From: Pomacea canaliculata
Taxonomy: Eukaryota > Mollusca > Gastropoda > Architaenioglossa > Ampullariidae
Direction of reading: 5' to 3'
DNA length: 64,000 nt
Assembly (NCBI RefSeq): GCF_003073045.1
Contig: NC_037601.1
Coordinates: 11,457,807-11,521,806, forward strand
Numbering within the stretch: the first letter of the stretch is position 1; every line of letters starts with the position of its first letter. The notes under the pieces are model-generated. The model was not told the DNA's origin and searched no databases. It was given only the letters and a program-made list of their open reading frames with translations. Shown in pieces: positions 1-64,000 of this stretch. A program made the position numbers and the translations under genes.

Positions 1-3000
1 TGCATTTGATGTGCATATACCAAAGTACATGGCTATGCATATTTCAGCATTAGCATGTGCATGTTTTATCTGTGGGAACTGAGCAGATTATTTTTTTAGC
101 AGATAGGTAAGGGAGGTTGGCTGTTTGTCATGATAGCCAAAAAGTTCTACCTAGGGCTAGAAGTAACAGGCATGTTAATTTGCTTGCACATGAACAGTGA
201 TGATCTATCCAACAGCAATTGAATTCTTCTGTGTAAATGAATATTTGTTTCCACAACAGTATAATTGATTTTGTTCACAATAACTTTGAAAAAATAATTA
301 CCTGTTGATTTTTTTCTTATGCTCATGAACAAATAGAGAATCAGCTATCCTGTGTTATTGTTACTGTTTTAACTATGAGACCCAAAGTTCTGTATTCAGT
401 AACATGAAATTAAGATTAAAAACAGCATGTATACCTTGATATAGAATGTGAAAATATTTGCTAATAAAAATCCCAATCTTGTTGAGTGGTCAGTTTATGC
501 ATTGTTTGCAGCTGGTGCAAGAGAAAATGCCATTACCTCCAAGATCAGCATAAGAAGACAAAGCCACGTGACTATGGATGGTAACATTATTGGACAGGAT
601 TTACTCATCCTTTTGAATGCATCTTGAGCCCTGCAGTCAACAGGCAGTGCAACTATTTATGGTTCAGCAGACTTATAATTGAGATGATGATGATTCATTG
701 GGTTCATAATTAGTTGGGCATAATTCTTTGAATGACTTAGTATAAACTATGTAAATAATCCTGATTGATATTGGGCCATGTTTTGTTTTTAAAAAATCAC
801 CAAGGAAAAATTTTAGACTATTGTTACAGTAAGTGGGAAATCATTGGACGCTTTATGAACTTGTGGTCATATGGTTGGAGCAGTATTATATTTTCAGATA
901 CCTTGCCTTTCACTTTGCAGGAGCGTAAAGTGTGTAAACTGATCAGGTGATCCTTCTTATAAGACTTGAGAGGGAACAAGAGCTATGGCAACCATAAAAT
1001 TGTGTTTGTTTTCGCTCATACCTTAGTTATATTTTAATGCCTAATCTTATCTATTTGGAGCATAGAAGTGCTGTAAAGTGATGCATAGGAGCATTTCTTT
1101 CAGAGGTTGTGCTGTGTTATCAAGAGGCTTGCAATATTAGCATGGTTAAAATGACTTTAAGAAATTTTGAGTGATATTAGAAAAGCTGTAAAAAATATGG
1201 GGTGACAGTTTCATGTCAAGGACATCAGTAGACAAATAGCCAGTCCAGTCTTTAGATAGTTCAGACCTACAAAGAGAGCATGTCTACGCATTTAAAGTAA
1301 CATGAATCTGATTGGCAATGTAAATATGCCACAAAGTCATTCTCCGTCAGTCTTCACTATGTTATATTCCACTGAGACCATAAATGATAAACATTCAAAA
1401 GTTTTTAATTTGTTCCATAACTTTCTGTAAGTAGGCCTTGATATGATGATTTTTAGGTTGGGATTTTTGGATGTTTTCTAATGAGAAGGAGAATTCAAGT
1501 TTTTTTTTTTTTTATCTGCCTGTGTGTGTGTGGGCATGTTCTTTCAACAGCAAGAATCATCTATTCCATGGTTAAGATTGATTAAGATGATTTGAACAAA
1601 AAAATTGCAAACTATTTGCTTGATTAAAGCATTAGCAGTTGATCAAGTTTCTTTTTAGGCTGGTTAACACCATGTGTGACGTGTATAAAAGGGGGAGTTG
1701 TAGATAAAAATATAACAGCTTTAATAAACTCTTGAATTACTTTTGAAATGTGGAAAATGGAATCGGTAAATTTTCATCAGATTTTAATGATTTATTCTTT
1801 CTTAAGAAACGGTCAAGTATTGTCAGGACAGTGATATGAAAACCACAGCCACTTCCTGTTTTGAGAAACAGTGAACACCGATGTTTGACAAAGTACCACC
1901 CAAAATAAATGCACATCAGAACTGCTCATTAAAGTCATCTGAAAATGTCATTAAAATGCTGACTTTAGACAGCACCTGTAGATAGAACATAAAATTTCAC
2001 AAGCATTTACATAAAAGTGCAGCTAAATATGAAGGGAAGTTCCCATGCAGCTACCAAGGTGGTTATATCCCAACCTCCTTAGTATGGAAGTACAGGAACT
2101 ATGTGATCACGGAAACAAACTTTGATTTATCCTCTTAACTTTGACAGCATGGTTTCAATTTTGCCACTCCTTGGACAGGTGACCAATGTGCAAAGGAAAA
2201 AAAAATGCATGTGAAGATTTTTCCAATGACTAAATCTGATGAAAAACATGCTGGATCATTTGACTGCTCCTACTTCATTGCTTCAACATTGACACATTAT
2301 TGTACATCGATCACCAAGGATGGATTGTAGCACTGTATATAAAACGTGAATAAATTTAACCAGCTGCTTGGTTTCATTAGGCACTACCAATGACAACATG
2401 GACACAATCTCTTTCCTGTGTATTTATATTGGTCTCCTGTGGCCTCAAGTATGGGAACGTCATTTGGTCACCAAAGTTCAAGGATGTGATACTGCTTGAG
2501 AGCATGTAGCATAGAGCTACAAAATTAGTACTGTAGTTTGCTCACTTTGAATATACTAGTTGCCAAGCCTCATGTTTCTCAGGCTGCGGGTTGACCTTAA
2601 TGAGGTATTAAAGATAATCCATGGTATATACTGCATTAACAATTATCAATCTTACAGTTACAAATTGTGCACTAGGGGGTTATCACAAGCTTGAAAGACA
2701 GGCTTTGCATCTAGAGATGCATAGGACACTTCTTAGAGCTTTGGGTTGTTGGTCTCCCATACAGCCATCACAATGGTCCAAGCCCCCACAATGCTTATTT
2801 TAAAGAAATACTTGGACAAGTATTTTTGAGACCTTAAATTTTCAGTTGACCTTTCCATTTTTCCCAATTGTTTCCAACCAAGATCTCTCTTGTCAATTTG
2901 TGTTTGTTGTCACCATTGACCTTTGTAAGCACTATGGCACATGCCACACAATTGTCACTCCCACTGACACAATCACCAAAGCAGCAACAATTTTTGATGT

Positions 3001-3830
3001 TTCAAAGATTTGTGTATTGTGTACATGATTTTCAACAACATTAAAAGACTCACAGCAGAAAAGGCAAGACCTGAAAAAAATATAACAGCTACAGAGATTT
3101 AAAAAAGAAATATACAGATTTGGGCAAAACAATAATTACAAATAACCTAAGTTAAATATCAGTGATTATCTACAAAAACTAGTTTTAGGACTATACATGT
3201 TTTCCCTGGCTCTAGTATGAAAAAGAAAGCTAATTTTCCATTTTAAATTTGTAACATTTGAAGATTGCTCATGAAAAAAGTTTTGGACAACTGCCATCAA
3301 GAATCTACTTTTTATATATATCTACAAAACCTACAAGAATTTACAATTTTTTTCACCACTTGTGTGTGTGTATAAAAAGCATAATCTTATATGTAAAACT
3401 TTTTTATCATAGCAAAAAAAAAAACCCAAAAAGTGCTAGCAAAACATTGAAAATTGCAATGAGTCGTCTTACCAATTTTAAAGCAACAGAAAAACTTAAA
3501 AAGTTCCACAGAAAACAAATTACAATGCTATTTTGTAAGTTATTTACTTTTAGCTCAGTTTAACACAAACCCTACAACACAACATAAAAATGGAAGTTAT
3601 ACGTAAAGATATGCATGTGAATTATCAAATCTCTATGGTCAACTTTTAAATGAATGACAGCAGTTTTTAATACCATAAATTAGCCTGATGATACAGTGGG
3701 GACTAGCCCTCATGGAAAAAATGCTTCGTGACATATATGTGGCTTAGCCATTTGATGACTATGGTAATAGACTTCAGGCAGTAGTGATCTATTTTAATTA
3801 TAAGATACAGAATGAACATGAAACCCACAT
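1..3830. other. Gene-free AT-rich stretch
   Basis: I see no exon with convincing splice sites and coding content here. There are short homopolymer runs (poly-T at about 1500-1514 and 3831-3841) and only short open frames in low-complexity sequence. The stretch lies downstream of the minus-strand dynein light chain gene. Confidence 0.6.
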
Positions 3831-3838
3831 TTTTTTTT

Positions 3839-3844
3839 TTTAAT
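3839..3844 (-). terminator. Putative poly(A) signal (ATTAAA) of the minus-strand DYNLRB gene
   Basis: The minus strand reads ATTAAA about 120 nt downstream of the stop codon at 3962. It is followed by a run of A on the minus strand. ATTAAA is the commonest variant of the animal poly(A) signal; its use here is inferred from position only. Confidence 0.35.
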
Positions 3845-3961
3845 ACATTCTGGAACTGAAAAATCTGGCAAGATAACCCTCACACATTCTTATAGAAGGA
3901 CTGCAGTTCTGCTCCCAGGTATCGCAAAGTTTCTCAGCACTAATACAAAGCTTGACCATCA

Positions 3962-5965
3962 TCACTTTTCTGGATTCTGAATGACAACCATCATGTAATC
4001 GCCCTCTGGAAACAGGCACACACACAAAAAAAGAAATTAATGAATGATTGTACTTAATTCTTGCAATTTAATATCACTGTTATAACCACTATACAAAATG
4101 ACCAAGTACTACTTAAATTTGATCGTCAGATTTTTTTTTATGGCATCTTTCTATATATATAACTGAAAAGATGTCTGCCAACTGACCTGGTGCACACATG
4201 ATTTCATGCTTTCTTGATCTCAAGCGAAGGAAGGTCAAGTCATTGGTGGGATCCATCTCTCGAATACAGTTGCGTCCCTTTGTACACAGATTTTGTATTG
4301 AGGCTGCGAGTTGCACAGTAGTTGGGGCATCCAGAGTGCTTTTAATGGGAATGCCTGCCACAATGTTTGTCAACGCATGTAATAAGAGATTCTTGCAAAA
4401 CTTTTTACAAAAGGAACTTCTGATAGGATCATATGGAACTGAAGTCTACAAAATTATGGTAAGGAACCAAGTCCCATCATAAATTGACCAATTCATTATT
4501 TGGCAATGCTTATTCTCGCTGCCATACTTCCATCACTGCCGTTAAGAAACTGTGTTGACATTTTCTGATAGGCAGCACCTGCAAGTCTCTCAGTAATAGT
4601 CTCTTGTACTACTGCTATTATCAGAACTGTAATTCTATGCTTCCTTACTTCCCTTTAACTTGTATACTCAAAGCTACATCGGTTAATACTCATAAAGCTG
4701 TATCAAATTGATGCAGTAAACAAATAAATTTGAACAATCAAAATGACTACACACCCATGCATATACTTGCTTGTGCATATCATATCATTGGTGTGACCAT
4801 AGATTACTTGTCAATGTATCTATTGATTTGCTGATAAACCTTGTAAATTTAAGGTTCTTCATCTTACCATCACTATTGAGTATGACAATGCCTGTGACGC
4901 CTTTATGACTTGCAATTCTCTTGACAGTTTCTTCCACTTCTGCCTGTTATAAGCACCAAGGAACAGGCAATTATAATAATATAATTATAATCTCATATAT
5001 AATATAATTATAATCTCAGTATTAATGTTTTTGAGAATTACCATGATTTGTTTTATTGTGTTACTATACATACTGCTAGGGCTTTCTGATTGTTGCTGTT
5101 TCAATGGATTATCATGTATCTTGTCACAATTCTTAAAGCTCAGTTAAATTAAAAACACAATTTTTTACCATAAATTAGAAAACAGACAGTTGACACTGTC
5201 ATTTTTATAACATATGGCTAAAAAGACAGATTTGTTGGAGTGACAATAATTGATAATACAATACCCAATTCTTAAGTTTACATGATTAAATAATTATTTT
5301 GACAGTACAGGTATAGAATCCCTACATCAAAAGACAAAACTGGAAAGAGAAACATTTATGCTAAGAATTTACAGAATATACTAATGCACACACCATGGGC
5401 ATATGTCGATTCATGTTAATATAATTATGCCATGGATGCAGCAAGCAAAACTTTGGTACAACACATTGCACGTCATACCAGATTCTAGCTCCTCGGGTAT
5501 GAGTAAAGGTCAGTCATTAATAACATTGTCGCATTATTTCTTCACTTACGGACTGTAAGCGAACGAGGGAAAATGAATAAACATGCAAACGGTTCTTCTA
5601 AAATCGTTCAAAAACAGTGAAGACAACCTAGCTAGTGTCAATGACGATGGCTCATTACATTTTTATTTATGTGGTGGTGGTGGCAGGGCCGTTTTGACAA
5701 TATGAGTCTCTTAAATATTTCTTCACAGTAAGTCGAAATGGCGAAAACAGTTGTTACGTTACGTTGCACAGCAGATGTTAGCTATATTTATATATAACAC
5801 TCTTCTCTCATTCATCATGTCTCCGAAGCAGTGTCAAACAGGTGCGCTTCTGATTTTAACCGTTTGGTAAACAGCTGTTTTTTAAAGCTTTAAGTGAGTA
5901 TACCGTTACTTAAACATACTGGCTAAAATAATCTTTCAAAAAAACGCATTTAAAGTACATACCAT
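3962..5965 (-). CDS. DYNLRB: Roadblock-type dynein light chain, divergent paralogue (4 coding exons)
   Basis: This is a small subunit of cytoplasmic/axonemal dynein; in the family, roadblock chains homodimerise and bind the dynein intermediate chain. Coding exons on the minus strand are 5965-5963 (ATG only, donor gtatgt), 4943-4868, 4354-4187 and 4005-3962, each with AG/GT borders. The spliced product is 96 residues, the usual length. It starts MAEVEETVKRI, has the family core GIPIKSTLD and DPTNDLTFLR, and ends MVVIQNPEK. Intron positions match those of the plus-strand neighbour at 6139, with which it shares roughly 58% identity by hand count. It departs from the canonical middle segment (LAASIQNLCTKGRN where most have an SxxxKARS-type helix), so it may be a specialised copy. 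The one-codon first exon is inferred from the splice context and is the least certain part. Confidence 0.85.
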
Positions 5966-6138
5966 ATCGAAAATTGTCTTTTATGGTTTAATGGTTGCTA
6001 GGATCGTAGACAAATTCACTGTACAGCCTTATCACCGCTGCGCATGCGTAGCCACAAGACCGTTTCCGGTGTAGAGCATAGCAACGGAAGTTTGAAAAAA
6101 CTGACTTCAGTTATTGCAAAGGTCTTCACATTTGTAGC
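5966..6138. promoter_or_regulatory. Putative bidirectional promoter between two DYNLRB genes
   Basis: Only 173 bp separate the two divergent start codons, so both promoters and 5'UTRs must lie here or overlap the flanks. The interval is CpG-bearing and contains a near-palindromic NRF-1-like site (TGCGCATGCGTA, 6039-6050), ETS-like cores (TTCCGG near 6064 and CGGAAG near 6085), and two RFX-like half sites pointing outward (GTTGCT 5994-5999, AGCAAC 6080-6085). No TATA box is obvious. RFX and NRF-1 control of ciliary or housekeeping genes is established in animals; their action here is inference. Confidence 0.6.
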
Positions 6139-8109
6139 ATGGCATCGGTGAGTAGATATATTAAGATATCCTAACTTTCATAGTTTATATAGTCAGTGCA
6201 TGTAAATTGATCGGATTTCTCGCCGATTTACTTGTGCTTATGGTGTGTTACAGGAAGTTGAGGAAACGCTGAAGAGAATTTCAGGTCTGAAAGGCGTTTT
6301 AGGAAGTATTGTCATCAGCTCTGATGGTTAGTTCCTTACATGGATCTTTTTGAATTGTATAGTGTTGCGTCATTTTTGGTAATTGTTTCTTAAATAAGAA
6401 GTAAATTTTTTTGTGTTTGATGTTTTGCTGTTGGAGTATCGCATTTTCTAGCGTAGGAATAGTGACTGATGTCAGGGAGCCAATGACTTAGATCGAAAAC
6501 CACATCGTCCCAGCCGTATCAACTCAACCGAGTCAACCCGGCCGACCAAATCAACTCACGTAAAACAAAATCGACCCAACTCTGAAAGTTGAATCAACCT
6601 AAACCCAAAATTAATCAGTTACCAATTATATAAGTAGATATTCAAGTCAAATATTGCCAACAAAACCATGCAAACAAAGCGACTTTGTCACATGGTTAAA
6701 TTGAGCTCTCTGTATAATTGGCCGACCTTGCATGTTGTTACTTTTAACACACTGACATTGCCATGGTGGATGTTAGTTATATAGATATATCAAATGCATG
6801 AAATTGAAGACTGTATGTATCAGTCTTTCTGCTTGTCTCACATATCTATTGTCCATCTGTATATTGGGAGAGAGAGAGAGAGTATGTGAGAGACAGAGAG
6901 ACTGCATATGCACTTGTCATTAAATTTGTGAAGATAGCACGTATTTTTTTTAGTCAGCACCTTGTATAGCAGTCGTATATGAATGTGCATATATGGACCA
7001 TTTAATGGTGTCATGATGTCAAATTTTCTTCATATGCATAATGTATAATTATAATTATATATGTTTATGGTTAGGTATTCCCATCCGAACAACACTGGAC
7101 AACTCTACAACTGTACAGTATGCTGGATTGCTCACTGCCCTTGTTGCTAAAGCACGCTCAGTTGTTCGTGATTTAGATCCAAGCAACGACCTGAGCTTCT
7201 TACGCATTCGATCTAAAAAGAGTGAGATCATGTGTGCACCCTGTAAGTTTATGAGAAACAATTTTATGTACCATAACATTTGCACATTTTTCAATAACTA
7301 ACAAAGAATGCCCTGTGTTGAATTCCTTTAAATTGGAGGAACTGTTTTTGCACTCACAAAGAAACCACAGTTCCAACTTTTATCACACATATCTTCAGTT
7401 TAGGATAAGCCTAATTTGCTCTGCGTCCACTTTTTCAGCTTGGATCAGTAGTCAGCAAGATCTTAAAGAATTTAATAACATCCTTGTGGATGCAGATCAT
7501 CTTTGTGAAAGCAAATAAAAAAAAACCCATTGAAAGATATGTTCAAGCTTGTATGTTTTCCCCTCTTTCTTTACTGATAAAGATTTCCCTATCCGACAGG
7601 GTCATCAACTTCAGCAACATATTTTTAAACAATTCAGTACTTCTCATAACAGGTTCTAAAACTGCAGATCTTCAGCTTCAGGTTTTTGTGTCAAACTGGG
7701 GCCTGACCAGTTCAATTTGGCACATACACACACAAATACTACAGAGCCCAGACACTGTACATAAAACATCATCACAATTTTTTATTGTCTTTTTGAAAAG
7801 TCAAAGTTTTTAAATTAATAGTTAACTTTCTACATTATAAAGTGGACAACTTAAAAAAACTGATTTTAACGTGGACAGTGTAAGTTGTGACTAACTCACA
7901 GCTCTAACTGTAGATACCATTAATTATACCATTAACTGGAGATATTTTATTTATACACTGTTAGGAAATAAGGTATGTAATATCTGAGCTAAATATGACC
8001 AAAACCATCATTTGTAATACATTCTGAGATGCTTTCTTTTCTATTTCATTTGTATTTTACAGGTCGCGACTACCTGCTGGTTGTGATCCAAACTTCAGAG
8101 ACACCATAA
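6139..8109 (+). CDS. DYNLRB: Roadblock-type dynein light chain, canonical copy (4 coding exons)
   Basis: This is a dynein light chain of the roadblock/LC7 family, expected to bind the dynein intermediate chain as a dimer in cytoplasmic and/or ciliary dynein. Coding exons are 6139-6147 (MAS, donor gtgagt), 6254-6326, 7075-7242 and 8063-8109, all with AG/GT borders and consistent phases. The 98-residue product begins [14 protein letters not shown], carries [37 protein letters not shown] and [12 protein letters not shown], and ends [11 protein letters not shown]. This is very close to vertebrate DYNLRB1/2, which are 96 residues; I cannot tell which of the two it represents. It is the more conserved of the two neighbours. 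An AATAAA lies at 8159-8164, 50 nt past the stop. The CAP-Cys-Arg-Asp junction is made by splicing T onto GT. Confidence 0.92.
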
Positions 8110-8158
8110 TACTAGATGTATTGATTACTACCTTTCTATAAATATTCACCCTTGCAGA

Positions 8159-8164
8159 AATAAA
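8159..8164 (+). terminator. Poly(A) signal AATAAA of the plus-strand DYNLRB gene
   Basis: A canonical AATAAA begins 50 nt after the stop codon at 8107-8109, which gives a very short 3'UTR. No better candidate lies nearer. Confidence 0.65.
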
Positions 8165-8189
8165 GCTCACTTTCATTTCATTCAAGCCA

Positions 8190-9955
8190 AAAAATGATAT
8201 ATTTTTATTTCATGCAATATAACTTCCTGTTAAATTGACATTCTACACTGTACTGTTGTATGAACAATTTTATGTTCATTTACAGGCCAGCAGCTGCAAG
8301 AGCTTTGAATAAAATGTTTACACAGTGTCCATAAAACTAACTGACAAGAATTAATTTGGGATTCAGGACAAACAGAAAAAAACATTAGACCAAGAAACAG
8401 AAGAGAAAATTATTTGATAACACAAAAGATTTAAAATTTCTTGCAGTAAAATGGTATCTGATTTTTGTTAGCATGTATGCATGTGTGTGTGTGTGTGTGT
8501 GTGTGTTTATACCTGCATTCTTAATGATTACATTTTTTATATTTACTGTATAAAATTCAGTTTTACATACTGCAAAATTTGTGGGGATAATAAAGAATAT
8601 AAAATGTTTTATATATGAAAATGTCTTTTTTGCAAAGTGACATTACCAGCTAAGAGTATTTCTAGAATGTGTGTGACGTTGAACGAGGTCATAGTACTCA
8701 GGAACAGCTCATCATCTTGGTATGCTATTGAGCTATTGATCATGCAATAAAAAGTTTGTCTTTAGATTGCCATGTAGGAACACCATATGGTAGGCAATAC
8801 TTCAACTTGTTCTTTCCAAAGTGAAATCATCTAGGATACATTAAAGAAAGGAAACTTTAAAAAATACATAAATTCGAACTGCAAAAAATAAAATATTAAC
8901 ATAAATATGAGATCTTTAATATTATTAATAAAATCATATATCTACATTATAATATAAAATTTGGAATAAATCAAAATGTTATATTTTCCTGTATATTTAT
9001 TATATTAGCTTATAAAAATATTTGTTTTGATGGAAAGTGATAAAGAAGAAAGGAAAAAGAAGCCAGTTATCATAGTCATTTGTTGTGGATAATTTTGACA
9101 TACACTTGCCAAATCTGGTTATGAAGTGTGTGCTCAATGGGGCTTTGTTTTTCTTTCCAATAATGACTGCTGCAAAAATGCATAACATGAGAAAAAATGC
9201 TATTATATATCTAATATATTTTAATTATTCTTCCATTTATGATGTTGCAAAAACAGCCAAAATAATGTTGCTGTATTTTTTTATGTAGCTTATACTTCAT
9301 TGTTATGTACAGAACTTCCTGTTGTTGTTAGAACCTTCCTTGCTGACTATACCCATGTTTCATTTGAAATACATGACAGACTGCTAGACCTCAGCTGAGC
9401 GATAAGACTGTTACAAAGACTACACTTCACCTGCTGTATTTTTTGTCTGTCAAGCTATGGTAGGTATGAAATAAGCTTTAGCAGTGAGATGTGCAGAGTA
9501 ATTTAACATCAGCACACAATTTAGAAACGGGTGGGCTTAGATCGTCATCAGGGTTGTTTAACTGTCACGTTGTACGGGCAGAGTGCTAACATTTTACCGG
9601 GCCCGGGTACATCAGACCCCCCGGCCCCCTCTCTCCTCTCGTCATGCCTGGGTCCCAGCAGTGAAAACCGAATCATCCTAGGCCCAAAAGACTGGTTTGG
9701 ACTAGGTGACAAATGTCTTCTGGCCACTTAAGTCTGACTATCAATTTAGTATAGACTATCACTTTAAGTGAGAGTCTTCGTTTATTCTTTAGCTGGAGCT
9801 TGGTATGAAAGCAACAGCAATATGTCTTGAGCTCATTTATACACACTGACGCACACACAAGTATACACAGTTGCACCCAGAAAGGAGAGGTCTGTATGCA
9901 GGTCAATCCACTATGTTCTGCATACTAGACATCTATATTCTTTACAAGTGGGGTT
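8190..9955. other. Gene-free intergenic stretch with a (GT)n run
   Basis: The stretch is mostly AT-rich and non-coding. A dinucleotide GT run occupies about 8480-8506. Around 9000-9290 both strands are open by chance in AT-rich sequence. A GC-rich patch at 9590-9640 contains the palindrome CCGGGCCCGG. I see no exon. Confidence 0.55.
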
Positions 9956-9959
9956 CACA

Positions 9960-10640
9960 CAAAAAATTGATTAAACTGATCTTCAACATTGACCTTGTTT
10001 TTTGAGTCGCTGTCAAGCTGCTCGGATGTTATAGGCAGACCTTGTGAAGAACACAGGTTTTGTTTTATTCAGCACTGCTTAAGTTCGTGGTCACCCAATG
10101 TTTGTTGTTTTGGTAAAGCACAATAACTGTTTCAATGGAGTGGTACAATGTACATAGAAGAAGACATATGAGGAGATGGTGTTAAGTCATCAAGATCAGG
10201 AGATGCGTCTAAAAAGACATCCTCGTTGGTACAAAATAACAGCCTTGTAAGCTCACAACACTGCTGTCCAGCATTTACACTCAGATGATATATGATGAAC
10301 CTAGACTGGGCATGGGAAGAGATCTGTAAGCATGTGGCACAGGTCTGTAGAAAAGGTCAAGTGTGGTCTTACCCTGAATAGTGGGACCAGTGCTAGGTTA
10401 CAGTGACTGAAGTCTCCTAAGATAAATTTAGGAAGGCGAGAACACATCGATTCAAGATTGTGAGTTACATCTGCAATGCACTGTAATAAGTTGGAAATAT
10501 TTGACCTGGGGTGAATGTACACAAGGGTGGAAAAACAGCTGGAGTGGAGGGGTGATTCATTATGCAGGTAAAATATAGGTGTAGAGAAATCGTGAGCAGT
10601 TGAAGGTCGCGAGTAAGGATCCTGTCTCGAAGATTACTGT
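9960..10640 (-). mobile_element. CR1/Rex-like LINE fragment: endonuclease and start of reverse transcriptase
   Basis: Read on the minus strand, broken frames give a non-LTR retrotransposon endonuclease: a DLQLLTISL-type strand, VYIHPRSNISNLLQ, and then FILGDFSHCNL, the hallmark GDFNH-type motif. Further along come scattered matches to the linker that follows in these elements (a DVFLDAS-like and a DHELKQC-like segment). Several stops and frame changes interrupt it, so it is a dead copy without its 3' half. It is the same general group as the RT fragment at 24345-25240. Confidence 0.7.
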
Positions 10641-10712
10641 ACGTTTTGTTGAGAGGAAAACAAACGCCTACAGCCACTGTCACTTTTACAGGGGGGAGCA
10701 TTAAAAAGCCAT

Positions 10713-10859
10713 CCTCTCATTCATCCACTCACCTGTTTTTACCCCTCTCGTCCCTATTACACACTATGTACACAGTACTATATTACAGTCCTCTCATTCA
10801 TCCGCTCACCTATCTGTTTATACCTCTCTCATCCCTATATCTTACATAATATATACAGT
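10713..10859. repeat. Two-unit tandem repeat of about 75 bp
   Basis: Two neighbouring units, 10713-10789 and 10790-10859, both start CCTCTCATTCATCC and end with a TATTACAGT/TATACAGT-like sequence. The second is a few bases shorter. The sequence is pyrimidine-rich and non-coding. Confidence 0.7.
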
Positions 10860-10869
10860 CTGTATGCAC

Positions 10870-12230
10870 ACGCTATGACCCCTCCCTAGTGCTGATATCT
10901 TGATTCAAAACATATATTTCACAGGCAGACATGGACAGGGGCTATCAATCATACTTCACAGAAAACAGGTTCGCTTGTCTCCCTTCTTATCCTAAAACAT
11001 TTGTGGATAAACTGTATATATTTGATGAGTGACATCTATCACTCTGATTTTGAGAATAGGAACATTGTATGGTCTACTCCTTGATTTAACCAGTTTCAAC
11101 CTCTTTGCCTTCTCTTCTTAGACCTGCGACTGCGAGATGGACATTGCAGTGAGATGTCGACATGTAGAGCAGGTAAATCGAGGATAACAGAGGGAGGAGA
11201 GAAGAAAAAGCAGGAGCTCACAGGGGTAGTATTTCGACCAAAATAAACATTTCTTTCATGAACTCACCTGTTTTACTCACAGTAGATGTGTGAGAGGCGG
11301 GTTGTAAGCACACTCCCATAATTTGCTGCCCTTTTCTCTGTGTGCTTATCTCTCTCTCCACCCCATTGTCGTTTTTTATTTCGTTATCCATGCCCTGCAA
11401 CCGACCTACAGCGGATGGGGTGTGGGAGAGGATCGGTAGCTGTGCACACATTAGTAAGTAACCTGCCTGAAGTGTAAACCCAAGTGCAGAATATCGCAGA
11501 TATTACATACAGATGCAACGTGGAATACGGGTGCCAAAGCACAATATATTGTTCAGATAAGTGAAGTGTCATTGGCAGATGGCAGCGCACGGGGTATGTT
11601 GTACACGTTCTCTTGTGCCGTGGATAGAAAGAAGTTTGTGGTACGATCAGATAACCACTGCAAGGACAGATAGCCGAGAGGATTTTCTTCTGTAGCAGTA
11701 AGAAGTCGGAGAAGGGTCGTTGCCTGGTGTCCAAGCAGACGTCTACATGTCTTTATGCGTAAGGGGACAGACTGACTGGGGGTAGAAGTTGAAGTGTGGT
11801 AATGGAGGGTGTCACACAATATATGACTTTGCAAAAAACAAACATCAATGCACATATATAAACACTTTTGTTATCTCGATTCTCGATGTAAGATCTTTCA
11901 TACTTCATTATGACATTTGATTAAGTTTCAGATGAAGTTTCAGCTGTCATATGTATACGATGTTTCATGCGACGAGACCGTTATGTTTTCAGACCTCTTT
12001 GACAAATATTCTTGAGATAGCGTTTTTAGGCAGTTTGGATAGTAAGAGCTGGAGGAATTATCAGCAGACAACTGCGAAGCAATTAACACTCGAAGAGCCA
12101 CTAAAAGATTGCAAAGAGCAACATAAGTACTTTAAAGTGTAGCTAACATACAACCACGCGTTATTCAGTTCTTGCATAGGGATGTCAGTCTGTGCGCTAA
12201 CTAGTTTGCTTGCTTCCCTAGTTTTGTCCT
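10870..12230. other. No gene recognised
   Basis: Overlapping open frames exist on the minus strand between 11218 and 11855, but two frames are open at once, neither has a recognisable motif, and I find no splice sites that would join them. I regard the stretch as non-coding or an ancient unrecognised repeat. Confidence 0.45.
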
Positions 12231-12235
12231 GTGGT

Positions 12236-12415
12236 TTATCGCTTATCAACAAGACAGTAAGGATCAATTGTTGTGGGTTCAGATCCCGTCTCTGGCGCAC
12301 TGGTTTTTTTTTTTTCTTCTGTGCGTAGCAATTGTTTACTGGGCCAGGTGTAAACTGGCCGTGATGAATCCCCATAACCGCGCGCTCGGCGTAAACCACC
12401 ATTTCCCACCCTTCC
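12236..12415 (+). mobile_element. tRNA-derived SINE copy (diverged)
   Basis: A pol III B-box-like GGTTCAGATCCC follows a weak tRNA-like head, and a T-rich spacer leads to a 3' core reading TGTTTACTGGGCCAGG, then GGCCGTGATGA and CTCGGCGTAAACCACCA. The last parts recur in the copies at 17768-17950, 49590-49765 and 54661-54735. The head is too diverged to name the parent tRNA. Confidence 0.55.
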
Positions 12416-12429
12416 TTCCATGTCTGATC

Positions 12430-13870
12430 AACGAAATTTGATGCTGCCGGCTCAAATCGCTATATATATATACACACACAGACACCCTTACAGAGAAACA
12501 TCACGCAATAGCATGTTAGACGTGTGAGCACGACTGTTTATACACGCACACTCATTAACACACACGGACTCGCTCTCTAGGAATGTTTAGTTGGGCTTTA
12601 ACGGACATACCCCTTTGTGAGGTGTCTCAGAGTAAAGCATTTCGTAGTTAAAGTTTCTCACATAAATGCGGAAATGGAGAAACTATATGTGCTCACGAAA
12701 GTTGTTACTATGTAATCTATTTTTGTTAAACCCAGGGGTAGTGGATAGACCCTGTTCATCTCCAGAACTTATAACTGTCCCTAACTGAACTCTAGTCAAC
12801 CAAAGAGTCTTTTCTAGCTATCGAGGTTGCAAAGGAGGTCTCATTTAAATGTAAGTCCATTCACATGACCTAATGTCCCAGTTTCAAACAATACCCGACC
12901 TACATTCACTACCCTTGGACTTAGCTACTTACATAAGCAATACGGAAAGGTAAGAAGCTCGATCGCCTCTCAGATATCGATACAATCATTTTACTTCTCT
13001 TCAGCTTGCCCACCTCATCACTTCGTCTATGAGCCAACCTGCGGTGCTTTTCTTCATGCCGTGGGGGTGGGGTTGGGTCGGTGAGAAGAAGGGTACGCTT
13101 TTGGCAGCTCAGGGCCTTCTCCAAACAGAGAAAAAAGCAGAGTAAAGATTCTTTCAGTCAATGCAATCAAAACTGAGTAAAGAGTTCACATTTCTTTGTG
13201 CCACATTGTCGTGCGTCTTAAATTTCTATTTGTATGAAGCACCGCGAGTGGGCAAGAGAAAGTATTCTTACAATCCAATCTCCTCTTTCCCCTAGAAAAA
13301 TATTTGCACGGTTATCTGCCTTCTCCGAGCAACAGGAGCAAAAAACTTTAAAATGTTCATATTTTAATTTAATTGTATTTATCAGATTTATGTTTCATAT
13401 CTTGAAAATGCAAATGCAAATGCATGCAAGTCCCACGGCACACACACAACAACCAAACAATTCGGTAGCAGGATGGCTTTAATACTGTTGAATAATCAGG
13501 ACGGCACTAGTGTTTGTAAACAATCAAGTAGGACGTTACTAGGGCTGAGGAGCACATGTGGTGCCAGTAAAACGAACGAACCGTGTGACCTGGCGATGAC
13601 TAGTTTGTTGATCACGACAACGTTTCTAAGCTAGGAGGTTTGTGCCGGTGTCCATGGAAAGAAAAACAACCTACACAACTGTATCATGGCGACTGACGAC
13701 CAAGGTGCTGTTTGTGGTGTGATTAGTTCCCAGGTAAACAAGCTTTGATTTTCTTGAAGCAAATGTGTCAACAGAATGACTTTAAGACACTTATCCGACA
13801 CATGGGGATAAGGACTGTAGTTTCGAGAGAATACGGTGCACTGTAAAATGAATTAAGTGAAAGAGGTACA
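12430..13870. other. No gene recognised
   Basis: The stretch holds short TA/CA dinucleotide runs near 12461-12480. No exon or familiar repeat is visible. Confidence 0.45.
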
Positions 13871-13879
13871 GTCACGCTG

Positions 13880-14280
13880 CGAAGAATAAAAGCAAGATTT
13901 ACATAGCGCATGCTCACGCTCGTGAGGATGATGTTTTTAGCGCTCGAAGCAAGTACGAGACATGGACAGCATGCGAACGACGGAAGAATAAACAGCAATG
14001 ATGATGACTAACAAAACACAAATATAGAGAATGCAGAGGAATCAGGTAACAAGTATTAGGAGTATCGTGAATCTGCAGAGGACAACTCGGGAAGTAGCAA
14101 TAAGCGGGAAAAGGAAGTTGGGGGGTTAGGGTTAGGTGTGGTTTGTTATTACAGGTCATGCTCAAGGAAGAGAAACGTTTTCAGTGCACGTTTAAAGGAT
14201 TCAATAGTGGATAGGTGGCGGACATGGAAAGGGAGAGAGTTTCGGTGCACAGTAAATAAACAGGAAATGAGTAAATGGTG
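13880..14280 (-). mobile_element. 5'-truncated L2/CR1-like LINE 3' end
   Basis: On the minus strand the sequence begins in the last codons of a LINE reverse transcriptase (coding for a [16 protein letters not shown]-like tail) and runs through its 3'UTR to a GCGCT...ACGAGCGTGAGCATGCGCT element before a short A/T-rich tail. Both the coding tail and the 3'UTR motif match the longer copy at 19480-20645, so the two belong to one family. It is a typical 5'-truncated insertion. Confidence 0.75.
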
Positions 14281-14459
14281 AAAATTTCATATCTCTAGGA
14301 TGATACAAATCGAACACATACATAGTAAGTTAAATAAAGGTGTATTAAAAAAAAAAATACTGATCAAGGCCGCGGACCCGGACACAACATCACTCCCTCT
14401 CAGGCTTGCGTGTAGGCGAGAAGTGTCAAAAAGGTTTGATTGCTTTGTACCTATACTTA

Positions 14460-14695
14460 CAGGCCCCTTCTTAGCCCCCGCGGGGCCCGTACCATAGGGC
14501 GTGTGCGGGGCCCTCCACGTACGATCTTCCTCAAAAGTTACACGGGAATGGCTACGGGGAGACATGACTCTTTTCAAATCATGCCTAAAAAGTAAGGCAT
14601 GTAGTATGTTGTTACTTGCAGCCTAGTTACCATATTAATCAACAGCGCGGGGCCCTAGGCAGATACCTCGTCTACCTACCCCTAAACACGGCCCT
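14460..14695 (-). mobile_element. hAT-type MITE, 236 bp
   Basis: The element has imperfect terminal inverted repeats (CAGGGCCGTGTTTAGGGG on the minus strand; CAGGCCCCTTCTTAGCC at the other end) and the internal GAGGTATCTGCCTAGGGCCC signature shared with 59504-59681. Flanking octamers TATACTTA and CTTACTAA match at 5 of 8 positions, in keeping with a decayed 8-bp target duplication. Confidence 0.7.
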
Positions 14696-14728
14696 GCTTA
14701 CTAATACATGCAATAATAATTTTTATCC

Positions 14729-14965
14729 TTCTACTTCTCCGTCACTAGACATGCGCAGCTATACTAGTCTAGAAAACATCATGAAACAGTATTAACACCA
14801 GTAACACTAAGGCAGCCGATAAAACAGAACGAATTATTACAAGAACATTTCAAAACTGCTGTGGCGTGAACAGGGATCAGGCTCAAAGATTTTTCATAGT
14901 AATGTCAGGGGAAGACAAGAACAGGTGGAGGGTGAAAAATTCCCCGATGCCTAATGTTGGCTTTC
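14729..14965. repeat. Interspersed repeat 'family Y', copy 1
   Basis: The sequence aligns by eye over its length with 53866-54125: both carry CTTCTACTTCTCC(G/A)TCAC near the left, an ACTAGTCTA segment, an AACAnAACGAATTATTACAA-like middle, and AAATTCCCCGATGCCTAAT at the right. No coding potential, termini or parent element is recognised. Confidence 0.65.
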
Positions 14966-14969
14966 TTTA

Positions 14970-15765
14970 CCTCGGGCCGTACAAAATTATCAACTTCAAA
15001 ATAAGTCTTCATCATTCGGCAATAAAGTCGTAGTTTACTTGTTTTATTGTGAAGACGATGTACTTTTACAATCTGTTTACATCTCGCTAATTTAGTCCCT
15101 GTCAAGTGTCTTCACTGCCAGCAAAACCTGGTCAGCATACGGACGTAAATTGTCGTCCACAGCTTGTTTTGTCGTGCAGGTGATGCACCGTGGACTGCAG
15201 GTGTCGCGGACGCAAACTTTTAAAAAATTGTAGTAACGGTCGGGGATTGTAGTAGTTTTTAACCGTAGTGTATGGAGTGTCTTTAGAAAGAGGAAGAGGG
15301 GTTATCGGCAAGTATTAAAGACACTCGTTTAGGCATTTCACCATCTTTTCTCTGCAACTTTGCCTAATTTGTTTTGGGTGAGCAAGTAAGTCTTGCGTGA
15401 GCGATTGCGTGTGTGAAGCGGGTGAGGAATAATGATGACAGTAATAATCACTCCTTTAGCGCACTTCCCCGTTTAACAGCGAGTTGAAATATAAGCGCAT
15501 TTCTAAAAACAAATACAGTAATACAGCAAAATTAAAAGGGTGTGCGTGAGAGGGAGAGATAATGGGAAAAGGAGACAATGAATTTCTAGAGATATTCTAG
15601 AAAGAAATGGATCGTAAGATGAGTCCTGCCCAAAGGCGGTGATGGTGTTATACTAGGGGAGATATTTTACTAACCAGCCTCGTGTGCGATATCCTGCAGG
15701 CCATCAGTCTTTCTTATTATAGAGTTTACGAGAAGACCTGCTTACCTGCATAAACAGTATAATAT
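14970..15765. other. No gene recognised
   Basis: No exon or repeat is recognised here. An open frame at 14905-15105 on the minus strand overlaps the repeat and has no support. Confidence 0.4.
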
Positions 15766-15769
15766 ATGT

Positions 15770-16313
15770 CAATAAGTCTGACATAGTTTCATTTACTCTC
15801 CTACATTCATGATTAGCGTGGGTACTGCCTTTGTTCGGAAATGTTTGTTTACCTGATAGTCCTCCGCCCAAGCTCGACAAAATGTGCGGATTTATGTAAA
15901 TTTTCAAGACCACACGCGTGCATTCACATCCCCCCAGACACACACTGTCACTGATTTAATATTAGATTTTGATTTGAATTATGCAGTTACAGTTGTTCAT
16001 TCTTCCAGTTTCTTCCTAATTCTGACAACGCCTATGCTACTCGTGCACCATCACAAGCCTTGAACGCAAAAGCAAAAAGAAAACGGCAGCACGATGAAAA
16101 AAACCCAAACAAATAAACAAAGACTTCAAAGAACACTTCAAAGTTGTGCACTTTTCCTAACGTTTGCTGTGTAGATAAAGTTACTAAACACGATGTACAC
16201 ATTCAGTCTTAAGCTAGTGAGCATACTGTTATATACTGGAAAAATAATGAACGATTGCAATTAATGATTAATATGAGGGGCCCGGAGGTCCGTACTGTCT
16301 TTCGGCGGCCCTG
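15770..16313. repeat. Interspersed repeat 'family X', copy 1
   Basis: The outer parts align with 55892-56188: an ATTCATGATTAGCGTGGGTACTG block on the left, then after an interruption of about 200 bp GTGCACTTTTCCTAACGTTTG, GAGCATACTGTTATATACTGG and the GC-rich end TCTTTCGGCGGCCCTG. The right half is also shared with the split copy at 41295-41947. It is non-coding and its class is unknown. Confidence 0.65.
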
Positions 16314-16319
16314 CGTGTG

Positions 16320-17380
16320 TGTGTTTTCGTTTTTCTTACACCAATACAAAATTCTATTTCCACTTAGGAAAAGTTCTTATCTATTTTAGCCGCACAACTC
16401 TTTGCTCCTGTTTTCATTGCAAGCTTGTTTCTCGTTTACTGATATTTTGTTTTAACCAATAAAACTTCAAAAACGAACAAAAATACAGTAATGTAGCCAC
16501 CTAAGGTTTTACAAGACAGAAATGAGAATCTGTAGTAGAAAAAAATCACAACTGCAATACCATTCACTGACGTTCATCTGTACTTAAATATTTAATCACT
16601 TCCATTAATATTAGAAAATTAGGCATTTGAATGGAGAGGAAAGGCACTAGTATCAAATTCATTTCACCTTCAACTGCATTCTTCCTACAAATGCTGAGTG
16701 TGACGCCTGCGACAGTTCTGACTACATATTTCATCACCTTCTGCAGGCTACCTAGTTACCTTTCCGGATTGTTAAAGGCTTATGAACAGGCAATACTTTT
16801 GTCATTGTATTCACAGCTGTTAATATTACTGTCTTGGATCAAAGTATTCGGCCTTGCATTCTGCTGAAAGCAGAAAACAAAGAATATGCCCTTCAAACCT
16901 TTAATCATAAACCTGAAAGAGGTAAAATATAAAGGAAGACCATACACGGCTGTGATAAGAAAAACAATGCTTCATAAATCTGGCGCCAAGAAATACTTTT
17001 AAAATATGTGTATACTTAAATAGGAGTTAGAGAGAGTGTCTGTGTGAGGGGCTGTTTATATATATGCGTAACAGTATTAGAACGTGTGCTAGTATATGTG
17101 TTCATCCTCAAACATGAAATAATGAATCCCATGGTAAGTTTATTGAAGTAGTAACCATGGCGGTCTCACTGGGCATTCTGCCGGATCGAGAACACGGAAC
17201 TGGACACGCTCAGCTGCAGACACGTTTAAAATGGAGACCAAATGAGAGAAAAAGTAAACAATGGGAAACATTATTGCACATTATTAATTCCATTTGAAAT
17301 GCCTCCTAGATCTCTGTAAATGTGTGCACATATTTCCATTACGACCCGTATTGAACATTGCTCCCATGGCAACTGTGCGG
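16320..17380. other. No gene recognised; contains the end of the MATCAP 3'UTR
   Basis: The last part of this stretch (from about 17120) should be the 3'UTR of the minus-strand MATCAP gene. The rest is AT-rich and featureless; a short open frame at 16631-16867 has no recognisable motif. Confidence 0.45.
17139..17144 (-). terminator. Putative poly(A) signal of the MATCAP gene
   Basis: AATAAA on the minus strand lies about 245 nt beyond the TAG stop at 17389-17391. It is the first canonical signal downstream that I found. Confidence 0.45.
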
Positions 17381-17388
17381 AGGAGAAG

Positions 17389-20300
17389 CTATTTCATATC
17401 CCACAAGACACTATCCGTCAGGCCGTTACACTCAGCAATATAATCCAGCTGGCATATGTACTTCTTCATATCCATCATGAAACTTGGAATGCGAGTATTG
17501 TCCAGCACGCTAAGCTCGGACAAACGATCGACATCTTCATGAGCTATTTTGCCCAGTCTCATCAGCATCTCAAAATCCAGAGTGTGTCGGTGCTTCAAGA
17601 GCTGCAGTGCACCTTCTAGGTACACCTGATCCTTACAGAACGTACCTGTAACAGTAACACAACACATATATAATGTGACTGTTAAAAGGAAAATAATACG
17701 TACTTGCCAGGCAGAATGATAATTTGGTAGACAGGAAAGAGAAAAGATTTGATAAGGATGAGAGGAAGTGGGGTATTGGCGTTTTACTTCCAGGCAGCAA
17801 CTAAGGCTATATCACGGCATGGCAGCCAGCCGTGTAAACAGATGCCACAAGCAGAGAAAGAACAGCGTGCACGAGACGAAAGCTGAACCCAGGACAGCCA
17901 ACCCTTACTGTAGTGGTGACAGGCGCTAACCATTGTGCCACTGGTCCCACAAAAGATTTGATGAAAATGACAAGAACGAAACGTGGGCAACATATGAGAA
18001 ACGGAAGAACAAGCAAACAACAGATGAACGACGAAAAGATAACAAACAGTACTATTCTTACAGTTTTTAAAATAAAAGGATTTAAAGCAGCAAGTAAGCA
18101 AGCTTTAAAGTTTAATAAGTGATAAGAAAGCTTCCGCTGGCATTAACTCTTTCATGACAGTATGCGCACCTGGTACTGAAGTATCTGTCTGACCTCGTTT
18201 GGCTCTGACACAGTAGTCCCAGCGTGTGCTGGGGCTCTTTAGAAACTTGCCCAGATCTGCAAAGAGATCTCTGAAAGACAGGTGTGCAGCTTTATAAGTG
18301 ACATAGTACAGAAGTGCTGCCCGCCAGAGGTAAGGGTATGGCCGATTGATTACAGAATGAAGTGAAGCCAGCCCCTCCTCTGTAGGGTTGTAATGCTGAA
18401 GCATCATTTCCTCACGCTGAATTGGTGAGGCCCAAAGCTGGTGACGATTATTGCAACTACGCAGGTAATGGGTACCTAGTAGATCACAAAATAATTAATG
18501 TATTAAATAACTATGAAATATGAAAAATACGCTCTCTCTTTCTCTCTAGATCACACACCCACACCAGCCTCTGCCTCTAAGGAGAAAAAAGCTAATGTTA
18601 CCAATTTCATGCTGAAGCAGTCCATCACACCAGTATTCACGCGTATTCAAAACACGCACAGTCAGGTGTGGCCATCCTTTTTTCTGTGTCATAGACGCCG
18701 TTGACAGGAGGTCCTCGCTCAAGTTTACCTAAACAAGAAAACTGAAATGTATTTAGGGTTTATTTCCTACCATTTGAACCTTCTAAAAACTTTTAAGTAG
18801 TAGTGATATAATCAACATTATCGTATAATTGTCTGCAAACTTTAAGCATTAGTGATATAGTCAATCTTAGAATATAATATCATAATTGTCTGCAACAGTG
18901 CAAGCAAACAAATAGCACACAGGAAATTGTGAGAGTACATAGCAGTAGTTTTGTAATTATAATAAATATACATTTAAATATTTTCTTCAGAAATATACAA
19001 TACTGCAAACTCCCAAAGCCTGTTGTAATAAACGCTTCTGTATCTCATGCTAACATTCAGTTCATGGAAGTCATGAGCAGGCAACAAGAACCATAAAGAA
19101 GGCTACAGTAACCAAGTATAACAATACATAAACAATATTTTGAAGGCTATGGTTACAAAGTGTAAATATATTATCAATATTTTGACAAAAAAGTGTAGCA
19201 GAGCAGAACTGCTCAGTTTGTAATAATATGTTGTCACTTCAACCTATCCTTCAAGCCACCATCATATATGAATGCAGGAGCTTGGGTATGTTAATGAGAT
19301 ATTGTCTTAAAAATAAACTTATTCCCACAGAAAATAATGTTTAGCACCCTTACCAAATGCAAGTGAAAATTATTATATTGTTGAAAAGCTTACATCTTGT
19401 GAATGGAACAGTGCTATTTGTTCAAAATTTTGTAATGAACCATTTGATAATAAATCTGCACTTCGATCAGCATGTCTGGAAGAAATTAATCTAGTCTCAC
19501 AAGGTTTCTCATCAATCATATGCTGATGACACACAACTGTACTGCTCCACTCTACCGGCTGAGTCTCACTCTGCTATTAGCGCCATAGAAGCCTGTATTA
19601 ACGATGTCAAAGACTGGATGGTAACAAACAAACTCAACGATGATAAAACGGAAGCCCTCCTATGTTTGAGAAGAAGAAATCCATCTTCACTCGTTTGTCC
19701 CCCAAATCACATCAAGGTGTGCGACACCAACATCACCTTTGTGTCATTCGTCAGGAACCTGGGATTCATTGTCACTGCAGACATGACTCTTGATAAACAA
19801 GTCACAGCTGTCTGTCAATCTGCCTATTATGAGCTAAGATCAGCGCCATCTGTCACATTCTGTCTACACACACTACCAATACTCTTGTCTGAGTCTTTGT
19901 TTTATCCAGACTTGATTACTGCAACTCCTTGCTTGCTGGCTGCCCTGTATACCTTCTTCACAAACTCCAGAAAGTACAGAACTCTGCTAAAACGTCCGGT
20001 GCTTAGAGCTAGGAAATAGGACCACGCCACCCCTCTCCTTCATTGTCTTTACTTGCTTCCCATCCATCCTTGCATCCAGTACAAACTGTCCGTGCTGTGT
20101 TTAAATTTCTTTGATGGCACCTGCCCTGATTATTTCTCTGAACTGTTCTTCCCTTACATCCCAGATAGACAGCTCCGCTCCTCATCTGATGTTCGTCTCC
20201 TTACTCTTCCTGTCACCAAAACAACAACATATGGCCGCAGGATTTTTAGTTATTGTGCTGCAAACCAATGGAACTCTCTCCCTCTCCATATCCGCCACCT

Positions 20301-22120
20301 ACCCACCATTGAATCCTTTAAACGTGCACTGAAGACACACCTCTTCCATCAGCATTACTCCTAACAACCTTTCCCATCATGCTAATATTTTTCCACACCC
20401 TTCCCTGCTAGTCTTTCTTTTGCAATATCACGATACTCTCAGTTCTCGTTATTTGGTTCCTCTTTGCATTTTCTGCATTTGTTTTTATTCATCATTAGTG
20501 CTGTTGCTTATTCTTTCTTAGTTCATGTGTTGTTTTCTGTATGCTGTCCATGTCTCATTCTTATTCTTAGGCGCTAAGAGCATGCTTCTTACGAGTGTGA
20601 GTATGCGCTTCAAAAATTTTGCATTAATTATATATCATTATAATATGTGGTTATAGGGTGAAAATGACATTGCAGGATATGGGTTATGCAGGAAATGGCT
20701 TAGGCAGGATATGGTGTGATAGATGCCTGTGTTTCTCGTTGGCTTCCACAGCCCGTCTACCTGTATTGTGGTGACTAAAAGGACAGTCAATACTAGGCAG
20801 GCTGGGAGTGTACGCATTGAAAGAGTTAATACACCATGAGTTTGGTCATTGCAGCTTCTGTCTGAGAAAGATTTTCCATCATTTGTGAGGGTGGATGCAA
20901 GATACCCCGAAGCCTAAACTTCTTCCAGTTTGTTTCTATTCATGGTGATATTGGTATGAGTGTCAGTTGTGGTGTTAACTTACTATCTGAGCTGCTGTCT
21001 GGTCCACCTGCTTGCACTCATGGTGCGTGCTTGTCCAAAATTATGTAAACTGAAATTCTAAGATTATTTCACCAACAGTCACAGACTGATAGAACAAAAT
21101 ATTCCTTATTCTACTAACCTTTATCTCCGACTCCAGCTTCTCTTTTTTGAGATAACGCTTTACAAGAGCTAAGATCTGTGAACGTGATAGAACAGGACCA
21201 CCTGATGTGTCTTCAAATTCCTCATAGCTGCCAAACTCACTAATTACACTATCCATGATGTTAATAGCCTGCAAGCAACAAATAAAGAATCCTGTGAACA
21301 GAAGGCAAATAAGCCCTTCTCTTGGCATTTTTAAAAGATGGTACTTAGATCATGGTAAGTGTAATATTGTGTGGAGAAAAACTGAATAACTAAATCACTT
21401 AAGCAGTAAAAACACAAATCTAAGGCACTTCATCTAATTCATTGAAGTTGATGAGTGAAACAATATTTGCTTGTGTGGTTAAAGGAGGAAATATGCAAAA
21501 CAAGAAGTGTGTATATATACTTTTTTCAAATGGTAATCAGATGGTGTATTGAATTTCTCCATCATTCTCTCATCTGCAGCACAACGGTACACGAAGAATG
21601 GGTTATAGTTAAAGTTTGCCCTCATGAATCGATCTCTCTCTGACTTCTCATTTTCTGGTGTTATGGAAACCAAAAGTGGAAGCTTCATTTTGTACTCATG
21701 TGGCTGCTGCAACCTCATATATCTTGATCGTGGAAGACACAACATGCTCAGACGTTCAGAAACTGTCCTTATTCTTAGTCTGTGTGTCTGTGCTTTGCTT
21801 TTCCTGAAGTGGAGCTCTCTTTTGGGAACAGAGATATCTTTGCTTTCTGATTTATCTTTGCTATTTGAAGTTTTGGAAACAGAAGACACTAGCGATGGAC
21901 AGGACACAGATGATATTTTTTTTTTCCGTCTTGCAGCGTTTTTCTTTTGAATCCTTCTAGCTGGTTCTGCTCCTGTTTGCTTTGTGATGCATCCATGTGA
22001 TGATGTCAACATGCGATCAGACAACAAAATCGAGCTGCTGAAGTTATTGAAGGACTGTTCTGGATCTGAATTTTCATAAATTTCAGAATAAGGAGCGGTT
22101 TCCATATGCCATCTTGCCAT
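17389..22120 (-). CDS. MATCAP: Microtubule-associated tyrosine carboxypeptidase (MATCAP/KIAA0895 family), 5 coding exons
   Basis: This metallopeptidase family removes the C-terminal tyrosine of alpha-tubulin at microtubules. Coding exons on the minus strand are 22120-21521, 21268-21119, 18728-18602, 18475-18170 and 17645-17389; all have AG/GT borders and matching phases, and give 479 residues, close to human MATCAP1/2. Residues 1-168 are basic and poorly conserved, as in relatives. The conserved part starts with NFNYNPFF (169-176), then [20 protein letters not shown], the zinc motif HEIGTH (290-295, HExxxH, split by an intron after Gly), [12 protein letters not shown] with the likely third ligand Glu326, [24 protein letters not shown] and CKDQVYLEG. 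The active site is intact. The ATG is the first after an in-frame TAA at 22153-22151 and has a good AAAATGG context. A SINE and a LINE lie in its introns. Vertebrates have two copies; I cannot say which this equals. Confidence 0.93.
17768..17950 (-). mobile_element. tRNA-derived SINE in a MATCAP intron
   Basis: On the minus strand it opens with a tRNA-like head (A-box TGGCACAATGG, B-box-like GGTTCAGCTTTCG), followed by a CTGTTTACACGGCTGGCTG core, CCGTGATATAGCCTTAGT and GTAAAACGCCAATACCCC at the 3' end. It lies in the intron between the last two MATCAP coding exons, in the same orientation as the gene. It is the best-preserved copy of the family in the window. Confidence 0.8.
19480..20645 (+). 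mobile_element. L2/CR1-like LINE, 3' half, antisense in a MATCAP intron
   Basis: The plus strand encodes the second half of a non-LTR reverse transcriptase: the catalytic SYADDTQLY box (from about 19516), [17 protein letters not shown], and after frame changes the C-terminal segment [20 protein letters not shown] ending THLFHQHYS at 20361. The 3'UTR ends with GCGCTAAGAGC...ACGAGTGTGAGTATGCGCT. It is 5'-truncated, with several stops and frameshifts in the RT part, so it is inactive. It lies opposite to the host gene, between the exons at 18728 and 21119. Confidence 0.88.
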
Positions 22121-22154
22121 TTTTCCTTTCTGAACAAGTCTTAAGGCTCCTTAT

Positions 22155-23455
22155 ATTTATTGAAAGCATCTGCAACATTAAGTTCACAATGGTTTCATCT
22201 TCTGAAATAATAATAATGAATCGCTGTGTTGACAAGAACTGAAGCACTTTGCTTTAAACTCAACTAAATTAGTTTAAAAAATTAGAAGTCTATAGGTTAG
22301 TATTCAAAGGTAAGCATCCATAGGGTCAATGAAATGTAAGCCATCTTTAATCTTACTTGAAAGATTAGGTACATATTTCATTGCTGGCTGAGTGGGAGCA
22401 TTTTCTGTTCATTGGCCCAACCAAGTTTTAACCCCAAGATCTGTTTTTAATTCAAGTTCAGTAACCACAGGTGATATTTCAGATTGGAGGAATTCAAATA
22501 CTTGCATCTTATTAGATATCAAGAAATTTCACTGCAAAAGTGGAAGAGAAATAATCTCAGAAACAAAGAAATCTGGGGAAAAAAGGCGCGAAACCCTGTA
22601 AACACTCTAATTGCTTACTGCAGTGCCATTTGAATAATCTTTCAATGACAAATACTTTTTTTCAAATTTTAGCAAAATATTATCACCAATGCCCTCATGC
22701 ATATGCAATAGCATAACAAGAATTTTTTGTATTTAGGGAGCACAAACTGAAGGTGCCCTGTAACCATGAGTTAAAGTTACTTATTTTGTAAAGATAGATC
22801 AAAAAAGACATAAGCCAATAATTGTTTCTATTTTTTAAAAAAATGCTTAGACAGACCTTTTCATCTTCAGAATGATGAACTGTAATACTTCCAAAAATTG
22901 CATGTAATCAAAGGGACAAACCAGTAATCTTGATTCGCTGTATTTAATCACTGATCAAGCAAATATAATGCTTAGGTCCTAGATATAATTTTTGTGATTC
23001 TGAGGATTTCCCATGATAATTATATGAAACCATAAAGTTTAGTGTGAAAATAAGAAACATTTTGGGGCGCCTCTCCCTGGACACCTGCACTTGAAAACAT
23101 TTCTTAAGTGACATGCTCATATTATTGTTTTTATTTTATCTGAGATTAAGTAGTACTTAAATTATCTTAAATAGTACAGGTCTTATGCGATTAAAACTCT
23201 TTTCTTTAGTTCTTAAAGAAACAACAAAAGATGAGTGAATGTAAACATTATCGGACACACGAAGTCGTGTACAGACACCACTTACATTCATGCATTCTAA
23301 TCCTTGCATAGACTAAACATCAGTAAATGGACGGTATTATTTTGTCCATGCTCTTATTTACACATGATCATTGTGTTTTGTGTTAAACGCATTTGAACAA
23401 TAGCTGCAGAGATCAAATTGGAGAGAAGAACGGATCAGGACGAGAATCCAACTTG
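22155..23455. other. No gene recognised upstream of the MATCAP start
   Basis: The stretch is AT-rich. It probably belongs to a 5'UTR intron of MATCAP, if the exon-like segment at 23491-23704 is part of that transcript. No repeat is recognised. Confidence 0.4.
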
Positions 23456-23490
23456 TCACATACTTCGAGAAAAGGCCTTTCCATCCTTAC

Positions 23491-23704
23491 CTGTGAGTGG
23501 TTTGCGGCGATCAGACTTGATCCCCTTTAACATTGGTTTATATAATTCAACAAGGCCTGCATGATGACCACAGCACTGCCGTAACTTAAACGATTTGTGT
23601 GCGTTGATTTGATGGCGGCTTAGAAACGCAATGGTCTTAGAGTTGCGCCCCTTGGTCAGGCGTGCATGACGATGACCTTTCGTGCGACCAGCACGCGATA
23701 TCAT
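23491..23704 (-). other. Candidate first exon upstream of MATCAP
   Basis: A basic open segment on the minus strand begins MISRAGRTKGHRHARL and runs 71 codons to a perfect donor, CACAG|GTAAGG, at 23491. Joined to the acceptor TTGTTCAG just before the MATCAP ATG, the frame would not match, so if spliced to that gene it would act as 5'UTR or start a different reading frame. No family is recognised. It could also be a chance frame; the strong donor and higher GC are the only support. Confidence 0.3.
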
Positions 23705-23723
23705 GATAATAAATACAGTAGCA

Positions 23724-23785
23724 CATTTGTTTAGCGCCTTTATACAGCATCAACCTGATTCAAGGCGCTTTAAATATAAACACAC
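23724..23785. repeat. Short retroelement-tail-like repeat (GCGCC...GGCGC)
   Basis: The sequence TTTAGCGCCTTTATACAGC...CAAGGCGCTTTAAA resembles the 3' tails of several LINE families and the segment at 38943-39003. Only the tail is present and no coding part is attached. Confidence 0.3.
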
Positions 23786-23815
23786 AGACATAAGACGAAT
23801 AATGATCTCATAACA

Positions 23816-24180
23816 ATGTCGGTCTATTGAGCACACCTGTATATAAGCCGCAACCATTAAATTTTTAAAAAGTCTCTCTCTCTCTATATATACTTTTTCA
23901 CAAAGAAGCCGCACGTACTGGTTTATAAGCCACGAACATATGGAACTTGAAAGCTGCATCGATAGTAGGCATTTCGTCTTGTTTTCAGCATGAGGGCGTG
24001 TGCTTCGAGCATTTTTATGCGGCTTTGATTTTAAGCTGAACAGCTAACACTGTAACAACGTAAAACAGTAATAATTTTAACATAGAGCTCATCGGAAAAT
24101 TATCATCTGAAAAATCCGCAAACAAGCCGCATCGCTGTCTAAGCCGCAGAAAAAAGCGGGATATAGTCCGAACTTCACGG
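23816..24180. mobile_element. Non-autonomous DNA element with GCCGC motifs (pogo/Tc1-like?)
   Basis: At least five GCCGC motifs, two in the context ATAAGCCGC/CTAAGCCGC, are spread along the segment, which ends GTCCGAACTTCACGG followed by TA. This layout is usual for non-autonomous Tc1/mariner-superfamily elements, but the left terminus is not clearly complementary to the right one, so the left boundary is a guess and the copy may be truncated. Confidence 0.4.
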
Positions 24181-24344
24181 TATATCTCTAAACCCCAAAT
24201 AAAAGCTCTCACTCTTTATCACACACGAAACGCACAAGTTATCATAAACATATAAGGCGTATAGACAATTAAGTTCGTGTGTTGAACGGGGATATAGGGC
24301 TGTATAAGTGTCTCTCATTTGTTGCCTCTTTGTCTTAACGGTCT

Positions 24345-25240
24345 TCTCTCAGATCGTGTAGTCACCTGTACAAGTTCCCCTCAAGGCTGCTGATTGTCTC
24401 CACTACTGTTCATATATTATAGACTGACGATTGTAGAAGCACTACGGTTAGGAGCTTTCTTATAAAATTTGCTGATGATTCTGTCTTGCTGTTACCTCAA
24501 AGACTATAAGGAAATGATCTTCGACTTTCGGACAAATAAGCATGAGGAAGTCAGCAGTACTATCCATGTCCATGATGATGCCATTGAAGAAGTAGACTCA
24601 TAAATATTTAGGTACTATCTTCGATAATAAGCTTAAATGGGACATAAACACTGACATGATCCTCCGTAAGAGCCAACAACGAGTGTACCTCCTACGGAAA
24701 CTCAGATCTCTCTGTCAGCTCTGTCATCATCACTCGTTCTATGTCTTTCATTAAAAGTCCCATCACTTTTTCTTTCGCGTCTCTTTGGTTCCACAGCCTC
24801 ACCTTAGGGAACAGGAATAGTCTTGTCTCCCTTGTTAATATCACCGGAATCAGGAAGATGGACTTGGCAGTCTCCTGTCATCAGCAAATCCTTAGGAAGG
24901 CATCCCCCATCCTCTGTATTTCATACCATGTGTTGGCATGTGAGTTTTCACTCTTGTGGTCTGGCTGTAGGTATGCGATGTCTGTATGCAGAACCAATAG
25001 TCACCGCAATTCATTCATTCCACGTGCCAATCACTTGATAAACTCTGCTGGCCGTCATCTTATATTAGCCTGAGGTGACCTAAGGTCACAAAATGTATGC
25101 ATTGTTGCTGGGAATGTATGTGTGTGTGAGTGAGAGAGAGAAAAAAGTGTTTTAACATGTTTCAATACATAAATGTATTATCTAGCACAAGCACTATCTT
25201 TAATTGCCCTTGTAGATAAATAAAGTTGTATTGTAAAATA
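24345..25240 (+). mobile_element. CR1/Rex-like LINE fragment, RT C-terminal part and 3' tail
   Basis: The plus strand encodes, in broken frames, a GCVLSPLLF-like block, KFADDSVLL (a YADD-type catalytic box), EMIFDFRTNKHEE, KYLGTIFDNKLKWD, SQQRVYLLRKLRSL and a C-terminal NSFIPRANHLIN. The order and content match the RT of CR1/Rex-type LINEs. It ends in an AAATAAAGTTGTATTGTA tail near 25236. There are many stops and a 5' truncation. Its endonuclease counterpart (a separate copy) is at 9960-10640. Confidence 0.82.
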
Positions 25241-25602
25241 AGATGATTCTAAAATCAACAGTAGCATTTTCTGTAAAATATATTCTGTTTTTTTATAGAA
25301 AACGCATTTTTTTGAAAATGTTATCGTATAAAAACATCGTCACAACAGATTCTATTGACTTGTTTTACCACTGCTTTCAAAATCGATAGGAAAGCCAAGT
25401 CTTTAAATCTCGCGTTATTGGTACATCCAACAACGCAACAGCTTGCATCTTTCCATTTTTTTCGAATCCATTTACGTCTGCAAACAGATAGTGTGTGTGC
25501 GTGTGTGTGTAGATCTTACCAACCAACGGACCGGAAACGACGTCTCTGTAAAGGAAAGCCGAGACTGACACCGCCCTTGACCCTGAGTCACATCGCGTAA
25601 TC

Positions 25603-25829
25603 ACTGGACTGCTGGCTGTCTGCCGGAACCAACGCTGAGCCTCCTGTGAAGTTCTCCACTGTTAGTCTCGGTGACCCGAAACAATGAATGTGACTAAACC
25701 GGAAGCTTTAAACACACCTGCCTCGCTTTAGTAGTTAATCTGAAATGTGAATAAACTGGAAGCTTTGTAACACCTGCCTCGTTTTCGTAGTTAACTGGGA
25801 AAGGGGGGAGAGTCTGCCAGCAGTCCAGT
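25603..25829. mobile_element. MITE with perfect 14-bp terminal inverted repeats
   Basis: The element begins ACTGGACTGCTGGC (25603-25616) and ends with the exact complement GCCAGCAGTCCAGT (25816-25829). Inside, a segment of about 57 bp containing GAAGCTTT...ACACCTGCCTCG is present twice in tandem (about 25687-25743 and 25744-25801). TAAT occurs next to both ends (25598-25601, 25829-25832), a possible but overlapping target duplication. It has no coding capacity. Partial relatives lie at 26565-26651, 54614-54663 and 58294-58415. Confidence 0.75.
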
Positions 25830-25839
25830 AATACTTATA

Positions 25840-28030
25840 AATGATAAATAATATGAAACACACATAAACACAAAGATCTACAATCACTGAAGTGTTCTCA
25901 CATATAATTCACCTTATATAAAATCCGCTTGTATGGGTAACGTGGCTTGGCTTTTTTTCTATATACATTTTTACTCAAAATGTTGTACTTTATTGTGCTT
26001 TCAGTATGGTGATTGCTTGTTACATATTCAAGATAGTGGTAGTCCTGTTAAAAAATTGGTAGTGACAGCAAAGGTAAATATACAGACTTAATTTAATTTG
26101 TGCACTTGTAATGCGCAACATTACGGCAGAGAGAAGTCGCACTCTCCGCTGACCAGTAACGATAAAAGGAAGACACACTGAACAGATGCAGTGAATGCAG
26201 CCTTGCAATTACACGGAATCTTCGATAAGTCAACAAAGTTCTGCACCCAAAAATATCTGAAAGTTATTATGGCATTAGTATGGACGCTCATCTGGCAATT
26301 TTCGGTGCATTGGCCCAACTTTCACAGATAGAAATATCGTTCCATCAACACAACTCTTGTCGGTCATTGTAAACTGAGCTTCCTGGAGATGCCTGATGTC
26401 AGTCATGTCAGCCATGCATGTATTCCAGGATAAGTTTGCTGTGATAGCTCGAAATCAAAATTAATCTTTTTCTGAAGCAGCTGCAGGGAGGTAATCAGAG
26501 TCTGAAGTCAACACTGCCATGTGTAGATCTAAAATCTAAATACACTGTAACGGCTTAACTCATCTCTGTGTCGGGGCTAAACCGGAAGCGTTATAGCAAG
26601 TAGACTCGTTCTAGTAGTTGGCTGAAAAAAAATCGTCTGCAAGCAGTCCAGGGATATTAGTTTATGGTTACAGAGTGTCAGTGAAATCTTACTAAGGGAG
26701 AAAGAGAGGAAAGGGAGAGAAAAAGGGAATTTTAGTTAATCAGATTAAGGATAGAGAGGGAAAGGACTATAGAGAAGCACTTCCAAAAGAGCTCCCGCCG
26801 AAGTTACCTATTTTTAAAGAAGATGAGGATGATATTGTCTCTTTTATTTTCCCATGCCCAAGCTTTATGTTGGCCAGACGCCCGACTGAGATTAGAGACA
26901 GATGCAGAATGTAAGTAAAGTGTAAAGATGTGAACATAATTTTTATGTAAAGTGGGGGAAAGTTGTGACAGAGGGTAACATGAAGCTCGCAGCCCGCACG
27001 GCGATGGTGGCTGACCACACCTGCTGAATGACTAATCGGGTTGTTGTTAAAGATAGTGGAACAAGAAATGGGGGAAGACGATTAAATTAAATGTTTGCGG
27101 GGCAGCGCTTCACTTCCCGAGAAGACGCGGCTAGTGCCGAGACACTACGTGGGAAGGAGTGGAGTCTGCGTCTTCCTAGAAAGGTGCGGTATTTGTATTT
27201 TTGAACATCTTGGGTTTTTGTATGTTGAATTTTTGATGTATTCTTTTAAATAAATATGTATGAGTAATTTTGTCTTCGTACAACCTTTGGATACTGTTTA
27301 TGAGCTCATATGCTACCAATAAAGACACTCCCATGTCACAATTAAAAGCTTTCAGCATAAAGCTACAGTTTCAGACCACTAACACGATTTACAGCTCATA
27401 TAGGAGTAATCGAACACCCTTTTCCAAGCTTTGCGATTTACAGAATATCAGTACATTTCACAGAGTCTGGCTGCACCTCATGGGTTCTGTCTATGACACA
27501 CCATGACACATGACCATGACACATCTGTCTATGACACACCATGGTGGATGTAAGAAACCGGGCATCGTTGGTAGGCAAAAGCTTGGACAAGTGAATTTAG
27601 CTCTATAATATTCAACACAATGATGTTTTAGGAGATATATTCTGGTAAGCAGTGTGGTCATCTAAGGTGGGTACAGGTATCCTTGTGTTACCATAACATT
27701 TTTTCAATTGCAACACGTACCATATCGAACATGCTGTGACCTCTATTGACACTGTATGTCAGTTATAGTCCACCTATCGTGATCTCTCCCGACTGCGACT
27801 TTCTGTGTAAATTTTGTTAGCTCAGTTTTTTTCTGACTCCGAAACGCGTGTGACAAGAATGTGAGATCCAGAATTGCAACGCACCATGCACAACTTGCGT
27901 CAGGGAAGTTACAAACCCGCTATTGTGTTTAAGCGTTTATACATAAAAAATATTTCCTCAACCCGAAATTTGATGCAGAAACGATTCAGAAAATGTGTAT
28001 CCATCACTGAAGTGTAGTTTTTTTTTTTTT
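25840..28030. other. No gene recognised, apart from a partial MITE
   Basis: Apart from the MITE fragment at 26565-26651, I see a short imperfect duplication at 27486-27540 built on CTGTCTATGACACACCATG, and otherwise unremarkable AT-rich sequence. Open frames on the minus strand at 26121-26318 and 26767-27018 have no motif or splice support. Confidence 0.45.
26565..26651 (-). mobile_element. Partial copy of the ACTGGACTGC MITE
   Basis: The segment carries CTAAACCGGAAGCGTTAT, TAGTAGTTGGCTG and the terminus GTCTGCAAGCAGTCCAG, matching the right half of the full element at 25603-25829. The other end is missing. Confidence 0.6.
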
Positions 28031-28042
28031 TAAACTTGTCTT

Positions 28043-28350
28043 TCCTTCTCGCAAGGAGCGTACTTTCAGCGCTTGAGACAAGGAGACATGTACATCATAC
28101 AAAGGAGCGAACAGTACTGATAACTAATAACAGACAAATATAAAAAAGCAAAGAGAAATAGGGTAACAAAAAACTAAGACTTGTGATTCAGCAGAAGAAC
28201 ACGAGTAGGCAAGTAGCAATAAACGGAAAAGGAGGGGGTAGAGGAATGAAAAAGGAGATGCATTGTGTGGACTTTTGTTAGGAGTAAATTTGATGGAAGG
28301 GCACTGAGTTGTACAGGAGCTCATTTGTTTCTTCTCTACGTGTATCAAAG
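28043..28350 (-). mobile_element. L2/CR1-like LINE 3'UTR fragment
   Basis: Read on the minus strand it matches the 3'UTR of the copies at 13880 and 19480 (CCGTTTATTGCTACTTGCC, then CATGTCTCCTTGTCTCAAGCGCT and a CGCTCCTTGCGAG element). It overlaps the duplicated block A1 (28091-28416). Confidence 0.6.
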
Positions 28351-28416
28351 ACATTTCATAACGCAATGTCTTTGAATTCAGAAAGTGAACAGACTTTATT
28401 GTACAGAAAATACGAA
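28091..28416. repeat. Duplicated block A, copy 1
   Basis: The block is nearly identical to 29185-29515: both begin TACATCATACAAAGGAGCG and end GTACAGAAAATACGAA, with only scattered differences and a few indels. The two are direct repeats 1094 bp apart. The left part contains LINE 3'UTR sequence, but the homology runs beyond it into AT-rich DNA, so this is a duplication rather than two independent insertions. Confidence 0.85.
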
Positions 28417-28759
28417 AGTGCTTTCAAAATTTTTTTAAATTCAGCTTCTTACAGCGCTAAATATATTTTAAAGAGGAGTATTTATTTACACTTTGAATAC
28501 TACGAAATCAGTGAATGGGCGATATACTTCAATTCTAAAGATTGTGATCACATTAAGGCCAGCGAATGTCCTGAAAATCCCTATCATAAACACCATGCTA
28601 TAACTTCACACCTTACATGCAGTTCTTGCAGTACTAAAATTTCTTTGATCACTTTGAAGGCTTTCTTAGCCCGACACATAATCTTGACCATCTTTGGCCA
28701 GTTTTTTTCCATACTTGATCGTATCAGTTGTTTTGAGAAAGACATTTAGAAACCGTGCT

Positions 28760-28985
28760 GTTCTTCTCTTCGATTACGAGAGATCAAGACAGGCAGTTAG
28801 CAAACAGCTGGTGTTGTTATAAAATTTTAAGTGCAGGTCAGTTCGAAGGCGTAAGTACACGATTAAATGCTGAAAAGCTAAAACCACCGAGGGATTTTTG
28901 TCTTTTTATGCACGTTTAACAGGCATGCTGAAAAAACTGTGAACCTGGAAACAGAATGCAAACAAAAGAAAATGGGCGTCACCTC
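28760..28985. repeat. Duplicated block B, copy 1
   Basis: The block is similar to 30675-30885: both have GATCAAGACAGGCAGTTA, then CAGCTGGTGT(T/C)GTTATAAAA, GTGCAGGTCAGTTC and, further on, GCTGAAAAGCT and a GAAACAG(A/T)ATGCA segment. It is more diverged than block A. Confidence 0.7.
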
Positions 28986-29184
28986 ACCCGTCGCACGGGA
29001 ACTGAGGCGTTGGTTTACCAGAGATGTACTCAATGAGGGTGTTGCTAATCCATTTGCGAGGAAGCTTTCACGGACATAAAGAGTGACACGTTAATGAGAA
29101 ATGCACTCAAAACCTTCCACCGGGTATCGCCAGAAGGCGAGAGAGTACATTCTAAACTGCAGTAATAAGTGTCAGTGTGTTTCA

Positions 29185-29515
29185 TACATCATACAAAGGA
29201 GCGGAACAGTACTGATAACTAATAAAAGACAAATATAAAAAAAGCAAAGAGAAATAGGGTAAAAAGAACTAAGACCCGTGATTCAGCAGAAGAACACGAG
29301 TAAGCAAGTAGCAATAAGCGGAAAAGGAGGGGGTAGAGGAATGAAAAAGGAGATGCATTGTGTGGACTTTTGTTAGGAGTAAATTTAATGGAAGTGCACT
29401 GAGTTGTACAGGAGCTCATTTGTCTCTTCTATACCTACGTGTATCAAAGACATTTCATAACGCAATGTCTTTGAATTCAGAAAGTGAACAGACTTTACTG
29501 TACAGAAAATACGAA
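29185..29515. repeat. Duplicated block A, copy 2
   Basis: This is the direct repeat of 28091-28416. It lacks the LINE poly(A)-side tail that extends left of copy 1, which shows that the duplicated segment ended inside the LINE sequence. Confidence 0.85.
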
Positions 29516-29529
29516 CAATGGCTATAGGC

Positions 29530-29850
29530 GCCAAAAGGTGATTTTTCTTTCATTTTCTTTCTCTGGCTATAAAATGCATTCTATACGTACATAATGCAGT
29601 CTGTATTTATACAATTTAATTCTAGAAGTATAAAATGAATTCTATACCAATACAATTCACTTTAAAGCTAGAGAGAGAGAACAAAAACTCTGTAAAAACC
29701 AAAGTATTTCATCTATAGTATACTCAGAAGTTACTAACCATTTCATTTTATACACATAACTCCATTCTGTAACTACAGAATGCATTTCAGCTATACAATT
29801 CAATTTTATACTTATCGAATAACTTCTGCAACTACAGAGCTGAAACAAGA
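29530..29850. repeat. AT-rich segment with direct and inverted TATAAAAT(G)NATTC motifs
   Basis: The motif TATAAAATGCATTCTATA and variants (TATAAAATGAATTCTATA; inverted CAATTTTATACTTAT, TTTCATTTTATACACAT) recur five or so times in 320 bp on both strands. It may be a palindromic MITE, but I cannot set termini. Confidence 0.35.
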
Positions 29851-30674
29851 CTGGCTCATTTGCATATGGAGCAAGAAGGTCAAAGATCAACCAATCAGTG
29901 CCCTGGAAACATGGTCTTGCGTTCCTCTGTGTTTAATGGCTGTGCTGCTGACCTCTGTGTGTGCCTATCGATGTTGGTCGGCGTGGCTTGAAAACAGACG
30001 GGGGCTTATTCATGGGGAAATAATATCTTGCTCTAAACTTTGCCCAGTCATTAAAAGACAAAAATAATCACACCCCACTAAGGCTCTAAGATTCTCGTAA
30101 AGAAAACAATCATCAGCGATCCATCTCACAAATTTTTACAGGCACTGAAGGCAAGCAGGTGTTTCCAAAGATTCGCGACTAAAGAAGGCTTCTTGAGTTA
30201 CGAATTGATTCTGTGCCACAACTGCTTTGGCCCCACACGCATTCGACATCTTATTTAAAAAAAAAAAAAGAAAAAAAAAGATGTCCAACAAAACTCTATT
30301 TTCCCTCAACCAACTGGGTGAGGCTACAAATAGTCACAGAAAATGATTCTTTACAAACAAGGAAAATAAAATAAACACCCCCAATTCCCAAAAAATTCTG
30401 TCCAGTTTTTTTAAAGGTTTTTAAGAGAAGAGCATTCTCTAACATTTTGGGACTAAAACGGACGTTTAATCATACCCTAATAAAACTAATGCTTACTTGC
30501 ATCTAATACAATATGATGTTGCTTTTACACATTTACTAATACAAACTTTTTATAAGTTACCACAAAGTATTGATGCTGAAAATTCGAGTCACTGCAGAGC
30601 AAGGCCTATATCTGTCAAATGGCTGAGTAATGCGTGGAGTATGTTCAGCTCAGAAAGGCGTTTAGACTCAGTAG

Positions 30675-30885
30675 TATTCTGCCGTTCGATTATTTGGAAG
30701 ATCAAGACAGGCAGTTAACAGACAGCTGGTGTCGTTATAAAATTTTAGGTGCAGGTCAGTTCTGTTTGTAATTCAGTGCTGAAAAGCTATTCAATACCAA
30801 TGGAACTTTTTTTAATACACATTCTTTAATTATCGTGGAAAAATAGGACACTAGAAACAGTATGCAGGCAGATGGAAAGTCACTT
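30675..30885. repeat. Duplicated block B, copy 2
   Basis: This is the relative of 28760-28985; the shared anchors are listed there. Together with the A blocks the order along the plus strand is A-B-A-B. Confidence 0.7.
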
Positions 30886-30929
30886 TTTAAAAAAATTTTC
30901 AAGTGCAGGAAACAAAGAGTCAACAAACC

Positions 30930-31215
30930 ATTAAACCTGTTTTCCTTCCTGTCTTCTCTGGTATTGAGTACAGCAACTCTCTTCTCTTTGCACTTCCTGG
31001 CTCTGCCATCCATCAACGTGCTAAAAACAAAGCTTCTTATCCTTTTCTCTTACCATAGCATTGACCTTCCTGTACATGCTAGGGGGTAGACTGTGTACAC
31101 ATTCTTGTATTTATTTTTCATGTACATATCTCTTTATTGTATCATAAATTGCGTACATAAGTGCATAGCGTCTTGAATTGCTATTGCAAGAGTGGGCGCT
31201 TTATAAACTCTGTAA
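30930..31215 (+). mobile_element. L2-like LINE 3' fragment
   Basis: A short coding trace resembles the [12 protein letters not shown] segment of L2/CR1 reverse transcriptases (here reading SGIEYSNSLLFALPG with frame changes). It is followed by a 3' tail, GTGCATAGCGTCTTGAATTG...GTGGGCGCTTTATAAA, of the kind that ends many LINEs. It is strongly truncated and internally deleted. Confidence 0.6.
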
Positions 31216-31279
31216 TTATTAAGACATATTTAATGACTTTTGTTTGGCTTATTACCAATACGAAACTTTCAGGACATTT

Positions 31280-31684
31280 TTAACACAACACAATGGAGCA
31301 GTACACAGTTGGAGCAAAGAGGCTTAGCAAGAAAAGCCACTGAGGCAGGAAAGTGAAACCATGATGTTCCGTATTCCACCACGGCCACTCCTTCATTCCT
31401 TCATTTACCGTTTTGCCACACCTGGTGGTGATTTCTAGTTTTCCTAGTCTTGTGTTGTCATTTCCGTAGATGCAAGAAGTAGGTGCAGAATTGTTGGTGA
31501 AGCGATCTACTATACCAGGCGGAATCGTACTTCCATGCAAACCCAAGACAGAGCCGATTTTGTTCTCTCTGAGCCAATGATGGTGATGGGTCTCATCATG
31601 CTGTGTGCAAGGAGCAACTGCATCAAATACGGAGATACTTTCTCTTGATGCTGGACACCAGTATTCACCGCACATACACCTCTC
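31280..31684 (-). other. Candidate exon: Cys/His-rich open frame with hydrophobic C-terminus
   Basis: The minus strand is open for 134 codons from a good acceptor (TATATAACGCAG|GAGAGG, 31684) to a stop at 31280. The peptide begins ERCMCGEYWCPASRES, has further cysteines and an HDETHHHHW cluster, and ends in a hydrophobic stretch (FLPQWLFLLSLFAPTVYC). This might be a membrane or GPI-anchor signal, if it is a last exon. No family is recognised. No upstream exon was located, so it may be a fortuitous frame. Confidence 0.3.
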
Positions 31685-31689
31685 CTGCG

Positions 31690-33520
31690 TTATATAACAC
31701 GAGAGTAGATCAATAGATGCGAAATCTTATTACAATTCTACCGATTAATTATTTTAACATTTTTCTGATTGTATCACCAAGAAGATACAAAGGAAAATAT
31801 GTCCTGGATGTAACGAAAAATTAATGGTTTCGATAAAGCAAGAGGAAACAGAAAGAGAGACCCTACCATCAGTCAAGCAAGTACTTCAGGCAACACGATG
31901 GGCTAGTCCTCCTAACATCTCAGCTGGCGACGATGGTGGAGAAACTGAAAATTATGTTCAGGAAATCTGAACATTTGTTCTACGTGGACCGAGTGAGAGC
32001 TCTACTTCTGAAACGTTTTGAGCAGAAGTCGAGTTTGTAATGTCTCCCTTCAGCAAATACAGACAAAGCATGCAATCTCCTCGCCCAGTTTTTTTTACAT
32101 TCGCGGCTGCATTTTGTGTTTAAAGGAAACACTACACACTGCTGAGTCCACAAATGGAAAAAAAAATGAACGTGTTAAACTTCAGCATAGACATACAAAA
32201 TTAGTATATTTTGCGGAGGCATTGTGTATGAGGAGAGGTCTTAGATATGTAGCAACTATAATCTCTTTGTGTCCAAAAATTTGACTAATAAGAGTTACTT
32301 GAAAAACTATTGCTAATGTATGTTTGAAATGTTCTCGGTCTTTTTTTCTAAATTGGAGAAGTTGCTGATTTTTTAAGTAAATTGTCGGGATCACCCTCAG
32401 CGTCGCTGGATCCACGATCACACAGCCACTCGCTCGGCCGGAGCAGGGACACGACGTACCTATCGAACCACTGATGAACGTAGACCACAACGAAGACGAA
32501 ATCAACGGTACAAAAAACAAATTTATTCACACAGGTAATTTTTTTTTAAAAAATACACGATCACACCCACGAAAGAAAAGAACTGCCTCACATCCTGGTA
32601 AGAAGTCATTACAAAACTAAAGGGGAAGGATGAATAAGCGGGAGGAATCATAAATATGTGCACACACAGTAGCGTGGCTTTGAGGGGGGCGATTAAGGTA
32701 TCGAGTTCCTTACTGAGACCTTAAAGTCGAGGGGGCGGACTGAGAGAGAACGTCTGCACTAGGAACGAACAGTAGGAACATACATCAACAGTTGGCTTCA
32801 ATAAAACTCCCTGTAAGTCTCGCCCTTATTTAAGGCCTCCTGAAATGCTATTGAAATCTCCATGCAACCGTACTTTTCAACTTAAATAATTTCAAACAAA
32901 ATATATGTGCTCACCACATGCGCCGCGACCCAGGTCACACTCTCAAACTATCAGGATCGCTACGAACTCGATGATGCAGAAAAAAAACCCCCAACCCTCG
33001 AACATCACCCACGTGGCACATGAAAAGACAATCGGTCGATCACTTATGGAACATAAGGCGCTGGTTGACATGGCCACGGTCCGCGAGATTATGACAAAGG
33101 GGTAAAAACTCACTGTGTGTGTGTGTTCGCGCGCGTGTTACACCAAAGCTGCAGGCACACGATCGTCAGAACAAAGGCTAGCGACATTTACTTCGCCCAA
33201 GGGGGAGTATGGCCCCCGTGACCGCCGCTTGACTTCAAGCTCTCTAAGAACAGTGGGTTCTCTTGTTACACCTCTTTGATTGAAGTCTTTTTTTTTAAAT
33301 TATGCACCATGAAAAACATCACGTGCCCTTACAAACATCCCAAGTACAGAAATAATAGTTCTGTATGTTTCAAATAATAGATCTAGGAATATGAACAGTG
33401 AACACTTCTCTACTTGGCTCCAGCATCATTGAAATGGATTAAAATGACCTTTGTAACCAGCGGACATTGTCAAAGGTCACTACAATTATTCGAAAGTTCT
33501 TAAAAAGGGGTTTGTATTTT
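31690..33520. other. No gene recognised
   Basis: A CpG-rich stretch at 32383-33272 starts TGTCGGGATC and ends TTGTTACA, but I cannot establish it as a repeat from one copy. GT/GC dinucleotide runs lie at 33113-33138. Open frames here have no motif support. Confidence 0.4.
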
Positions 33521-33526
33521 ACATTT

Positions 33527-33663
33527 GGCCCGCGCTTTTGACAGTCGTCAGGGGCCCCGCGCTTTTAGTTGATATGGTAACAAGGTCGTAACAAAAACCG
33601 TGGCATCGAGGACCCCGCAATGCCCTATGCCTCGGGCCCCAGCGGGAGCTAAGAACGGGCCTG
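33527..33663 (+). mobile_element. hAT-type MITE, 3' part
   Basis: The sequence has GGGGCCCCGCGCTTTTAGTTG, GCCTCGGGCCCCAGCGGG and the terminus GCTAAGAACGGGCCTG, all matching the complete element at 59504-59681. The left terminus is missing. Confidence 0.65.
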
Positions 33664-33906
33664 CACGTTAATATTAATCAAAATCAGAATACGAAAACTG
33701 AGACGTGATATCAAACTTTAATTGTTTTTATTAATAGCTTGTGCATCAGAAGTTCGTTAGCTAAGTTTCGTCCACTAGTAATGCGAACATCTGATTGTCC
33801 ACATTTGCTCTATCTCTGGTGAAATTCCTTTCAGTATCGTATTGTTTGAAGATTTATATGCTTCTGCTTCCACCATTAGCAATTTATCTTTTGATTCCAG
33901 ATGTAC

Positions 33907-34023
33907 TCATCCCATGTTAGTAGGATCGTATAGTTGTCCTCTATTTAATTGAAACAACAAATCATCTGAATTATCTTCCTTCATGGCATCGGCATCTTCT
34001 GCGGTGTAGTTGCCTTCGAGCCT
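33907..34023 (-). other. Candidate terminal exon, acidic
   Basis: After an acceptor (CTCGTATATAG|G, 34023) the minus strand reads LEGNYTAEDADAMKED, NSDDLLFQLNRGQL and YDPTNMG before TGA at 33907. The composition is protein-like (acidic, few low-complexity residues) and unlike the flanking AT-rich DNA. It could be the last exon of an unidentified protein. No upstream exon was found and no family is recognised. Confidence 0.33.
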
Positions 34024-34029
34024 ATATAC

Positions 34030-35620
34030 GAGCAAATATAAGTAAAGATATAAATACATTCTCAAAATAGAATGTATCCTAGTGTGTACACACCCACTGA
34101 CAAACACTGTAATGTTGAAAATTAAAGAAAAAGTGAGCGTTCAGACATAGCATAGTGGGACAGGTTCTGCCTGTGCAAATGTTGTGCCACGCTGTCGTGC
34201 ACCTGAGGCATAAAACGACATTTAGAAGATTATAAATATACTGCTAACGATATGTCTTGCTGTGTAAATATGGCTATATTTTCATGTCCTACAGGGTCAA
34301 GAGCTTTGTAAGTGGGTAGAAGCTTGCATGATGGCTGATGCAGACAGTAAAGGCAACGATTGAAGTTGCTTCAGTGGAAGTTAATTAAGCTTCCTATTAG
34401 CCATCCAGGCAGCATAAAGAGTTATGCCCCTAGGTCCCAGATATCAGAGTTAGCTTTCTGCCTAACCATTCTACACGTACACTGCATATACACAAAGACA
34501 ATAACAGATATACATACATGTTCGCTATTGTAGAGAAGTTGTGCGTAAACATAAAACTAGCGTGTTACTACAATCGTTTCTTTGCTTTATTCTGTGAAAG
34601 TTGGAGGTGCTGGTTGTGGGGAACATGAGGGACTTCTTTTTACTTTGTCAGAGATGTCCATATGCGATTCCCTATAAATAGCCATCAGACAGCGGAACTG
34701 ACCCGGCACGTCGTGAAAATGTCTCAACGTAACACCGGACGATATCCACGAGATAGGTTTACCTCCACTTCATGAGTCTGGCTCAGTTGTCACCATTAAC
34801 ATGTCCCACACCCACACACAAAAACAAAAAACAAACTTAGAGGTGAATGCAAGGACGTGTAACGGATGCAGGGAGAGATTGCGGATATTTCTTCTTTGCA
34901 CAACATTTGCTCAGTCATGTGACTGGTCAAAAAATATAAAAAGACATTATGAACGCATTACTCGAAGGCGTCACATAGTGATGCAATCAAACTGTCGATT
35001 GTTTTAAATAAAAACTCCCTTCTCCCCCATACACTCTGACATACACGTATACTGACATACGTATGCACAAGCACTGTGGCTGGAAACATTGTGTAATTCT
35101 TGTCTTAATTGCAAAATTGGTGAGCGATAATTAAGACAACCTGTTAACGAGCATCTACATCATCACACCAACCAAAAAGATGCCATGCATCCTTGTTGCT
35201 AATAACGGAATGGATTGTTTGATTGTATTTAACTATTAAAAACAAATAAATAAATCTCCTAGTGTAGAGAACTGTGAATAGCCACATCTTGTGGGCGGCG
35301 TATGGAAAGTCCAGCCAGCTCGATCTTTCCGCTGTTATTTTCTGTAATTATAACTTACTCATTTACTTTAAGCAACAAAACGTTATTTTTGTAAGAAGTA
35401 TAATAAAAAAGAAAAGTTCGTATCTGTGATGCTACATGGGGCTGTCTCCGTCTCCGCCTGGGGTCACAGTCCCTCCCGAGTGGAGAAAGATGAGATCATC
35501 TACACGTGCCATGGCTTCTGGGATCAGGACAGGTGCCAGGCTGTGTTGCGTCCTAGGCGAAAGACAAATGCTGCACCTCACACCCTACAAAAATGAACCA
35601 GATATAATTTTTATTTTACA
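34030..35620. other. No gene recognised
   Basis: The stretch is AT-rich intergenic DNA. A short frame near 35436-35560 (reading SPSPPGVTVPPEWRKM) looks protein-like but has no start or splice context that I can support. Confidence 0.4.
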
Positions 35621-35625
35621 ATTTA

Positions 35626-36464
35626 CAGTGGAACCTCGGTTAACGAACTTAATCCGTTCTGGAAAGCTGTTCGTTATCCGAAATGTTCGTTATCCGAAAC
35701 AATTTTTTCCATAAGAAATAAAGGAAATAGATTTAATTGGTTCCTAGCCCCTGTTGACTCGCTAATATTTGAAAGTTACAGGCTATATAGGTAGGTTTTA
35801 ATGAGAACAGTTATAATGCAATATAAATGGAGTTAAATAAACATAAAAACATTAACGAAAACATTTAAACATCAGAAAACTTGCCGTTTTGACGGCGTGG
35901 TTGGAAGCAGGTGTGGGGAGGAAGGAGTGGAATTACTGCTTGGATTCCCCCTCCATGAGCACACGTGACATTATAAAATGGGGGGGGGGGGTGACTTCCC
36001 TTTTCTGTAGCTTTGAGGTTAAAGGAAAAAACTTGTCCAGTGTCTGCTCCTTCTGTCTTTTTTGTAAAACTCTACGGTAATACGACATCACATATCCGAC
36101 AGACTCATGCCACCTTCATACTTTGAAATCATTTCCTTTTTCAATTCATTTGTTGGCCGCTTCCTTGTCATTACCTCACTACTATTAATTGCTCTTAATC
36201 TTCTTTGGAGCCATTATTGGGGATTATCTTACTAAAATAAAACACAACAATCACTAAATAAGAAGGAAGCGCACAGAAAAGGAACGACTGATCGTAACTG
36301 TGTCTCAAGCGCAAATGATGACATGCTGGTCGGTCACGTGTGGTTCACGTGGCTGTTCGTTATCCGAAATTTTGTTCGCTACCCGAGACAAACTTTTAAC
36401 GAAATTTTTGTTCGTTAACCGAAATATTCGCTATCCGAGGCGTTCGCTAACCGAGGTTCCACTG
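35626..36464 (-). mobile_element. pogo/Tigger-like DNA transposon, internally deleted (839 bp)
   Basis: Termini CAGTGGAACCTCGGTTA (35626) and TAACCGAGGTTCCACTG (to 36464) are perfect inverted repeats flanked by TA on both sides, as expected for the Tc1/mariner superfamily; the sequence is typical of pogo/Tigger elements. Subterminal copies of GTTCGTTATCCGAAA occur at both ends. On the minus strand from an ATG at 36214 there is a trace of a transposase start (MAPKK, then after stops RPTNELKKEMISKYEGGMS), fitting the CENP-B-type N-terminal helix-turn-helix. The catalytic part is absent, so it is non-autonomous. A run of ten G lies at about 35979-35990. Confidence 0.88.
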
Positions 36465-36469
36465 TATTT

Positions 36470-38915
36470 TGATGCCCTGGTCATGCTTAAAACCTCATTT
36501 TTCTTTCTTTTTGTTGTGCACAATGACTTATAAGTTCCTTCCGATTTAGTGCATTTGCCAAGTCGTGCTCAATAAATATTGTGGCCAGCCCAGTCAGTCA
36601 GTCTTGCAACATTGCTGACCTCGTATAATTTTTAATTAATTTTAATTTTTAGAAACTCCGAACTGCACTGGCAACGGAACTCGGAAGGGTCAATAAAATT
36701 CTGAGACCACTACAACATCCAAAAAGAAGTTCTAAATCTGACAAAATCGCTTTCCCAGTTGCCTACTCTTTCCGAAATAATGATTTTAGATAGTAGGCAG
36801 CAAAAACAAAGCAAAACGATGAAAACGAAAAGTGACTCAGCCTGCTTAATGTGTGAAAGAGTCCGGTACAATCTGCCCCTGTCGGGCTCTTCCACCTTTG
36901 TGTGTAGAGAGAACATTCAACAGCTGCTCCTTTCATCGACATCTTTCTTAACGTGAGAGTGAGAGGAGCTGGACCGAGGGGTGGAAGGCTGGTTTCCCTC
37001 GTTTGTACATTTGTACGCAGATGTACAGTACGAACAGTATATTATCCATCAGCACAGCCATACGTCTAGTTTCGTAATTGTAAGGACCTATTTTCACAAT
37101 ACATTTTATGTACTGCAATGATATACGGACAATTGTGTGTGTAGGAAGACTGTATTAAAAGTTGTATTATTTATTGCTTTATCTATATTTTTGTTCATTT
37201 TGCATGCATATCAGTGAAATCTATAGGCAGCAGGCAAAATATAATTGTATATATATATATTTCTGTTTCTGTGAGAATTTATTCCTGTAATAAAAATATA
37301 TATTATGAGATAGCTTTTTATAGCTATTTGTTTAGCGTATCTTGCAATAATGCTACTTTTCACATTTATAAGGCTCTCTCCTCCTACTGTTATTTCAAAA
37401 TGCCACTGCAACACACATGTTTTCACTTTTCCCCCAAAGACTTCGAGCTTACACTGCTCTCGCTGACTATCATACCCCCAATATAATATTGGGATTTAAC
37501 TGACTAAACACAGGTCAGTTATCTGCAATACGAGTTTGTCGAGTTTTCTGTAAACACAAAGTTATCTCTTTGTATCGCTTGTAGCTACAATTTACTTTCG
37601 AGTTTTTAGGCATTTACCACAGGGAAATCAGATAATAAGCCTATAAAAATTTACCGTTGAGACGTTTTATAACACAAGTGATTTTTTTTTCCACCGTTCT
37701 ATTGACGTTCCTATGTCTCGAAAAGGCAACTGAGTGGCTAAAATACTGAACCCCTTCTTCAGCTTTACCAAGGGCAAGTGTGTCCTGTCCATGCGCTGAA
37801 TAATTGACGAAGTACCCTCATTCCTTACACAAGTACCCTCATTCCTTACATAAGTAACCTCATTCCTTACAGAAATTCTCGTTTATCCTCCTCTCTTTCC
37901 CCATCCTTCCTGGCCGTCCAGTGACACCACAGAATATACCAATACAGTTCCAAGTATAGGTACTTATATCACCTGTGTAAAGAACTGGCGGCACCTAACA
38001 ATTGACACCAAGCGTCCGTTGAACAGTTAGGAAACTGCTTATACTTTTTACATAATGTCATCTCGGCACTGGAACTTTCCTACTCTCCCTTCTGTGTAAA
38101 TACAGACGAACCGCAGCATGAAGACGCTCCTTCGACACAGTTTGTCCAAAGACCGTTAATATCCAGTCCGCTGTTTATGCGTACAACCGAACCAAATTAT
38201 TTTACTGCAAACCTACAGGCAGTGTTGCAAACAAGGTCACGGGGAAGACCACCCCTACATATTCCCCAAAATGAAATTCCAGAGTATTCAAACTTGTGTG
38301 GACATGCATACACTTACAAAGGCTGGCGCTTAGACTGACAAACATGCAGACACACCACATACGCTTACACTGACACACATGCGCACGCACACCCGGTCGT
38401 TGACTATTGACGCTGTATGTACATCTGTCACCGCCACGTCGCGGCCAAAAACGACTGCGAAATTTAACGCACCGTTTTGTGAAGAGTTGCAAATGTTAAA
38501 AAATTGAGACATTCCAAGGCCTCGTGCGGACTTCTGTTGTTATCTGTGTCCGTAGGAGATGTAAAAGGCAGCAGATCAGAGAACAAGCTGACGCGAATTA
38601 AAACGTGGCGACTACTACGTCAGCAGCTGGTAACACGTGATGGGCACGTTTTCTTCACGTCTCGAAGCAGTCTGTTCCAGCTATGATACCCCAGACATTT
38701 AAGTTTAAGCCAGTTAAACCAGTTCTGGGGAATATAAATAATTAAAAATACGATTATTAAAAGAAATACGTAACATTCCAACAGTTTGTTTTTTCTACAA
38801 AATGTTATTAATGTTATTACAGGAAGATGGAAGTTTCTTTCATTTGATTGATCAAGAAGTCTCACAAAAAGATTAGAGGTGAACAAGTCACGGACGCAGG
38901 CAGGAGTAATGATGA
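36470..38915. other. No gene recognised
   Basis: No exon is visible. A 21-bp tandem repeat is listed separately (37810-37872). CA/GT-rich tracts occur near 38330-38400. Confidence 0.45.
37810..37872. repeat. Three-unit 21-bp tandem repeat
   Basis: The unit AAGTACCCTCATTCCTTACAC is repeated at 37810-37830, 37831-37851 and 37852-37872 with one or two changes per unit. Confidence 0.85.
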
Positions 38916-38917
38916 TG

Positions 38918-39003
38918 ATGATGACGATGATGATGATAACAAGTTAATTTATATAGCTCCTTACCCCACCATCAAAGGAAGGCTCAAAGTACTGTACAAA
39001 AAG
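38918..39003. repeat. (GAT)n microsatellite joined to a retroelement-tail-like repeat
   Basis: A GAT/GAC trinucleotide run (38910-38937) is followed by TTTATATAGCTCCTTACC...AAGGCTCAAAGTACTGTAC, similar in layout to 23724-23785. LINE tails often carry such adjoining microsatellites. Confidence 0.4.
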
Positions 39004-39929
39004 AAAACACATATAGCTGATAATGAAGTAAGTAAAGTTCTGGTTTCTGTAGAATTATCGTTCAGTGCGCGCGCAAAACATGGCGTCTACATGATAAACA
39101 AGCACAATCAACCTACGTCACGACACCTATGACGTCAGCTGATGACGACTACCCAAGTGTGAGGTCATAACTCAACAAACGCGCAAGAAATCACAGCACA
39201 TAATAATCGCACGTTTCCTCAGATTATCTTTCGACACTAGTTCCTGTAATGCAAACTACGACTTCTTGGTCAATCCAGTGCCAGAGAGATACTACAAAAG
39301 GTGCTACAGAACTACCTCGCAGAGAAGCAACGTCTTCCACCATCGTGCCATCGTCATGCATGTATGTACTATAAATATTCAGTGCAACAGTCGACTGTTT
39401 TCAGCTAGCCATCTTTCTCACTAAATCATTCATTCTACGGAATTCATCCATCGAATATTACCTTTCGGATAAGGTTGATTTCAAAAGCTTTTACCCTGAC
39501 GAAAAACTAAACCGGAAAGATAAACGTATGTTGGCTAAAAGGGAACGTGGGTAATATCTGTGATTATAAAGGTACAAGCATGGACGTAGATAGGTCCATG
39601 GTACAAGCATTATAATTTGAAAAAGAAAAAAATAGTAACAAAAATATTAAATATTAGAGCCGCTAGTTATATCAGAACAACGCCTGTAATTTAAATAAAA
39701 ACGTCTGATATAGCAATAGACAGAATATTGCGGCTTCGCTTGCAGTTTTTCAACTGGATTGAACAAGCTGGGAGCGACTACTGGCTTCATAGACATTCTA
39801 TAGACATAACGTTTGTATGTTATGTCGCAAGCGTCCGTGTACGTGTTCTTATTATTCTGTGTATTTTTTAACCTGACTTGAGCGGGTTTTTCTTTCCTGA
39901 GTTTATTATGTCTGCTGATATATATCTCT

Positions 39930-40083
39930 GTATAATTGTACGTTGAAGTGTTTTAGTCTGAACCAGTTTGTCTGTTGTGTAAATTTGTTACTTTCTTCGT
40001 GTTTTTGCATGAATTTTGTAAACAACATTGAGTCCACTGTAAATCATGGAAAGGCGCAATATAAATTTCCGTTTTTATTATCA
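39930..40083 (+). mobile_element. LINE 3'UTR/tail fragment
   Basis: The segment ends ACATTGAGTCCACTGTAAATC, GGAAAGGCGCAATATAAAT and a TTTTTATTATCAT tail. This arrangement is typical of L2/CR1-group LINE 3' ends. No coding sequence is attached. Confidence 0.55.
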
Positions 40084-40099
40084 TATTCCTTGCCCATTG

Positions 40100-41290
40100 G
40101 AAAGATCAGTGGTTTCCCCACCCCCTAAGTTCAGTCTTGTCTTTTATAAAATCTCTTCTGCTAGTAAGAGGGGGAGCAGATATGGAACACCTTAGTTGTT
40201 ACAATAGCTTATATATATATAGGTAAACACAAAGCAGGGATTCTCTTTGGAAAGGAAATCACAGTCGTTCAGTGTTACGCGTAGTAATTCGCAGCGGGTT
40301 TTATGAACACTAAACCGGTTAAAAGTTGTTTTAGATATTTTATCCAGTTTAGTTTAACTTTTCGTCTTGTGAGGAACAATTCTTTATCAAACTTCTTTGG
40401 GGAAATCCCGTACTTGAGCGAATTTTGTCGTAAATTAATTCATGCAGACGAAAACATCTAAAAATAGCCTATGCGGTCATGTACGTGCATGATTGTTCCC
40501 TCGCGAATAGGTGGTGCACTACTGCACTCAAGTATCAGTTTGGCACGATGCAGTTGACTTAACAGTTATTATTATCAAAATAAGACGGTTACAAGTACTA
40601 AGTACTCATCAATGCATAAAAAAAGCTGGTATACGCGCTTATCCGGAATTTTAGAACTATTTTTCTGCGGATGGATAGAAACTAGAATAACGCGTTTGGG
40701 TTTAAGACAGAGAGCAGACGATCAAAAGGAGAAAAAAAAATTAATAATAACGCCGGGTACCCACTTCTCGCAGAGAATGTTGTACTGTAAAGGTCTCATT
40801 CAAGCAAGTCAAGTTCTTTCTTCAATTAATTAAGAATTGTAATTTACTGATAAATGCGAGACATCAGAATTCCAGTAAACATTTGAAAATCCATTAAATA
40901 AGATTAATGACCAATTTGAAGAAGGAAGGAATAGTCATAGCACGCCAATAGGCCTGTCGAATGCAGAAGAATGAGCAGAACGGAGTAAAAGCCATAGTTT
41001 TCATTCAAAGAAAACACATGTGCTGTGTTATTTCTTGCGCGACTGCTCCACCCTGTGTAACCACGTACAGGAGACGCGTGACGAGAGCGGGGGTGAGTAC
41101 AGGCGGAGGGGTCTGGTCAACTTTTTTTCCCTTTCTCTTTTCATTTTCTTTTAAAGAAATGTTGACGCATCATTTCTCTGGTTTTTTTCCCTTGTGGAGA
41201 GCGGTACAAGTTTGATCCTTCAACGTCAGTTTTCCCTCATTTACTAACCACTCACGTTAAACAGCTCTATGCTCAAATAGTGATGTAGAT
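40100..41290. other. No gene recognised
   Basis: The stretch is AT-rich, with short chance frames only (for example 40961-41215 plus). No repeat is recognised. Confidence 0.4.
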
Positions 41291-41294
41291 CCTA

Positions 41295-41947
41295 GTGCAC
41301 TTGTCCTAATGTTTGCAGTCTATATTACCTTGCTGAACGAAATGTAGATATTGACAAATTGTAAACACATTAGGGCCATTAAGCCGCGGTCCAGTGATCC
41401 GCGAATTCGCTTATAAACCGCGCAAAATGCTTGGATCCCAATCTTTAAACACCATGGATCGTACATGGCCTCTCAAACACCTCAGACAGGTGTTGACAGC
41501 TGTCATTTTTAATGTCCCTGATTGACATGCACTATCGGGGATTAAATATTTAAATGCTGGCTTATAACTTCAAATAGGTATTTATAGAATATTAGTCTTT
41601 TATTTATCAACAAACAATAAAGTAACTTACAATGAAATTCAAATATTAATCTGTTTTATCCACGCTGAGTGTCGGCGTTATGGAGGCCGCAATTGTAACC
41701 GATTCGCACCTTACAATGTCACAAAGCTAAGAGAAAGGATTCTGATACAAAAGATTTATTTTTTCATTATTCATTTTAATCTATGAATTATCAACAAATA
41801 TTTAAGCCGCGGTTAAGCAGTTTAGACCCCAATCACCGCGGCCATACACTGTATTATACATTGGGAAAATAATTTACGATTACAATTAAAAGAGGACAGG
41901 AGAGGTCGTCTGGCCCGGGACCCGTGCTGGCTCTCGGCGGCTCTGGT
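41295..41947. repeat. Interspersed repeat 'family X', copy 2, split by a nested element
   Basis: The left piece (41295-41369: GTGCACTTGTCCTAATGTTTG, AACGAAATGTAGATATTG) and right piece (41852-41947: TATTATACATTGGGAAAATAA, GGCTCTCGGCGGCTCTG) are contiguous in the copies at 15770 and 55892. Here about 480 bp of foreign DNA separate them. Confidence 0.7.
41371..41851. mobile_element. Non-autonomous DNA element nested in repeat X
   Basis: The inserted DNA has GCCGCGG-rich ends: left ATTAAGCCGCGGTCCAGTGA, right TTAAGCCGCGGTTAAG...ACCGCGGCCATACACTG followed by TA. It is best explained as a Tc1/mariner/pogo-type MITE that jumped into a TA of repeat X. The ends are not well-matched inverted repeats, so the class is tentative and the left boundary is accurate only to a few bases. 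Confidence 0.45.
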
Positions 41948-42079
41948 GACAGCCTAATGATTACAGCGTCTGAATCCAAAGACTGGGTGGTTTACTGGCT
42001 GTTTAGCGGGGGGGAAGGGGGGGGAGGAAGTACTCCGAGTGCAAGTGATTTCGCACTATAAGGAGAGAGGAAGGAAGGA

Positions 42080-42219
42080 GGAAACGGAGAAAAGCCCCAT
42101 CAGCCGGCCTTGCAAACAAATGTCACAAACAGAGTGTCCCGAGTCGAGATCTGAACCCAGGGTCTCTCTCTGCAGTGGCGACAAGCGAGTGTTTTAACCA
42201 CTATGCTACGGGGCGACCC
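42080..42219 (-). mobile_element. tRNA-derived SINE head
   Basis: The minus strand starts GGTCGCCCCGTAGCATAGTGG (A-box) and reaches CTGGGTTCAGATCTCGA (B-box) about 55 nt later, followed by GGGACACTCTGTTTGTG. The spacing is that of a pol III promoter. The sequence has no tRNA 3' half or mature-tRNA ending, so it is a SINE rather than a tRNA gene. The downstream part differs from the SINE at 17768. Confidence 0.65.
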
Positions 42220-42239
42220 TGAATCGGAAGACGTGCCCA

Positions 42240-43680
42240 TTAGTCCATACGACGCAGTGGACAGTTTCCACCTGACCCTGTTTTGATGTGGGTTGGGGAA
42301 AGTAAAAGCAGAGATTGGCACCACCATCATAAACGCTGGCCTCGAGACAAGTGAAATCTTTAACACCTTACTCCCATACAAGATCAATGTCACAGGACAC
42401 GTTTTAAAAAACCTAAAGTAAAAGCTCTTTTCTATTTTGCGTGACAGAGTTCTGTATTTGTTATCACCTGACTTAGCTCGTCATGATGTGCCCTATTTGC
42501 TCTTGACACAGCGCAAAACTTCTAGCCATGGCACGGTAGCGGAACTGATCACCTGGCAAACTTCTGTAATTATGCCAGTAATGGAATTGTAACAGTTGTG
42601 ACCATACTCGAAGGCGGTCACGGCAGAATAATTGTAGTCAGCGGCACGGGCACGGCAAAGCACCTGGCCAAATAAAGAGGTTATTTATGCAAAGAAAGAA
42701 GACGCGATCTAAACCAATGACAGCCAATCCTTACTGGCAGGTGCTGATTAAAGCGAGCATAGCGGTGAGTTCAATTCCACGCCTGTGTACGACGAGAGGA
42801 CATACGCAGTGTACTTTCGCCATTGCGACAGGAATAAAATACTAGGTCCCCACGATATGTGTTGGGTTGTCGAGAAGACTCGGAGACTGTTTAGTCATCC
42901 CACCATCTCCTCTGTGACACCACAACAACCAACCAACCTGACTAGTGAATTATCCATTCAAGGATAAATTATAAGCACTAAAAGTTCTTTCCGCGGCTGT
43001 AGTGTAAATTACGCAATGTGTTCACTGTACAGTAAACTTGAGATGTAGAAGCTTCGAAAAGAGCAGAACTTTGCCAGTCTCTGTATTATATGTCCGATGT
43101 TAACTCGGTCAGATAAGCCTGCCAGTTTTAGTGTTGGTTCAGATGTCACCTCGGAGTACAGGTATTCTACCTGCTCGCGATATCTATAGAGAGCTGGCGG
43201 GAGAGGGCAAGGGTGAAGCAACAGCTGATATCTTAACTCAGTGGATGCGGGTACGATAGACGAAAACTGATATTTGTTTTTTTAATCTGTAAACGCTAAT
43301 GTCCTATACATTCTTTAATTTGCATGGTGGTTTAAACCTTATTAATATCTGTAGCACGTATGTCATAAATATTCGTTACGCATCGAGGCTGTGGCAGCGA
43401 TTTGTCGATGAGAGACTATGCACATCATAATGTGTAATGTCCCTGCATCGATTAAACGAACAATGTCAAAGCCGACAAGTATAGCTGTGTGTATATATAT
43501 ACTTTGTGTCAGCAGGATGTGTACATATGCCTGCACATGGTGTACAATCCGTGATAAACAGGAATAACTGCTTTGAATACAGACGTAACCGTCCGTAGTT
43601 TTGATCAAGGGAACTTTCCGCCCCACTAACAATTGTTAAGCCGTTTGGTGCATTATAAATCAGCCCTGAAATCACCTTAT
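42240..43680. other. No gene recognised
   Basis: No repeat is identified. A frame at 43009-43221 on the minus strand is open but has no supporting motif; AT dinucleotides lie near 43485-43500. Confidence 0.4.
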
Positions 43681-43686
43681 TCTTAC

Positions 43687-43823
43687 CGGTTGCTCTGGTC
43701 AAATGTAATTTCACAACGCCGCAGGTAAAGTCGAGCAATCGGCTTATTAGCAACTCCAGTCCAATAGTATTCACCCTTGTATCAAGCGACCAATCGTATT
43801 CGCCGACGCATTCGCACTTATAC
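43687..43823 (-). other. Candidate internal exon, Cys-containing
   Basis: The minus strand has a clean acceptor (TTTTACTAG|G) at 43823 and donor (CAACCG|GTAAGA) at 43687. Between them 45 codons read YKCECVGEYDWSLDTRV, NTIGLELLISRLL and DFTCGVVKLHLTRAT, with both introns fitting the frame. The composition is protein-like and locally CpG-rich. No family is recognised and no partner exons were found. Confidence 0.3.
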
Positions 43824-43899
43824 CTAGTAAAAGCCGCGTGAGCCCAGTGCGGGTGTAGTCATTTTGCCGCTAGAGGACCAAGGTAATGTGTTTTCATAG

Positions 43900-44985
43900 T
43901 AATTAATTGTTCGTGTATACGGTTATCATCAGTTTTCCTTGTACATCAAGACTGTTTAATAATTCCTCTTCAATAGAGTAAAGGGGAATATAAGGTCAGG
44001 TTCAAATACCACTGACCGGGTGCCATAGCGACGATATGTAAACTATGAATTTCTTCTCAAAACGAGATTTGTGCAGTCCCGGAGTAGAATTAGGACTTCA
44101 GTAAAATGGAATAGTACTGGTCTTTTAGAAGTTGATTCTTTACTTCTTAGCATAATAATATTTGGATAAATCAAATGGATGACCCAGATAAGGTTTAAAG
44201 GTTGCCTTGAGTTAAACTTTGCAAGAATTGCTAAGAAAACTTGTAAATGTTCAGACTATGTTATTAGCCGTAGTTTTTATAAACAATAAAATCATCTTCA
44301 GAAATATCTGACATATATATATATAATGTGTAATACAAGCAAATGATACACCTTTCATGATTTACAATGCTCATTTTGTTTAACTGAATGTTCAATCCAA
44401 GATTTACCAATCTAGCCATTAGAGAATGTTTATAAAATTATAGACTCAATTAAATCTGCAAGTATGAGAACTAAACAGCTCTTTACTAATATTAATGAAT
44501 ACATTATTTTCACATTTGCATTTTGGAATTCAATTATTTCTTTGAGTATATTATGCATTAAGCTTTTTTGTTGATATCTTGTAAATTAAAAAAAATGTAT
44601 AATCAATTGCTTAAGGGGGTGTTTCTAGTTTGAAATTACCAGACACCAGCAGCTCAGAGATTAATTTGTCTGAATTGACAGTTGCACACTTCCCAGTAAG
44701 ATTTTCCATACATTCCCCATTCTGTTCTCCATTATATCAATTGCTATGATGTTAGCTTGATGAAGGAAAAACATTAATTCTTGTAAATAAAAGATATTCA
44801 TTGTTGTTGACAAAAAGGTGAATTATTCTTCTCGATAAGTTATAACTTATAAGTTATAGTCTGTAATTTTATGAAATATTCTTTTAGGTTAAACTTATTT
44901 TTAAACGGAGTCATTATGTGAAATTTAACAGATTTATATATGACAGTAAGTTAATAATTATAAGCAATTTAATTGTAAAATTTAT
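43900..44985. other. No gene recognised
   Basis: The stretch is AT-rich. It may be intronic to the epimerase gene if that gene has an upstream non-coding exon. A donor-like GACCAAG|GTAATG at 43884 (plus) next to the CpG-rich patch at 43800-43880 is one possible first exon, which is pure inference. Confidence 0.35.
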
Positions 44986-44989
44986 TTTC

Positions 44990-45220
44990 ATAAAAATGGA
45001 AAACTTATAACAACATCATTTTTCAACTTAGTCCCCTTGCTTTTCAACACATTTTTTCAATCACTGCAGAGCATTTTTATGACCTTAGGAAAAAAAAAGA
45101 TTTTGCTTTGCAGTGAGCCACACATTCTTCCTTCAATTCTTAGTCCGAAGTGAATCAATGACTCCATAATATCTTCTTAAATGAGCCAGACAGGAAGATA
45201 TCAGGAGATAGGACTCAACA
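44990..45220 (-). mobile_element. mariner transposase, C-terminal remnant
   Basis: Read on the minus strand in broken frames it ends with a KKCVEKQGD-like segment before the terminus, the usual C-terminus of mariner transposases. It is preceded by an HF-type block and an ELKEE-like stretch that follow the catalytic region. It is damaged by several stops and is opposite in direction to the neighbouring mariner piece. Confidence 0.5.
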
Positions 45221-45229
45221 ATAAACAGT

Positions 45230-46900
45230 TGGTGTTAAAACGAGATTCAGGTTGAAGGCTGCAATGTAAGGGAAAGACCAAAGACAATTGTTAAATGGCA
45301 TTGTGTTGTTGCATGACAATCCCCATCAGCATTCTGTAGCCCATACTATTGAAATCCTTCAGAAACTCGTTTCAGTTATTAGCTCTGCCTCTATATTATG
45401 TTATCTCCCTTGCAAGAATAGGGGACACATCTGTCTTTTGCATATGCAACTTCTGGGCTAATTGGAGAAGATGATCGAGTTGTAGTGAAGAAAATATTTT
45501 AAAGTGGAAAGTAACCAGATTAATGGAATATTTGCAAGCTCATGGACTAAATGTTGGTGGGAAAAATGACAAATGAGTACTTCAGAGAACCGTAGGAAAC
45601 TTGAATTGATGTCATGTTTAGCGGCAGAATTTAATGTAAGTGCCAAACATCCACAATTTATGAATAAATGATAAAAGTTGTTGCTTTTTAATATTCTGTA
45701 TGGTATCTTTGATTTGAAAGTTACTAGAAACTACCAGAGTGAAGAGGTTTTGTGTGGGTATACTTCTTATTCTTATATCTGTAAACATAAAATCTTCAAA
45801 GCTTGTATTTTTTAGGATTTACTGGTAAAAGTAAACAAAATAAATCCAACAAGTTTTGTCACTATTTTCTGCTTTGAGTACAAGCTTTATTCACTAACTG
45901 ATTTTAACAAAATTTACAACCACACGAAAAACATGTATGTGAGTTGCTTTTATCACTGTTTTTGGACAAATATGCCATGACTAACAAAACTGGGATTTTG
46001 CTGAATCATAAATGATTAATATGGCTAGGATTGTGGGATTACAACATTGTCAGAGCATTGCAAAGTTTCCATATTGTGTTAGGCTGGGTTGTTGTGGAAA
46101 ATACAACACCTCAGATCAAAACTTCTTTATTTTGGCCAAATAACATTCAGCATTAATTCTGAGAGAGGTGATTCCTCTCTATCTGAATCTGAATTCTTCA
46201 CTGCTGTCATTCTTTTTATTTTGTTCCTTTTTGGTGGGCTGATCTGCTCTCCTGTGGTCAGTCTGCTAATGTCAAAACCCTTGTCTCCCATTATTGCATC
46301 ACCTTGCTCGAGCAAGTCAAGCAGTCTTGACCTAATAACAATTTGTTGATCACTGATACTCTTAACCACAAATCAGATACAAATGAAAGAAACCACTAGG
46401 TGCAATGTCTGTCAGTGCCTTCCATATCATATTTGCTTTGTGATGACATTATGTCAAACTCTGTGATATGATGGACAGTGGCCTCTGTGTGGAAAGCTCA
46501 GTGCAGTCTTTTACAATGTGACATTGAGGGAAATGTGCTCGGAAAGCTCTGGGCATGGCAGCTTTCACTTGCGGTTTACTTGGCCAGTTTCACTCATCTT
46601 TCCAGAGTTCATGAACATGCTGTTCAGCCCATAAGTTGCAAAAAAATCTCCACGTACAAAAGATGGACAGGGGCTCTAACTGCATCAAACTAGCTTTGCC
46701 GAACCCCCTAAATAGTCCCCCTCTCACCCCTCAGACTCAGACTATCACCTGTTTGGTCTAGTCAAGGAGACATTCGGGGGGTCAGTTCACCTTGGACAAA
46801 GAACTAAAGAAAGCTGTATGCATGGCTCTGTTATCAGCCAAAAACCTTTAGTGTTATAAATTTTCCATTTTGATTGAAATAAAACTTATTGCTGATTGAT
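45230..46900 (+). mobile_element. mariner element split by about 1.3 kb of inserted DNA
   Basis: At 45297-45385 the plus strand encodes NGIVLLHDNPHQHSVAHT, the second catalytic Asp block of mariner (HDNARPH in relatives). The block that should follow about 35 codons later, an HPPYSPDL...SDYHLFG segment, appears only at 46708-46790 (readable as SPSHPSDSDYHLFG, then KETFGG). The DNA in between includes a fragment of a different transposase on the other strand (46090-46369). I infer that a later insertion split the element. Both halves carry stops. Confidence 0.55.
46090..46369 (-). mobile_element. DDE_Tnp_4-type transposase fragment (Harbinger/ISL2EU-like)
   Basis: The minus-strand frame reads SDQQIVIRSRLLDLLEQGD, AIMGDKGFDIS, the DxGF block of DDE_4-family transposases. 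After a frame change comes ITSLRINAE...KIKKF, matching the RIHVERxIxRIKxF helix that follows in the family. Only the C-terminal third is present and it is broken. Confidence 0.7.
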
Positions 46901-47456
46901 GGATAATTATTTACTTACCGCTATAATTTAGTAGCATAGGTTTACACATATACCCCCTACCTCACACGCACATAAACATGCATGGTCCTTCTTTCTCTCT
47001 TTTTACACACATTCACATGCTTATTATTTAGCCATTCATTTGTGCTTTGCACAAAATAATCAGCTCTTTGTGGAGTACATGTTGACCTGGAAATAAAGTG
47101 CTTGAAGAATGCAGGGGCTCAGAAGAATGACAGAATTTACAAAATAAATACATCCGAAAAATAGGTAACTTTGGTTTTTGTTAAATAGGGAAATAACATA
47201 AGCATTGAAGACCAAAGTAGCAGGTTTGTACCCAGGGTAGATCTCTTAAAGCTCTAAAATGAGCTCACACTGCTAATTTAGAGTGAATCTCATATTGAAG
47301 ATGATTTGCCTTAAAACCTAAATGTCTCAGACTAAGCACCCCTGAGCAGGCTTCACATAAGATGCATCTTCTTTATGTTGTAGATTCCAGGCCTATTTTC
47401 CAGAATTCAACCAGAATTTCATCAAGCAAGTATATTATTAACTACTGTTAAGAACA

Positions 47457-48449
47457 ATGGCCAAGATTATAAATGGCAACCATAACACTTTAACTTCTGA
47501 TGATGGGCCAATGAATGGACACATCCTGGTCACAGGAGGAGCAGGCTACATTGGGTCAACGCTCATTCCTATGTTGCTGGAACGTGGGTATGAAGTCACC
47601 TGCTATGACCGCTTTCTATGGGGAGTAAGTCCCCTTCTTTCTGTAATAGAAAATGCACGATTTCACATCATCAAAGGAGACATCCTTGATAAGGATTTAC
47701 TGAGGCAAGCCATGGCTGGAAAAACTGGTGTGGTGCATCTGGCTGCCATAGTGGGATACCCAGCATGTGACAAAGATCCTGAACTTGCTCAAGCAGTTAA
47801 TGTTGAGGGAACGCGTAATGTAGTGCAGCTGAAGATGCCTGACCAGCCTGTGATCTATGCCAGCACAGGTTCTTGTTATGGGGCTGTAGAGGGTGTCTGC
47901 ACAGAAGAGACCCACATATCACCACTTTCTTTATATGGCCGCAGCAAAGCGGAGGGAGAGCAGCTAGTGCTGAATGCTGGAGGCACTGCATTACGTCTTG
48001 CCACAGTTTTTGGCATATCACCTCGAATGCGTTTGGATCTCTTGGTGAATGATCTCACCTATAAAGCCCTGACCATTAAAGAGTTTGACTTGTATGAGGG
48101 CCACTTCCGTCGCACCTTCCTTCATGTACGAGATGCAGCCCGGGCTTTCATATTTGCTCTTGAGAAGCAGAAGATTATGCATGGGCAGGCCTATAATGTT
48201 GGTGATGAGTGCATGAATCTCACCAAAAATGAAGTAGCTCAAATTATCCAAAGCAAGGTGCCCAGCTGCAATATTGTGGTGTCAACAACAGGTGAGGACA
48301 AAGACAAGAGAGACTATGAAGTTTCTTATGAAAAAATTCGTCGTCTTGGCTTCCGTTCTAGTCTTAGTGTGGAACAAGGTGTCCATAGCTTGCTCAAGGT
48401 ACTGCCCAATCTACTTCCTGAGGAGGTTGCTCGATGCAAAAATGTCTAA
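47457..48449 (+). CDS. NAD-dependent nucleotide-sugar epimerase/dehydratase, extended SDR family, single exon
   Basis: The 330-residue protein is a complete extended short-chain dehydrogenase: Rossmann motif TGGAGYIG (26-33), Asp51 at the end of the second strand for the NAD ribose, GDI (74-76), HLAA (94-97), STGSCYG (136-142) and the catalytic Tyr160-x-x-x-Lys164 (YGRSK). [13 protein letters not shown] and YNVGDE fit the substrate lobe of UDP-sugar epimerase-type enzymes. The exact substrate cannot be read. [18 protein letters not shown] closely recalls bacterial NAD-dependent epimerases. The start is the first ATG after an in-frame TAA at 47439-47441, in context AACAATGG. There is no intron in 993 bp, whereas other host genes here are cut into exons of 44 to 600 bp. 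The CDS looks GC-richer than its AT-rich flanks. No leader or membrane segment is seen, so it is probably cytosolic. Transfer from bacteria or retrocopying are both possible. Confidence 0.92.
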
Positions 48450-49312
48450 CTCTCAGTTAACTTATTAATTACAAGTTTAAAAAAAAAAATCAGTGGAATT
48501 ATTTAGGGGACCTGCGTTTTGTCATTGGAGAAATATTATGGAGTTTATTTTTTGTTTTTGTGAGAAAACAAGGAGGTTGACATTGTAATAATATATCAAA
48601 TAATTGTTCCATCTTTTCAAACAGTGCAGTGACTTAATGTGCTTCAGCATTTATTTGTGGTCTTATAAATGTGTTCATTTGTTGCAAATTTGTGTGTTTT
48701 TAGAAAGCACTTTACACACCTTTAGTGACCGCCTTTCTTTTTCTTTTCAGTATTGAGTCAAGACACTGACTTATGTGTGACATGTCTACAGATACATACA
48801 TGCATGTAAATGCACATACACATATTTGCAAGAAATGATCAGTGTACATGCTGTATCTTTCATGCCGTGTGATAAGAACTTATAATTGATAAGGCTTAAA
48901 AAAACCCATTATATTTCTTCCTGTCAGATTCATATCATAAACGAAATAGTACATGGCTAAAGTTAGTACTCATCATGTGGGTATTATCTTCCAGCAGTGC
49001 TAGCCATGGCTTCTATGGATATAGTTTGTCTTTCCAATTTGATTGATGAGTGAATACAAAAACCACAACTATGTGAGGGATGCAAAAGGGGTTATATCAA
49101 CTTCATGCATCTAACTGTACATCTTGAATATGTATTTTTCATTCCAGTGTGGCATCAGCAAATAGAATTAATGGTATATATATATATGTGTGTGTTTGTG
49201 TGTATTTTTATATATGAGAATGTTTATATATTTAAGTATACAGATGTGTACATGAAAAGTATTTGTAATTATATGATGGTTTTAAGAGAATATCCATGTT
49301 TGGGAAATCTTT

Positions 49313-49318
49313 AATAAA
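49313..49318 (+). terminator. Putative poly(A) signal of the epimerase gene
   Basis: AATAAA lies about 860 nt after the stop codon and is the first canonical signal downstream that I found. The intervening AT-rich DNA, with GT and TA runs near 49170-49210, would be a long 3'UTR. Confidence 0.4.
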
Positions 49319-49589
49319 ATCCTAGATGTTGACCTCTCAGTCAGTTGATTGTTTGGAATCTTTATTTTGAGATGTAGTCCACATGAGAACTTTAGATTTG
49401 GTGATCAGCTATCACCAATTACGATGTTAATTTACTTCATATATCTTGAGGACTACAATTTTTTTCTTGGGTATGGTTCATTGTTTATAAAGCAGTGACA
49501 TTAATTTTTTCCTTATTGCCATTGAGTGGGATCTATCTTGGTCGTGGTACTTCGCATTATTAATACCCATTATTATTATTGCCATGAAG

Positions 49590-49765
49590 ATGGTCCAGTG
49601 CACATTGGTTAGCACCTGTCACTAATATAGTGAAGGTTGCTTATCCTAGGCTCTTCTCTTATCTCAGGCATGCTGTTTTTTTCTCTGCATGTGGCAACTG
49701 TTTACAGGGCTAGCTGCTTTGCTGCGATAAAGCCTTAGTTTTATTTAGTAAAACATCAGTGCCAT
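49590..49765 (+). mobile_element. tRNA-derived SINE copy
   Basis: A weak A-box region (CAGTGCACATTGGTTAGC) is followed by a decayed body and a well-kept 3' core: TGGCAACTGTTTACAGGGCT, AGCTGCTTTGC and AAAGCCTTAGT, ending near GTAAAACATCAGTG. It is the same family as 17768-17950 but more diverged. Confidence 0.65.
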
Positions 49766-49769
49766 GTTG

Positions 49770-52700
49770 CCGTGACAATCAGAAAATGACGCTTATAATC
49801 AAGACTGAATTTTTTTTTTATCTGTTAACAAACAAACAAACATTGTCTGTTAACATCATGTCTTAGAAAAATGAAAGAAGTATTAGTGGCCCCTAAAACA
49901 ATTCTTGTAAGGCTATAAGATTTATGAATCACTTTAAATGTAGTTTAACTAATAGCTACCAACACATTGGAAGTGTAGGAGCAAGGTATTTTTGTTTTAA
50001 ACTTTGTTGTTTAATATTTTCAATTTGATAAAAAGCTTATAAGTGGCATTCTTGGATGACATGTGAGACTGCCATATCTTGAATCTTGCTTTAAAATATG
50101 GTCATAAAGGTTTGCCTTTCACATCTGGACACCTTGTGATGACAGATATAGTTTCTTTTTGTTTTTCGTATTAGCCTGAGTAACAAAAAATCAGTTGCTA
50201 TTACTTTCCTATCTGTTTTAATTTATGAATGAAAAACTCTTTATTTAGAGAGCTCAGAAAAAATTCTTTCCTGAAATTCAAAAGCTGCATGATGAAAAGT
50301 TGATGGAAGACATAGCAACAAATTCTGCATACCTTCACCTTCCTGTGCATTACCGCTCTTATTAGGTAGCAGTCCGATTCTTCACTTACATGGTGATAGA
50401 AATTTATTAATACCATATAGTACAAGGACTATTGGCCCACACTTTGTTTGAAAAATGATATTTTTAAGAATTAGTCTTATCAGAAAACAGGTTCACTATT
50501 TTTACACAGTTTACAGGGAACACTCAATGAGTGTGTTTATTCCAGATAAGGGTTTTATAGAAGAATTGCTTTGTGTTTACATCAATCCATCGTGTAAATG
50601 TGATAATTATGTATGAGAATTTGGTCATATCTCCAGTAGATTCTTTGACAAAGTGTTATTTCAAGATCTTTTTGTATAATAAAAGCATACTATATTGTAA
50701 ATGGATTTTATAACTGACTAACAATGCAGTGAATCATTACACCTACCTGCAAAAGCAGTTTTTCATAAATGTCTGTACAAATGGTCCAGTTTGTTTTATG
50801 ATAAAGATTATAAATAAATCCATTTTGTACATTAGATGAAAAGTTAAGCTACTAAGGAAAAGACATGCTACAACATTCTATTTTTACTATTTCAGAAACA
50901 TCTACATGAGGATGGATAAATTTATTTTATTAATATGTAATTTATCTATATATGTGTGTGTGGTTAATAAACATAATTTCAGTAAGATTCTTTTGGAATT
51001 GAGTACAGGGTCTTTCAAGCTGTTCTTTGTGTACTAAGCCACCCACAACCCTGTGTCTTTTGTTTCCATAGAAACAATTTTCAAGTTCTTTTACACTTGA
51101 ACTAAGGGTGTTGAGATCAAATGCAAAAAACAGATCTTTCTCAGCTCAATTTTTGGATGAATCATAATTGGTTTCCTTGTTAGTTGTATTCATAAGTTTT
51201 TCTTTAATCACATTAATGTTCTTTATATATACAGACTGTTAAACATTTAATTTATATTTTGTTGTTGTGCACTATTGTGTGTTGTTGATATAAGTGGATT
51301 TCATATCAGATTGTATTACCATGTTTATATGTTTTGCTAAGAGGGCTTTTATAAAATCTTCACTGCAATGTTTTAAAATAGATTTGTCATCATTGAGAAC
51401 CTATAGTATATATCTATAGTAATGGACTGCAGTGCTTTTGTGCAACTGAAATATTTAATTTTTATGTAAAAGGAATATTAAACAGACTTAAGCATTCCAT
51501 TGTTGTTATGCCAAAAACCCACAAGTAGAATCCAAATATCAAAGAATCAAAATTTTATTTTTGTTTTTTTCTCTGCAGCAGTGAAATTGTACTTACCACA
51601 TGGATAACATAGCCCTTAGATGTATTGATAACTATCACAAGGACTGCTTACAGATTTTGTCAGTTAATTTAGCCGGTTTTCCCAATAGTAATACAGGCTT
51701 CATTAAAAGTTACACCATGACCTTGAGGTTCTATAGTCTTCTCTATCCCTATATTCATGCTTTCCTTGCTGATTAGTCAAGCAAGTCCATGCTAATTGGG
51801 CAGCTGACTCCCTTCTTGTACACTTTTCTCTGCAGAAATTTTGTTCACCTGTGAAATATAGATTTAGCTACCTACACACAGCTTAAAATCAGTAGTAATA
51901 CTTAACAAAAGGAATTTTAGGTTGATGTTCAGACCATAAAATAATTTTCTATCTCTTATTTCCACTATGAGTATAAACTACAACTTTCTGGTAAGTAAAC
52001 TTTCATGTATTAGTCATTGTTTTGGGGCATTCCATCAGTGCCACATACTGTAACCTGCACAATAAAAACTTGTCACTGTGCACTAATGATCTTCAGGCTT
52101 CTTCCCTGAAATGAATATCTGAGGAGTTTTTAAAACTACACTATGAAACAGGAATTGATTAATAAAAATGTTTGCTACCTTAAAAAAAAATCAGCATAGT
52201 TAAAATATGTGTGATTTGGCTAACATATCAGCTTTGTTGCTAAACCAGAAGTCAAAAGCTTCTGTGATCCTAACAATTCACAGAAGTATGTTTCAAAGTA
52301 ATACTCTGTTAAATATGTGCCCCCTTTCATCCCCCTATCAGAGATGATGTGGCCTCTTGGATGATTTGTCACTTTCATGTTATCTTCTTAAATTATTTAC
52401 TTCAGATATATTTTGAAAGAGTTTCTGGAATGGTGAAAAATGTTATTTCTGTGTGTGTGCTTGGGTGTGTGAGACAATATGTAACTTGCATTGTTATCAA
52501 ATGGTTGCTAAAGGTTGTGGAAAACTGTCAAAATTAAGGGTTGTCACTCTATCATCTATCTTCTATCTAAAAGTGCATGTACATTTTTGAGTGGAAAAGA
52601 GTTAGTTCTTGAAAAGAAGATTCGAACTTTCATGCAACTTTGCCCAGGAACAAAGTATGTCAGTGAGAAATTTCATGACCTTCAGCAATGATCACATTAT

Positions 52701-53800
52701 CATGGAAGTTGGGAAGGTCCACATTTGGCTTGTTCAATTTTTGGTGGGGATGAGGCATCACTTTTTGAGCAGAAATCTTTACCAACGGAAAAAGATTATC
52801 TTTATAAAGTACACTTCATTAACTATTTATAACAGTTGTATGATTGCCTAAATATTGTAAATTATCTAATGCATTTTATTGTAGCACAAATGATTTGTGG
52901 TGTGAATAAATGTTGATTTTTTTTTTGGTAATAATGCTATAGGGTATTGTAATAGATGGGTGAACATGAAGGATACAAAATACAAGTACTTTCTTAAAGG
53001 TTTTAAAAATGCATAATATTATTTACTAATGTTGTATGCACAGACAGCAGACAGCTGTTGCAAGTCATGCTGATCTCAAGTCCTGCCAATGGTGTTTTGT
53101 TTCTAATTAGTAATATATATATTTTTGGAGGGTTAGTAGAAAAGGTCTGATTTTAATTTTTCAGTTTGATTCATGCCCATGCCTTATTTGTGAAAACTGT
53201 CCGAAAGAACAAGTTTTTAAAAAATGCAGAATACTTTGTTAATACTTGAATACTATTCCATACTTAAGTGATTAGTCATGTTCTTTTTCTATAAAATTCT
53301 TAAAAGAGGACAGGTCATGTTCAGTTTGTTGAGTTCTTTCCTTTGATGAGCATGTGGGCAAACAGGCTTTTGTGAATGCAAAAATTGTGTGTGTGTGTAA
53401 GCAAGAAGTTGTTTTGCAATGGGAACTGGAGTATGCAAACATATAGTTTAGTTTTAGTTTATTCCTTGTTGCTCTTCTGAGGAGCATAGAGCCGCATGCA
53501 AACATATACTGATGATAAACATCATTCACACTTGCACACATAACAAGTGTGTGTGTGTGTTGTCACTTGTGAGTACATGGCAAATCCACATCAGCAGCAT
53601 TACAACAATACATGCTGCTTTCAATGTTGAAAGACAAAGCACTACTAAAGCATTAGAAAGTGATGCAGCTGTGTAATGCAATCACAAAAATGATGTAATA
53701 TTCAGAATACTATAAGCCCTAATAGGATAAATTTCATATATGATCATATTAGTCTAAACTGACATAAAGCTTTACAAGTGTTCCAAAAATAACCTCTTCT
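49770..53800. other. Long gene-free AT-rich stretch
   Basis: I see no exon, transposon coding sequence or large repeat in these 4 kb. There are several AATAAA hexamers and short open frames typical of AT-rich intergenic DNA. GT runs lie near 53385-53400 and 53550-53560. Confidence 0.55.
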
Positions 53801-53808
53801 TGTTTGAT

Positions 53809-53829
53809 TTTTTTTTTTTTTTTTTTTTG
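53809..53829. repeat. Poly-T run (about 20 nt)
   Basis: An uninterrupted T run lies 37 bp left of repeat Y copy 2. It might be the poly(A) tail of a minus-oriented retroelement, but nothing else supports this. Confidence 0.6.
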
Positions 53830-53865
53830 GTGATGACTGAAAAGGACACAGTGGGACGTTTTGTA

Positions 53866-54125
53866 CTTCTACTTCTCCATCACCAGACACAACTAAACTA
53901 GTCTACACAGAAGCTCTTTGTGAACAAAACAACATGATATCACAGTTGCGGTAGTAATACATATTAATACTGTAGCCAACAAAATAGAACAAATCATTAC
54001 AATAATATTTTAAAACTACTGTGCCGCGAATAGTGAGGATTACACATTTTTCACTGTAGTATTGAAGGACAAATGGAGCAGGTGGATCGAGGTTGATAAA
54101 TTCCCCGATGCCTAATGCTGGCCTT
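53866..54125. repeat. Interspersed repeat 'family Y', copy 2
   Basis: It aligns by eye with 14729-14965 along its length; the shared anchors are given there. It adds CTTCTGTGGGGTGATACTAA on the right, so the true element may be longer than either copy. Confidence 0.65.
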
Positions 54126-54613
54126 CTGTGGGGTGATACTAAGACTGATCTCCCGACCTGCTCGCTGGTGGTCATGCATTCACCCTGTCTTTGCTTTCTT
54201 GGTCTGTCTGGGTCCAGGAGGGTGGCGCTTAAACAATTCATAAATATCCAACTTTGTCTTTCACCTGGGCGCTTAATTTCCCCCTCCCTATTGCTTGGAC
54301 CTTAGAAACATCTACAAACACTAATTCCAACATTTTTCACACCGCATGTTCTAGAACTGCGCACAGTGTCTCAAAGATTTTGCTTTTCTCTAAACTCCAC
54401 AAAAAGCCAAAAGGTTAAAGTTATCCCAAAACACACACACACACACATCAATATAAGATTATGATTTATATTATATTTACTTTTATAGTTACATAATTAT
54501 ATTGTCGAGGACAAGCACACATTTATTATTTATATATATATATGTACAGAGATATAAATCTATTTGGTTTAATTTTGTTCATTTCAGTTACTTCCTAGTT
54601 CTTACGCTTTAAC

Positions 54614-54663
54614 ACTTGCAGACTTTTTTTTACCCCAGTTAACTACTAAAACGAGGCAGGTGT
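54614..54663 (+). mobile_element. Fragment of the ACTGGACTGC MITE
   Basis: The fragment carries CTTGCAGAC, a T run, ACCCCAGTTAACTACTAAAA and CGAGGCAGGTGTG, matching the copy at 58294-58415 in the same order. It stops abruptly where the SINE core begins. Confidence 0.65.
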
Positions 54664-54735
54664 GGCATCTGTTTACAGGGCTGGCTCCCTTGCCGTAATA
54701 TAGCCTTAGTTGCTGACTCGGCGTAAAACACCAAT
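54661..54735 (+). mobile_element. SINE 3' core fused to a MITE fragment
   Basis: The segment reads GTGGCATCTGTTTACAGGGC, TGGCTCCCTTGCCG, ATATAGCCTTAGTTGCTGA and CTCGGCGTAAAACACCAA, the same 3' core as 17768-17950. The tRNA head is missing; a MITE fragment takes its place, joined across a shared TGTG. Confidence 0.7.
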
Positions 54736-54779
54736 CCTCCTCCTCCTCCTCCTCCTCCTCCTCCTCCTCCTCCTCCTCC
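54736..54779. repeat. (CCT)n microsatellite
   Basis: Forty-four bases of pure CCT repeat follow the SINE 3' end directly. Long Glu-, Gly- or Leu-runs in open frames here are only products of the microsatellite. Confidence 0.95.
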
Positions 54780-55189
54780 AGTTCTTTCTGAAGAAATACA
54801 GCATAACTGTGTGTTGAATTCAGGAAAGACATTTCGACCTAGCAAACCGATTCTTTATACAATACGAAGGCCTCACACAAGAAAGAAAACACGGATCCAA
54901 GGGAGTCCCTTTGGTCAAAAACCACATCTTAGCCGTTGACAAATCCGACATAGACGACCTTGACACGTAATTCTGGGATTCAGAGTAGTTCTTCCGGAAG
55001 ACCCAGTAAACTTTTGAAATGGCTATTAACCACCAGACAAACAAATCCAATTATAGGCCATCACAGTCGACCAAAAGAACTGTTACTTCAGTAATCACTC
55101 ACCAAGCTAGGGCTATCCTGATCTCTTGAATTGCAAATAGGCACTCATTTCATACCTGGAATCAAACACAATTTTCACCAAAGTTAAGA

Positions 55190-55870
55190 ACCACAACGTA
55201 CTCTCTTAGCTCAAGACATTCTTTCAATGAGAGAGAAAAGACACTCGCGATCTTCTTTGATTTAACTTGAGCTTTTGATAAGGTTTAGAAAGAAGGCTCC
55301 CGATGAAACCCCTCTATGCGAAAGTGTGCATGCATTTATAGGTGAATGTGCCACTACCTGTTTGACACAACAGAAAGTCCAAAGCTTCAAAATTCGGGAC
55401 TGCCTTGATCCTGGGCACCACGAAGTGTATCACATTTTGTGAACGAGTAAAGATCGGTGATGTAGAGCCTGGAGAGAGAAAACATAGCATCAAAGTCCTC
55501 ACGAAAAAAATGAAGAGGCCGTCTTCACATCCATGCCATGCACAGATCAGCAACGGATCAAACCACTATCCAGTGGCTTCCACACTGTCAGCAACAACAC
55601 AAACCACTATCCAGTAGCTTCCACACTGTCAGCAACAACATAAACCACTATCCAGTGGCTTCCACACTGTCAGCAACAACACAAACCACTATCCAGTGGC
55701 TTCCACAATGTCAGCAACAACATAAACCACTATCCAGTGGCTTCCACACTGTCAGCAACAACACAAACCACTATCCAGTGGCTTCCACACTGTCAGCAAC
55801 AACACAAACCAATATCCAGTGGCTTCCAAAGCATGCTGGTCTCTCAGGCAATGAGCTCGGATGAATAGCT
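55190..55870 (+). mobile_element. LINE fragment (RNase H-bearing, I/Jockey group) with an internal minisatellite
   Basis: Broken frames on the plus strand give an RT block (FFDLT-AFDKV, the A motif, near 55255-55285, then Y-FDTTES-KL) and, after the tandem array, an RNase H segment IQWLPKHAGLSGNELG at about 55812-55861. This matches the QWxPxHxGxxGNExAD motif of LINE RNase H domains. The DNA between them is rearranged and partly replaced by 41-bp repeats. Confidence 0.7.
55548..55830. repeat. 41-bp minisatellite, seven units
   Basis: Units begin at 55548, 55589, 55630, 55671, 55712, 55753 and 55794, each of the form CAGCAACAACACAAACCACT followed by ATCCAGTGGCTTCCACACTGT, with few differences. 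Each unit contains the short inverted pair CCACT/AGTGG. The TATCCAGTGGCTTCC part is the codons for IQWLP of the adjacent RNase H motif, so the array seems to derive from LINE coding DNA. As 41 is not a multiple of 3, successive units are read in different frames, and the array stays open through all of them. Confidence 0.9.
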
Positions 55871-55891
55871 CCCTCAGCCAGCAAACCCTAT

Positions 55892-56188
55892 ATAAATAGT
55901 TTGATTTACTTTCTTGCATCCATGATCAGCATGGGTACTGCATATGTTTGGTAAGGTCTGTTTGTCTTACAGACCTCAGTTTGGTTACAGTTAGACAACA
56001 TGTGTGGATTGACGTACATTTCCAATACACAGACTAGAAGGCTATAAAGCTGTGCGCTTGTCCTAAAGTTTACTGTGTATATTATATTCCTAAACGAAAT
56101 GTAGATGTTGCCGGTCGTAAGTTGTAAGCATACCGTTATGCACTAGAAAAATAATAAACGAGTATAATAACGATCTCTTTCGGCGGTC
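55892..56188. repeat. Interspersed repeat 'family X', copy 3
   Basis: This copy lacks the roughly 200-bp interruption of copy 1 and the nested element of copy 2, so it shows the uninterrupted order: CATGATCAGCATGGGTACTG, GTGCGCTTGTCCTAAAG, AACGAAATGTAGATGTTG, GAAAAATAATAAACGA, CTCTTTCGGCGG. Confidence 0.7.
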
Positions 56189-56194
56189 ATATGT

Positions 56195-58285
56195 TTGTGA
56201 GAGGTATCAGCACGTGTTGAAGTAGGCTGATTATTCAGCTGATAATGGTGATCGAGGAATATTACGCGTCTCCGGGAGTGATGGGTAAGATTCAAACAAC
56301 ATTAAAATATAGCGAAGATGTTATAAGATAAACGAACCGTAGCATTTTTTAAAACAAATATAAAGGTTTGAACGCACAGACTTTAGAACTGCCTCTATCA
56401 AAATCGAGATAACAACAGGGCCGCTGCAAGGCTTTGTGCACGAGACAAAAACAAGTGCTGCTTCCCCCCAGGAATTAATTTTTATGTTCTGGTTGATACG
56501 TGTTTCTTAAAACAAATCGTATCAACAGAGAGGGTGGCCCACTCAACCAACGTTTCTTCAGAATTGTTGACCAGAAAATTTGAAACTAATTTTGCTAGCT
56601 ACAAAAACGGGCAGAGTCATTAAAAGTCTAATAGACACCACGACATGCGGAACAGTAGCTAATAATTTACATTGGACAATGAAGGTTAGTAAAATGCCAG
56701 TAAAATACTGATAGACACTGCAACATGTGTATAGTATTTAAAAATTTACATTGGACAATTAAAAGTAAAACATATTTAGGATTCATTTTAGGCTTGTGAC
56801 GTCTTCCTCTGTAAAGTCCTACTGGCTTTGTGTATGCATAGATACATTATTTAAATTCTCAGTGGAGAAAAGATAGCTGAGCACATTTTAATATTTGTAA
56901 ATAAATGAGTATATGTCATAAATATACATGTACCAGGATAATATTTTTTGTTCGTCGCTTAAAGAAAAAATGCAGACCACCTCTGCACTCTCCGCAATAC
57001 TTGCGCCCTCATTAAGCAGCTGCTATTATGCCTATTGAGACGATCGGGCCTATATAATGCAAACAGAATATTTCAATATTTATACTTCATTTATCTATTT
57101 CAATCAGATTTATTGCAAGAAAACATGACTTTTTACGAGAATACTTTCTGTATTTAGTGAACCGAAAGAGATTTTATTCTAGTCATTTGTACAAGAAGTT
57201 CCTTTTCACTCATACCATTCAAGACTCCTTTCTCTCTAAACATACTCTATCTGAACATGAATGAATGAATGAAGGAGTCTTATAACGCGCAAAATCCGAA
57301 TCCTTGAGAAACGCTCAATGCGCCGAAAACATATGGAAAACATCAGGGAAAAGAAAGAAGGAAATATCTCGAAAAGGCGAGATAACAAACAAAAGGGAGA
57401 TAGATGAATACAGGAGTTTGTATCCATCTGTGGTGGCAGCAGCTGTCTCTATAGCAGTAGCTGAAAGGGAGAGAAATGAAAGGAGTTTGCATCTTTGATG
57501 GTATATGTTATCTTTATAGCAGTTGTTAAAAGTTTGGCGTACATAACGGATTGCTTAGATGTTTTACTTCCTGCCATCACAAATGTCAGTTTTCATCAGA
57601 TGTTTTCCCCATTGTTGTTTAAAAATGCTTTGGTGTGGCCACTTCTTATAACAAGTCCACACTTGACGTCAGCGTGTTGAATAATCAGTCTCCAACTTGT
57701 CTTTTCTCTCTAAGATAACGAAGAAAGTAGTTGACACAGCTCTGAGCTTACAAGAGCACCACCCTATCCCCCAAGCTCCTTCAATTTTATTATTTACGAT
57801 AACTGATTTCTGTCCGGATAGCATCTATGGTATATTTAACAACAAAATAGTTTATAGTTTAAGAAACGACTTTGTTATGTTGAACACAACGTGACATACT
57901 CCCATAATTAGGAAGGTTGTCTGCATGGTTCAATAGCGCTATTTGAAAACTGCGAAATTAATAACATAGTGAAGCTGTGATTTACACAAACCATTATACC
58001 ATTATTAAACAAACAAGGCATTAAAAAAAAATTACAAAATGCCGGCGATCCCTGCCCCCTCAGTGCTTGCGCACTAAGCAACTGTGAGTATGTATAGAAG
58101 TTTATGTCCCTCTGTTTGAGAAGTTAGCGAGAGCAAGCCACCTTCCCGAGCGAAATTTTCCCACACGTAAGATCGCGTTATACGGCCACTGTGAGCTGAC
58201 CTCACCGTCCGCACGGTTTAACTGTGATAAGTTTATGAAGACGACCGAGAAAGCGGAAAAGACCCATTCGTAGTACTACCAGGAA
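56195..58285. other. No gene recognised
   Basis: The stretch is AT-rich, with short chance frames (57304-57498, 57495-57680, 57697-57894, all plus) that lack motifs. A GAAT run lies at 57258-57272. Confidence 0.45.
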
Positions 58286-58293
58286 CTTGTATT

Positions 58294-58415
58294 ACTGGAC
58301 TGCTTGCAGACATTTTTTTTAACCCCAGTAAACTACTAAAACGAGGCAGGTGTGTACAAAGCTTCCGGTTTAGTCACATTCATTGGTTAGGCTCGCCGAG
58401 ACTAACAGCGAAAAC
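58294..58415 (+). mobile_element. Partial copy of the ACTGGACTGC MITE
   Basis: It starts ACTGGACTGCTTGCAGAC, followed by AACCCCAGTAAACTACTAAA, CGAGGCAGGTGTG and AGCTTCCGGTTTAGTCACAT. It corresponds to one half of the full element at 25603-25829 in the reverse direction, and the far end is missing. Confidence 0.65.
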
Positions 58416-58439
58416 TGCAACTTGACTAATAATCAGTCT

Positions 58440-58960
58440 GCAACCGATTTAAGTGAGGTGACTGATGAAGAAATAGAGATTGTATAGTACATCGAAGGCT
58501 ATGTGCTATGTAATGTTAAGAAACAAGCAATTAAATTATCTCATAATGAGAAAGATGATTATTTGTCATGTTTAAACATGAACTTGGCACCAGTACATGA
58601 GCTTCTGAGCTTGCTGTGAAATCAATGACACATTCTGGATAGAGGGGGACTTACAGAATAAAACCCCATGTGGTTCAAATTTTTCTAAAGTTAGAGACTA
58701 TATTTAGAAAATACTTTGATGGACAGGTTCAGACTGTGTCCTTTGATTTGTACTTTACCTAGCTATTGCTGCCAGACAGTTAGCCCTTGCTTATATGAAC
58801 AAATGTCCCAGCATCGTAGAATATTTTATTTATGATTGTCAAATCGTATTTTATGGTTCGTGCACACCACAAGTGCAAGAAGTATATGGAAAAGTTTCAA
58901 CTGTTAACACTTACCTCAACAACAAAACAGAGTGGTCTGAAGGCTTGTAGCTCAAATGTG
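58440..58960 (+). pseudogene. Decayed transposon-like coding remnant, family uncertain
   Basis: Fragments of frame such as DEEIEIVQYIEGYVLCNV (58460-58520) and, after several stops, FKFFSKLETIFRKY-like and VYGKVSTVNTYL pieces suggest a once-coding segment. A YIxGYVxxxV motif is seen in some P-element and hAT-related transposases, but the match is too short to assign. It is clearly non-functional. Confidence 0.3.
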
Positions 58961-58969
58961 TAATTGGGG

Positions 58970-59440
58970 GTTTAATTTTGAAAATCCACCTCCATCCAGT
59001 GATCTGCACTCCTTTGAATTCGTTTATGGGAGGTCGGTGAGGGGACAGGCTTTAATTTTGTGGTCTAGTGGACGGATGAACAGACCGGAGAGGTGATTAA
59101 AATGACATAAATGTGCGTCTCAGATTTTAGCGGCAGGCTTGAACTCTTTGGGAAGGTGGCGCGTGAGAATTGAGAGAGGCTCGAAAGGTACAAAGCAAAC
59201 ACTTGAATGCACCATCGAGACCACGCGACTTTCAGGTGGGAGAGAAAGTGCTGCTACTATTACCCACTTCTTACAGCAAACTGCTGCTTAAATGGAGACA
59301 TTGGAGAGGGCCATATGAAGTGAGACAGCGTCTGTCTGACCTCAGTCATTGGTGAAACTCGAGCGGCACGACAAAATATTTCACGCCAACCTTCTGAAGA
59401 GGGAAGAGAGGGTGAGGGCGGAGGACTCCTGGGGGTGGCA
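58970..59440 (+). mobile_element. Ty3/Gypsy retrotransposon fossil: integrase C-terminal region
   Basis: The remnant spans the end of the integrase: the FEFVYGR-type segment after the catalytic core, a basic linker, the GEKVLLLLP motif of the Gypsy integrase C-terminal domain, and the FHANLLKR-type end. It is broken at several places. No LTRs, gag, protease or reverse transcriptase were recognised nearby. The degree of decay suggests an old copy. Confidence 0.75.
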
Positions 59441-59503
59441 GAAATGAAGCGGTGGTTCGTGCCGCTCTTACTGAGGGGAGAGAGAAGCGGCTTTACACCA
59501 AGG

Positions 59504-59681
59504 CAGGGCCGTGCTTAGGGGCAGGCGGACGAGGCATCTGCCTAGGGCCCCGCGCTTCAAGGGGCCCTGCGCTTGTGATTGATATGTGACTTTAGATCCC
59601 AACTAAAACCGTGTGATCGTGGCGTGAGGGCCCCGCACATGCCCTTTGCCTCGGGCCCCGCGGGGGCTAAGAACTGGCCTG
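59504..59681 (+). mobile_element. hAT-type MITE with perfect 8-bp target duplication (178 bp)
   Basis: The element runs from CAGGGCCGTGCTTAGGGGC to GGGGGCTAAGAACTGGCCTG, imperfect inverted termini, and is flanked on both sides by CACCAAGG (59496-59503 and 59682-59689). An exact 8-bp duplication is diagnostic for hAT transposition and suggests a fairly recent insertion. Inside is ACGAGGCATCTGCCTAGGGC, shared with 14460-14695. It has no coding capacity. Confidence 0.92.
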
Positions 59682-59939
59682 CACCAAGGTGCACGTTTGT
59701 ATGGGCTTCAGGTCGAAATCACGGGTACATGATCATTCTTACGAAGAATGACGTCAGACTGGTTCATAAACGGTGAATGGCGCAGGTGTGACCTGAGCTT
59801 AGCACCTTCCCATGAAGCCTACCCTGCACTTTTAGACAAATGCTGAATGCCTCATGGTCATGTAAACAACAACTGTCAGTATCACTGTCAACAGCCTGAC
59901 GACAACTGCCATCCTCTTCTTCTTCTCAAATACAAAATA

Positions 59940-60530
59940 AATAAATAAATGAAGCTATTAACAACCACGAGTTACCCCAGGAAGAGATCTTCATCTACCT
60001 TGGCATCCGGCTAGATAAGAGGCTTACATAGGGTCCACGCATCCAGGAGATCGACGGGCTAAAAGACGATGTCCCTGATGAAGAAACTCTCTGGAATTAA
60101 GTGGAGAACCTCACACACCATCCTTAGAAGGCAATGTCCATCCCGTGATGGAGTACGGATTTGCCGCCTATGTCACGGCAGCCAAGGGGAACACAAGCCG
60201 GCTGGACAAAGTGCAACATGCAGCCATGCGGATCATCACAGATGGACTTCCATGAGAGACCACCACAGAACTTGCCTCCCTGAACCGCACACACACACAA
60301 AAAAAAAAAGCTGTTAACATAGTACGAGAGATACAAAGGCTTCCCTCATATCCTGTCCACCAAAAGCTACAAGAGGTCCCCAAGTACAGAATTTAGAGGC
60401 AATCTCAAACATCTGGCGAACAGATGACAAAGAACCATTTGACATTGTCGCAAACACCACAGACGAGCGAGAGAGCCTCTAGAATGCTAAGCAATGGAAC
60501 ATCCGGCTCCAAGACGTCTCAGGGTTGACA
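59940..60530 (+). mobile_element. Jockey-like LINE fragment, RT C-terminal region
   Basis: The plus strand encodes, with frame changes, IFIYLGIRLDKRLT, GPRIQEIDGL, MSLMKKLSGIKW, VMEYGFAAYVTAAKG and NTSRLDKVQHAAMRIITDG, then a KIVREIQRLP-like stretch. This is the region after the RT catalytic core in Jockey/I-group LINEs. A (CA)/(A) rich interruption lies at 60288-60310. Both ends are truncated. Confidence 0.75.
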
Positions 60531-60539
60531 CAAATCTGA

Positions 60540-61890
60540 CAACACTGAAAATAAGGACCTTTAGGACCTGGAGACTTTTAATAAGGACATTTCAAGGACG
60601 TTTTCAGAACATGCAGACGAAACTACAGGCCCACAGAGCCCTGAGCATGTTCTGCCCATTACACAAACACAAAGAGATATGGCCTCAGGGAGCATGCTGG
60701 AAGAAAAACTCTGGGACACCAAAGAAAACACCACTCTTCATAATCAGAAGTCCGACAGGCATGATCTCTGGAATACAACAGAAAGAAGTTTTCCACTTCC
60801 TAGGACAAAGCTAACTAGTGTAGTGCAAAATCCACCTCTAACAAAGGGAAGGTCGTTTCCTCAAAGACAATATGTCTCTTTTAGCTCGAAGAGGGGAGGG
60901 AAGACATAATCAGGGTTCCCAGGGATCAGGGATGGTGCCAAAAAAGGACCTTAAAAGGATGCATTCGAAAGGACCTAAGTGACAGTCATCAATGCTTAAG
61001 TTTTTCTCTTGTGTGGTCGGAAAGATGTATTATTTATGAATCTGTGGTCTTCTCTATGTTCTCAAATACATGTATTTCTAGTAATAAATAATCAAAGAGT
61101 TAATTTTGATGCCTGTCTGCCATATTTAGATTAGATAACTTAAAAAGTGTCCTTAGCGCGCTGATAACATACACCGTTAATGTTCCAAGTTTTCTAGAAA
61201 TCTAAGTAATAATAATTGCAAAACCTGAAAGCCATTCTTTGGTGTAATACAAAAGTCAGTTCACGTGTCTCTCTCTCGCACACACACTCTAATGGGAAGA
61301 GAGAGATAGAAATAGAGCTATGCACAGTAGTACTAGAAGATCAAAGTTCAAGAAAGAGTAAGTTTCTAAAGAACTTTTGAAAAAAAGAGCGTTTTTTGCG
61401 AATACGGAAGGGCAACTAGTGTTGTACAGATGTGTAGACCAAACATTTTCTTGTGACTACAAGGAATGCCAAGGATTGGAGGATCAGATGAGGAATGAAA
61501 AGAGTGTGATCCTAATGCTAAACCAAAGATGGAATGAGTCGAAACTGTCAAGCATTACAGCCCATTTATTTTTAACCTTGAGATATTATTTAAGCATTCT
61601 TATTACACATACATGTAACACATGCAAACATATACATAAACAGCATGATATACTAATACACATAAGATTAAGATTACAAAATGACAAAGCAATCCATCTA
61701 CTATAAGCAAAAGTTTCATTGATGAAATTCAATTCTTTGTCACCCCTACAGCTTTACCAATACTAAACAATACAATTTCTTTACACAACCTAATTTCCTC
61801 TAAATAGTTCTGGTTTTTTAACATGTTCCATAGCATACATGTACAGAATTGTGCAGGCTTATTTAAACTGAAATAAACATTAATTCTGAA
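60540..61890. other. No gene recognised; possibly more decayed LINE at the left
   Basis: Two overlapping plus-strand frames (60494-60814, 60679-60909) may be the decayed continuation of the LINE, but I recognise no motif in them. From 60910 on the DNA is AT-rich and featureless, leading into the 3' side of the hAT gene. Confidence 0.4.
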
Positions 61891-61899
61891 TGTCACAAT

Positions 61900-63939
61900 T
61901 CAACACCTTTTAATTTCTTCCTGTAATCTATCAATGTCTGACTGAATCTTTGTTATCTCCTTCTTCTTGTCTTTGGCTAACAAACGCATGTTGTTAGATC
62001 TTTCAATAAGTGAAAAACTTTTTTGCTCTTCAGCCTGGAAACTATGTCTGTCAGCCAGTTCCAGCAGGTGTCGTTCTTCGGCACTGGTGGTCTTTAGCCT
62101 TTTTGTGAGTATTACCAGCTCATCTCCTAATCTCTTTCTGTGGACCTGCTTTTCTTCTGTTTCCTTCTGCTGCTTCTGCTCAGAGAGGTAACGTTCATAC
62201 CTGCCATAGGCACTAGAAGCGGATATCATCAGTGGTTTGGAGATCTCAACATTTTCCACCCCTCCCACACTGTGAATATGATCAAGAATTACTCTGCGTG
62301 CTTTTAGTGCAGTCTGACTAAGATTGTCAGCTACTGTTTCTTTGTTGAATGAAAATCCTCTTTCCACTGTAGCTTGACCATGAGAGAGTAGGAGTAACTG
62401 TCTGACAACAGACCACAACACCTGAAACTCTGCTTTTCCAGCAAGGGCATCATAAAACCAACTATCCAGTCTTTGTCATAGGGTCAAAAGCCTTACTACC
62501 ACACTCACCTGCAGAACTGTCAAGAAAATTACGGAACTCTGACAATACCTTGTCACAAGTCACATCATCAAACCTTTTCACACCTTGGCAATACAACAAA
62601 ACCTTTTTCATTTTTTGTATTGATTTGTCTTTTTCCCCCATGGTCTTTGGGTTTAAGAAAGTTATGTTTCTCACTAGGGTGTACTTCAGTGGAGATTTAT
62701 CCTGCAATTTTAGAACAACTGCTTTCAAAAAATCTCTGCATTCAGCTCTGAAGGCCATGAGAGTTCCATCGTTTACTGATGACTGTTTCTTAGCTACAGC
62801 CAGTAGTCTATCAACCCTGAAGCCAAGTTCGATCATGCTCAGATTGACATGGTTAGAACTGTTGCATATATCAACCTGCACAAGTTGGAGGGCAGTTTCA
62901 CATTTATTAAGTACATTTGACTTGATAAATTTGTGCATCAGATTTTTCATAATGTCATGTAAGTCTAAACAAAGGAAAGGAAGAAGAGGCTGATCAGCTT
63001 GGTATTTTCTCAAAAAAGGTTCAAGTATACTGGCAATTAAACTAAAGAAAGCCAGACGACATGAAAGCAAAGGGGTAGATAAGACTCCAGCTTTTACAAT
63101 ATCAAAAGATTTGTTCTTTGGCAATGTTATTTTTTTCTCCATTGCAGCTTTGACAAATTTTTCCAAGTATGGAAGCATAACAATTGCTTTTTCAGCAACA
63201 GAATTGTTTTCAAGCCATCGGTGAGCACAGAACTTGGCTGGAAAAGATGTGGAACCAGTTACTTTTATATAATCTTCTCTTCTGGCTGGGCTGTCTCTGA
63301 ACAAGATATAAGCAGATGTAAGAAATGACTCAAGCTCCCATTGAGAAGCCTCGCACCCACGCCTAAATGCATTGTGCATAACATGGAGTCCACAGCTGCC
63401 CACATTTAACAAACCAACATTGTGATTGGTAATCATGTCGTTATTAATTTTCTCAAGAAGGTTTAGGTTTACAGAAGGTCCATCCATAGAAATTTGAAGT
63501 AAATTAGCTTGCTTGAAGTTTGATTCGCTAATTACCTTACTGAACTTTTGTTGAAGGTCTATGGCCGCGGAATGACCCAAAAATTCCGAGGTCAGGTAAT
63601 GAGTCCTTACAGCATTGTCACTCCAGTAACGAACATGGAAATCCAGCTGTTTAGTTTGAGTCTTATGGTTAGAAGATTCATCAAACAAAAGAACATACTC
63701 AGGCGACGAATTTACACAGTCCAGAAGCAATTTCGAAAAGTGAGGAGCAAGCCCAAATGAAGTTAGATAACTGGCTTTTGTTTGACCGCACTTAAATTCT
63801 GCAGCTACTTGGCTGTCTGGGAACATAAGTCGAAACAGTTCAGCAGACTTTTCAGCAGATCTGAAACTGTAGTGTGATTCCACAATCTTGAGAGTCCACA
63901 GGATCTCTGCCTTCAATCGTTCATTGCTCATCACGAAAC
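61900..63939 (-). CDS. hAT-superfamily transposase-like gene, nearly complete, one frame disruption, runs off the window
   Basis: The main frame (63939-62462) has about 490 codons and begins right after an acceptor (TTTGAATAG|GTTTCGTG), so an upstream exon, perhaps with a zinc finger, lies outside the window. It contains LLFDESSN (possible first catalytic Asp, about residue 84), ISMDGPSVN (second, about 150), VGSCGLHVMHNAF and SPARREDYIKVTGS, FCAHRWLENN, which I know from hAT-like proteins of aquatic animals. Near GACAAAGACTGGATAG (about 62475) the frame shifts by one base. It resumes as LDSWFYDALAGKAEFQVLW and SHGQATVERGFSFNKETV, the hAT C-terminal dimerisation motif (SxAxxERxFS), then a coiled, Lys/Glu-rich tail to 61900. 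A single shift in 2 kb of otherwise open sequence suggests a young pseudogene or a sequencing error. Terminal repeats were not found inside the window. Confidence 0.85.
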
Positions 63940-64000
63940 CTATTCAAAGAAAACATTTAAGTTACCATTATGTCTGTAAACATTATGTTCTGTCTGAATA

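Follow-up and report, generated by a model that had tools for sequence, protein, structure and literature searches.

A head-to-head pair of roadblock dynein light chain genes around a putative shared promoter in the snail Pomacea canaliculata

Must paralogues of a dynein light chain be regulated separately, and do two unlike roadblock subunits, if made together, form homodimers or a heterodimer? Mammals make their two roadblock subunits from separate loci, and human DYNLRB1 and DYNLRB2 lie on different chromosomes. In mouse testis the two subunits are mutually exclusive in expression, according to the available text of PMC10042829. The stretch of Pomacea canaliculata DNA analyzed here (64,000 nucleotides, hereafter the window) offers a natural contrast: it contains two intact, divergently oriented (head-to-head) roadblock/LC7 dynein light chain (DYNLRB) genes, the only two copies detected in the snail, which flank a single interval of 173 bp, measured from start codon to start codon. 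We found no published description of this pair in the titles and abstract openings among the matches listed, and one may still exist.

A gene pair separated by a 173-bp gap had been proposed at this locus in an earlier note on the same DNA, and our splicing models and family matches bear this out (table 1). Both models have four exons, all introns are GT–AG, and the intron phases are 0, 1, and 1. The first coding exon comprises three codons in the plus gene (MAS|EVEE) versus a single codon in the minus gene (M|AEVEE), and intron 1 is therefore offset by one codon between the copies; the exon structure, previously described as identical, agrees in exon number and phase and is better termed near-identical. 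Both genes are followed by a possible polyadenylation signal, which is a variant motif in the case of the minus gene, for which AATAAA was not found in the 660 bp scanned downstream.

Table 1. Features of the DYNLRB locus (positions in the window).
Feature	Position	Strand	Description
DYNLRB-like minus copy	3962..5965	-	Coding exons 5963-5965, 4868-4943, 4187-4354, 3962-4005; 96 aa
DYNLRB-like plus copy	6139..8109	+	Coding exons 6139-6147, 6254-6326, 7075-7242, 8063-8109; 98 aa
ATTAAA, possible variant polyadenylation signal of minus gene	3839..3844	-	Motif match
AATAAA, possible polyadenylation signal of plus gene	8159..8164	+	Motif match
Inter-start interval, proposed shared bidirectional promoter	5966..6138	.	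173 bp, gap between start codons
CpG-retaining domain over both starts	5321..6800	.	Overlapping runs 5321-6360 and 6141-6800
RFX half-site-like GTTGCTA	5994..6000	+	Putative; half of an X-box
NRF1-like GCGCATGCGT	6040..6049	+	Putative; motif match
ETS-like CCGGAAA (TTTCCGG on +)	6063..6069	-	Putative; 0.024 expected
Second RFX half-site-like (TAGCAAC on +)	6079..6085	-	Putative; inverted relative to the first
Perfect palindrome AACTGA-CT-TCAGTT	6099..6112	.	Initiator-like TCAGTT on each strand

The Pfam model Robl_LC7 (PF03259; cut-off of 23 bits) covers nearly the whole length of both ~96-residue proteins, scoring 82.5 bits for the plus protein (residues 5–92) and 82.6 bits for the minus protein (residues 4–92). 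Each protein matched 25 solved sequences, with dynein roadblock chains at the top: the best match of both is 3l7h, which we take to be Drosophila roadblock (E values of 4.4e-39 for the plus protein and 9.8e-36 for the minus protein), and DYNLRB2 chains match the plus protein with E values of 9.6e-39 and 1.3e-38, the plus copy being nearer to 3l7h and the DYNLRB2 chains than the minus copy is. Given these Pfam scores and E values, the DYNLRB assignment is not due to chance. Matches to 7f8f, a Robl_LC7 domain protein, are much weaker (9.7e-17 and 5.9e-13 for the two snail proteins), those to 9y6s_7Q (Roadblock/LAMTOR2 domain) are weaker still (7.3e-6 and 6.8e-5), and the LAMTOR5 Pfam scores (23.4 and 22.0) fall under the cut-off of 27 for that model. 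Judged by these comparisons, both snail proteins resemble dynein roadblock chains more than they do LAMTOR or other proteins with a roadblock domain, and by homology they would be expected to homodimerize and to bind dynein intermediate chains. Orthology with LC7a or LC7b of 7kzm, presumably from Chlamydomonas, was rejected: the two copies score equally against LC7a (97.9 and 97.7 bits) and against LC7b (92.8 and 92.6 bits), so that neither is specifically LC7a or LC7b.

Searches of the 440-Mb assembly with the Pfam family and with the minus, plus, and DYNLRB2 proteins found only two DYNLRB genes, the head-to-head pair. A third Robl_LC7 match, at a locus on C1, was rejected as a further DYNLRB gene because its exon translation resembles LAMTOR2 instead, and we take it to be LAMTOR2-like. 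We judged a weak match of the minus protein at C1:17528047-17528190 (38%, E value of 0.02, three stops) to be chance or an unrecognizable relic, and we dismissed as chance a match on C11 from the DYNLRB2 search (two stops, E value of 0.73). Viral contigs yielded 12 pattern matches to possible relatives, none of which was confirmed.

The origin of the pair by inverted local duplication, proposed in the earlier note, is borne out by the presence of introns in both genes and by two DYNLRB models with matching phases. The two copies are identical at 56 of 96 aligned residues, with a dN of 0.33 and a dS of 1.5 (dN/dS of about 0.2); silent sites are saturated. Codon identity at conserved residues is 24, compared with a shuffle mean of 21.6, a value reached in 1239 of 5000 shuffles, and this codon-shuffle test gives no sign of recent gene conversion between the copies. 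Based on the dN and dS values and a codon identity at shuffle level, we conclude that the duplication is old and that the copies are under purifying constraint. A blastn comparison of the two halves of the locus gave eight alignments at an E value of 1 or better, two of them significant (85 bp at 74% in exon 3 and 44 bp at 80% in exon 2); the other six (13–34 bp, E values of 0.17 to 0.58) were dropped. The confinement of significant blastn similarity to exons rules out a recent palindromic duplication, and given that no flanking or intronic homology was seen in this comparison, the duplication is not recent. The DYNLRB pair is a neat but unexceptional outcome of an old inverted duplication, and a further example of the divergent paralogue pair.

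The snail copies were aligned with five outside chains, in which 60 columns are invariant; the minus copy is changed at 17 of these columns and the plus copy at 10. Relative-rate chi-square values are 7.35 with DYNLRB2 as the outgroup, 3.52 with the fly sequence, and 1.80 with DYNLRB1, and in this alignment the minus copy is the more diverged of the two. The earlier description of the plus copy as canonical and of the minus copy as specialized is supported in part: the plus copy has fewer changes than the minus copy, but its own altered columns mean that it is not fully canonical. The altered central helix ascribed to the minus copy is present, with the motif LAASIQNLCTKGRN confirmed at residues 42–55; here 4 of 6 invariant columns are altered versus 13 of 54 elsewhere (one-sided P of 0.048 for a region picked post hoc), although the changes extend beyond this stretch. 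A minus copy with so many altered columns and a one-codon first exon might be thought to be decaying and not a working gene; however, its reading frame and splice sites are intact, a polyadenylation-like signal is present, the low dN/dS applies to the comparison of the two copies, and its Pfam score equals that of the plus copy, and we regard decay as extremely improbable.

The relationship of the pair to vertebrate DYNLRB1 and DYNLRB2 bears on whether the head-to-head arrangement could be ancestral. If the minus copy were the orthologue of DYNLRB1 and the plus copy that of DYNLRB2, the snail would preserve an ancient, linked bilaterian pair that was later split in vertebrates. The plus copy does have R31, T32, and S37 as in DYNLRB2, the minus copy has I20, K31, S32, and P37 as in DYNLRB1, and this topology survives the AU test (p of 0.34, log-likelihood 3.7 worse), which rejected none of five topologies. 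However, K31 and S32 are also present in fly roadblock and may therefore be ancestral, both snail copies have four residues in common that occur in none of the five outside chains, the best tree groups the snail copies together (support of 58%), and the neighborhoods of human DYNLRB1 and DYNLRB2 look like whole-genome-duplication partners. We consider orthology of this kind very doubtful and favor, from the sequences, a snail duplication independent of the vertebrate one, although the tree is too weak for proof; the independence from the mammalian pair asserted previously is supported by the snail-only residues and the joined copies and tempered by the modest branch support and the permissive AU test.

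The 173-bp interval matches the genome at a single place in the search used and has a GC content of 0.42 and a CpG observed/expected ratio of 1.04. Its 8 CpGs are not rare: of 3192 windows of this length, 416 have that many. The first 12 kb contain no CpG-retaining runs besides the two at the DYNLRB starts, but 22 are listed across the window, these two included. At the center, the 600-bp CpG observed/expected ratio is 0.99, a value matched or exceeded in 127 of the 1268 windows overall and, within the first 10 kb, in 12 of 188. A repeat origin was rejected for the CpG-rich stretch at 6440-6720, which is single copy in a search that passes over simple repeats and highly frequent words. A motif scan of the interval found neither TATAWAW nor CCAAT, and FOXJ1-, Sp1-, E2F-, CRE-, and YY1-type patterns were likewise absent. 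Motifs resembling RFX half-sites (halves of an X-box) and NRF1 and ETS sites are present: GCGCATGCGT is the sole match to GCGCATGCGY in the window (0.003 expected in 173 bp), and GTTGCYA occurs twice, compared with 0.046 expected from 17 occurrences in the window (P of about 0.001, uncorrected for the 13 motif patterns tried). The scan found no full inverted-repeat X-box, the half-sites being 85 bp apart with flanks that, by eye and unscored, contain no good second half. The pattern AACTGA-NN-TCAGTT occurs once in the window, and we speculate that this palindrome could have an initiator-like role. A bidirectional promoter is defined by divergent genes whose start sites lie within 1 kb of each other; the distance here is 173 bp, measured between start codons and not transcription start sites. 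The best reading of the interval is a shared, TATA-less, CpG-retaining promoter with putative NRF1-like, ETS, and two inverted RFX half-sites. A motif of NRF1 type does not by itself mark a bidirectional promoter: in a sponge, according to the available part of PMC4773876, unidirectional and bidirectional promoters show no major motif differences. An RFX2 spermiogenesis paper lists mouse Dynlrb2 with the genes related to cilia and flagella that it discusses (PMC4745085, accessible text).

We hypothesize that a roadblock-type gene was duplicated in inverted (head-to-head) form in the ancestry of the snail and that both copies were kept intact around one short regulatory interval that acts as a bidirectional promoter, with the minus copy narrower in role, an account that we consider probable. 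The interval would most likely form one open-chromatin region that recruits NRF1-, ETS-, and RFX-type factors and from which two core promoters, one per direction, fire. Either gene may also have introns in its 5′ UTR or a distant alternative promoter. A shared bidirectional promoter of this type leads us to expect broad co-expression of both genes, above all in cells that divide or that carry cilia or flagella. The plus copy, being less diverged, probably retains a general role, and the minus copy, which evolves faster and has changes in its central helix and close to the C-terminal strand, probably works with fewer dyneins or dimer partners. The gene models, the number of copies found, their divergence, and their conservation are observations; we infer the shared promoter, the co-expression, and this division of labor from sequence. 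Each protein should build a roadblock dimer that clamps the pair of intermediate chains of dynein close to their WD repeats, in keeping with the description of roadblock as a clamp on these chains in the available text of PMC10886578.

Alternatively, the genes may be neighbors by duplication that are hardly co-regulated, each using an independent, unidirectional core promoter of its own, with the gap as a passive relic. The saturated silent sites imply ample time for regulatory divergence, and the mouse roadblock paralogues are found in mutually exclusive cell types (PMC10042829, available text); however, unspliced 5′ UTRs must begin in or near the 173 bp, which places the core promoters very close together, and one CpG-retaining domain spans both starts. 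We deem separate promoters unlikely, if still worth serious consideration, and retain the shared bidirectional promoter as the preferred reading. A bolder conjecture, which strikes us as quite improbable, is that the pair is the animal's entire DYNLRB supply, that divergent transcription fixes the ratio of unlike subunits that form a heterodimer in dynein, and that dosage constraint has preserved the arrangement across molluscs over a very long period; protist outer-arm dynein, in which LC7a and LC7b form a heterodimer, provides a parallel for the heterodimer.

The snail resembles vertebrates in having two roadblock paralogues in one genome; in contrast to DYNLRB1 and DYNLRB2, its copies lie head to head, differ more from each other, and probably arose separately. 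The mammalian paralogues are 75% identical, and one is up-regulated in testis (PMC10042829, available text). Drosophila roadblock belongs to the same family, and arthropods have species-specific roadblock sets, with five to eight additional copies in drosophilids; the accessible part of the source (PMC2674883) describes no head-to-head promoter sharing among the Drosophila paralogues. The snail interval resembles the bidirectional promoters of animal head-to-head gene pairs in its short start-to-start distance (well under 1 kb, here between start codons), its lack of a TATA box, and its NRF1-like element. Pairs of this kind are frequent; the available part of PMC4773876 quotes 4,398 genes, or 32.2%, for Drosophila. 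Unlike typical bidirectional pairs, the snail genes are mutual paralogues and the sole DYNLRB genes found in their genome. COL4A1/COL4A2 and histone H2A/H2B are paralogous or stoichiometric partners on one intergenic promoter; they belong to other protein families, and their co-regulation is known, whereas that of the snail pair is predicted.

The head-to-head pair of roadblock dynein light chain (DYNLRB) genes described in the earlier note is real. The window (C12:11457807-11521806, from an assembly of 440,159,624 bases in 24 contigs) carries two four-exon genes in divergent orientation, here called the plus copy and the minus copy after their strands, and the gene models put their start codons at 6139 and 5965, with 173 bp between them. 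The exon structure, which had been called identical, agrees in exon number, in GT-AG introns of phases 0, 1, and 1, and in an exon 3 of 168 nt, but not in the tiny first coding exon, which is one codon long in the minus gene and three codons long in the plus. Exon 2 of the minus gene begins in phase 0, lacks a methionine, and has an in-frame TAA one codon upstream; a separate start-codon exon is therefore required, and ATG/GTATGT at 5965 provides one.

Features of the DYNLRB locus and of the rest of the window (positions from window start)
Feature	Position	Strand	Detail
Minus gene, coding	3962-5965	-	96 aa
Plus gene, coding	6139-8109	+	98 aa
Polyadenylation-like signal, minus gene	3839	-	ATTAAA, downstream of gene
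Polyadenylation-like signal, plus gene	8159	+	AATAAA, downstream of gene
CpG-retaining domain	5.32-6.80 kb		spans both starts
NRF1-like site	173-bp interval		sole GCGCATGCGY in 64 kb
Candidate ETS site	173-bp interval		motif match
Two candidate RFX half-sites	173-bp interval		GTTGCTA, mutually inverted
Perfect palindrome	6099-6112		TCAGTT on each strand
MATCAP-like frame	17392-17811	-	open frame
Adjoining frames	19495-20361	+	174 and 114 aa
Epimerase/dehydratase	47442-48446	+	single frame, 335 codons open
Two long frames	61903-63943	-	493 and 191 aa

Both proteins score as Robl_LC7 in Pfam (82.5 and 82.6 bits), and their best matches among solved structures are dynein roadblock chains. The plus protein matches 3l7h, which we take to be Drosophila roadblock, at E 4.4e-39 and two DYNLRB2 chains at 9.6e-39 and 1.3e-38; the minus protein matches 3l7h at 9.8e-36 and DYNLRB1 and DYNLRB2 chains at about 2e-35 to 4e-35. 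Searches of the snail's own genome with the Pfam family, both snail proteins, and a DYNLRB2 protein found no third DYNLRB, and the counts, being lower bounds, give at least two such genes. The Pfam search returned a third family match, on C1, which is presumably LAMTOR2-like. A further candidate, L007 (C1:17528047-17528190), drew a weak match (38%, E 0.02, three stops) from the minus protein alone and is probably a chance similarity.

Several other frames lie in the window. One has a weak likeness to MATCAP, a microtubule-associated tyrosine carboxypeptidase (PF08014, E 2.9e-5; 23.7 bits, under the cut-off of 27), and may belong, as an exon, to a tubulin-modifying enzyme encoded close to the dynein pair; the family search for MATCAP in the snail's own genome gave no match, and neither did its controls. 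Another encodes an NAD-dependent epimerase/dehydratase (residues 28-254 match PF01370 at E 5.1e-39). The adjoining frames and the two long frames have no Pfam match at E 0.001; the former give the impression of the tail of a reverse transcriptase from a non-LTR retrotransposon, and the latter, by eye, of a DNA-transposon-type protein.

The DYNLRB duplication is old. The proteins are identical at 56 of 96 aligned residues, and the genes differ by a dN of 0.33 and a dS of 1.5 (95% bootstrap range 0.88 to 3.2, from the 280 of 300 replicates in which dS was defined). Within the 90-codon core, 24 of the 53 conserved residues use an identical codon, against a mean of 21.6 after codon shuffling, and at least 24 was reached in 1239 of 5000 shuffles. 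This near-shuffle level together with dS shows that silent sites are saturated, and the same comparison gives no sign of recent gene conversion between the copies. Between the two halves of the locus, significant alignment survives only in parts of the second and third coding exons.

Judged by sequence, the minus copy is the more altered of the two, yet both have departed from the family. At 60 columns invariant across five solved non-protist chains (drawn from the 25 solved sequences matched), 17 are changed in the minus copy and 10 in the plus copy, so that the plus copy is less canonical than had been stated. The claim that the minus copy is altered at residues 42-55, which we take to be the central helix, stands: four of six invariant columns are changed there, as opposed to none in the plus copy, compared with 13 and 10, respectively, of the 54 outside it (one-sided P 0.048 for the minus-copy enrichment, uncorrected for the choice of region). 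Near the C-terminus, V80, D83, K84, and I89 are altered in both. In relative-rate tests, unique changes in the plus and minus copies number 5 and 18 with DYNLRB2 as outgroup (chi-square 7.35, significant), 7 and 16 with fly (3.52, borderline), and 7 and 13 with DYNLRB1 (1.80, not significant).

A duplication independent of vertebrate DYNLRB1/DYNLRB2, as previously proposed, is favoured but not proven. S25, D26, C80, and V89 (DYNLRB numbering) occur in both snail copies and in none of the five chains, and the best tree of six sequences (one near-identical DYNLRB2 chain omitted) joins the copies, with 58% support and branch lengths of 0.22 (plus) and 0.48 (minus). The alternative that they are DYNLRB1/DYNLRB2 orthologues has an AU p of 0.34, and none of five chosen topologies is rejected by the AU test, although one of them, which groups plus with DYNLRB2 and sets minus apart, fails solely on bootstrap proportion. 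Human DYNLRB1 and DYNLRB2 lie on 20q and 16q in apparent whole-genome-duplication blocks, which would count in favour of an independent snail duplication.

The 173-bp interval is single copy in the genome by the search used, has a GC of 0.42 and a CpG observed/expected ratio of 1.04, and contains neither TATAWAW nor CCAAT. Around it lies the CpG-retaining domain, and no other occurs in the first 12 kb. Across the window, however, 22 such runs are listed, two of them in this domain, and 127 of 1268 600-bp windows equal or exceed its centre, so that it stands out locally without being rare. Among 13 patterns applied to the interval, six match, covering three factors (NRF1, ETS, and RFX), and seven do not, FOXJ1 and Sp1 types among them. 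Two or more GTTGCYA have a P of about 0.001, uncorrected for the 13 patterns; no full X-box was seen in the interval. Speculatively, the palindrome could be a paired initiator. One study finds NRF1 motifs in sponge and vertebrate promoters alike, but in sponge the unidirectional and bidirectional promoters showed no major difference in motifs (PMC4773876). An RFX2 study lists mouse Dynlrb2 with cilia/flagella genes (PMC4745085). These features fit, without establishing, a bidirectional promoter that is partly ciliary, which the two genes probably share and from which they would be co-expressed.

One paper describes the roadblock dimer as a clamp on intermediate chains close to the WD repeats (PMC10886578). 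Another reports 75% identity between the mammalian DYNLRB1 and DYNLRB2, with expression in different cells, and finds that DYNLRB2 can rescue Dynlrb1 knock-down (PMC10042829). By analogy, the snail proteins probably have comparable roles in overlapping dyneins; the minus copy is probably the more specialised, and a division of labour between them is plausible.

The original observation is real and its anatomy mostly right, and the surprise is modest. What is notable is that the sole DYNLRB genes found, with silent sites saturated, still have the 173-bp interval in common. Head-to-head gene pairs, of which the snail pair is one, are common in some animals according to PMC4773876, and arthropod roadblock repertoires are described, in PMC2674883, as very species-specific.
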